Below are positions 1-37,201 of a stretch of 37,201 nt of DNA, in pieces. The position numbers and the translations under genes were made by a program. Each line of letters starts with the position of its first letter. Positions within the stretch are counted from its first letter, which is position 1. The DNA comes from Candidatus Yanofskybacteria bacterium CG10_big_fil_rev_8_21_14_0_10_36_16 (lineage in GTDB: Bacteria; Patescibacteriota; Minisyncoccia; 2-02-FULL-40-12; IGHO2-01-FULL-4-A): NCBI GenBank assembly GCA_002794035.1, contig PCXQ01000004.1:251064-288264 (forward strand), given 5' to 3'. The notes under the pieces are model-generated. The model was given only the letters and a program-made list of their open reading frames with translations, did no database searches and had not been told where the DNA came from.

Positions 1-29
1 CAGGGTGCATTGATTGAAATAAAATAAAA

Positions 30-45
30 ATCCCTGTTCAGGGAT
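30..45 (-). terminator. Intrinsic terminator hairpin ATCCCTG-TT-CAGGGAT with a T-rich tract on the minus strand
   Basis: 7-bp perfect stem followed on the minus strand by TTTTTATTTTATTT. Confidence 0.6.
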
Positions 46-52
46 ATGTAGA

Positions 53-76
53 GGCCCCACCTAGCTAGGTGGGGCC
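53..76 (-). terminator. 24-bp perfect palindrome GGCCCCACCTAGCTAGGTGGGGCC directly downstream of the 82-264 minus ORF
   Basis: Perfect inverted repeat 6 nt after the stop codon. Confidence 0.6.
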
Positions 77-81
77 ATTTG

Positions 82-264
82 TTACGCGGAAAACCCGCGT
101 CGAGTCTTCCGTTGAGACGTCGAACGCCCCCCGGAAGTGTGGCGACGAGCCTGTCGGGTCGCCCAACTCCCCTTACCCTTCCAGGAAGGGTCATTGAGGT
201 GCCGCCGGGCCTTCATGACCCGCGCTTGTCGCTTGTTTTTCTTTCGTCCGTTACCCTTCTGCAT
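82..264 (-). CDS. Small, highly basic GC-rich protein (60 aa), unknown function
   Basis: ORF with GGAGG upstream of ATG, promoter TTGACT-N17-TATACT and downstream hairpins. Confidence 0.65.
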   Translation of the reverse strand: MQKGNGRKKNKRQARVMKARRHLNDPSWKGKGSWATRQARRHTSGGRSTSQRKTRRGFSA

Positions 265-293
265 GTGTCGAACCTCCGTATAGTACTATAATA

Positions 294-322
294 AGTATAA
301 CATAAATAATAATTTAAGTCAA
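294..322 (-). promoter_or_regulatory. Sigma70-type promoter TTGACT-N17-TATACT for the 82-264 ORF
   Basis: -35 at 317-322 and -10 at 294-299 (minus strand), 17-bp spacer. Confidence 0.7.
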
Positions 323-359
323 CAATTCAATAGTTACGCCATGATTTAAAATTAAATAG

Positions 360-503
360 ATGAAAAAGAAACCAAACCAATCCCCCATTAAACTAAGAAG
401 CGGTCTGCACCGCCCAACTCAAGTTGAAAAAGACAAAAGAAAAGGCCGAGGAAAAGAAAGGCAATCAATAAAAAACTCCTTAAATAGAGAGCCCGCACAC
501 TAA
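360..503 (+). CDS. Short basic protein (47 aa) MKKKPNQSPIKLRSGLHRPTQVEKDKRKGRGKERQSIKNSLNREPAH
   Basis: ATG-to-TAA ORF below the ORF-track cutoff; strongly basic; followed by hairpins. No SD. Confidence 0.4.
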   Translation: MKKKPNQSPIKLRSGLHRPTQVEKDKRKGRGKERQSIKNSLNREPAH

Positions 504-522
504 CAAGCAAATTCCTGCCAAA

Positions 523-558
523 TTTATCCCCACACTCATGCATGAGTGTGGGGATAAA
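523..558. repeat. 36-bp perfect palindrome TTTATCCCCACACTCATGCATGAGTGTGGGGATAAA
   Basis: Every position is self-complementary, no loop. Confidence 0.9.
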
Positions 559-562
559 AACA

Positions 563-580
563 CCCCCGCTAATGCGGGGG
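563..580 (-). terminator. Intrinsic terminator CCCCCGC-TAAT-GCGGGGG with T-tract on the minus strand
   Basis: 7-bp GC stem then TGTTTTT in minus direction, downstream of 616-1005. Confidence 0.7.
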
Positions 581-615
581 CTTTATTAAAACATCCATCC
601 AATTTTATGGATATT

Positions 616-1005
616 TTATTCCCTATCGGACATGCCGAGATTGGACCAAATTCGTGGATTTTTAACCCAATCTACCTTTCTAATAAAATCATCGCTCATG
701 TATAGCCCGGTACCACCTTTACAAACATTCATTTTTTTATAAGACGTCTTGCCATCTGGCCATACCAAATCAAAGTCCATGACCGCACATCCAACTTCAT
801 TAGGATAAACCTGGCCTGGATCAATTTTCACACCCTCAGGTGTATTAAATAATTCTGTTATTGCTACCATCTGGCCAATCCACGCTTGGCGATATTCTTC
901 ACGATAAATATTATCTTCATCTTGATGCACAAAGAGATGAAAACCAAAGACACCAATAACAGCGCTGGCTCCTGCCATAAAAAAGAAAAGGTTAGAACCT
1001 TTCAT
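616..1005 (-). CDS. Hypothetical protein with N-terminal membrane anchor or signal
   Basis: ORF with AGGAGG SD before ATG; hydrophobic N-terminus. Confidence 0.7.
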   Translation of the reverse strand: MKGSNLFFFMAGASAVIGVFGFHLFVHQDEDNIYREEYRQAWIGQMVAITELFNTPEGVKIDPGQVYPNEVGCAVMDFDLVWPDGKTSYKKMNVCKGGTGLYMSDDFIRKVDWVKNPRIWSNLGMSDRE

Positions 1006-1030
1006 CTCTGCCTCCTATTTCTTACACAAC

Positions 1031-1327
1031 CTACTGACAAGGCAAGGTTTCAATAGGCATATCTGGAGCAAAATGCTTGCTCTCGTCATAGTCAAAATAC
1101 TCAATACTAATTTCAGTTGAACCTTCTTTAGCTTCCATTAGTGTCTCTAAAAATTGTGTATCAGTTAGTTTGGCAAGCTTAAAAACCATTAATTGTTCGG
1201 GCATACTCTTAACTTGAAAAGCCGTAATGCCTCTTTCTTGGAGACGAGCCCAGGTTCTAAGCATATAGAATTCATGGCCTAAGTCTTGCGGGTTAAACAC
1301 AACTTTGCCTATTGTTGCTTTGGTCAT
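1031..1327 (-). CDS. Hypothetical small protein (start moved to the Met after GGAGGG)
   Basis: TTGGAGGGAAAAATG; ORF-track start is 4 codons upstream. Confidence 0.65.
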   Translation of the reverse strand: MTKATIGKVVFNPQDLGHEFYMLRTWARLQERGITAFQVKSMPEQLMVFKLAKLTDTQFLETLMEAKEGSTEISIEYFDYDESKHFAPDMPIETLPCQ

Positions 1328-1361
1328 TTTTCCCTCCAATTGTTAATTTATACTGGTCAAA

Positions 1362-1390
1362 ATATAACACATTATCATGTTTAAAGTCAA
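1362..1390 (-). promoter_or_regulatory. Promoter TTGACT-N17-TTATAT for 1031-1327
   Basis: -35 at 1385-1390 and -10 at 1362-1367. Confidence 0.6.
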
Positions 1391-1431
1391 GCATTAAACG
1401 ATAAGTAATCGGATCCCTCCAAAGGCGGGCA

Positions 1432-1469
1432 AACAAAGACGGCCCCGCCTTGGCGGGGCCGTCTTTGTT
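1432..1469. terminator. Bidirectional terminator-like hairpin, 18-bp perfect stem, 2-nt loop
   Basis: AACAAAGACGGCCCCGCC-TT-GGCGGGGCCGTCTTTGTT. Confidence 0.8.
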
Positions 1470-1494
1470 ATTATTTATCTCTTGTTGTTAAGAT

Positions 1495-3066
1495 TTACTT
1501 TTTAATTCTATCCTTTGGTGTTACCCAAAATCCCATATACTTTCCTAGCATCAAGCGTGTTTGAGCTTCCAATCCCGGGAAAGCCCCAAGCAATATCATA
1601 GTTACAGGCATTAGAGCCCATTGTAAAATCATTAGAAGATGTTTGAACCTGCCAAGTTTTGGAGGACGAGGAGGCAATATCAAAATTGACAAAATAGCTG
1701 ACGAAACAAGACCAACCATAGCAAAGGTCATTATGCCTCTAGTAATAAACGGTAGGTTGTAAGACAACACCGTCTTATTAAACTCCACTCCCCCAAGTGC
1801 AATAGGTAGCCAACCAAGAAGGAAAATAATAATCGCGTTTGTGGACCACGACCAAAAACTTTCTATTATAGTAAAGCCGAGATACAACTTTTTCTTAAGA
1901 GGAACAAGTTTATTTTTAACAAAACCAAACATGAAGTAAGGCACATTTTCAACTCCCCACCCCCAGCGCCTTTGCTGTTTGTAAATATTTATCATGGTCT
2001 GCCAAAAAGAATGCGCAACATTTGCATCCATTGATACGGGAAAATATAGCGACTCATTTCTGTAATTACCGTCATACCTTAAAAACGCCTGCCAAAATAT
2101 TCTTGAGTCCTCCGAGACCATATTGTGTTGCCAAAAATCTATATCAACCAAAACCTTAAACGGCATTGAATGGCTTGAAAAGGTTGTTGAGCTTTCTACT
2201 CTTTCTTGTTTTATTGTGTGCCAAAAAGTAGCAGAAAATGCCACCACCCTAGCAAATGCAGGCGCTTCCCAAATATTATTAACATAAAAAGGAACCGGCT
2301 GATATGAAGCATAGAGCGGATCCTTTGTTGTCAGATAAACATACGACAAACGGCCAAAATACTCAGGCATTATAACTGTGTCTATATCAAAAGCAGAAGT
2401 AATTATTTTCTCATAAGGAATACCGTTTTTGTCTGCGTAATTTTCTTTAAACCATTTACCGGCATAGGCGATGTTTGAACCCTTCCCCGCAAGTTCACCC
2501 GGTATGTTGCCGGGGTGTTTAACAACAAAAAACTCACGGAAAATATTTTGATATTTAGATTTTAGTTCATCGGCTATTTTGTCATTAAATTCATCCCCCG
2601 CCCTGTCTTCCTGAGCAATAACCACCACTATTTTATCCTTTGGATAGTTTGCTTTTGCTATTGATTCTATGCCTGCCTCTACGGTTTCGAGGGGTTCCTT
2701 GTACATAGGCAACAGCACTAAATGTGTTAGGTCTTCCCATGAATTCATCCCTAGTTCCGGACTAGCTATTTTTACCACCTTAACCTTTTCTAGCCAGTTA
2801 TCATTCATATTTTGACGGACCTTTCCAAAAGCAACACGAAGATGAAGTGATAAGTAGACGGTTTTAATAAACCAGTAAACATCGAATATTATAATAAAAA
2901 GAGCCATGAAAACCGGGGTCATGGCAGATAACAAAAAAATTAAGATTATTGTCAGCCAAGCCAAAACACCCGGCAAAATTTCAAAAGACCGGTATAACAG
3001 CCGGTCTTTCTTATTGGCCAAGTCAGAGGCCTTTGATAATTTTGAGTAATATTCGTAAGGAACCAT
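1495..3066 (-). CDS. Membrane glycosyltransferase, family 2-like
   Basis: LVLLPMYKEPLETVEAGIESI, DxD-like AFDIDT, QQRRWGWG; flanking TM segments. Confidence 0.8.
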   Translation of the reverse strand: MVPYEYYSKLSKASDLANKKDRLLYRSFEILPGVLAWLTIILIFLLSAMTPVFMALFIIIFDVYWFIKTVYLSLHLRVAFGKVRQNMNDNWLEKVKVVKIASPELGMNSWEDLTHLVLLPMYKEPLETVEAGIESIAKANYPKDKIVVVIAQEDRAGDEFNDKIADELKSKYQNIFREFFVVKHPGNIPGELAGKGSNIAYAGKWFKENYADKNGIPYEKIITSAFDIDTVIMPEYFGRLSYVYLTTKDPLYASYQPVPFYVNNIWEAPAFARVVAFSATFWHTIKQERVESSTTFSSHSMPFKVLVDIDFWQHNMVSEDSRIFWQAFLRYDGNYRNESLYFPVSMDANVAHSFWQTMINIYKQQRRWGWGVENVPYFMFGFVKNKLVPLKKKLYLGFTIIESFWSWSTNAIIIFLLGWLPIALGGVEFNKTVLSYNLPFITRGIMTFAMVGLVSSAILSILILPPRPPKLGRFKHLLMILQWALMPVTMILLGAFPGLEAQTRLMLGKYMGFWVTPKDRIKK

Positions 3067-3090
3067 TATTTATTAAAAAAATAATAATAA

Positions 3091-3211
3091 ATCTAAAGTC
3101 CTAAGCTCAAAACCCAAACCAAATCCAAAGCACAAAATATTTAAATAAAACTTTTTTAATTATTAAAATTTAATTATTGGTTAGGATTTTGAATTTTAGA
3201 TTTTAGATTTA
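3091..3211. repeat. AT-rich intergenic repeat, copy A (CCAAA-type left arm, GAATTTTAGATTTTAG-type right arm)
   Basis: Similar arrangement at 34717-34844; arms partly inverted relative to each other. Confidence 0.55.
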
Positions 3212-3260
3212 AAAAATCTTTGCTTCAATTTTATTAAAACAAAAGGGGCAACAAACAAAT

Positions 3261-4226
3261 TTAAAAATCAAGCAAAAATTGGTATAGCCCATCCTCTTTG
3301 CCTATTTTACCACTTTTCATATTAATGTCTAGGTCTGCAAGATGAGTAAATCCGCTTTTAAGCTTTTCGTAACTGAAATTTCTACAATACCCATATGATT
3401 TTTCCATAACCCAAGAATTAAGTTTTAATTTTTTAGCTATACTTGAATAAGGGTGAGCTTTTTCCATTAAATCTTTAATGGATATCAAGGTTCTCAGTTG
3501 ATATGCAATCATTGAAACAATATATTGAGGATCTTGCCTATGAGACAATTGTTGTTCAAGCAAGAAAAGGGCGTGTGCCTTATTATTTGCAGACAAAGCA
3601 TCAAGCATCTTGAAAATACTATCCTCGCTTGAATCTGAAATGAGTAGCTCAATATCATCTTCAGTTATTTGAGATCCATTTTTAAAAGAAGCGAGCTTTT
3701 GAATTTCATTATATAAACGCCATGAATCATTCCCCGTTACAGATATTAATTTATTAGCATTTTTACTGCTAATACTCGCACCCGCCGACTTTGCTTCCTT
3801 TATAACCCAATTATTCAATTCAGAGCCAGATATTGGCTCAATTGATTGGGCCTGTGATGGCTTTGAGCTTAAAACTTTCCATAATAAATTATTTTTTTGC
3901 TTTAAGGCCCCCGATGTTAAATTTTCTATAAAAACTAAAGTTATTTTATTATCCTTACTCAAATGCCTATCTTTGATCATCTCATAAACATTTTTGCTGT
4001 GAGAAGATATAAATACATTTTCACAAATTATTAGCTTTTCCGGCTCAAATAAAGAAACGGCCTTAATTTTATCAGACAATTCTTTAAATTGACTGTCTTC
4101 CTCCTGACTTAAATCAAATTTAAAAACTGCGGTATTATTACCGAGTTTTTCCTTATACTGTGATTCAATCAAATTAACAGCTTGCCTGAGCCTATAGTTG
4201 TCTAAGCCATATAAAAATAAAAGCAT
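3261..4226 (-). CDS. holA: DNA polymerase III delta subunit
   Basis: LLFLYGLDNYRLRQAV N-terminus, SGSELNNWV and HolA-like C-terminal helical domain. Confidence 0.85.
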   Translation of the reverse strand: MLLFLYGLDNYRLRQAVNLIESQYKEKLGNNTAVFKFDLSQEEDSQFKELSDKIKAVSLFEPEKLIICENVFISSHSKNVYEMIKDRHLSKDNKITLVFIENLTSGALKQKNNLLWKVLSSKPSQAQSIEPISGSELNNWVIKEAKSAGASISSKNANKLISVTGNDSWRLYNEIQKLASFKNGSQITEDDIELLISDSSEDSIFKMLDALSANNKAHALFLLEQQLSHRQDPQYIVSMIAYQLRTLISIKDLMEKAHPYSSIAKKLKLNSWVMEKSYGYCRNFSYEKLKSGFTHLADLDINMKSGKIGKEDGLYQFLLDF

Positions 4227-4272
4227 ATGCTACAAATCGTAAGCTATGTAAATTATTGTCCAACTTATTATG

Positions 4273-5271
4273 TTAGAATTCATCCTCAAAAACTATTTCA
4301 ACCCAAATAGGGCCTGAGACAAAATTAGCATCGGCTCCAGAATTGTCATAAAAATGAAGACCGTCTGTGCTTTTTTCTTTTGACCACTGTCCTTCTATTT
4401 TAATACCATTTTGATAAATTACTGCCTTACCAGATCCTGTGGTTTTTACTCTTATATAATCTTTGTCTACTGGAGAATAGTCTGTAAACATAACAACAAC
4501 ATTTTTTGCTTCTACTTGCTCCCCCGTTAATAGGTCAATCTCCTCTTCACCAGCCCTTGCCCTTAAATAAATATTTTCATTTGGATTATACTTCCAACGA
4601 ACCTCATAGTTGCCGCCATAAAGCGGAGGGGGGTCAGTTATTCCTTTATTTTCACCCTCAAGGGCATGTTTATATTTTGTTTTAGAACCCTTGGTTTCGT
4701 ATTCAAAATCTTCAATTGCCTCACTTAACAACTCTTCTGAAATAAACCCATTATGAGGACGAGGTACTGATTTTTTTCTAAAAAAGTAAGTACTTTCATA
4801 TTTTAAAGCATCAATATTGTCGGTCGCGCCATTATTTAAATGTTCAAGAGCCTGTTTTTCGCCGCCCCAATGTATATAAATAGCATCAAGACCCTGCACT
4901 AAAGGTATGAAATCCAGACGCGAAGAACGAATAGAACCAATCTCCTTTGGAATTTCACATTGAAAAACTGCCATAAGCCTTGTTATACCGCTAGGCGCTA
5001 CGATCATTTCAAAAACCATATCAGCATTGCTTAATCCAGAAAGGGGCCTAGCCTCAGGGTCCATGGCTATCATTACCGCAATAGGTCTTCTCTCTGCATT
5101 ATCACACTCAATTCCTGCCAATGCGCTTTGAGAATAAAAGCCCTCAAGATCGCTATTATTTTGAGGCAGTATGCTTATATCTCTGCTTGAAAATATCACG
5201 AACAAAAAAACCGCCAATGCAATTATCGGTGTTAAAGCTATAATTATATTTAAAACTAATTTACGATTCAT
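4273..5271 (-). CDS. DUF3048 (YerB-like) exported protein
   Basis: RPIAVMIAMDPEARPLSGLSNADMVFEMIV and YIHWGGEKQA motifs; N-terminal TM. Confidence 0.85.
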   Translation of the reverse strand: MNRKLVLNIIIALTPIIALAVFLFVIFSSRDISILPQNNSDLEGFYSQSALAGIECDNAERRPIAVMIAMDPEARPLSGLSNADMVFEMIVAPSGITRLMAVFQCEIPKEIGSIRSSRLDFIPLVQGLDAIYIHWGGEKQALEHLNNGATDNIDALKYESTYFFRKKSVPRPHNGFISEELLSEAIEDFEYETKGSKTKYKHALEGENKGITDPPPLYGGNYEVRWKYNPNENIYLRARAGEEEIDLLTGEQVEAKNVVVMFTDYSPVDKDYIRVKTTGSGKAVIYQNGIKIEGQWSKEKSTDGLHFYDNSGADANFVSGPIWVEIVFEDEF

Positions 5272-5370
5272 TTTTTTGTTTCGTTTGCTTAAATATTAAC
5301 CTCTATTATTTTTGATGAACCGGACCCGCCAAAATTTTTATTTCATAAAAACTTAAGCGGGCAAGCAATA

Positions 5371-6312
5371 TTATTTTTGATGAATTGGACAGTAGTGAGC
5401 TGAACGTCCACCTACTTTCAATCTTTTTATTATACCTCCGTCATTTTTTGAGCATTTTTGCCCAGTTTTTTGATAAGCCTTAGTCATGTTTTGAAAATCG
5501 CCCTTAGTGCCGTCCAGTTTCCTGTAATCCTGCTCGCTATCCCCCTTAGCCTTGATTGCTTTTTTTAAGACGAATTTAATATATTTATAGATTTTTTTAA
5601 GATCCTGTGTATCTAATGATTCGACACGGTGAGTTGGCAAAATACCTGAGTACCACAATATCTCATCTGAATATATATTGCCTATGCCTGCTATAAAAAA
5701 CGGATCCATCAAAACCTGCTTTACCTTGCCTTTTTTATTTTTAAATAATTCTTTAAATTTTTTAAAAGTAAATTTAGGATCAAGCGGTTCAGGACCCAAC
5801 CTGCCTATATCCCCCACACTACCTATTTTATCATTATCTGCCAGATATATCTTCCCAAACCTCCTTAAGTCAGATAGCCCGATCATTTTGCCGTTATTTA
5901 AAAATAAAATAAATCTTATGTGCCTATTAAAAGGATCATCTGCCAGAGGGCCGTTTTCTGCAGGCAACCATTTTTGATTATCAAATTTATCATTGTTTTT
6001 AATTTTGCTTATTAATTCCTTATCCTTAAGTTTGATCAATTCTTTCCTCGGAATCCACTTGCCGTATAATAGATGACCGGATATTTTCTGGTGTATAGCC
6101 ATAGTTTTATGTCCTGATAATTTAATTATTATATATTTTGCTCTTCTTTTTACATGCAAAATCTCCCTGCCCTTAATCTCTTTTCTAAATTGTGGCAAAG
6201 AATGAGTTTTTATTGTTTTTGGCCAATCAGTCCAAGCATCGGTTAATTTAAAACCTTTAACCTTTTTATTTAATTGGCGCACAATTGTTTCTACTTCCGG
6301 TAATTCAGGCAT
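5371..6312 (-). CDS. mutM: Formamidopyrimidine-DNA glycosylase
   Basis: MPELPEVETI N-terminus, GIGNIYSDEILW, C-terminal zinc finger. Confidence 0.93.
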   Translation of the reverse strand: MPELPEVETIVRQLNKKVKGFKLTDAWTDWPKTIKTHSLPQFRKEIKGREILHVKRRAKYIIIKLSGHKTMAIHQKISGHLLYGKWIPRKELIKLKDKELISKIKNNDKFDNQKWLPAENGPLADDPFNRHIRFILFLNNGKMIGLSDLRRFGKIYLADNDKIGSVGDIGRLGPEPLDPKFTFKKFKELFKNKKGKVKQVLMDPFFIAGIGNIYSDEILWYSGILPTHRVESLDTQDLKKIYKYIKFVLKKAIKAKGDSEQDYRKLDGTKGDFQNMTKAYQKTGQKCSKNDGGIIKRLKVGGRSAHYCPIHQK

Positions 6313-6363
6313 AATAATTTATTTAATTACATAATAAACATAGCCAATATTAAGACAAAATAA

Positions 6364-6393
6364 AACCCCCTGAAATTTATTCAAGAGGTCATT
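6364..6393 (-). terminator. Intrinsic terminator ACCTCTTGAA-hairpin-TTTCAGGGGGT then TTTTATTTTG
   Basis: 10-bp stem with two G-U pairs and T-tract on the minus strand. Confidence 0.55.
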
Positions 6394-6395
6394 TA

Positions 6396-6929
6396 TTAAT
6401 CTCCCAACGAATCCAATGCCCGCACACGAGAAGATGCGGGATCAATACCTAGTCTAATTAAAAAATCTTTGACCCTTTGTTTGCTGCCTAAAATTGTGGC
6501 AGCTACATGATCTGCTGCCTTATCACTGTCACCATTTAAATAAATATGTGCTAATTCATGCGCGATAAGAGTTTCAAGATCCTCTCTGCTAAATGACTCA
6601 ACTACTCCCGGAAGAAGATACACGTAATAAAATTTGTAGTTATTGTCATAACCAACCAAAGCGGGAATATTTAAATCCTCATAAACAAAAAAATGCACAT
6701 TATTAAAGTGAACAAATGGTTCCCTTTGATTAACAAAAATGCAAACATCCAAGGCTTTTTGATTTATCAGTTCTAGCCTAGTAGGAGTCTTCGAATCAGA
6801 AGAACTCAATGAGTCTGGAAAAAACAAAGCTGCAATCAATACTACTAATAAAATTAACCCCAAACATATAACAACAACACCTGCCCATACCAAACAAGAT
6901 CTGAAATGTTCTTTGAATTCTTCAGGCAC
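6396..6929 (-). CDS. Membrane-anchored HExxH metallopeptidase-like protein
   Basis: LIAHELAHIYLNGDSDKAAD zinc-protease motif, N-terminal TM; GTG start after GGAGG. Confidence 0.7.
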   Translation of the reverse strand: MPEEFKEHFRSCLVWAGVVVICLGLILLVVLIAALFFPDSLSSSDSKTPTRLELINQKALDVCIFVNQREPFVHFNNVHFFVYEDLNIPALVGYDNNYKFYYVYLLPGVVESFSREDLETLIAHELAHIYLNGDSDKAADHVAATILGSKQRVKDFLIRLGIDPASSRVRALDSLGD

Positions 6930-6959
6930 AAAATCCTCCTTTTAAAAGTTCTGCATATT

Positions 6960-9449
6960 CTACCAACTACTTCCAAATTCTACATCAACAATTAAGGGTA
7001 CGTCAAATTTATGCACCGATTCCATAACATTTTTTATTTTTGGAGATAATTCATCAATTAAGCTGTCTTTTATTTCTATCACTAGCTCATCATGAACCTG
7101 CAATAGCATCAGAGCATCTTGTTTAAGATTGTTTTTATTTAAATAATTATAAACCTCTATCATGGCAAGTTTCATAATGTCAGCTGCCGTTCCCTGTACG
7201 GGCATATTTACTGCCATGCGTTCAGCATAAGCTCTGACCTGAGGCATGGTTGAATAAATATCCTGCATGGAACGGCGGCGGCCAAATAAAGTTTCTACAT
7301 AACCGTCTTGCTTAGCTTTTGCTTTTGTTTCTTCAATATATTTTGCAATACCGGAAAATTCCTCAAAATAACGGTCTATAAATTCCCGCGCCCTAGCTCT
7401 ATCAACACCCGAGGCTCTCATAAAACCAACCGGCCCCATACCATAAAGGATGCCGAAGTTAAGAACCTTGGCCTGTCGCCTCATTTCAGAATTTACTTTT
7501 TCCGACTCAACCCCAAATATTTCGGCAGCTGTAATTTTGTGTATGTCATCCCCTCTTTTAAATGCCTTTATTAGTTTTTCATCACCCGCAAGATGAGCAA
7601 CAATTCTTAGCTCCACTTGTGAGTAGTCAAAAGAAACCAATTTAAAACCTTTTTCAGCGACAAATGCCTTGCGAAACTTTCTCCCCAGCTCAGTTCTTAT
7701 GGGAATATTCTGTAAATTAGGATCCTGTGATGACAGACGGCCCGTTGCTGTTCCCATTTGGTTATAAGTGGTATGTAATCGGCCAGTTTCCTGGTTTATC
7801 AATGTCGGGAAAGGTTCAATATAAGTACTTTTTAGCTTTTGAAGCTCTCTGTACTGTAAAATAAAATCTATTGCAGGATGTTCGCCTCGTATCTTCTCCA
7901 ATTCCGGAGCAGCAGTTGATTTAGCTCCGCCTGTGGTTTTCCTAACTCGTCCTTTAATTTCAAGCTTATCGAACAAAACTTCCCCGAGTTGTTGAGGGGA
8001 ATTAATATTAAATTCTACCCCGACCAGCTTGTGTATCTTCTTTTCAAGTATCGAAAGTTCCTTAGTAGCTTTTGCAAGAAGCTCGGATAAAATTTTGGTA
8101 TCAATTTTTATACCATTTAATTCCATCTCTGCTAATACTCGGACAAGAGGCATCTCTATATCTTCAAAAACCTTGTTTAGTTTTTGAGAATCAATCTTGT
8201 TTTCAAGTACTCCTTTTAAGCGCCAAAGATTATTCCTGTAATCTTGAGTGGGCATTTCGTTAAACTCACCATAATAAATCTTTTCAAATTCATAATTCCT
8301 AAACTCAGGATTTAATAAATAAGCAGCTATTTTGGTATCAAAAGATTTTCCCTTAAAATCCTCACCGGAACGAATCATTTTTTTATAAAAAGTCTTAAGG
8401 CCATGACCTAAAATCTCCTTGGCTCCTCCCCTAACCTCTTTTAATGCCTCATCTTCAAGGCCCAAATGATAGTAAGCCAAACTTTCATTATAATCTTTCT
8501 TTGTTTTTGAGGATTTTGTATTTTCATCAAAATCTGAACCAATACTCAGTCCGATTTCAGGCAAACGCCTTACCAGACTAGAAAACCCTAAATCTCTAAA
8601 TATTTTTTCTACTTTTTCTCCATCAATATTTTTCTTCCAATCAGTATCTTTTATTGAAAATCCAACATCAAGATCAGTAACTATAGTTGAAAGTTGTTTT
8701 GAGAAAAATGCTTGGTCTTTATTTTCAATAAGTTTTTCTGCCAATTTAACGCTAACGGGCTTTTTTAGCTTCTTAACATCGGTTTTTTCAATGTATTCAT
8801 ATAATTTTTCTAAACTGCCATATTCTTTTATTAAAATCGTAGCAGTTTTCTCGCCTATACCTGGCACTCCGGGGATATTGTCTGATGGATCTCCTTTTAA
8901 ACCTTTATAATCATTCATTTGGTCAGGCCTTAAACCATAACGCTCCATTATTGCTTTTTCATCGTACAATATTGTATCGCTCATGCCTTTTCTTAATGTA
9001 AATACAACAATCTTGTCATCATCTACCAGCTGAAGCGTATCTAAATCCCCTGTTGTAATATAAACCTTTAAATCTTTTTCTTTTTTTAATGAAGTCGCAA
9101 CAGTACCAATGACATCGTCAGCTTCATAACCCTTTTTTTCATAAACAGGAATACCAAAAGCTTCAAGAACCTCTCTCACCATGTCCATCTGACTGTAAAG
9201 CTCATCAGGCGCTTTTACTCTGTGGGCTTTGTAATCTTCAAATTCTTCATGCCTAAAAGTAGGACCTGCCAAATCAAATGTAGCCGCAATATAATCTGGC
9301 TTAAGCTCCTTTATCATCTTCATTAATATTGAAGAAAAACCAAAAACAGCGTTGGTAACAACGCCCTGTGGAGAGGTCAAAGGAGGCAAAGCATGAAAAG
9401 CTCTGTGCACCAATGCATTACCATCAATTAATACAAGCTTTTTAGCCAA
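6960..9449 (-). CDS. polA: DNA polymerase I
   Basis: N-terminal 5'-3' exonuclease domain; DYSQVELRIVAHLAGD, RRQAKVLNFGILYGMG, QVHDELV. Confidence 0.95.
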   Translation of the reverse strand: MAKKLVLIDGNALVHRAFHALPPLTSPQGVVTNAVFGFSSILMKMIKELKPDYIAATFDLAGPTFRHEEFEDYKAHRVKAPDELYSQMDMVREVLEAFGIPVYEKKGYEADDVIGTVATSLKKEKDLKVYITTGDLDTLQLVDDDKIVVFTLRKGMSDTILYDEKAIMERYGLRPDQMNDYKGLKGDPSDNIPGVPGIGEKTATILIKEYGSLEKLYEYIEKTDVKKLKKPVSVKLAEKLIENKDQAFFSKQLSTIVTDLDVGFSIKDTDWKKNIDGEKVEKIFRDLGFSSLVRRLPEIGLSIGSDFDENTKSSKTKKDYNESLAYYHLGLEDEALKEVRGGAKEILGHGLKTFYKKMIRSGEDFKGKSFDTKIAAYLLNPEFRNYEFEKIYYGEFNEMPTQDYRNNLWRLKGVLENKIDSQKLNKVFEDIEMPLVRVLAEMELNGIKIDTKILSELLAKATKELSILEKKIHKLVGVEFNINSPQQLGEVLFDKLEIKGRVRKTTGGAKSTAAPELEKIRGEHPAIDFILQYRELQKLKSTYIEPFPTLINQETGRLHTTYNQMGTATGRLSSQDPNLQNIPIRTELGRKFRKAFVAEKGFKLVSFDYSQVELRIVAHLAGDEKLIKAFKRGDDIHKITAAEIFGVESEKVNSEMRRQAKVLNFGILYGMGPVGFMRASGVDRARAREFIDRYFEEFSGIAKYIEETKAKAKQDGYVETLFGRRRSMQDIYSTMPQVRAYAERMAVNMPVQGTAADIMKLAMIEVYNYLNKNNLKQDALMLLQVHDELVIEIKDSLIDELSPKIKNVMESVHKFDVPLIVDVEFGSSW

Positions 9450-9452
9450 AAA

Positions 9453-9525
9453 CTTGCAGAATCAAGAATCTAGAATTAAGAATTAAGGCTTAAAACTTAA
9501 TTCATGAATCATAATTCATAACTCT
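9453..9525. repeat. AT-rich AAGAATT/AATTCAT repeat overlapping the tsaE 3' end
   Basis: GAATCAAGAATCTAGAATTAAGAATTAAG...TTAATTCATGAATCATAATTCAT. Confidence 0.5.
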
Positions 9526-10011
9526 AATTAATCTTTCCGTTTCTGCGATATGATCAATGTGGATTTTAATATAATTTTTAGGCAAAACCTTTTTAACTCG
9601 ATCCGACCATTCAATAAGTATTATATTTTTAGAATCGGATAGCATTTCTTTTATATTAAGTTTCTCTAAGTCTTTATGGTCCTTTAATCTATAAGCATCT
9701 ATATGAACCAGATTTTCATAATTTTTAATTTTTAATTTATAATTTTTAATTAATAAAAATGTTGGGCTTGTAATGTGGTGTTTTATGCCAAGCTCTTTGG
9801 CAAAACCCTGAACAAAAGTAGTTTTGCCAGCCCCAAGCTCACCCTCAAGAGCAACAACAACTGCACTTTGAAGATGCTTAGGATAAACCCCGTCTTTGAT
9901 TATTTTTTTTACTAAATTAACTGCGACTTTTTGAGTTTCCGCAGCACTTTTTGTAGTTATTTCCATGGTTGTAGTACTTATAAGATTAACTTTTTCTAGG
10001 TCCATATTCAA
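9502..10011 (-). CDS. tsaE: tRNA threonylcarbamoyladenosine biosynthesis ATPase TsaE
   Basis: LEGELGAGKTTFVQGFAKELG P-loop, SPTF, HIDAYRL. Confidence 0.92.
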   Translation of the reverse strand: MNMDLEKVNLISTTTMEITTKSAAETQKVAVNLVKKIIKDGVYPKHLQSAVVVALEGELGAGKTTFVQGFAKELGIKHHITSPTFLLIKNYKLKIKNYENLVHIDAYRLKDHKDLEKLNIKEMLSDSKNIILIEWSDRVKKVLPKNYIKIHIDHIAETERLIRVMNYDS

Positions 10012-10023
10012 GTTAGACCTTTT

Positions 10024-10080
10024 AATCTATACTCGAGTTCTTAACCTGCCTGCGGTAGGCAGGGAACTTGAGAATAGATT
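10024..10080. repeat. 57-nt nested inverted repeat with core CCTGCCT-GCGGT-AGGCAGG
   Basis: Outer arms AATCTATaCTCGAGTTC / GAACTTGAGaATAGATT. Confidence 0.7.
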
Positions 10081-10103
10081 GTCTAAATATCTAAAATAAA
10101 AAA

Positions 10104-10137
10104 TCCCCCCCGCCCACCAAAGGCGAACGGGGGGGGG
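10104..10137 (-). terminator. GC-rich terminator hairpin with C7/G9 runs
   Basis: CCCCCCCGCC...GGCGAACGGGGGGGGG directly downstream of 10141-10668; T-rich minus-strand flank. Confidence 0.6.
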
Positions 10138-10140
10138 TGA

Positions 10141-10668
10141 TCATCGGCGGTCAATCATTCGACGCCAGCCGACGAATCCCCTGATACAACGACTGTAGCC
10201 GTACCCGCTGTAGTAACCGCCACGAGAGTAGGTATCCACCTCGTAGCGTTCCTGCTCAAGCCGTTCCCAACGATTGTATTCGTTGAGAGATTCGCGGTGG
10301 CTTCGGCCGTCTCGGCCGTAAGCGTTAACTAGAGCGCTTGTGCCACCGCCGATGCCAGCGCCATAGAGCGCCCCTTCAGGACCGCCTACAGCACCGCCTA
10401 TTGCGGCACCGAGTGCAGCCGACGCGATGGCCCTGACCACCTTCTTTTGCTTGGATGGTGGCCGCTTCTCCCTGATTTGGTGTTCGACGCAGTTGCCACC
10501 TCCGTCGCAATTTGTGATCACGACATCGCGGTACTTGCCGTCCTTCTTGTCGGCATGGGAAGTAATTTGGTCCACCTCCTTCCGACTTTCCAGAACCTGA
10601 CCGAACTGGCCGAATGCCGGAACAGCAAACAAGATGAACATCACCAGAAATGTGCCAATCTTGATCAT
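10141..10668 (-). CDS. Secreted glycine-zipper-like protein, GC-rich
   Basis: Signal peptide; ASAALGAAIGGAVGGPEGALYGAGIGGG; GGAGGG SD. Confidence 0.75.
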   Translation of the reverse strand: MIKIGTFLVMFILFAVPAFGQFGQVLESRKEVDQITSHADKKDGKYRDVVITNCDGGGNCVEHQIREKRPPSKQKKVVRAIASAALGAAIGGAVGGPEGALYGAGIGGGTSALVNAYGRDGRSHRESLNEYNRWERLEQERYEVDTYSRGGYYSGYGYSRCIRGFVGWRRMIDRR

Positions 10669-10724
10669 CTTCTGACCCTCCTTTTTGAGTACTTATAACG
10701 AAACTTTCATTTCGCTATACTATA

Positions 10725-10753
10725 ATAATACACTATTTTAATAAAAAAGTCAA
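10725..10753 (-). promoter_or_regulatory. Promoter TTGACT-N17-TATTAT for 10141-10668
   Basis: -35 at 10748-10753 and -10 at 10725-10730. Confidence 0.65.
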
Positions 10754-10878
10754 TCCACGCCCTTGAAAATGAGTGCTATTTGAGTATTTCTAGTTTTTTA
10801 ATATTAATTTTCAAGAGCGGGATAAATCCCCACTACCCAATTTGGGATATGGGGACAATATCTATATAATAACAAATT

Positions 10879-11721
10879 TTATCCTCTAATTTTCTTTAAT
10901 ATCTTGATGTCACTTTCTCTACCATCATCTTTTGTTTCTAATATCCAGTCAATCTTTTTAAATTCCTTGGTTTTTAATAGCGAAGACATTCCCTCATCCC
11001 CTATTTTACCTTTGCCAATATGTTCATGACGGTCTTTATTTTCTCCAAGCCCAAATTTTGAATCGTTAACATGGGAAAGTTTTAAATATTTTAAACCAAT
11101 CTTTTTATCAAATTCCTCAAGCATATCCTTGGCTTTTTTTGAAGTTGTAAAATTATATCCTGATGCAAAAGCATGGCAAGTATCAAAACATATCCCACCA
11201 AACTTTTCCTTCAAAAAACTCGGACTAACAAGTCCGCTAATTATATCACCCATCTCTTCAAATGTATCGCCAATAACATCCCCGGCACCGGCAGATATTT
11301 CAAGTAAAAGCTCAGTTGATCCTTTGTAACCATCTAGTATTTTGCCAACAGCTTTAGTCACCTTGTTAATCCCCTCTTTTGCTGATTGACCAGAATGAGA
11401 ACCAAGGTGCGTCATAATATATTTTGCACCAAGCAAGCTCCCCCTCTCAAGTTCTTCTCTAACAACTTTGATTGATGAGTGTCTGATGGCAGGATTTATG
11501 GAAGCAAAGTTTATGTAATATGGCGTATGAATATAAAAGTTATCAAGCCCATATTTCTTCATTTCAGACTTGAATTCCTCAATTACCTCTGGGGTTAACT
11601 TAGGGGCCGGGCCTCCTTGAGGAGAGCGTGTAAAACATTGGAATGTTTCGCAACCCAAATCTGCTGCCCTTTTGGGAGCATTAAAAATACCACCAGTAAT
11701 AGATACATGACATCCGATCAT
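10879..11721 (-). CDS. nfo: Deoxyribonuclease IV (AP endonuclease), start moved to MIGCHVSITGG
   Basis: GCHVSITGG, TPYYINFAS, THLGSHSG, CFDTCHAFASGY, HVNDSK; track ORF extends 43 codons too far upstream. Confidence 0.92.
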   Translation of the reverse strand: MIGCHVSITGGIFNAPKRAADLGCETFQCFTRSPQGGPAPKLTPEVIEEFKSEMKKYGLDNFYIHTPYYINFASINPAIRHSSIKVVREELERGSLLGAKYIMTHLGSHSGQSAKEGINKVTKAVGKILDGYKGSTELLLEISAGAGDVIGDTFEEMGDIISGLVSPSFLKEKFGGICFDTCHAFASGYNFTTSKKAKDMLEEFDKKIGLKYLKLSHVNDSKFGLGENKDRHEHIGKGKIGDEGMSSLLKTKEFKKIDWILETKDDGRESDIKILKKIRG

Positions 11722-11740
11722 ATGAAAATATATTATCAAA

Positions 11741-11773
11741 ATAAAAGCCCTTTCACAAAGAAAGAGCTTTTTA
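11741..11773 (-). terminator. Terminator AAAAGCTCTTTC-hairpin-AAAGGGCTTTT
   Basis: Near-perfect stem with T-tract, just after the VWA gene stop. Confidence 0.6.
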
Positions 11774-11774
11774 A

Positions 11775-12893
11775 TTATTCCACTATAACTCTGGGATTCA
11801 CAAAATATCCAGACTTGTGAAACACTGTCACGTCTTTTCTTTTGCGCCATTCGCCATTAAAATCTGCGCTGCCAATTTCTACTCTCAACTCAATAAAATC
11901 ATTATTGCTTGGCAAATCATTATAATCCGGATCAAGAGGATATCCAATATAATATCTATCTCTAAAATTTCGGGCAATTCTATGGGCGATATCCGCGATT
12001 TTATTAGGCCCGGGCAATTCATTGAACTGCCCCCCAGTTTGATCAGATAACGACTTTAGGTTTGATATAAATTGCCTTCTGGTAATAACATCGTAATAAT
12101 CAGGAATTACAGCAATAGTATAAATAGGAAGATTAATCGCTTGGGCATAGCTAATCGGTGCTAAACCGTTTGTGGACAACGTATTTTGACCATCTGATAT
12201 TACTATGAGCAAGCTAGCACAATCCTCACTATTTATATCAGAGTTTTGGCCAAATTGTTGAATAGCAGCACCTAAAACAGCGGCAAAAAGAGGACTGCTG
12301 CCTCCAGATTTTTGTTTAGATATAGTATTTACAACCTTTGAAATATTGCTCGTCCAATCAGTTCTAAGTGTAAAAAAATTTGGCTCCCCATCTCCCTCAT
12401 AACCTATTTCACCTAAAAAAATCTTGTTATTGTTGCCGTTATCATTTTTTAACAACTCCCAAATTGTCGCTATTGTTTGAGACGCAATAAGTCCACCTCT
12501 TTTAAGAACACTTCTTGAGGGATCCTTGAAACCCCTCAAGGCGTCCGAATAAGAATTAGGGACACCCGAGGAACCACTTGAATCAATTAAAAGACCCAGT
12601 CTAAGAGGAAGATCTTGGGATTTATTAAAGTAATCTGGGATTCTTTCTATTTCTTGCTTCCTGCCGTTCCTTGTTACAATCTCAACCACCCTTACCTGAT
12701 CAGTGGTTAAATCAAGGATGGCACCCTTATTATCAAAAGCAGAAAAAGAAATATTTACCTGCTCAACACCTACCCTAAAAACAAAACTGTCATCATCACT
12801 CTGATAAAGAGCACCGCCTTGTTTATCAAGTTCTAAATTTTGAGCATTCAATGAATAACAAACAAAAATCAAAAACAATGGAAACGTTTTCAT
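11775..12893 (-). CDS. Secreted VWA-domain protein (VWFA-related 'Acidobacterial' type, TIGR03436-like)
   Basis: LRLGLLIDSSGSSG MIDAS, signal peptide, GGAGGC SD. Confidence 0.75.
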   Translation of the reverse strand: MKTFPLFLIFVCYSLNAQNLELDKQGGALYQSDDDSFVFRVGVEQVNISFSAFDNKGAILDLTTDQVRVVEIVTRNGRKQEIERIPDYFNKSQDLPLRLGLLIDSSGSSGVPNSYSDALRGFKDPSRSVLKRGGLIASQTIATIWELLKNDNGNNNKIFLGEIGYEGDGEPNFFTLRTDWTSNISKVVNTISKQKSGGSSPLFAAVLGAAIQQFGQNSDINSEDCASLLIVISDGQNTLSTNGLAPISYAQAINLPIYTIAVIPDYYDVITRRQFISNLKSLSDQTGGQFNELPGPNKIADIAHRIARNFRDRYYIGYPLDPDYNDLPSNNDFIELRVEIGSADFNGEWRKRKDVTVFHKSGYFVNPRVIVE

Positions 12894-12963
12894 TTTAATG
12901 CCTCCTTTTTAAATAACTAAAAGTATTATTGCATGTATTTAACAAAATTCGCAAATTAATCCC

Positions 12964-13023
12964 CGCTCTCACCGGCAATAATCGTTAAAGACGCAAAAGA
13001 CGGCCCAGTTGTCGGTGAGTGCG
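12964..13023. repeat. Long-arm hairpin, 15-nt arms with 30-nt loop
   Basis: CGCTCTCACCGGCAA ... TTGTCGGTGAGTGCG: 13 WC pairs, 1 G-U, 1 mismatch. Confidence 0.65.
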
Positions 13024-13034
13024 TAAATTAAAAA

Positions 13035-13054
13035 CCCCCGAATTATAACGGGGG
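13035..13054 (-). terminator. Terminator CCCCCG-N8-CGGGGG
   Basis: Stem followed on minus strand by TTTTTAATTT; just after the 13065 gene. Confidence 0.65.
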
Positions 13055-13064
13055 GGGTAAACAT

Positions 13065-13532
13065 TTAATTCTTTTCTGTATTTTTAAAAACATCTTCATA
13101 ATTTACATCTTTTGTGGTTTTTCTTTTAGAAATATGAACATGGGTACCAGACTGAACCAATTCTGTTAAGTATTTTTTTAGAAAAAACTTATCTCGCCAC
13201 TTAGGATTTTCTTCTGTTTCATCGTATAGCTTGTGATAATGTGGGTCTTTTGAATGAACGGCCCCCTTGCCAAAAAAAGGAAAGTCATATCCAAGAATAT
13301 ATTGATCAGTTAATTTTGAAGCGAATACAGTTATCTCATCTAAACAAACCCTCTCGCTAATTTTCTTGTCTATATCCAACCTGACATATATACAAGAAAA
13401 ATCGTGATCTATGCTATCTACAACACCAGCTAAAAAAGGAAATCCTTCCGAACTTTGAACTCCTTGACCATTAATATTGGGCAAGCAAAAAATTAAAAAA
13501 AACAATAGCAGAGAAACAAATTTATTCTTCAT
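13065..13532 (-). CDS. Secreted hypothetical protein (start moved to MKNKFVSLLL)
   Basis: Signal peptide; GGAGG SD upstream of the internal Met. Confidence 0.65.
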   Translation of the reverse strand: MKNKFVSLLLFFLIFCLPNINGQGVQSSEGFPFLAGVVDSIDHDFSCIYVRLDIDKKISERVCLDEITVFASKLTDQYILGYDFPFFGKGAVHSKDPHYHKLYDETEENPKWRDKFFLKKYLTELVQSGTHVHISKRKTTKDVNYEDVFKNTEKN

Positions 13533-13549
13533 TCTGGCCTCCTTTTGCA

Positions 13550-15379
13550 TCATTTTTTCCTTTCGCTTGCAGGTAAAACAGTAAACTCAATAATGGGGTT
13601 GTTTACACTACTTTTTCTTCTTACGTTGTCTCTTACCCTAAGTTCAAGACGATACTCGCCTTTTGATAAATGTCTTATGCCGCCCTTTTGAGGATCGGGC
13701 TTAAAAGGCACCTTGATCATAAAACTGGTAAGCCTAGAAAAATCTTTAGCATAGTTGTTAACGTCTTTTATTTTAACAAAGTCATCCATGGCTAAAATAG
13801 GTTCGGCATATTTAGTTTGAGACCAATAAAGCTTATAATATACGTCCAGGTCGGGAGTCTCTTTCTTAATAAAACCCTTTACAGTTTCGAACTTAAAACC
13901 AACATCTTTTAATAAAACAGCAATGATTAAAACAGGGTCATCATCATAAAAAATCAGCTCATTATTTTGATCATTATAATCTCTTTCGAATCTAAGCAAA
14001 TTCTTTTTTACGCCCTCAAGCTCTACTTTCAAGGCTACAATAGATTTTTCATACGAATCAATTGTCTGAGACAATGTGCTTGAATCAGGATCATCCAACA
14101 TTATAAGCAATCTTTTTTTATGATCTTTGTCAGGTAAAAAGGTTACTTCCCAACTCTGAATCTTTAAGAATCTTTTAATAATTTCTTCTTTTTTATTTTC
14201 ATTATAATTTTCTATCAATCCCCCGATTCGGGTTCCATTTACTTCTTTTCCAAATATTATGTCAATAATTTCATTTAAAGCAGTATTTTTAATTTGTAAA
14301 ACATTCTCTAAGGTAGTATTAAAAACTAAGCTCTTAATCTCAAGGTCTTCTAGTGCTGCCGCAGCTTTTTGGCCCTCAAGTGCAGCAAGACCAAACTGAT
14401 CGGCAAATCTAAACCGTCCAGTAATCAACTGTTCTAAATACTGTTCAGGCGTACCAATAGGAGTGGTACCAACCCTATAGGCAGATATAAGCTTGTAATT
14501 TTCATACCCTGAACCTTGAGTTTTACACAACGTGTCAAGAGCTAAGTTTCTTGTATTATCATCAAGTGTCTGACTCATTATGAACCTATCTATACCTAAA
14601 ACATTTTCAATAAAAACAACGTCGTAACAGTCGCCGCCATCTAAGCAAACTCGCCAAATTTTAACTTGAGGTGGAAAATCAAGAGAATAATTACCCATAC
14701 CATCCCGACACTCAATAGGAGGTAAGTATCCTAAAATCCTGGTTTTAAAAAATAAAGGGCCTGTCTGAATAAGACTAGGACTTGAAGGATATCCCAAATT
14801 TTCCCTAACAAAATCTCGGTCATCATTAAATTTTTCACCACCATCTTTATCCGAATTATCTTTTATCTCAAATTTAGAGGCTTTTTTAATAAGACTTTCA
14901 ACCTCTGTTTTTAATTTGGTATCAATTTGGTCTAAAATAGCTTTGGGCTGATCAAGATCTTGGATAGTAAGAGCTGAAACAATCGAAGAAACTGCGAGAT
15001 TAAGTAAATTTCCCAACTCTTGCAATGCCTTATTGGACTGCACCATATCAAATCCATCATCAGATTTTTGATTAATTTGATCTTTAAATCCAGAAATTCT
15101 ATCCGATATGGCTCCGGCTTTCATCATTAATTTTTCAGCATATTTAATCCTTTTTTTAGACTCTTCGATAATGACATCATCATTTAGACTTGAATTGCCG
15201 GGTGTTTTATTTTTTTGTATAGCACCCACGGCATTATCATTATTTTCTTGTTTGGTTGGTTTAGGTTCTTCTTTTTCTGTTTTAGTTGGTGCGGGAGGAG
15301 TATATACTCTTGGTTTATTATGACAACCCGCACCCAATAAAATTAAAAACAACACAACAGACAGTGCGGGCTTCATCAT
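13550..15379 (-). CDS. Lipoprotein, hypothetical, with central coiled-coil stretches
   Basis: Lipobox LLGAGC; AAGGAG SD. Confidence 0.75.
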   Translation of the reverse strand: MMKPALSVVLFLILLGAGCHNKPRVYTPPAPTKTEKEEPKPTKQENNDNAVGAIQKNKTPGNSSLNDDVIIEESKKRIKYAEKLMMKAGAISDRISGFKDQINQKSDDGFDMVQSNKALQELGNLLNLAVSSIVSALTIQDLDQPKAILDQIDTKLKTEVESLIKKASKFEIKDNSDKDGGEKFNDDRDFVRENLGYPSSPSLIQTGPLFFKTRILGYLPPIECRDGMGNYSLDFPPQVKIWRVCLDGGDCYDVVFIENVLGIDRFIMSQTLDDNTRNLALDTLCKTQGSGYENYKLISAYRVGTTPIGTPEQYLEQLITGRFRFADQFGLAALEGQKAAAALEDLEIKSLVFNTTLENVLQIKNTALNEIIDIIFGKEVNGTRIGGLIENYNENKKEEIIKRFLKIQSWEVTFLPDKDHKKRLLIMLDDPDSSTLSQTIDSYEKSIVALKVELEGVKKNLLRFERDYNDQNNELIFYDDDPVLIIAVLLKDVGFKFETVKGFIKKETPDLDVYYKLYWSQTKYAEPILAMDDFVKIKDVNNYAKDFSRLTSFMIKVPFKPDPQKGGIRHLSKGEYRLELRVRDNVRRKSSVNNPIIEFTVLPASERKK

Positions 15380-15460
15380 GTCTTTTCTCCTTATTTATTT
15401 ATAAAAGGTCTCTTAAATTTAAATTAATCGTAGCAATTGGGCATTAACAATGCAAATATA

Positions 15461-15907
15461 TTATACGTTTTTAAAGTGTTTTAATTTTGCTTTTTGATTT
15501 TTTTTATCAAAAACAACTGATACTATATCAATTCGCCATTCCAAATCTACTCCCCCCAATTCCCTATCCATGTAATACATTGCGGTTTTAACCAACTTTT
15601 CGTACTTTTTGGAATTAACCCTTGTCTCAGGGTCAAATTCAGGTCCATAATCTTTTTTATTTGCTTTTACTTCAACAAAAATGATGACGCTGATAGCGTC
15701 ATCATTTTTGTGGTCACCTATCTTGCCTGCCCCGAGTATTTTCGAGGGGAGCACAGCCGAATGATCATCATTCGAATCACCTTTGGCTATAATATCAATC
15801 TCACCAAATGACATCTCGTAATTTTTTTCTAATATCTCATAGCCCTTCTCCTGAAGGTATCTTGTTGCAATATTTTCCGCGAGGTTGCCTAAATCTTTAG
15901 TATTCAT
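15461..15907 (-). CDS. yraN: YraN/UPF0102 endonuclease-like protein with an insertion between the D and ExK motifs
   Basis: GNLAENIATRYLQEKGYEILEKNYEMSFGEIDIIAK...IFVEVKANK; insertion GDSNDDHSAVLPSKILGAGKIGDHKNDDAI. Confidence 0.85.
   Translation of the reverse strand: MNTKDLGNLAENIATRYLQEKGYEILEKNYEMSFGEIDIIAKGDSNDDHSAVLPSKILGAGKIGDHKNDDAISVIIFVEVKANKKDYGPEFDPETRVNSKKYEKLVKTAMYYMDRELGGVDLEWRIDIVSVVFDKKNQKAKLKHFKNV
15675..15711. repeat. 16-bp perfect inverted repeat with 5-nt loop inside yraN
   Basis: ACAAAAATGATGACGC-TGATA-GCGTCATCATTTTTGT. Confidence 0.95.
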
Positions 15908-15950
15908 TGCAAAAATTCTAGTATATTTGGGTTTTTAAGGCAATAAAAAA

Positions 15951-15975
15951 GCCTACAAATCAATAAATAATAGGC
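15951..15975 (-). terminator. Terminator GCCTA-N15-TAGGC with TTTTTT on the minus strand
   Basis: Stem plus T6 tract. Confidence 0.45.
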
Positions 15976-16145
15976 CCAATAAAACTTTCATGACAAATTG
16001 TGCTGTCTTTTAAATTCTTCTTTTTCTTGTTCTGTTGAGAAGAAATAGATATCACTGTGCTCCAGACTTTTAAAATCAAAAACAAAAAACAATCCTGAAA
16101 TAAAATAAAGAAAGCCAACAAAGTAAAGTCTATTGGAATCAACAA
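15960..16145 (-). CDS. Small membrane protein, hypothetical (TTG start)
   Basis: ORF adjacent to 16147-16290; hydrophobic N-terminus; no clear SD. Confidence 0.35.
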   Translation of the reverse strand: MLIPIDFTLLAFFILFQDCFLFLILKVWSTVISISSQQNKKKKNLKDSTICHESFIGPIIY

Positions 16146-16146
16146 T

Positions 16147-16290
16147 TTATTTCATCCCAAAAAGAGGCATTATTATCACGGAAACAACAGTAAACAGAAT
16201 TAATGAAACAAAAGAAATTCCAGACAAAACATTAAAAACAATACCTCTTTTGTTGTAAACAATAAGGTTTGATGGAAACTTGTATCCCAT
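16147..16290 (-). CDS. Small single-TM protein (47 aa) MGYKFPSNLIVYNKRGIVFNVLSGISFVSLILFTVVSVIIMPLFGMK
   Basis: GGGAGGGGAGAG SD before ATG; promoter TTGACG-N17-TACTAT. Confidence 0.65.
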   Translation of the reverse strand: MGYKFPSNLIVYNKRGIVFNVLSGISFVSLILFTVVSVIIMPLFGMK

Positions 16291-16325
16291 CTCTCCCCTC
16301 CCAATTTTAAATAAAACTACCAAAA

Positions 16326-16354
16326 ATAGTACCACTAAAAATTTATGGCGTCAA
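16326..16354 (-). promoter_or_regulatory. Promoter TTGACG-N17-TACTAT for 16147-16290
   Basis: -35 at 16349-16354 and -10 at 16326-16331. Confidence 0.6.
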
Positions 16355-16403
16355 TTATTTTGTTATCTCCCCCATCTATTGCGTAACGTGCTACGTAACA
16401 AAG

Positions 16404-16434
16404 TTTTACAAAATTATTTCGCGAGAAACAATTG
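16404..16434 (+). repeat. 31-bp direct repeat, copy 1, containing parS-like TATTTCGCGAGAAACA (16415-16430)
   Basis: TTTTACAAAATTATTTCGCGAGAAACAATTG identical to 17547-17577. Confidence 0.95.
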
Positions 16435-16453
16435 GAATGTACCCCTTTGAGTA

Positions 16454-16483
16454 TTGACACAGAGTAGTGCATTATGCTATTAT
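16454..16483 (+). promoter_or_regulatory. Promoter TTGACA-N18-TATTAT for the wHTH/coiled-coil gene
   Basis: -35 at 16454-16459 and -10 at 16478-16483. Confidence 0.6.
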
Positions 16484-16530
16484 TTTATAATAATTTAGCT
16501 CTTTTATATGTACAAAAAGGAGGCAGAACA

Positions 16531-17490
16531 ATGTCTTTCTTAGAAAACAGGCTTGAAGTGGCAAGAAAAATTATTGACCACATAAGAACCGAAGGATGCA
16601 TAGCTGGCAACATTTCTGGAAAACAATTAGGAGAAATAATTAACGTACCAAAAACCACGGTTAATTATTATCTCAAGGCCCTAATTGACGTAGAAGTACT
16701 AAAACTTGAAGGAGAAAGAAGCCGTGGCAGAGGCAAACAGGGCACCATTACACTAAAAGATGAATTCAAATCTGGTGATAATTGGAAAGAAAAAGTAATG
16801 AGAAAAAAACTTGCTGAAGATAATTTTGGCAACTCATTAAACCGTCAGTACCGAGAAAAAATAGCAACAAAAGGTAGTGTTGCCAAAAAAATTGTTGAAT
16901 ATCTAAGGGTTAATGGTGGGCAAGTTGAAGCAACTGGAAAAAAGATTTCTTCTGAACTAGGAATTAGCCAGCCGGGATTTTCTTATGGTCTAAAAATGTT
17001 AATAAAAGCGAATATTGTCTCAATACCACAGGGATGTAACAAGGGTCCTGGTGACACTCTTTTTGTACTAGAAGAGAAATACAAAGAGGGAGATGACTGG
17101 TTTAAATTAATCACAAAACAGAAACAAGTCAAAGAAAAACCCAAACAAAAATCTCTTTCGGCAGAGAAAAAATCAACAGGGTTAAATTTCCGATCCAAAA
17201 GTCTAAAAGAGCTCATTGAGGTTTATGAAGCTCTCAAGAGTACCCTAAAAGAAAATAGTATTTTAAAATCCAACAACGAAACGTTGAAAAGAGAGAACAA
17301 AAATCTAAAATTAAAGAATGAGCGCTTAGAAGAGTTCTTAGCGAAAGCAAAAAAAAGCAAAGAAGAAGAGCGTCAAGAAGTGGTGGCCCTTAATAAACGT
17401 ATTATCGAACTGAGGTCAGAGGTTGGAAATGTTGGAACAAGATTGAGGTTTGATTCCTCTGGCGTTCAGGTATGCGATAGTGAGCTTTAA
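16531..17490 (+). CDS. Tandem winged-helix DNA-binding protein with C-terminal coiled coil
   Basis: AAGGAGG SD at 16518-16524 before ATG 16531; two HTH repeats (GKQLGEIINVPKTTVNYYLKALI and GKKISSELGISQPGFSYGLKMLI); heptad-rich C-terminus. The track start at 16474 overlaps the promoter. Confidence 0.75.
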   Translation: MSFLENRLEVARKIIDHIRTEGCIAGNISGKQLGEIINVPKTTVNYYLKALIDVEVLKLEGERSRGRGKQGTITLKDEFKSGDNWKEKVMRKKLAEDNFGNSLNRQYREKIATKGSVAKKIVEYLRVNGGQVEATGKKISSELGISQPGFSYGLKMLIKANIVSIPQGCNKGPGDTLFVLEEKYKEGDDWFKLITKQKQVKEKPKQKSLSAEKKSTGLNFRSKSLKELIEVYEALKSTLKENSILKSNNETLKRENKNLKLKNERLEEFLAKAKKSKEEERQEVVALNKRIIELRSEVGNVGTRLRFDSSGVQVCDSEL

Positions 17491-17518
17491 CTAAAATTTA
17501 GCTAAAAAGCCATTGAAT

Positions 17519-17550
17519 GCGCGGGTTAATAATCCCCGCGCTATTTTTTT
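17519..17550 (+). terminator. Terminator GCGCGGG-N9-CCCGCGC then TATTTTTTT
   Basis: 7-bp GC stem plus T7. Confidence 0.75.
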
Positions 17551-17577
17551 ACAAAATTATTTCGCGAGAAACAATTG
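17547..17577 (+). repeat. 31-bp direct repeat, copy 2, containing parS-like TATTTCGCGAGAAACA (17558-17573)
   Basis: Identical to 16404-16434. Confidence 0.95.
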
Positions 17578-17606
17578 CATGGTACATAATACTTACTACT
17601 TGATAC

Positions 17607-17638
17607 AACAGACCCAAAATTTAAACTTTGGGTCTGTT
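17607..17638. terminator. Hairpin AACAGACCCAAA-N8-TTTGGGTCTGTT
   Basis: 12-bp perfect stem in the intergenic region. Confidence 0.55.
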
Positions 17639-17723
17639 CATATCCCCTATTGACCTATCTTCATTAAAACTTTAGGATTGAATAGACACTTCATTTAAGA
17701 TTAAACAGGGTTAAAAGCCCTAT

Positions 17724-18815
17724 TTGCTTATTAGTACGCTATCCACAAAATTCACTTCATTAAATAACAAATTTAAAGGCGACAAAGTCGGCTTTTTCTT
17801 TGTATTTACATTGGTTATGAGCGTCCTTATTTTTAAAGGATCCCCTCATGATGGACAAGCAGGCGTGTTAAGCGCCTTTTTTGATAATTACATAGAAGAA
17901 ACAGCTTCTTATATAAGAGGCGCGACATCTTTAGAGCTCGCTGAAGTTAATAGCTTATCTCAAAATTTAAATAGCCCAAGCCAGAGAATTGGCAATTTAT
18001 TTGCTACAATTCAAGGAAATTCCTTAATTTCTTACAGCTCAATAGATACAGATGATGAAACAGACGAAGATATTACAACAAAAACAACAAAGATATCTAT
18101 TTATACAGTCCAGGAAAGCGACACTCTATCTTTTATTGCTGACGACTATGGTGTAAGCGTTAATACAATTGTTTGGGCAAACAACATTAGAAACATTAAT
18201 AGTATCAGCCCAGGCACAGAACTTAAAATACCGCCTGTCAGCGGTATTGTTCATACAGTAAGAAGCGGAGAAACCATTAGTTCCATAGCTTCAAAATATG
18301 GAGTTGAACAAGACTCGATATTGTCATACAACCTACTACCAAAAGGCGTAGACAGCATACAAGTAGGCCAAGAAATAATTGTTCCAGGAGGTAGTATTAG
18401 CGTATCATCATCAACAAAGGCAGTAACAACAAGCGTTACAAGGTTCGCTTATCTCCCAGACCTTGGAGGATATTTTGCCCAACCAACAACTGGTTATAAC
18501 TGGGGATATATACATGGCAGAAATGGAATTGATATAGCAAATTCTTGTGGAACAAACGTTTATGCAGCAGCATCGGGAAATGTTAACTTTGCAGCAACTT
18601 CGGGCTGGAATGGCGGATATGGCAACTTCTTGAGAATAACTCACCCCAATGGCACAGAAACACTGTATGCCCACCTAAGCAAGCTTTTAGTATCCCAAAG
18701 CAATTGGGTAGAGAAAGGGCAATTAATTGCCCTCATGGGCACCACAGGACGTTCTACAGGCTGTCATTTGCACTTTGAGGTACATGGTGCTAGAAACCCT
18801 ATGGCAAAATACTAA
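17724..18815 (+). CDS. Exported LysM (x2) plus M23 peptidase
   Basis: YTVQESDTLSFIADDYGVSVNTI and HTVRSGETISSIASKYGV LysM; TLYAHLSK, GRSTGCHLHFEVHG M23; start uncertain (TTG). Confidence 0.88.
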   Translation: MLISTLSTKFTSLNNKFKGDKVGFFFVFTLVMSVLIFKGSPHDGQAGVLSAFFDNYIEETASYIRGATSLELAEVNSLSQNLNSPSQRIGNLFATIQGNSLISYSSIDTDDETDEDITTKTTKISIYTVQESDTLSFIADDYGVSVNTIVWANNIRNINSISPGTELKIPPVSGIVHTVRSGETISSIASKYGVEQDSILSYNLLPKGVDSIQVGQEIIVPGGSISVSSSTKAVTTSVTRFAYLPDLGGYFAQPTTGYNWGYIHGRNGIDIANSCGTNVYAAASGNVNFAATSGWNGGYGNFLRITHPNGTETLYAHLSKLLVSQSNWVEKGQLIALMGTTGRSTGCHLHFEVHGARNPMAKY

Positions 18816-18851
18816 TACCCACACATTGATGATTATAAAAACATAAGTAAT

Positions 18852-18867
18852 TGTTTCCCACGAAACA
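18852..18867 (+). promoter_or_regulatory. parS-like site TGTTTCCCACGAAACA
   Basis: Perfect TGTTTC/GAAACA half-sites with 4-bp centre. Confidence 0.6.
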
Positions 18868-18880
18868 AAATAAATACACA

Positions 18881-18908
18881 AAAAAACGGACATAATTGTC
18901 CGTTTTTT
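18881..18908. terminator. Bidirectional terminator AAAAAACGGACA-TAAT-TGTCCGTTTTTT
   Basis: 12-bp perfect stem with A/T tracts, between 18815(+) and 18957(-). Confidence 0.85.
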
Positions 18909-18925
18909 GTTTCTTAAGAAACAAA
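18906..18925. repeat. 20-bp perfect palindrome TTTGTTTCTTAAGAAACAAA containing TGTTTC-TTAA-GAAACA
   Basis: Self-complementary; same half-sites as the parS-like sites. Confidence 0.6.
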
Positions 18926-18956
18926 TATTAAATTTAATTAAACAGCACACAAATTT

Positions 18957-20561
18957 TTATAATTCATTTTTAACTATTCTATACCCAATAGCTTCTGCGA
19001 TGTGCGGGACCTGTATCTGATTACTTTCATCGAGATCGGCTATAGTGCGGGCTATCTTTAATATCTTGTGATAACCTCTGCCAGAAATATTATGTGTCAC
19101 AAATGCACTTTTTATTAATTCCTCAGCATCTTTTGGCAACTTACAATGTGTTTCTATCTCTTTAATGCCCATTTCAGAGTTTGTTAATGTTTTAGAACCA
19201 AGAAACCTTGCTTTCTGGATAGTCCTTGCTTTTTCAACAATTTGTCTTATTTCGGTACTGTTTTGACCAGTTGAAGGGCCTGTCATTTTGTCATATGTTT
19301 CCCGCGAAACATTAATTTGAATATCAATTCTATCCAAAAGGGGACCCGACATTTTTTTATGATACTTATTTATTGAATTTGCATTACAAACACATACTAA
19401 TTTGTCATCACCAAAATTGCCACATGGACATGGGTTCATAGCTGCCACCAACAAGAATCTGGCAGGAAATTTTGCAGTACCAGATGCACGCGACACGACA
19501 ACCACCCCATTTTCAAGAGGTTGTCGCAAACTTTCAAGAACGCTTCTTGGAAACTCCGGCACTTCATCAAGAAAAAGCACTCCGCGATGAGCAAGGGTTA
19601 TTTCGCCAGGTCTCGGAGAAGTGCCACCGCCAATAACAGCAACAGATGATGTCGTGTGATGAGGGCTTCTAAAAGGTCGGGTTGTAACAATGGGGGAGTT
19701 AGCACTAAGCATTCCGGCAACACTGTAAATCTTAGTTATTTCAAGTGCTTCGTCATAATCCATAGCAGGCAAAATACCCGACAACGCTTTAGACAGTAAC
19801 GTTTTACCGCCTCCTGGAGGGCCTGACATCAATATATTATGATTCCCTGCAGCTGAAATAACCAAAGCCCTTTTAGCGCTTTCCTGCCCCTTTATTTGCG
19901 ATATATCAATAAAGTCTTCTGCGTCATCATTATTACCAATAAAATCATTATATTTTATATTTTCATGAGGAATTAAATTAATTTCACCATGTAAATAACC
20001 AACTGCCTCACTAATGTTTTTTATAGAAATAACGTCTATTCCAGAAACCAAAGAAGCTTCATTAGAATTTTCAGTTGGTAAAACAACTCTTTTAAAGCCA
20101 TTTTTTACAACCATTTGTACAATAGGCAAAACACCGTTTATTTTCTTAACGCTTCCATCAAGAGAAAGTTCTCCAAGAAAAACAGTTTCCGAAGCATCAA
20201 ACTTTATCTGAGAAGTAGCCAAAAGATATCCCAGGGCAATAGGCAAATCATAAAGTGAACCGCCTTTTTTAATATCAGCAGGGGCGAGATTTATGACAAT
20301 ACGCCTGTTTTTCTTTATTGGGGGAGTAAACCCGCTATTTTTTATAGCTGAACCTATCCTGTCTTTTGACTCATCCACCGCTTTGTCAGTTAAACCAACG
20401 ATATTAAATGAGTGCAGTCCAGGGCTTGCATCTGCCTCAACCTCAACAGGAAAAGCATTAAGCCCCACAACAGCAGCAGAAAAAATTCTTACGGAAGTTG
20501 GCTTTGGTTTAGTTTTTTTAGAGTTATTCATTGAAAGGAATATAGCGTAAATTACATTCAA
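18957..20561 (-). CDS. comM: ComM/YifB-family Mg-chelatase-like AAA+ ATPase
   Basis: SPGLHSFNIVGLTDKAVDESKDRI, GPPGGGKTLLSKALSGILP, RPFRSPHHTTS, RGVLFLDEVPEF. Confidence 0.93.
   Translation of the reverse strand: MNVIYAIFLSMNNSKKTKPKPTSVRIFSAAVVGLNAFPVEVEADASPGLHSFNIVGLTDKAVDESKDRIGSAIKNSGFTPPIKKNRRIVINLAPADIKKGGSLYDLPIALGYLLATSQIKFDASETVFLGELSLDGSVKKINGVLPIVQMVVKNGFKRVVLPTENSNEASLVSGIDVISIKNISEAVGYLHGEINLIPHENIKYNDFIGNNDDAEDFIDISQIKGQESAKRALVISAAGNHNILMSGPPGGGKTLLSKALSGILPAMDYDEALEITKIYSVAGMLSANSPIVTTRPFRSPHHTTSSVAVIGGGTSPRPGEITLAHRGVLFLDEVPEFPRSVLESLRQPLENGVVVVSRASGTAKFPARFLLVAAMNPCPCGNFGDDKLVCVCNANSINKYHKKMSGPLLDRIDIQINVSRETYDKMTGPSTGQNSTEIRQIVEKARTIQKARFLGSKTLTNSEMGIKEIETHCKLPKDAEELIKSAFVTHNISGRGYHKILKIARTIADLDESNQIQVPHIAEAIGYRIVKNEL
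19296..19311 (+). promoter_or_regulatory. parS-like site TGTTTCCCGCGAAACA inside comM
   Basis: 14/16 match to canonical TGTTTCACGTGAAACA. Confidence 0.6.
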
Positions 20562-20647
20562 AGGTCAAATTTTCAATTTTTAATTAATAATTTTAAAACT
20601 TTTAAAACCAATGAATAAACTGGCTAGAAATTAATAATGCTAAAAAC

Positions 20648-20676
20648 AAAACAACCCTTAAATACAGGGTTGTTTT
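20648..20676. terminator. Hairpin AAAACAACCCT-N7-AGGGTTGTTTT
   Basis: 11-bp perfect stem with A/T tracts, downstream of 20707-21081(-). Confidence 0.7.
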
Positions 20677-20706
20677 TAAAATTTAGACAAATATTGACCT
20701 AGAAAC

Positions 20707-21081
20707 TTACGCCAAGGTTGCTTTTTCTGCACAATCAACACAAAACTTGGCCGTTGGAATAGCCATTAAGCGTTTTTTTGGTATTTGAGAACTGCAGTTA
20801 ACACAATCGCCATATTTACCAGAGTTAATCTTTTCTATTGCGTCATTAATCTCGGCTAAACGAGTTTCCAAATCATGCTCAAGAGCACGATTTTTCTCAT
20901 AGTCAGCAACACTGTGGGCCTTCTCATCAAAAGTATCAGAAGAATCGCTTGAATTATGCTTAGCTTTCCAATCACCCTCAATGCTTGGATTTTTGTTTGC
21001 TATAGTACTCAATTCTTCTTCTAAACGGACCTTTTCTTCTTCAAGATCTTTCAATAATTTTTTTTGAGATTCTTTGTCCAT
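20707..21081 (-). CDS. DksA/TraR-family zinc finger protein
   Basis: INSGKYGDCVNCSSQIPKKRLMAIPTAKFCVDCAE. Confidence 0.85.
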   Translation of the reverse strand: MDKESQKKLLKDLEEEKVRLEEELSTIANKNPSIEGDWKAKHNSSDSSDTFDEKAHSVADYEKNRALEHDLETRLAEINDAIEKINSGKYGDCVNCSSQIPKKRLMAIPTAKFCVDCAEKATLA

Positions 21082-21397
21082 TACCTTAAAAATAACCTAG
21101 GAATAAGCATTTAACTAAATTTTCGCTGTATACCCAAGGTCAATGTTATTTAATAAGCAAACCAAATTTATTTTTTTATAAAAACCATACTAACCCCGCA
21201 TGATACTATAGCATATGGGCCAACTCAATCAGGGAACTAAAAATAATATCATAAGAACAAAGCAAAATACAATAGCTGCATGTGAACAACATGAACAGGG
21301 GAGACAAGAAATCCAGTACTCCAAATAGCACAAATTAAGACGAAAAATATAAATAATAGGGGTGAAAAAACAAAATCTTTTTCAAGTAAGCAAAAAG

Positions 21398-21449
21398 GAG
21401 CGTTAAATATAGCTCCGACGACGTTGTTGAGAAGCTATTTAACGCTCCA
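21398..21449. repeat. Hairpin GGAGCGTTAAATATAGCT...AAGCTATTTAACGCTCC in a ~530-nt non-coding stretch
   Basis: 12+4 bp stem with 2-nt bulge; no supported ORF at 21082-21613. Confidence 0.7.
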
Positions 21450-21613
21450 AAATAAACTGGGCCAGCTGTCCCTGAAGTGGGAATAATAGAAACAACCAGC
21501 AGAAAAGTACTGATTTAATTTTAACATTTTTAAAAAACACTACAAGCTTTTTTGTGGATAAGTCTCAATTACTTCAATAAACTAAGTTTTAACAATCTAG
21601 AGACTAATTAAAC

Positions 21614-21655
21614 ACCCAAACAAAATACGCCTTATCAGGCGTATTTTGTTTGGGT
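21614..21655. terminator. Bidirectional terminator-like hairpin, 18-bp perfect stem, 6-nt loop
   Basis: ACCCAAACAAAATACGCC-TTATCA-GGCGTATTTTGTTTGGGT. Confidence 0.85.
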
Positions 21656-21682
21656 AAGATGTTGGAATATTTAAATTAAATA

Positions 21683-23554
21683 CTACTTTGCACCTGATTC
21701 TAAAAGTCTATCTATGATGTTGTAGATACTCTTTTTTGAATTAATTATTATTAAATAACTGTCGCCATTTGCCATTGTAATAACAGAGTAATCAATGGTA
21801 TCAATAGGGTCAGGAAAATTTCTATATCTTATGGTTATGCCCTCGTGAACGTTATCAAGAAAGCCCGGGGAAGAGGCTCTTTGAACATCAAAATCAAATA
21901 GGTCTTCAAAGTCATCCGACATAGTACCTTCCCATATTCTTAAATTAGCAGTAGCTCTAATACTATCATCGGTCTGTATCACAAAACCAATCTCATTTTC
22001 TTCGTCATCGCCGGGATTAAAGACAAGCATAATAAAGTTATCCTGATTTAAATCTTTTAACACATCGTTGGGTATTTTAACTAAAAATTGAGACAATAGT
22101 TTATCAAATCTATATCTAATGTTGTCCTTGTTGTGCACCACATATGCCTTAATTTCTCCCTCGTTTAACTCTCTTGATTTAATAAAGTTAGTAAAATTGC
22201 TTAAAGGATCAACTCCAAGATCAAGCTTAAATATTTCCTGTTCTCCAAATGCAGCAGTCAAAACATCTGAAATTGGTGATGGTGTAGCCGGTTGCTGAGT
22301 AGGCGTTGGACGAGAATCAGGAGTAACCAATGGGGGAGTTATGTCTATAAGGAACTCCGGTTTCTGATTTATAAAATACCAACCTCCACCTCCTAACGCC
22401 AAAAGAAATATTACAACAATTATTAACTTGGGATTAATTTTTAATTTTTTAATAGTAGGAATTTTTAGACCACCACCAGAAGAAGAAGTGGAATAAGTTC
22501 CCAAGGAATCTTGAGAAGGCTGTTGAGAAATCTTTTTTCTGTTAAATAACGCTGTGATACGGCCTAAAATAGAACTTGCAGGGTTTCCAGAAGCACCGAA
22601 ATCAGAACCGATATCGTGCTGTTCCCTCTGCTTTTGAGACTCATCTTTACTTCTACCCCTAACCGAGAAAGACTGTTTTGGTGATGATGTCTCCACAACT
22701 CCATCTTCTTTTATGTTTTGGTTCTTTTTTACTGGATCTTCTTCATCAAAACCAAATTCATCTTCATCATCCTTCGAAGTCAAAGTAAAAGATCTTGGCC
22801 TTTCAGGATCAATCGACTTAGACCTCTCTATTTCTCCAAGCTCAATTTCAAGTGTTTCATCTTGTATAGCACCTCGTTCTTTTGCCTCCTCTTCTTTCTT
22901 TATTTTATCTTCGTCATCCAATTCAGACATTTTTTCAACCTCTATTCCTTTGGGTTTTTCACTCTTTTTAATTGATTCCAAATCACTTTTCATTGTTCTT
23001 ATTGAAGATCTCAACATGGTTGGCTCCATTAATCCCTGTGATTGCTCATTATCTGTTTTTGAAGATTCTTTCTTTGGCGCGGGAAAAACAGTATTTGAGC
23101 TAAAAGAATCTTCCTTTTTAAAAGATGAAACTCCCTGGTCTGGAAGTATCTGGTTTTTCAACTCTTTTTCAACATCACTTAGCTGAGGACTTTGTTCTTC
23201 ATTGGAAGTACTCTGTGGACCCAAGGTACCAGAACCCGAGGTGTCCTGATAACTATTTTTTTTAATGTCGCCAGGAATAGCAAAACCACCCCCAGGAGAA
23301 TATCCTACAGGTTTTTCACTGCTTATATTACTTGAAGAAAAGCTAGTATTATCCTGAAAAGGAGAAGGTGCAGGCCGTTGATTCTGAACTTGATCAAGTC
23401 TCCCCTGAGGTATTCTAAGTGGAGGTGGTTGATATGAAGACGGTGATGCACCCCTAGTTGGCAGATTAGATGGCACAAAATCACTTAATTTCCTAGGTTC
23501 AGATGACCTTATGGGTGGAGGAGAAATATTGTTTGTAGAATTATTATTAACCAC
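21683..23554 (-). CDS. Large hypothetical protein: disordered P/S/E-rich N-terminus, one TM helix, C-terminal extracytoplasmic domain
   Basis: Single TM near LIIVVIFLLALGGGGWYF; GTG start. Confidence 0.75.
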   Translation of the reverse strand: MVNNNSTNNISPPPIRSSEPRKLSDFVPSNLPTRGASPSSYQPPPLRIPQGRLDQVQNQRPAPSPFQDNTSFSSSNISSEKPVGYSPGGGFAIPGDIKKNSYQDTSGSGTLGPQSTSNEEQSPQLSDVEKELKNQILPDQGVSSFKKEDSFSSNTVFPAPKKESSKTDNEQSQGLMEPTMLRSSIRTMKSDLESIKKSEKPKGIEVEKMSELDDEDKIKKEEEAKERGAIQDETLEIELGEIERSKSIDPERPRSFTLTSKDDEDEFGFDEEDPVKKNQNIKEDGVVETSSPKQSFSVRGRSKDESQKQREQHDIGSDFGASGNPASSILGRITALFNRKKISQQPSQDSLGTYSTSSSGGGLKIPTIKKLKINPKLIIVVIFLLALGGGGWYFINQKPEFLIDITPPLVTPDSRPTPTQQPATPSPISDVLTAAFGEQEIFKLDLGVDPLSNFTNFIKSRELNEGEIKAYVVHNKDNIRYRFDKLLSQFLVKIPNDVLKDLNQDNFIMLVFNPGDDEENEIGFVIQTDDSIRATANLRIWEGTMSDDFEDLFDFDVQRASSPGFLDNVHEGITIRYRNFPDPIDTIDYSVITMANGDSYLIIINSKKSIYNIIDRLLESGAK

Positions 23555-23628
23555 AATTTTTAATTATAATATGAGTCGAGAACCAAAAAATTATAACCCA
23601 TTATTTATAATTACAGACTTAACAAAAA

Positions 23629-25725
23629 TTATTTCATTGTTAAGTTTATTCTACCATATTCATCAATTTTTTTCACAGTAACTTTTACTTTTTGGCCAAC
23701 CTTCAAAACATCTGAAGGATGTTTAACGTGCTTATCTGATATTTCGGAAACGTGGACCATACCGTCTTTACCTGGCATAATCTCAACAAAAGCTCCGAAA
23801 TCCATTATTTTTACAACCTTTCCTTCAAATTCATCTCCGGCCTTAGGTTCATAAGTAACATTCTTGATCAGTTTAATTGCTTGCTCCATTTCACCATTAC
23901 CATTTGGTGCGGTAACAAATACACTACCATCGTCTTCAATATCAATCTCAACTCCAGTTTTTTCTATTATTTCATTGATCATTTTACCTCCGGGACCTAT
24001 TAAAGCGCCAATTTTATCTGGGTCTATTTTAAGTATTTCAATTCTTGGGGCAAGCTTTGACAACTCTTTTCTTGGTTCACTTATTGTCTTCAACATAACA
24101 TCTAATATTTCAAGGCGCGCCTTTTTGGCCTGCTCAAGAGATTTCTCAAGTATATCCTTTGTTATGCCATCAACTTTTACATCCATTTGCATTGCAGTAA
24201 TACCTTCTTTGGTTCCCGCAACTTTTAAGTCCATGTCCCCATGATGATCTTCAGGACCTTGGATATCAGTTAAAACCTTATGGTTTTTACCTTTATCATC
24301 CATTATTAAACCCATAGCAATACCCGCAGCAGGGGATTTTATAGGAACTCCGCCATCCATTAAAGCAAGGGTTGATCCGCAAACAGATGCCATTGAAGAA
24401 GATCCGTTTGAAGATAATATTTCAGAAACAACCCTTATGGTATACGGGAACTTTTCTTTGTCGGGAATTAAAGGTCTTAAAGCCTTCTCAGCCAATGCAC
24501 CATGACCTATATCTCTTCTACCAGCTCCTCCAATTCTACCTGTTTCACCAACGCTAAACGGTGGAAAAACATAATGGTGCATGAACCTTTTCTTTGTTAA
24601 TGCAATTTCCATAGTTTCAATCCACTGTTCCATGCCCGGCGCTGCCAAAGTCAAAATGGTCAATGCCTGAGTAGTGCCCCTATTAAAAAGACCTACTCCA
24701 TGAGAATAGGGAAGAATACCAGTTTCTACCCATATGTTCCTGACCTCATCTAATTTTCTGCCATCAGGCCTTTTGTCTGACTCAAGGATATTTTTGTGCA
24801 CTATGCGGTCTATTTCTTCTTCAAAAATAGCGCTGGCCTGCCTTAGTTTTTTACCCAAATCAGCCCTGTCTTTGTATTTATTTTCAACTTCCACCATAAG
24901 TTCGCTTTCAAGGGTATGAGATCCTTCGATGTACTCCATTTTATTAGGCGCATAAATAATCTTTTCAAGCTTGGGAGAGGCGAAACTCCTTACAAATTCA
25001 ACCAATTCTGGGTCTTCCTCATCTACCTCTAATTTTCTTTTTTCAACTTTAAAATCAGAGGCAACCTTGTTCTGAAAATCTATTAATTTTTTAACCTCAT
25101 CAAAACCAGACATTATTGCATCAGCCATTTCTTTTTCTTTTATTTCTGCTCCGCCTGCCTCTATCATGTTTATCTTTTCGGCAGTTCCCGCCACAACAAC
25201 ATCAAACTCAGATGAATTTCTCTGATCGTAAGTAGGATTAAATATAAATTTACCATCCTCTTTTCCTACTCTAACACCTGCCACAGGTCCGTCAAAAGGA
25301 ATATCTGACACCATGAGCGAAAGGGAAGCACCAATAATAGATGGTATGTCCGGATCATTGACTCCATCAAAAGATAAAACCGTAGCAACAATTTGTACCT
25401 CATTCCTTATTCTGTGATCAAAGCGTGGTCTCAAGGTTCTGTCTATTACTCTTGCACTTAAAATTGCCTCTTCTGAGGGCCTAGTTTCTCTTTTGATCCA
25501 CTTTGAACCCTTTATCTTGCCGGCTGCATAATATTTTTCTTCATATTCAACAGAAAGAGGGAAGTATCCTGCATCTTTAGGCTTGTCAGACATGGTGGCA
25601 GTAACCAAAACAGCACTATCACCATAACGCACATAGCAAGAACCGCTAGCTTGTTGAGCCAACTTACCAAATTCAACCGAAAGAGACTTACCGCCTATTT
25701 CGGTTTCGTATTTTTTCATATCCAT
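23629..25725 (-). CDS. pnp: Polyribonucleotide nucleotidyltransferase
   Basis: Two RNase PH domains, KH (IGALIGPGGKMINEIIEKTG), C-terminal S1 (GAFVEIMPGKDGMVHVSEI). Confidence 0.96.
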   Translation of the reverse strand: MDMKKYETEIGGKSLSVEFGKLAQQASGSCYVRYGDSAVLVTATMSDKPKDAGYFPLSVEYEEKYYAAGKIKGSKWIKRETRPSEEAILSARVIDRTLRPRFDHRIRNEVQIVATVLSFDGVNDPDIPSIIGASLSLMVSDIPFDGPVAGVRVGKEDGKFIFNPTYDQRNSSEFDVVVAGTAEKINMIEAGGAEIKEKEMADAIMSGFDEVKKLIDFQNKVASDFKVEKRKLEVDEEDPELVEFVRSFASPKLEKIIYAPNKMEYIEGSHTLESELMVEVENKYKDRADLGKKLRQASAIFEEEIDRIVHKNILESDKRPDGRKLDEVRNIWVETGILPYSHGVGLFNRGTTQALTILTLAAPGMEQWIETMEIALTKKRFMHHYVFPPFSVGETGRIGGAGRRDIGHGALAEKALRPLIPDKEKFPYTIRVVSEILSSNGSSSMASVCGSTLALMDGGVPIKSPAAGIAMGLIMDDKGKNHKVLTDIQGPEDHHGDMDLKVAGTKEGITAMQMDVKVDGITKDILEKSLEQAKKARLEILDVMLKTISEPRKELSKLAPRIEILKIDPDKIGALIGPGGKMINEIIEKTGVEIDIEDDGSVFVTAPNGNGEMEQAIKLIKNVTYEPKAGDEFEGKVVKIMDFGAFVEIMPGKDGMVHVSEISDKHVKHPSDVLKVGQKVKVTVKKIDEYGRINLTMK

Positions 25726-25763
25726 TTAACCTGTAAAGCCAAGAAGAAGAAAGAAAAATAACA

Positions 25764-25815
25764 GGTTCATTCTAGGCCCAAAGTCTGCATGCAGATCTTA
25801 GGTTTAGACTGAACC
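25764..25815 (-). promoter_or_regulatory. Long imperfect leader hairpin upstream of pnp
   Basis: GGTTCAGTCTAAACCTAAGATCTGCATGCAGACTTTGGGCCTAGAATGAACC (minus), closed by GGTTCA/TGAACC. Confidence 0.6.
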
Positions 25816-25952
25816 ACTAAAGCTTTTAAACTCCCTTCTTTGATGACTTAATTATTTTTTAATAAAAATATATTAACACATTCGAATAATTTAATCTAGT
25901 ATATGTTATAAAAATAAAGAATATGATAAAATAATATTTTAATTAATAAACT

Positions 25953-26489
25953 ATGAGTTTTTTATATCAAAACCAAGGCAAAAAAAATGATAGTGACAAT
26001 GAAGAAATAAGCGAAGCAGAAAAATTACGTATACAACGCGAAAAAGAAGAGGAGGAAAAGCAAAAAGCAGAAGAAGAAAGAAGGGCAAAAGAACAAGAAG
26101 CTAGGGAAGAAAGAGTGAGGCAAGAAAAAGCAGAACAAGAAAGACTACAAAAAGAACTAGAAAAAAGAAAAAAAATGGAAGAAGACATGAGACAACAACG
26201 TTTAGAACATGAATACAGGGAAGTTCAAGGAAACATAGGCAAGCTAGAATCAGATATTGCTAATACAAAAAAAGAGATTGAAGCATTGCGCGAAAATGCA
26301 GTTAGCTTAAGACCTCAAACTAAAAATATGAATCCAGACAGTGAGGCTGCTAAATCACTAACAAAAACAAAAGGAGAATTAGACAGAAAAGCCAAACAAG
26401 AAGAGGACAAAGTAAACGAAATGGAAAGAAAACTCGAAGAACTAAAAAGAAAAAAAAACGAGATAGAAACCTCGCGAAGTGCCCTTTAA
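25953..26489 (+). CDS. Charged coiled-coil protein
   Basis: Uninterrupted K/E/R/Q heptad-rich ORF followed by a terminator. Confidence 0.7.
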   Translation: MSFLYQNQGKKNDSDNEEISEAEKLRIQREKEEEEKQKAEEERRAKEQEAREERVRQEKAEQERLQKELEKRKKMEEDMRQQRLEHEYREVQGNIGKLESDIANTKKEIEALRENAVSLRPQTKNMNPDSEAAKSLTKTKGELDRKAKQEEDKVNEMERKLEELKRKKNEIETSRSAL

Positions 26490-26526
26490 TTCAAAACCCT
26501 CCGCCTTGGGCGGAGGGTTTTGAATT
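26488..26526. terminator. Shared bidirectional terminator between convergent genes, 18-19 bp stem
   Basis: AATTCAAAACCCTCCGCC-TTG-GGCGGAGGGTTTTGAATT. Confidence 0.9.
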
Positions 26527-26527
26527 A

Positions 26528-27067
26528 TCATTTAATTAAATATCGTTTTGAGTCCTCACCCATATCTATAAATCTATCCGCAAAATCCTTAAGCTTTGCT
26601 GATGTTGAGCGACCAAATGCCATAACCTCCACTCTTAACCCGCGAGAAATACGGAGGTATTCAACAAGAGGCAAGAAGTCGCCATCTCCTGTAACCAGTA
26701 CTGCTACATCTATTTTGTCAGATAGGATAACAGCATCTATCGCCATCCCCACATCCCAGTCACCCTTTTTCATACCTCCGGGAAATACCTGAAGGTCTTT
26801 TTCTTTTAACTCAAAACCTCCTTTTTCAAGAGCTTCCAAAAATGCCTTTTCTTCTCCTGATTCAGTTCTAACCACGTAAACAAAGGCCCTTACTAACTGT
26901 CTAGAACCAATTGCTTCCTCTAAAACTTTTTTAAAATTAACTTTGGCCTTATATAGATTTTTTGCTGAATGATACATGTTTTGAGCATCAACAAAAACTC
27001 CGACACGTTGGTCTCGAAACAATGAATCTAAGGGACTGGTTTTTTTATTATTTTTTTGTGTAGACAT
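26528..27067 (-). CDS. NYN-domain (LabA/DUF88-like PIN-fold) protein
   Basis: RVGVFVDAQNMYHSAKNL, DVAVLVTGDGDFLPLVEYLR, GLRVEVMAFG. Confidence 0.88.
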   Translation of the reverse strand: MSTQKNNKKTSPLDSLFRDQRVGVFVDAQNMYHSAKNLYKAKVNFKKVLEEAIGSRQLVRAFVYVVRTESGEEKAFLEALEKGGFELKEKDLQVFPGGMKKGDWDVGMAIDAVILSDKIDVAVLVTGDGDFLPLVEYLRISRGLRVEVMAFGRSTSAKLKDFADRFIDMGEDSKRYLIK

Positions 27068-27138
27068 AATTTTATATATAATATTAATATGCTATTATGA
27101 TTTTAGCATTAAACCTTAAAAACATGAAGGAGACAAAT

Positions 27139-27324
27139 ATGAATCAAGAGTTTAATGAGTTAATCGAAAAAGCAAGGCAAATCAAAATGTCAAAAGAAGA
27201 CAAAGAAAGACAAAGAATAAGCTTTGCTTATGGTAACTTAAAAATAAAAAATCCTAATACCACAAGAGAAGACATAGAAAAGGCAGCCCAAAAAATAAGA
27301 AAGCAGGAAGAGAACAAAAATTAA
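27139..27324 (+). CDS. Small conserved-looking hypothetical protein MNQEFNELIEKARQIKMSKEDKERQRISFAYGNLK...
   Basis: GAAGGAG SD before the Met at 27139; terminator downstream. Confidence 0.7.
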   Translation: MNQEFNELIEKARQIKMSKEDKERQRISFAYGNLKIKNPNTTREDIEKAAQKIRKQEENKN

Positions 27325-27326
27325 AC

Positions 27327-27349
27327 ACCCCGACAAAACGGGGTTTTTA
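27327..27349 (+). terminator. Terminator ACCCCG-ACAAAA-CGGGGT then TTTTA
   Basis: 6-bp stem plus T-tract. Confidence 0.75.
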
Positions 27350-27372
27350 TTATAAAAGATGAATCTAGCAAT

Positions 27373-27639
27373 TTATCTCTTGAGCCCCAGCTTTTTAATT
27401 ATTTTGGAGTGTTGTCTTGGCTGATTTTTTTTAAGGTAATCCAAAAGTCTCTTTCTTTTTGAAACCATCTTTAAAAGGCCAGTTCGAGAACTGTTGTCCT
27501 TGGGGTGCTTTTTGAGGTGTTTTGTTAATCGATCAATCTCCTTAGAAAATAAAGCTATCTGAACCTCTGAAGAACCGGTATCTGCCTTATGCCTTGAGTA
27601 GTCTCCTATTATATTGTTCTTTTGTGTTGGACTAAGCAT
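27373..27639 (-). CDS. rpsO: Small ribosomal subunit protein S15
   Basis: DTGSSEVQIALFSKEIDRLTKHLKKHPKDNSSRTGLLKMVSKRKRLLDYLKK. Confidence 0.97.
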   Translation of the reverse strand: MLSPTQKNNIIGDYSRHKADTGSSEVQIALFSKEIDRLTKHLKKHPKDNSSRTGLLKMVSKRKRLLDYLKKNQPRQHSKIIKKLGLKR

Positions 27640-27734
27640 ATTATTACTTTATTATTTTAGCATAACCATTTTAAAAAGCAAGAGAGTTTTACCCCCCCCT
27701 GATATCAAATAATTTCTATTGTTGAGAAATTCAA

Positions 27735-27763
27735 TTGTGCGACACGGTTTAAAAAGCTATAAT
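27735..27763 (+). promoter_or_regulatory. Promoter TTGTGC-N17-TATAAT for the recombinase gene
   Basis: -10 27758-27763, ATG 27790. Confidence 0.6.
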
Positions 27764-27789
27764 TAAGCCAAAGTTTAACTTATTAAATC

Positions 27790-28704
27790 ATGAATCTATC
27801 GGATTTAAAAAATCAATTTCTGGAATATCTTGAAATAGAAAAAAACCGATCTCCAAAAACCGTAGAAAATTACAACCACTATCTAAACAGGTTTATTTTA
27901 TTCAGCAAAGCAAAGGCACCATCTGATATTGATTTGGAGCTTGTTCGCAAATTCCGCATTCACTTAAATCGTTTTGCAGATGAATCAGGTAATCCCCTAA
28001 AAAAAGTAACACAAAATTACCACATTATTGCCTTGCGTGCATTTCTAAAATACATGGCTAAAAGAGATGTTAAAACTCTTACAGCTGAAAAGGTTGAATT
28101 GGCCAAACAAGAAGATAGAGAAGTTACATTTCTTGAATCCCATGAACTTGACCGGCTTTTAAATTCTCCCGAAGGAACATCCCTCTCTGGCCTTAGAGAC
28201 AAAGCCATACTTGAAACTCTTTTTTCAACAGGTTTGCGCGTATCAGAGCTTTGCTCACTAAACAGAGACGAGGTAGATCTTCAAAGAGGGGAATTCGGCG
28301 TAAGAGGAAAAGGATCAAAAATAAGAGCTGTGTTTTTGTCTGATACCGCAATCAAATCAATCAAAAACTATATTGATAAAAGAGTTGATGTTGATAAGGC
28401 ACTTTTTGTTCGCATTCCACCCGATGAAAAATTTGAAAGATTTGAAAAACTACGATTAACACCGCGTTCTATTCAAAGAATTGTTAAAAAACATGCCATT
28501 AAAGCCGGAATAATAGGCAAAAAAGTAACTTCACACACCCTTCGCCACTCTTTTGCTACAGATCTTCTCCGGAACGGAGCCGATATTAGGTCGGTTCAGT
28601 CACTGTTGGGTCATGCATCTGTTACAACAACTCAGATATACACTCATGTTACCGATAAACAACTCCGCGAAACACACAAAAAATATCACAGCAAACAAAA
28701 ATAA
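27790..28704 (+). CDS. Tyrosine recombinase, XerC/XerD-type
   Basis: TGLRVSELCSL, SHTLRHSFATDLLRNGADIRSVQSLLGHASVTTTQIYTHV. Confidence 0.93.
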   Translation: MNLSDLKNQFLEYLEIEKNRSPKTVENYNHYLNRFILFSKAKAPSDIDLELVRKFRIHLNRFADESGNPLKKVTQNYHIIALRAFLKYMAKRDVKTLTAEKVELAKQEDREVTFLESHELDRLLNSPEGTSLSGLRDKAILETLFSTGLRVSELCSLNRDEVDLQRGEFGVRGKGSKIRAVFLSDTAIKSIKNYIDKRVDVDKALFVRIPPDEKFERFEKLRLTPRSIQRIVKKHAIKAGIIGKKVTSHTLRHSFATDLLRNGADIRSVQSLLGHASVTTTQIYTHVTDKQLRETHKKYHSKQK

Positions 28705-28712
28705 TTAAACAA

Positions 28713-28749
28713 AATAAATAAACGCCTCCCAAAGAAGTGTTTATTTATT
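28713..28749. terminator. Hairpin AATAAATAAAC...GTTTATTTATT
   Basis: 11-bp perfect A/T-rich stem after the recombinase gene. Confidence 0.5.
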
Positions 28750-28925
28750 GCAACAGTCAGCATTTTATTTATCAATAGTTGAAAACTTTATTTTTAGTTA
28801 TACTAGAAAGACAGATTAGATACAGAAGTGCCTACGGGCAAAATTGTAATTTTGTTTTACTTAAAAAGTATTTTTGATGTGCAGTTAAAATATTAAATTA
28901 AAATTTGTGCTCAAATTACTTATAG

Positions 28926-29984
28926 ATGATGAGCCAGTCAGAAAATAAAATCAAAGTAGAGAAACTGGGCATAATCCTTCAACCAACAGAAAATAAATTC
29001 GAAAAAAAATCGGTTTTAAATCCCGGTATTTACCAAGAAGGAAACAATGTTCATATATTTTACCGAGCAATTGATAAAGAATTTATATCTACAGTAGGAT
29101 ACGCAAAATTAGAGGGACCCACAAAAATAATTGAAAGATGGGAAAAACCCATCATCAATATAGAACATCCGCATGAACGAAAGGGTATAGAAGATCCCCG
29201 AATTACAAAAATAGATGACACATATTATATGACTTATGTGGCACATGACGGTAAAAACGCACTCGTCGCACTTGCTGAAAGCAAGGATCTAAAACACTTT
29301 AAAAAAAGAGGAATTATTAGCCCACAAATGCCATATGATGCCGCTGCAACACTTTTCAGAGGGTGTGGTCTTAAAGATGCTTATTTCATGTTTGAAGCAT
29401 ACTATGAAGAATTTTCAGGAAAGGACGTTTTTATATGGGAGAAGGATACGGTATTTTTCCCCAAGAAAATAAACGGCAAGTATGCAATGTTACACAGGAT
29501 ATTGCCGGACATCCAAATAATTTACTTTGATAAATTTGAGGATTTAATGGATAACAGTTACTGGGCGCAGTATTTGGTTAGATTGGACAAATTTGTACTT
29601 CTTGAAACCGAATATTGGTTTGAAATGAGGCACATAGGAGCAGGTGCGCCTCCGATAGAAACGCCGGACGGATGGCTTTTAATTTTCCATTCAACAGAAT
29701 CATCTAATAATGGCAGAGTATATAGAGCTTCGGCTGCATTATTAGATAAAAACAACCCCTTAAAAGTAATAGGCAGACTTGATTATCCTTTGTTTAGCCC
29801 TGAAGAATCTTGGGAGAAGACAGGGTTAGTAAATAATGTTGTATTCCCAACAGGAACTGCAATATTTGGGGATGACCTTTATATATACTACGGTGCTGCG
29901 GATAAAATAATTGCTGTAGCAAAAGTAAGCATGAAAGAATTAATAGAAGAATTAAAAACCAAACCACCCAAAATAGGAATTTAG
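28926..29984 (+). CDS. GH130-family glycoside phosphorylase/hydrolase
   Basis: LNPGIYQEGNNVHIFYRAI, KGIEDPRITKIDDTYYMTYVAHDG, GAGAPPIETPDGWLLIFHS. Confidence 0.88.
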   Translation: MMSQSENKIKVEKLGIILQPTENKFEKKSVLNPGIYQEGNNVHIFYRAIDKEFISTVGYAKLEGPTKIIERWEKPIINIEHPHERKGIEDPRITKIDDTYYMTYVAHDGKNALVALAESKDLKHFKKRGIISPQMPYDAAATLFRGCGLKDAYFMFEAYYEEFSGKDVFIWEKDTVFFPKKINGKYAMLHRILPDIQIIYFDKFEDLMDNSYWAQYLVRLDKFVLLETEYWFEMRHIGAGAPPIETPDGWLLIFHSTESSNNGRVYRASAALLDKNNPLKVIGRLDYPLFSPEESWEKTGLVNNVVFPTGTAIFGDDLYIYYGAADKIIAVAKVSMKELIEELKTKPPKIGI

Positions 29985-29996
29985 CAATTATAAAAA

Positions 29997-32213
29997 ATGA
30001 AGATAATAAAAAAAGAACATGGTCCAGTAGTTTACATAAGCTCATATCCGCCTAGAGAGTGCGGTATTGCAACCTTCACACAAGATCTGGCAATAGCTTT
30101 TGATAAAAAATACAACCCTGTTATACGAACAGGTGTTATTGCTTTGAACGAAAGACCGACTACTTTTTATAATTACAACCCAAAAGTTTGGGGCTATGTT
30201 GTAGCAAGCGAAATAAATGACTACGTAGCTCTTGCCAAAGAACTCAACCACAATAAAAAAATTAAAGTTGTTAACATCCAGCATGAATTCGGATTATTTG
30301 GCGGAAGCTGGGGTGATTATATTGTTCCATTCCTACAAGTAATAGAGAAGCCAGTTGTCATAACTCTCCACTCTGTATTGCCCAACCCTGATGACCACCT
30401 TAAAAAGACAATGGAGTTAATAGCCAGAAATGCCGAGGCGCTTATTGTTATGAACCAATTATCAAAAGAAACCCTTGAATCTGACTACGACATCCCCGGG
30501 AGAAAAATCTTTCTAGTTCCTCACGGCATCCCGCAAACATCTTTTGAATCTACTGAAAAATCTAAAGAGCAATACGGACTTCAAGGCAAAACTGTTCTTT
30601 CTACTTTTGGACTATTAAGCCCAAATAAGGGAGTAGAGCACACCATAAGAGCACTACCTCCTATCGTTAAAAAACACCCAAACCTAATTTATCTGGTTTT
30701 GGGCATAACACACCCTATCGTTAGGGGACACAGCGGAGAATCATACAGAAACTTTCTCATGAAAGAGGTTAAAAAATTAAAACTTGAAAACAATGTTAAG
30801 TTTTACAACAAATATCTTACGCTTGAGGAAATAGTAGATTACTTAAAGGCAACAGATATATATATTTGTTCAGCCAATGATGTCGGCCAATCGGTTAGCG
30901 GAACCCTATCTTACGCAATGGGCTGCGGCAGACCCATTGTAAGCACTAGGTCAGTTTATGCAAAATATTTAATAAATAAGGATAGTGGCATACTTGTTAA
31001 CCCGGGTAAGCACAGAGAAATATCAAGGGCAATTTTGAAACTTCTCTCTGACCCAAAAAGATTAAAAGAAATGAACAAAGAGGCTTATGAGATAACCCGA
31101 CCAATGACATGGCCGAATGTTGCTACTTCTTATTTTAAAATTTACAAAAAATTTGCAGACCTGGAGCCTGAAGAAAACAAACTGCCAGAAATAAACCTAG
31201 GCCACACAATGCACTTAACAGACAAATTTGGTATGATACAATTTGCCAAATACAGCAAGCCAGAGCTTCGTCACGGTTATACCCTCGATGACAACGCCAG
31301 AGCACTCATTGCAGCAGCTATGTATTATGAAATTGAACCAAAGCCAGAAACTCTAAAGCTAATCAAAACATACTTAAAATTTATAAAATATGTTCAAAGA
31401 GGTAGTGGGACTTTTGCAAACGTAGTATCAAGGCACAAAAATAAAGACAGGGCAAAAGATGAGGATGTTCAAGGCAGAGCAGTGTGGGCGCTTGGCTATA
31501 TATCCTCATGTAATTTTCTACCCGAAGAAATAAGGGACAGAGCCGAAACCATGCTAGACAAAATCATTCCTCACGCCAACAACCTTGAGTCACCAAGGGC
31601 TATGGCTTTTTCAATGGTAGGCCTATATCATTACATGAAAAGATACCCACAAAAAACAGCTAGGATTATATTCTCTGATCTAGCTGAAACTTTATTTAAA
31701 CAATATAAAAAACATTCTACTCATGATTGGAAATGGTTTGAAAATTATTTTACATATTCAAATAGTAAATTAGCTGAGGTTATGTTTTATGCTTATGAAG
31801 TAACGGGGAAAAAGAAGTTCCTTAAGGTAGCAAAAGAATCATTGGCTTTCCTTAGTCAGGTAACAACAGAGAAAAATGGCCAATACTGGCCCATTGGACA
31901 AAATGGCTGGTACTTCAAGAATAAACAACGGTCATTCTTTGACCAACAGCCAGAGGACACAGCATCAATGGTACAAACAAAGGTTGTTGCATACGAAACA
32001 ACAAAAAACAAACGATATCTTCAAGAAGCATTTTCAATATTTAACTGGTTTTTAGGTAAAAATCACCTTGGCCAAATGGTATATGATGAAACAACCGGCG
32101 GATGCTATGACGGCATACATCAAAACCGCATTAACCTTAACCAGGGAGCAGAATCAACCGTATCGTATTTACTGGCAAGATTAGCACTAGAAAAATACAA
32201 AAAGAAAGTTTAA
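29997..32213 (+). CDS. GT4-like glycosyltransferase fused to a C-terminal domain resembling an alpha/alpha-barrel
   Basis: N-term ISSYPPRECGIATFTQDLA, STFGLLSPNKGVEHTIRALP; C-term LDDNARALIAAAMYYE, YSNSKLAEVMFYAYEVTGKKKFLK. Confidence 0.85.
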   Translation: MKIIKKEHGPVVYISSYPPRECGIATFTQDLAIAFDKKYNPVIRTGVIALNERPTTFYNYNPKVWGYVVASEINDYVALAKELNHNKKIKVVNIQHEFGLFGGSWGDYIVPFLQVIEKPVVITLHSVLPNPDDHLKKTMELIARNAEALIVMNQLSKETLESDYDIPGRKIFLVPHGIPQTSFESTEKSKEQYGLQGKTVLSTFGLLSPNKGVEHTIRALPPIVKKHPNLIYLVLGITHPIVRGHSGESYRNFLMKEVKKLKLENNVKFYNKYLTLEEIVDYLKATDIYICSANDVGQSVSGTLSYAMGCGRPIVSTRSVYAKYLINKDSGILVNPGKHREISRAILKLLSDPKRLKEMNKEAYEITRPMTWPNVATSYFKIYKKFADLEPEENKLPEINLGHTMHLTDKFGMIQFAKYSKPELRHGYTLDDNARALIAAAMYYEIEPKPETLKLIKTYLKFIKYVQRGSGTFANVVSRHKNKDRAKDEDVQGRAVWALGYISSCNFLPEEIRDRAETMLDKIIPHANNLESPRAMAFSMVGLYHYMKRYPQKTARIIFSDLAETLFKQYKKHSTHDWKWFENYFTYSNSKLAEVMFYAYEVTGKKKFLKVAKESLAFLSQVTTEKNGQYWPIGQNGWYFKNKQRSFFDQQPEDTASMVQTKVVAYETTKNKRYLQEAFSIFNWFLGKNHLGQMVYDETTGGCYDGIHQNRINLNQGAESTVSYLLARLALEKYKKKV

Positions 32214-32263
32214 ATTAAAAAAATAATTTTATAATTTTATTAAATTAATGTTACAATTCTAAA

Positions 32264-33469
32264 ATGAATTCTATTGTTGATACAACTTATGACAAAGCAC
32301 TAAGAGCCGTTGAGTCGTGCATACGCGACGTTGGTTTTTGGGCTTCTGGATTACCTGGGGGGTATGAATCAATTTGGGCTAGGGATAGCATGATAACCTC
32401 TCTTGGAGCCTCAACAGTCGGAAGTGAATCTGAAAATACCGAGTCTTTCCAAAAAATAAGAAAAAAATTCAAAGAAGCATTTAAAAAAAGCATTGAAACA
32501 TTAAGCGAACACCAAACAGAGCTGGGACAAATACCAAACAATGTTGGTTCATGGAATGAAGAACGACAGTCTGATATTACATATAACACAATTGATTCAA
32601 ATCTTCTCTATATTATAGGCCACAATACCTACGTCAAAGCATATAACGACAACACCCTGCTTCAAAAATACGATAGAAACATTAAGAAAGCCCTGTTGTG
32701 GCTTCAATATCAGGACCCCAATGAAGACAAACTCCTTGTACAATTGCCAACGACAGACTGGCAAGATGCTTTTCCCCATAAGTACGGTCATACTATTAAT
32801 ACTCAAGCACTTTACTATGGTGTTTTAAAAATTCTAAATAAAAACAGAGAAGCGGAACACATAAAACAGGTAGTAAATGGTGAAACAAAAAAATACTTAT
32901 CATTATATGATGAGGAAAAAGGATTCTACCTGCCTTTTGCCTGGAAAACTCACGGACCGGAATATCGCGAACAAGGCAATTGGTTTGATACTCTGGGCAA
33001 TTTACTTGCAATAATCACAGGCCTCGCGACACCAAAAATAACTAACGAAATACTTGATTATATTAAAAAAGAAGAAATAGCAAAACCATTTCCTTGTAGA
33101 TCAGTTCACCCGCCCATCAAGCCCGGTGACGAATTTTGGTTTGATTATTATAAGGCATCAGATGCTGGAGAACCTTATGCTTACTTAAATGGGGGAGTAT
33201 GGCCATATATTGGAGGTTTTTATGTGGCAGCACTAGTTAAAGCCGGCAGACAAGAAGAAGCCGAAAAAGAACTTGAGAACCTGGCCAAAGCAAACATGCT
33301 ACCCCAAAAAAAGTCTGATGGCACAATAGAAAAGCACGGCTTCCACGAGTGGATACATGGCCAAACAGGCAAACCCGGACCAAACAGCAACACTTATCAA
33401 GGATGGTCCTGTGGTATGTACTTATTCGCCTACGAATGTATAAAAAGAAAAGAGGTACCGTATTTTTAG
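32264..33469 (+). CDS. Amylo-alpha-1,6-glucosidase/GDE-like (alpha/alpha)6-barrel glycosidase
   Basis: YESIWARDSMITSLGAS, QLPTTDWQDAFPHKYGHTINTQALYYGVL, YLNGGVWPYIGGFYV. Confidence 0.75.
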   Translation: MNSIVDTTYDKALRAVESCIRDVGFWASGLPGGYESIWARDSMITSLGASTVGSESENTESFQKIRKKFKEAFKKSIETLSEHQTELGQIPNNVGSWNEERQSDITYNTIDSNLLYIIGHNTYVKAYNDNTLLQKYDRNIKKALLWLQYQDPNEDKLLVQLPTTDWQDAFPHKYGHTINTQALYYGVLKILNKNREAEHIKQVVNGETKKYLSLYDEEKGFYLPFAWKTHGPEYREQGNWFDTLGNLLAIITGLATPKITNEILDYIKKEEIAKPFPCRSVHPPIKPGDEFWFDYYKASDAGEPYAYLNGGVWPYIGGFYVAALVKAGRQEEAEKELENLAKANMLPQKKSDGTIEKHGFHEWIHGQTGKPGPNSNTYQGWSCGMYLFAYECIKRKEVPYF

Positions 33470-33470
33470 A

Positions 33471-33508
33471 ATAAAAAAACTGTGCAAATAAATGCATAGT
33501 TTTTTTAT
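33471..33508. terminator. Bidirectional terminator ATAAAAAAACTGTGCA-AATAAA-TGCATAGTTTTTTTAT
   Basis: 16-pair stem with one G-T pair, between convergent genes. Confidence 0.85.
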
Positions 33509-33526
33509 TTAGTATTTTTTTAAATT

Positions 33527-34675
33527 TTATTTCAATCTAAATCTCTCTTTCATTATTTTAGTTGCTTTATCTGCTATGTAGTGATACTCGAAGTTGAGAA
33601 CAGCGTGTTTGCGGGCTTGGTGGCCCATTTTTTCACGTAAATTTGGATTTGTTAATAGTAAAAGCAGGTATTTTGCCAATTCATCAACATCGGCACGATA
33701 AGCGAATGTCTTCGGCTTGTCAAAATAAATCTTGTGATCTTCTTCAAAACCCATAAATTTATATGCCCACTCTTCGGTCAAATCAACAGTTGAGGCAACT
33801 TTGGCCAAAAAACCAGTTTCTCCGTGCTTTATTGTTTCTTTGGGACCCATCGCATCAATTGATATTACAGGCTTACCGCAAGCCTGAGCTTCAACCTGTA
33901 TCATACCGAATCCCTCAAGACGGCTCGGTGCAATATATACATCACAAATTGCCAAAAAGTAAGGCATGAATTCAACAGGGAAGGAACCATCAACATAAAC
34001 AACCTTATCTTCCGCATCTTCGCTAATGTCACGGATTAAACGCATCTCGTCTTCGTAATGGTCATCTGCACTTGCTCCCCCCCAAACCTTACAAACATAT
34101 TTCCAGTTTTTAAACTCCTGATTAACTTTTTTCAAAGCCTTAAAAACCTCCTGTGCACCTTTTGATGTTACATCTCCGCCTGCAGTCATAATAACTACCT
34201 CATCCTCTCTGATGCCAAGCAACTCTCTAATTGCCCTTACTTTTGGATGCGTTTTGGGAATAGGCCTGTGGTTGTTGATGTTAAGGCCAATCTGCAAAGT
34301 TTCAAAATTTTTAGTATCTACGCCATCTCTTTCATATGTTTGAGTTACCCAATCACTTGTACTGAACACCAAAGGCAAGGAACTTAAGGTGTCCTGATAA
34401 TTAGCAACCCAACCATTAGCCACAAGCCAGGGGACAGGGGTAACACCCCATACAGCGGGATGCTCAATTATGTCAGGGGTAAAGCTCCACTGACCCACAC
34501 CCAAAGCGACATCAGGATTAAAATTTTTAAATATCCAATTTTTGTGAAACTCCGAACCAGAATTAGCGGGCAAAACCCACTGACCATTTTCTTTCATGCC
34601 ACGATAAAGCATATGACCCTGCATACTAAGACCATCTGGTTCAGGAGGGTAAGCGTATAAGATTACTGTTTTCAT
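33527..34675 (-). CDS. GT4-family glycosyltransferase
   Basis: DVYIAPSRLEGFGMIQVEAQACGKPVISIDAMGPKETI. Confidence 0.88.
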   Translation of the reverse strand: MKTVILYAYPPEPDGLSMQGHMLYRGMKENGQWVLPANSGSEFHKNWIFKNFNPDVALGVGQWSFTPDIIEHPAVWGVTPVPWLVANGWVANYQDTLSSLPLVFSTSDWVTQTYERDGVDTKNFETLQIGLNINNHRPIPKTHPKVRAIRELLGIREDEVVIMTAGGDVTSKGAQEVFKALKKVNQEFKNWKYVCKVWGGASADDHYEDEMRLIRDISEDAEDKVVYVDGSFPVEFMPYFLAICDVYIAPSRLEGFGMIQVEAQACGKPVISIDAMGPKETIKHGETGFLAKVASTVDLTEEWAYKFMGFEEDHKIYFDKPKTFAYRADVDELAKYLLLLLTNPNLREKMGHQARKHAVLNFEYHYIADKATKIMKERFRLK

Positions 34676-34716
34676 GTTTTATTATTTGAAAATATTATTT
34701 AATTTAATATTAATAA

Positions 34717-34844
34717 ACCCAAAGCTCCAACTTCAAAATCCAAATCAAATCCAAAACTTCAAATTTTTAAAAAATAAACACCTTTTAATTGTTTGGGGTT
34801 AATTATTGGTTTGAATTTTAGATTTTAAATTTTAGATTTTAAAG
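34717..34844. repeat. AT-rich intergenic repeat, copy B
   Basis: CCAAATCAAATCCAAA left arm and TTAATTATTGGTTTGAATTTTAGATTTTAAATTTTAGATTTTAAAG right arm; similar to 3091-3211. Confidence 0.55.
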
Positions 34845-34885
34845 TTTGATCAATTACTTTAAATAAAAATTATCGGAAAGTATTT

Positions 34886-35497
34886 TTATTTTTTAAACTT
34901 ACAAAATGTTTCAACTGGGTGGCAACTCTTAACTTCAAAGGTGGGCGGTAAAAACCCATAAATATTCTGTATTACATGCAGTTTTTTATTATGTAATTGT
35001 TTGTTTAAATTTACAACAAAATCAGCTCTTTCTTTGTCTGTTACAGCGTATTTTCCGTTTTTTCCCATATTATATGAAAACAAAAACAGATTATCAGCTG
35101 TTAGCTTACCTGACGTAATAAGGTTTTTAACTGCTTTATGAACACCCTTGTGCCTTATATGGCCATATTCGCCATTAACGTTATGCGTAAACAACCATTG
35201 ATATGTTTTGTTTGGTACATATTTTATGATTCTTTTTTCAATCTCGGGCACACTTTGCCTTATGTTCATAATACCCTCATCCTCTAAATCAGATATCATT
35301 CCTTTTGCACCGTAATACCTGCACACCTTTTCGTATTTTGGTGCTCTATCTGGATCGTCTGAACGACACAAGGTAAATATGGTCCAGTTAATTTCCGGAT
35401 ATTTCAATATGGTTCCGCCCATCCATATCAATTCATCGTCGGGATGAGCAACAATAACCAAAGCATTACCCTTATCTAACTTTAATTCCTTAAACAT
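34886..35497 (-). CDS. PIG-L/LmbE-family deacetylase
   Basis: ALVIVAHPDDELIWMGGTIL, GEYGHIRHKGVHKAV. Confidence 0.85.
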   Translation of the reverse strand: MFKELKLDKGNALVIVAHPDDELIWMGGTILKYPEINWTIFTLCRSDDPDRAPKYEKVCRYYGAKGMISDLEDEGIMNIRQSVPEIEKRIIKYVPNKTYQWLFTHNVNGEYGHIRHKGVHKAVKNLITSGKLTADNLFLFSYNMGKNGKYAVTDKERADFVVNLNKQLHNKKLHVIQNIYGFLPPTFEVKSCHPVETFCKFKK

Positions 35498-35695
35498 AAA
35501 TTATTACAGCTTATCATTTCGTCTATATTATCTCTCAGAAAAACAAACACAACTTGCCAGCTAACGGATTGCCTTGTTTAATTTTTTTTCAGCTATATTA
35601 ATTTTATTGTGTATAACTAATTTTTTTAAATATCATAATAAAGTTATAATTAAATCAAGAAGTCGATTTTTTATAAATTAAATTAAATTATTTTT

Positions 35696-36352
35696 ATGAG
35701 ACAAGATATTTTGATGATGCCCCTTTGGGCAATAGTAATAGCGCTTGGTATGATGATCGCTACAGTTAATGTAAATATAGGCGACAATGTCACAGCCAAA
35801 ATAAGTGGATCCCAAAAATTTGAGTGTACAACAATACAAAACGGAACGCTACAGACATCAGATGGCAACCTTATTCTCCCAGGATTTGATATGTGGGGGT
35901 ACAATTATCAAGCCCGCATGTTTAACGGTTTTTATTGCGATTCCTATCGCGATGCCGAGTGGTGCCAGCCATATAAAGATGTACAGCTTTCTATGAAGTG
36001 GAATGAAGCTTGGTTATCAAACCAAGACTGCGATAATAATGGACTTCTTGATAGACATTATGGATATGCCAATTACAAAGGTTCAGGCGCATGGCTAACC
36101 AATCACCAAAGTGGAATATATGAGGACAATGATGGGGAAGGATGTTTCTGGAACTACTTCACAAAGATAGTTGCCGCACCCCTAGATGCCCAGCGAGACG
36201 GGGGAGTATGGTACACACCAAGCGGTAAAGAAATAGGAGATGTCATCTGGGGAGAATTTGCCGTAATACAAGAAATATATAACGACAGTTGTGGAGGAGA
36301 GCATGGGGTTCAGTATCTCTCTCCAAATGGACCCGGTTTTGGTAAATTTTAA
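35696..36352 (+). CDS. Exported hypothetical protein, Cys/Trp-rich, with EF-hand-like D-C-D-N-N-G-L-L-D motif
   Basis: N-terminal hydrophobic segment; NQDCDNNGLLDRHYG; terminator downstream. Confidence 0.7.
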   Translation: MRQDILMMPLWAIVIALGMMIATVNVNIGDNVTAKISGSQKFECTTIQNGTLQTSDGNLILPGFDMWGYNYQARMFNGFYCDSYRDAEWCQPYKDVQLSMKWNEAWLSNQDCDNNGLLDRHYGYANYKGSGAWLTNHQSGIYEDNDGEGCFWNYFTKIVAAPLDAQRDGGVWYTPSGKEIGDVIWGEFAVIQEIYNDSCGGEHGVQYLSPNGPGFGKF

Positions 36353-36378
36353 AAAAATTAATTAAATACTAACTGAGC

Positions 36379-36404
36379 AACCATCCCGCCAAAGCGGGAT
36401 GGTT
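36379..36404 (+). terminator. Terminator AACCATCCCGC-CAAA-GCGGGATGGTT
   Basis: 11-bp perfect stem then TTAG. Confidence 0.8.
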
Positions 36405-36437
36405 TTAGATTCCCAAAACAAAAACCCCTAATAGAGG

Positions 36438-36626
36438 TTAAGTACAATTTAGCATTCTCACATAAGCTCCGCACTTTTTACAATAAATATCTCCCTCTCT
36501 TGATACTTTATCAACATTCCTTACCTCGTGATCCTTAGGTTCAGAACTGCATTTAGGACACAAATTCCATTTTTCTTTCTTTTGATCTTCATTTCCGGGA
36601 ATGTTCCCTGCAAGTATAATTGGCAT
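36438..36626 (-). CDS. Small zinc-ribbon-like protein (two CxxC pairs)
   Basis: NLCPKCSSE...IYCKKCGAYV; AAAAGGAGG SD; promoter TTGTTT-N17-TATAAT. Confidence 0.7.
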   Translation of the reverse strand: MPIILAGNIPGNEDQKKEKWNLCPKCSSEPKDHEVRNVDKVSREGDIYCKKCGAYVRMLNCT

Positions 36627-36664
36627 TTCTCTACCTCCTTTTCACTATTAAAAAGAACTATAAG

Positions 36665-36693
36665 ATTATAATATAAACAGTTATGCAAAACAA
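36665..36693 (-). promoter_or_regulatory. Promoter TTGTTT-N17-TATAAT for 36438-36626
   Basis: -35 at 36688-36693 and -10 at 36665-36670. Confidence 0.6.
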
Positions 36694-36729
36694 TGATTCA
36701 CAACATAAAGCAAGCAAAACAAACTGGCC

Positions 36730-36771
36730 ACACACATCAAAACCCTCTTTAATGAGGGTTTTGATGTGTGT
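36730..36771. terminator. Hairpin with 18-19 bp perfect stem
   Basis: ACACACATCAAAACCCTC-TTTAAT-GAGGGTTTTGATGTGTGT; outer AGCAAGCA/TGCTTGCT arms at 36709-36716 and 36780-36787. Confidence 0.85.
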
Positions 36772-36836
36772 GAAGCAACTGCTTGCTGTATATGTTTTAT
36801 AGATATAATACTCCAAAAGAAATTTAATAAATAATT

Positions 36837-37109
36837 TTAATCAATGTAATATTTTTTTGCATATAGCAGATAACTTACAAGAACGATATTAAATAAATAG
36901 TTAATATAAAGAGGGTAATGTGTTATTCCCAACAGCAAATCATCTACAATAATATATGTGAAGGTTAGTAATTCTCCAAAAAACCAAAAAAGTAAGAATA
37001 GCAATGATAAATCTCCTGCCTTTTTTGTTTTCCAAGTTTTTACAACTTGTGGAACCGCGCATATCGCAAACAAAAATGCTCCAAAATAACCTATAATCTG
37101 ATGAACCAT
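36837..37109 (-). CDS. PQ-loop/SemiSWEET-type membrane protein
   Basis: GYFGAFLFAICAVPQVVKTWKTKKAGDLSLLFLLFWFFGE; three TM segments. Confidence 0.85.
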   Translation of the reverse strand: MVHQIIGYFGAFLFAICAVPQVVKTWKTKKAGDLSLLFLLFWFFGELLTFTYIIVDDLLLGITHYPLYINYLFNIVLVSYLLYAKKYYID

Positions 37110-37134
37110 ATTTTATTTCAATTAAATATTTATC

Positions 37135-37201
37135 TTAATTGGCGGTGTTTTTTGGACGAAGTTCGAACATTCTTTGAGCAAACCCCCAACTAAGGAAGCC
37201 A
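37135..37201 (-). CDS. C-terminal fragment of a CDS running off the window (…GFLSWGFAQRMFELRPKNTAN*)
   Basis: Open frame from window edge to TAA on the minus strand. Confidence 0.45.
   Translation of the reverse strand, partial: GFLSWGFAQRMFELRPKNTAN

Follow-up and report, generated by a model that had tools for sequence, protein, structure and literature searches.

Two identical 31-bp direct repeats bracket a single gene for a winged-helix/coiled-coil protein in the stretch of DNA analysed here (the window; 37,201 nucleotides). Judged from sequence, these repeats are very likely parS sites of a chromosomal ParABS system with altered specificity, one of which was probably duplicated as the gene was inserted, and the sites probably help to sort the chromosome into daughter cells. 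ParB, encoded together with ParA on another contig, would load on five palindromes at approximately 16.4-19.3 kb and spread along the DNA, and ParA would pull the ParB-bound DNA apart. The palindromes would constitute the centromere that the order conserves at its yraN-M23-comM locus, with a core that appears to depart from the canonical parS TGTTTCACGTGAAACA at position 6 in step with a changed ParB residue 201, and one parS site with its surroundings (identical over 31 bp, similar over 39 bp) would have been duplicated as the single gene inserted upstream of the M23 peptidase gene. The features of ParABS systems that were found comprise the ParB domains, a ParA-type ATPase gene adjoining parB, clustered palindromes and origin-proximal sites, the last of these in three relatives.

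A search of the window located exact copies of the 31-mer TTTTACAAAATTATTTCGCGAGAAACAATTG at 16404-16434 (copy 1) and 17547-17577 (copy 2), both on the plus strand, on either side of the gene at 16531-17490, as an earlier note on this DNA had reported. The weak similarity that the note saw beyond the repeat was also recovered, a comparison of both copies giving 39 nt at 92% identity. Shuffled sequences gave an expectation of 0 for an exact 31-bp repeat, and no third copy with up to 3 mismatches was found in the genome (877 kb, 7 contigs, 97% complete). Copy 1 begins 50 bp upstream of the −35 element of the accessory gene, and the T run after the terminator of this gene runs into the start of copy 2, which lies upstream of the M23 gene. 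Each copy contains a 16-bp imperfect palindrome (16415-16430 and 17558-17573; TATTTCGCGAGAAACA on the plus strand of copy 1) whose minus-strand reading, TGTTTCTCGCGAAATA, resembles parS and differs by 1 mismatch from the relaxed parS pattern TGTTTCNCGNGAAACA. The TTTC-GCGA-GAAA core could make a GNRA-capped stem and hence act as an RNA hairpin in transcripts, but the repeats folded no better than shuffles (z ~ −0.6 and +0.9), scanning the window for Rfam families and for tRNAs yielded none, and the sites occur in coding and intergenic settings alike, which leaves an RNA element with a negligible probability.

Using TGTTTCNCGNGAAACA with up to 2 mismatches, we found 9 matches in the whole genome, of which five lie within 2.9 kb of one contig (starting at window positions 16415, 17558, 18852, 18908 and 19296) and surround the M23 peptidase gene and comM; the remaining four are scattered, each with 2 mismatches. 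The three palindromes to the right of the repeats had been missed by the earlier note. One of them, TGTTTCCCACGAAACA (18852-18867; 1 mismatch), lies in the gap between M23 and comM, and a weaker one, TGTTTCTTAAGAAACA (18908-18923; 2 mismatches), abuts a bidirectional terminator (18881-18908) located between the two. The third, TGTTTCCCGCGAAACA (19296-19311; 0 mismatches), is within comM and codes on the minus strand for Val-Ser-Arg-Glu-Thr. On the basis of synteny, the conserved parS region is bordered on the left by a yraN (UPF0102) homologue (15461-15907, minus strand) and on the right by a comM (Mg-chelatase-like) homologue (18957-20561, minus strand), with the gene for an M23 peptidase with LysM-like repeats (17724-18815, plus strand) as the conserved neighbour of the cluster; these names are our assignments from family knowledge. 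None of the sites has the canonical sequence; their main departure from it is at position 6, and two of them also differ in the central CG. This sequence, while the most frequent form of parS, is not strictly required. The term “parS-like”, which the earlier note had applied to the flanks, appears right for the DNA, as the repeats would belong to a conserved cluster of parS-type sites near the origin.

Because the search pattern was picked after the repeat had been seen, the decisive test lies in the relatives. We therefore compared the M23 loci of 36 relatives and the window (37 loci), in which the block fpg-polA-tsaE-yraN / M23-comM-dksA-pnp is kept in essentially all relatives, the exceptions being a local rearrangement in G037 and stretches where a contig runs out. 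Across these loci, 54 sites fall within −1.5 to +3.5 kb of the M23 start compared to 2 in the other 328 kb, a density 50-fold that of the flanking DNA, and at least one site was present in 26 genomes. The real pattern gave 56 matches versus 2.8 +/- 2.5 (maximum 11) for 200 composition-matched shuffled palindromes, and a reversed-pattern control run on 97 genomes gave almost none. At 11 of the 37 loci no site within 2 mismatches was found near M23, and loci that lack sites while ParB is apparently complete include G012, G017, G029, G034 and G040. Individual sites are located upstream of M23, within its coding sequence (about 255-270 bp in), in the M23-comM gap or inside comM. Sites of the parS type also occur at several loci of Paceibacteria that do not belong to the order; these lie a few kb downstream of the peptidase and mostly have A at position 6.

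The distribution of the sites also bears on whether a recombinase integrated the gene as a cassette, with the 31-mers as its att or dif sites. Exact direct repeats do flank a single gene, and a Xer-type recombinase is encoded in the window at 27790-28704. However, the core of the repeat is a member of a multi-copy family of palindromes spread over about 26 genomes and extending into the comM coding sequence, the element has no internal recombinase and no second copy of it was found in the genome, and relatives without the element have several related sites instead of one lone unoccupied site. We consider such a cassette extremely unlikely; a dif/XerH site, considered separately, was dropped on finding the palindrome family. 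In many relatives the parS-type site within comM is in frame and codes for Val-(Ser/Pro)-Arg-Glu-Thr, so that these bases seem to double as codons and centromere. The distance from M23 to yraN, like that from M23 to comM, ranges from ~0.1 to >2 kb among relatives (L073, L083 and L096, among others), suggesting that the DNA flanking M23 is a spot where accessory genes come and go.

In the genome itself, a Soj-like ParA and a 296-aa ParB share one operon on a contig (C6) different from that of the sites. The ParA reading frame (L060:615-1376) lies immediately upstream of parB, and its translation contains a deviant Walker A motif, KGGTAKTT. The ParB matched TIGR00180 at 188 bits, above the cut-off, with conserved N-terminal and HTH domains, and matched solved ParB, Spo0J and Noc structures in the PDB (E ~1e-40 to 1e-50). 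ParB was present in 89 of 97 genomes; none was found in G006, although this genome has sites, and the gene may be absent from the assembly. Only partial ParB matches, with no aligned HTH, were observed in G008 (L068) and G014 (G014:C30:20294-20557), two genomes of one family, and no parS-type sites were found at the M23 locus of either genome; their comM codes for Ile-Pro-Gln-Glu-Asn in place of Val-(Ser/Pro)-Arg-Glu-Thr.

The origin was located via relatives, as the dnaA gene of the genome sits on another of its contigs. In three relatives, dnaA shares a contig with the M23 locus and lies 28-54 kb from it: ~44 kb in G010, ~54 kb in G009 and 28 kb in the single-contig genome G012 (dnaA at 385 kb, M23 locus at 413 kb). 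In the latter, the GC-skew minimum and sign change, sampled over 20 stretches of 10 kb, coincided with dnaA. No recognisable site was found in G012, which therefore backs the position of the locus and not that of the sites.

Taken together, the system is alike to chromosomal ParABS (Spo0J/ParB with parS) in its 16-bp palindromes in an origin-proximal cluster, its soj/spo0J-type ParA-ParB operon and its recognisable ParB N-terminal and HTH domains. It differs in that position 6 of the half-sites is mostly not A, that the order has T, A or S at ParB residue 201 instead of the reported invariant G, and that parAB and the sites are on different contigs. In the Caulobacter ParB-parS complex, whose residue numbering we use, guanine 1 of parS is contacted by R173 and position 6 faces residue 201; R173 and G201 have both been described as absolutely conserved in ParB (PMC7383237). 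We found T, A or S at residue 201 in every full ParB aligned from the order except that of G011, and mostly G in aligned ParBs from outside it. In parallel, position 6 of parS in the order is shifted from A towards G, C or T: A occurs in 0/36 half-sites of A201 genomes, 0/4 of S201 genomes and 11/52 of T201 genomes (11/92 combined). In G201 genomes outside the order, a hand count gave A in 61 of 74 half-sites among the matches listed, or 35 of 48 among the matches listed when G093 was left out.

G011, the sole member of the order with Gly201, has A6 sites. Its ParB (L081, L145) has lost R173 and kept G201, and two TTTCACGTGAAA sites at its locus lack G1 on at least one arm and keep A6, as the structures in PMC7383237 would predict; G011 possibly holds a replaced or diverged ParB-parS pair. 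S201 in G072, from outside the order, keeps A6, so residue 201 alone is insufficient to explain everything. Since residue 201 and the sites are also common by descent, the covariation stands on few independent changes. On balance, we lean slightly towards the reading that this order of Patescibacteria rewired its centromere code, with Gly201 changing to Thr, Ala or Ser as parS position 6 moved off A; this reading takes in the symmetric changes TGTTCCGCGCGGAACA and a comM-embedded site that perhaps constrains part of the ComM sequence. A change of position-6 specificity that also involves residue 201 is known from Noc (PMC7383237), a ParB-fold relative whose NBS site is ATTTCCCGGGAAAT. The ParB of the genome has R, A, E and T at residues 173, 179, 184 and 201; it thus keeps R173 and lacks the Noc signature Q173/K179/K184/R201, and unlike NBS its sites retain G1 on at least one arm. 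Its site preference is not readable from the residues alone.

The literature searched, which left most subscription journals outside, yielded no work pairing parS and ParB with Patescibacteria or Saccharibacteria. The system is of a known kind (ParABS), in a lineage for which no description was found in that literature, with an apparent specificity change added. It indicates a likely centromere location for a group of ultra-small uncultured bacteria in which the cell cycle has hardly been studied, and offers a natural series of ParB-parS pairs with specificity altered at a residue called invariant, through which the evolution of centromere recognition becomes testable with purified proteins.

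The gene between the repeats is not a conserved part of this centromere. Its reading frame (16531-17490, plus strand) is open and codes for a 319-aa protein, preceded by a promoter-like TTGACA-18-TATTAT (16454-16483, plus strand; a match to consensus only) and followed by a terminator-like element (17519-17549, plus strand) with a GC-rich hairpin at ~17519-17541 and a T run, in agreement with the promoter and terminator proposed earlier. The two winged-helix regions and the (F/Y)K(S/E)GD(N/D)W motifs described in the earlier note were likewise recovered, with Pfam matches to HTH_24 at 25-53 and to MarR_2/HTH_5 at ~123-164 and the motifs FKSGDNW and YKEGDDW (pattern (F/Y)KxGDxW). The long coiled coil after them is consistent with a helix predicted at 225-302 by a single-sequence model (mean pLDDT 62). 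Of the HMM and structure search that had been proposed for this protein, the Pfam part thus returned winged-helix matches, and the PDB sequence search returned coiled-coil noise only. Weak matches to PHROGs, replication-O-like among others, were obtained but given no weight, and no close relatives were found in genome contigs or viral contigs. Homologues occur in three of 387 genomes of the class, this one included; those of G020 (flanked by rplI and ctpA) and G006 (flanked by rpsB and rpmE) each combine a single winged helix with a GDxW motif and a coiled coil, and no repeat was found beside either.

Gene and site are therefore separable, the gene occurring without the site in G006 and G020 and the site without the gene in the nearest relative, G004. 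The earlier note had held that relatives with the gene and no flanking repeats would speak against a tie between the two, and G006 and G020 are such relatives. Two of its suggestions were weakened by these genomes. Firstly, the protein might control its own gene by binding the 31-mers as operators, given that copy 1 lies upstream of the promoter, that the protein has two HTH regions and that the site is dyad-symmetric; but the palindrome is found in relatives without the gene, at M23 and comM positions unrelated to it, and is lacking at both other homologues, so that such an autoregulator is highly unlikely. Secondly, we consider it very improbable that the protein acts at the centromere as an anchor similar to Bacillus RacA and was retained there for that. 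The gene does lie between two parS sites, and the likeness to RacA is in architecture only (HTH plus coiled coil, encoded near the centromere region). However, only three genomes of the class have the gene, the other two copies are beside ribosomal genes and away from the centromere, and neither sequence kinship to RacA nor a RacA family among the Pfam matches of the protein was found.

The third suggestion, a cassette inserted between target-site repeats, fits the gene best, although the repeats would be duplicated parS and not target duplications made by a transposase. In G004 a single site lies upstream of the same M23 peptidase, with a different gene in place of the accessory gene, and copy 2 aligns with this site; copy 2 is thus probably in the ancestral position, and copy 1 is probably the one that was duplicated with the insertion. 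A comparison of direct site pairs showed that flanks are rarely shared in other relatives, which makes the 31-bp identity a peculiarity of this genome, and the 15 bp of extra identity around the two repeat cores, unmatched in other direct site pairs, suggests that one copy was probably duplicated on arrival of the gene. We conclude that the gene is probably a recent insertion alongside which one parS site was duplicated. Recombination through the repeat is a possible route, although this is a guess, and ParB spreading from copy 1 may, speculatively, affect transcription of the accessory gene. In G020, an unrelated 167-aa reading frame adjoining the winged-helix homologue is enclosed by a 48-nt direct repeat (85%; L004:2255-2302 and 2927-2974) that copies the 3′ end of a ctpA-like protease gene, a further case of a single inserted gene with a duplication at its flanks.
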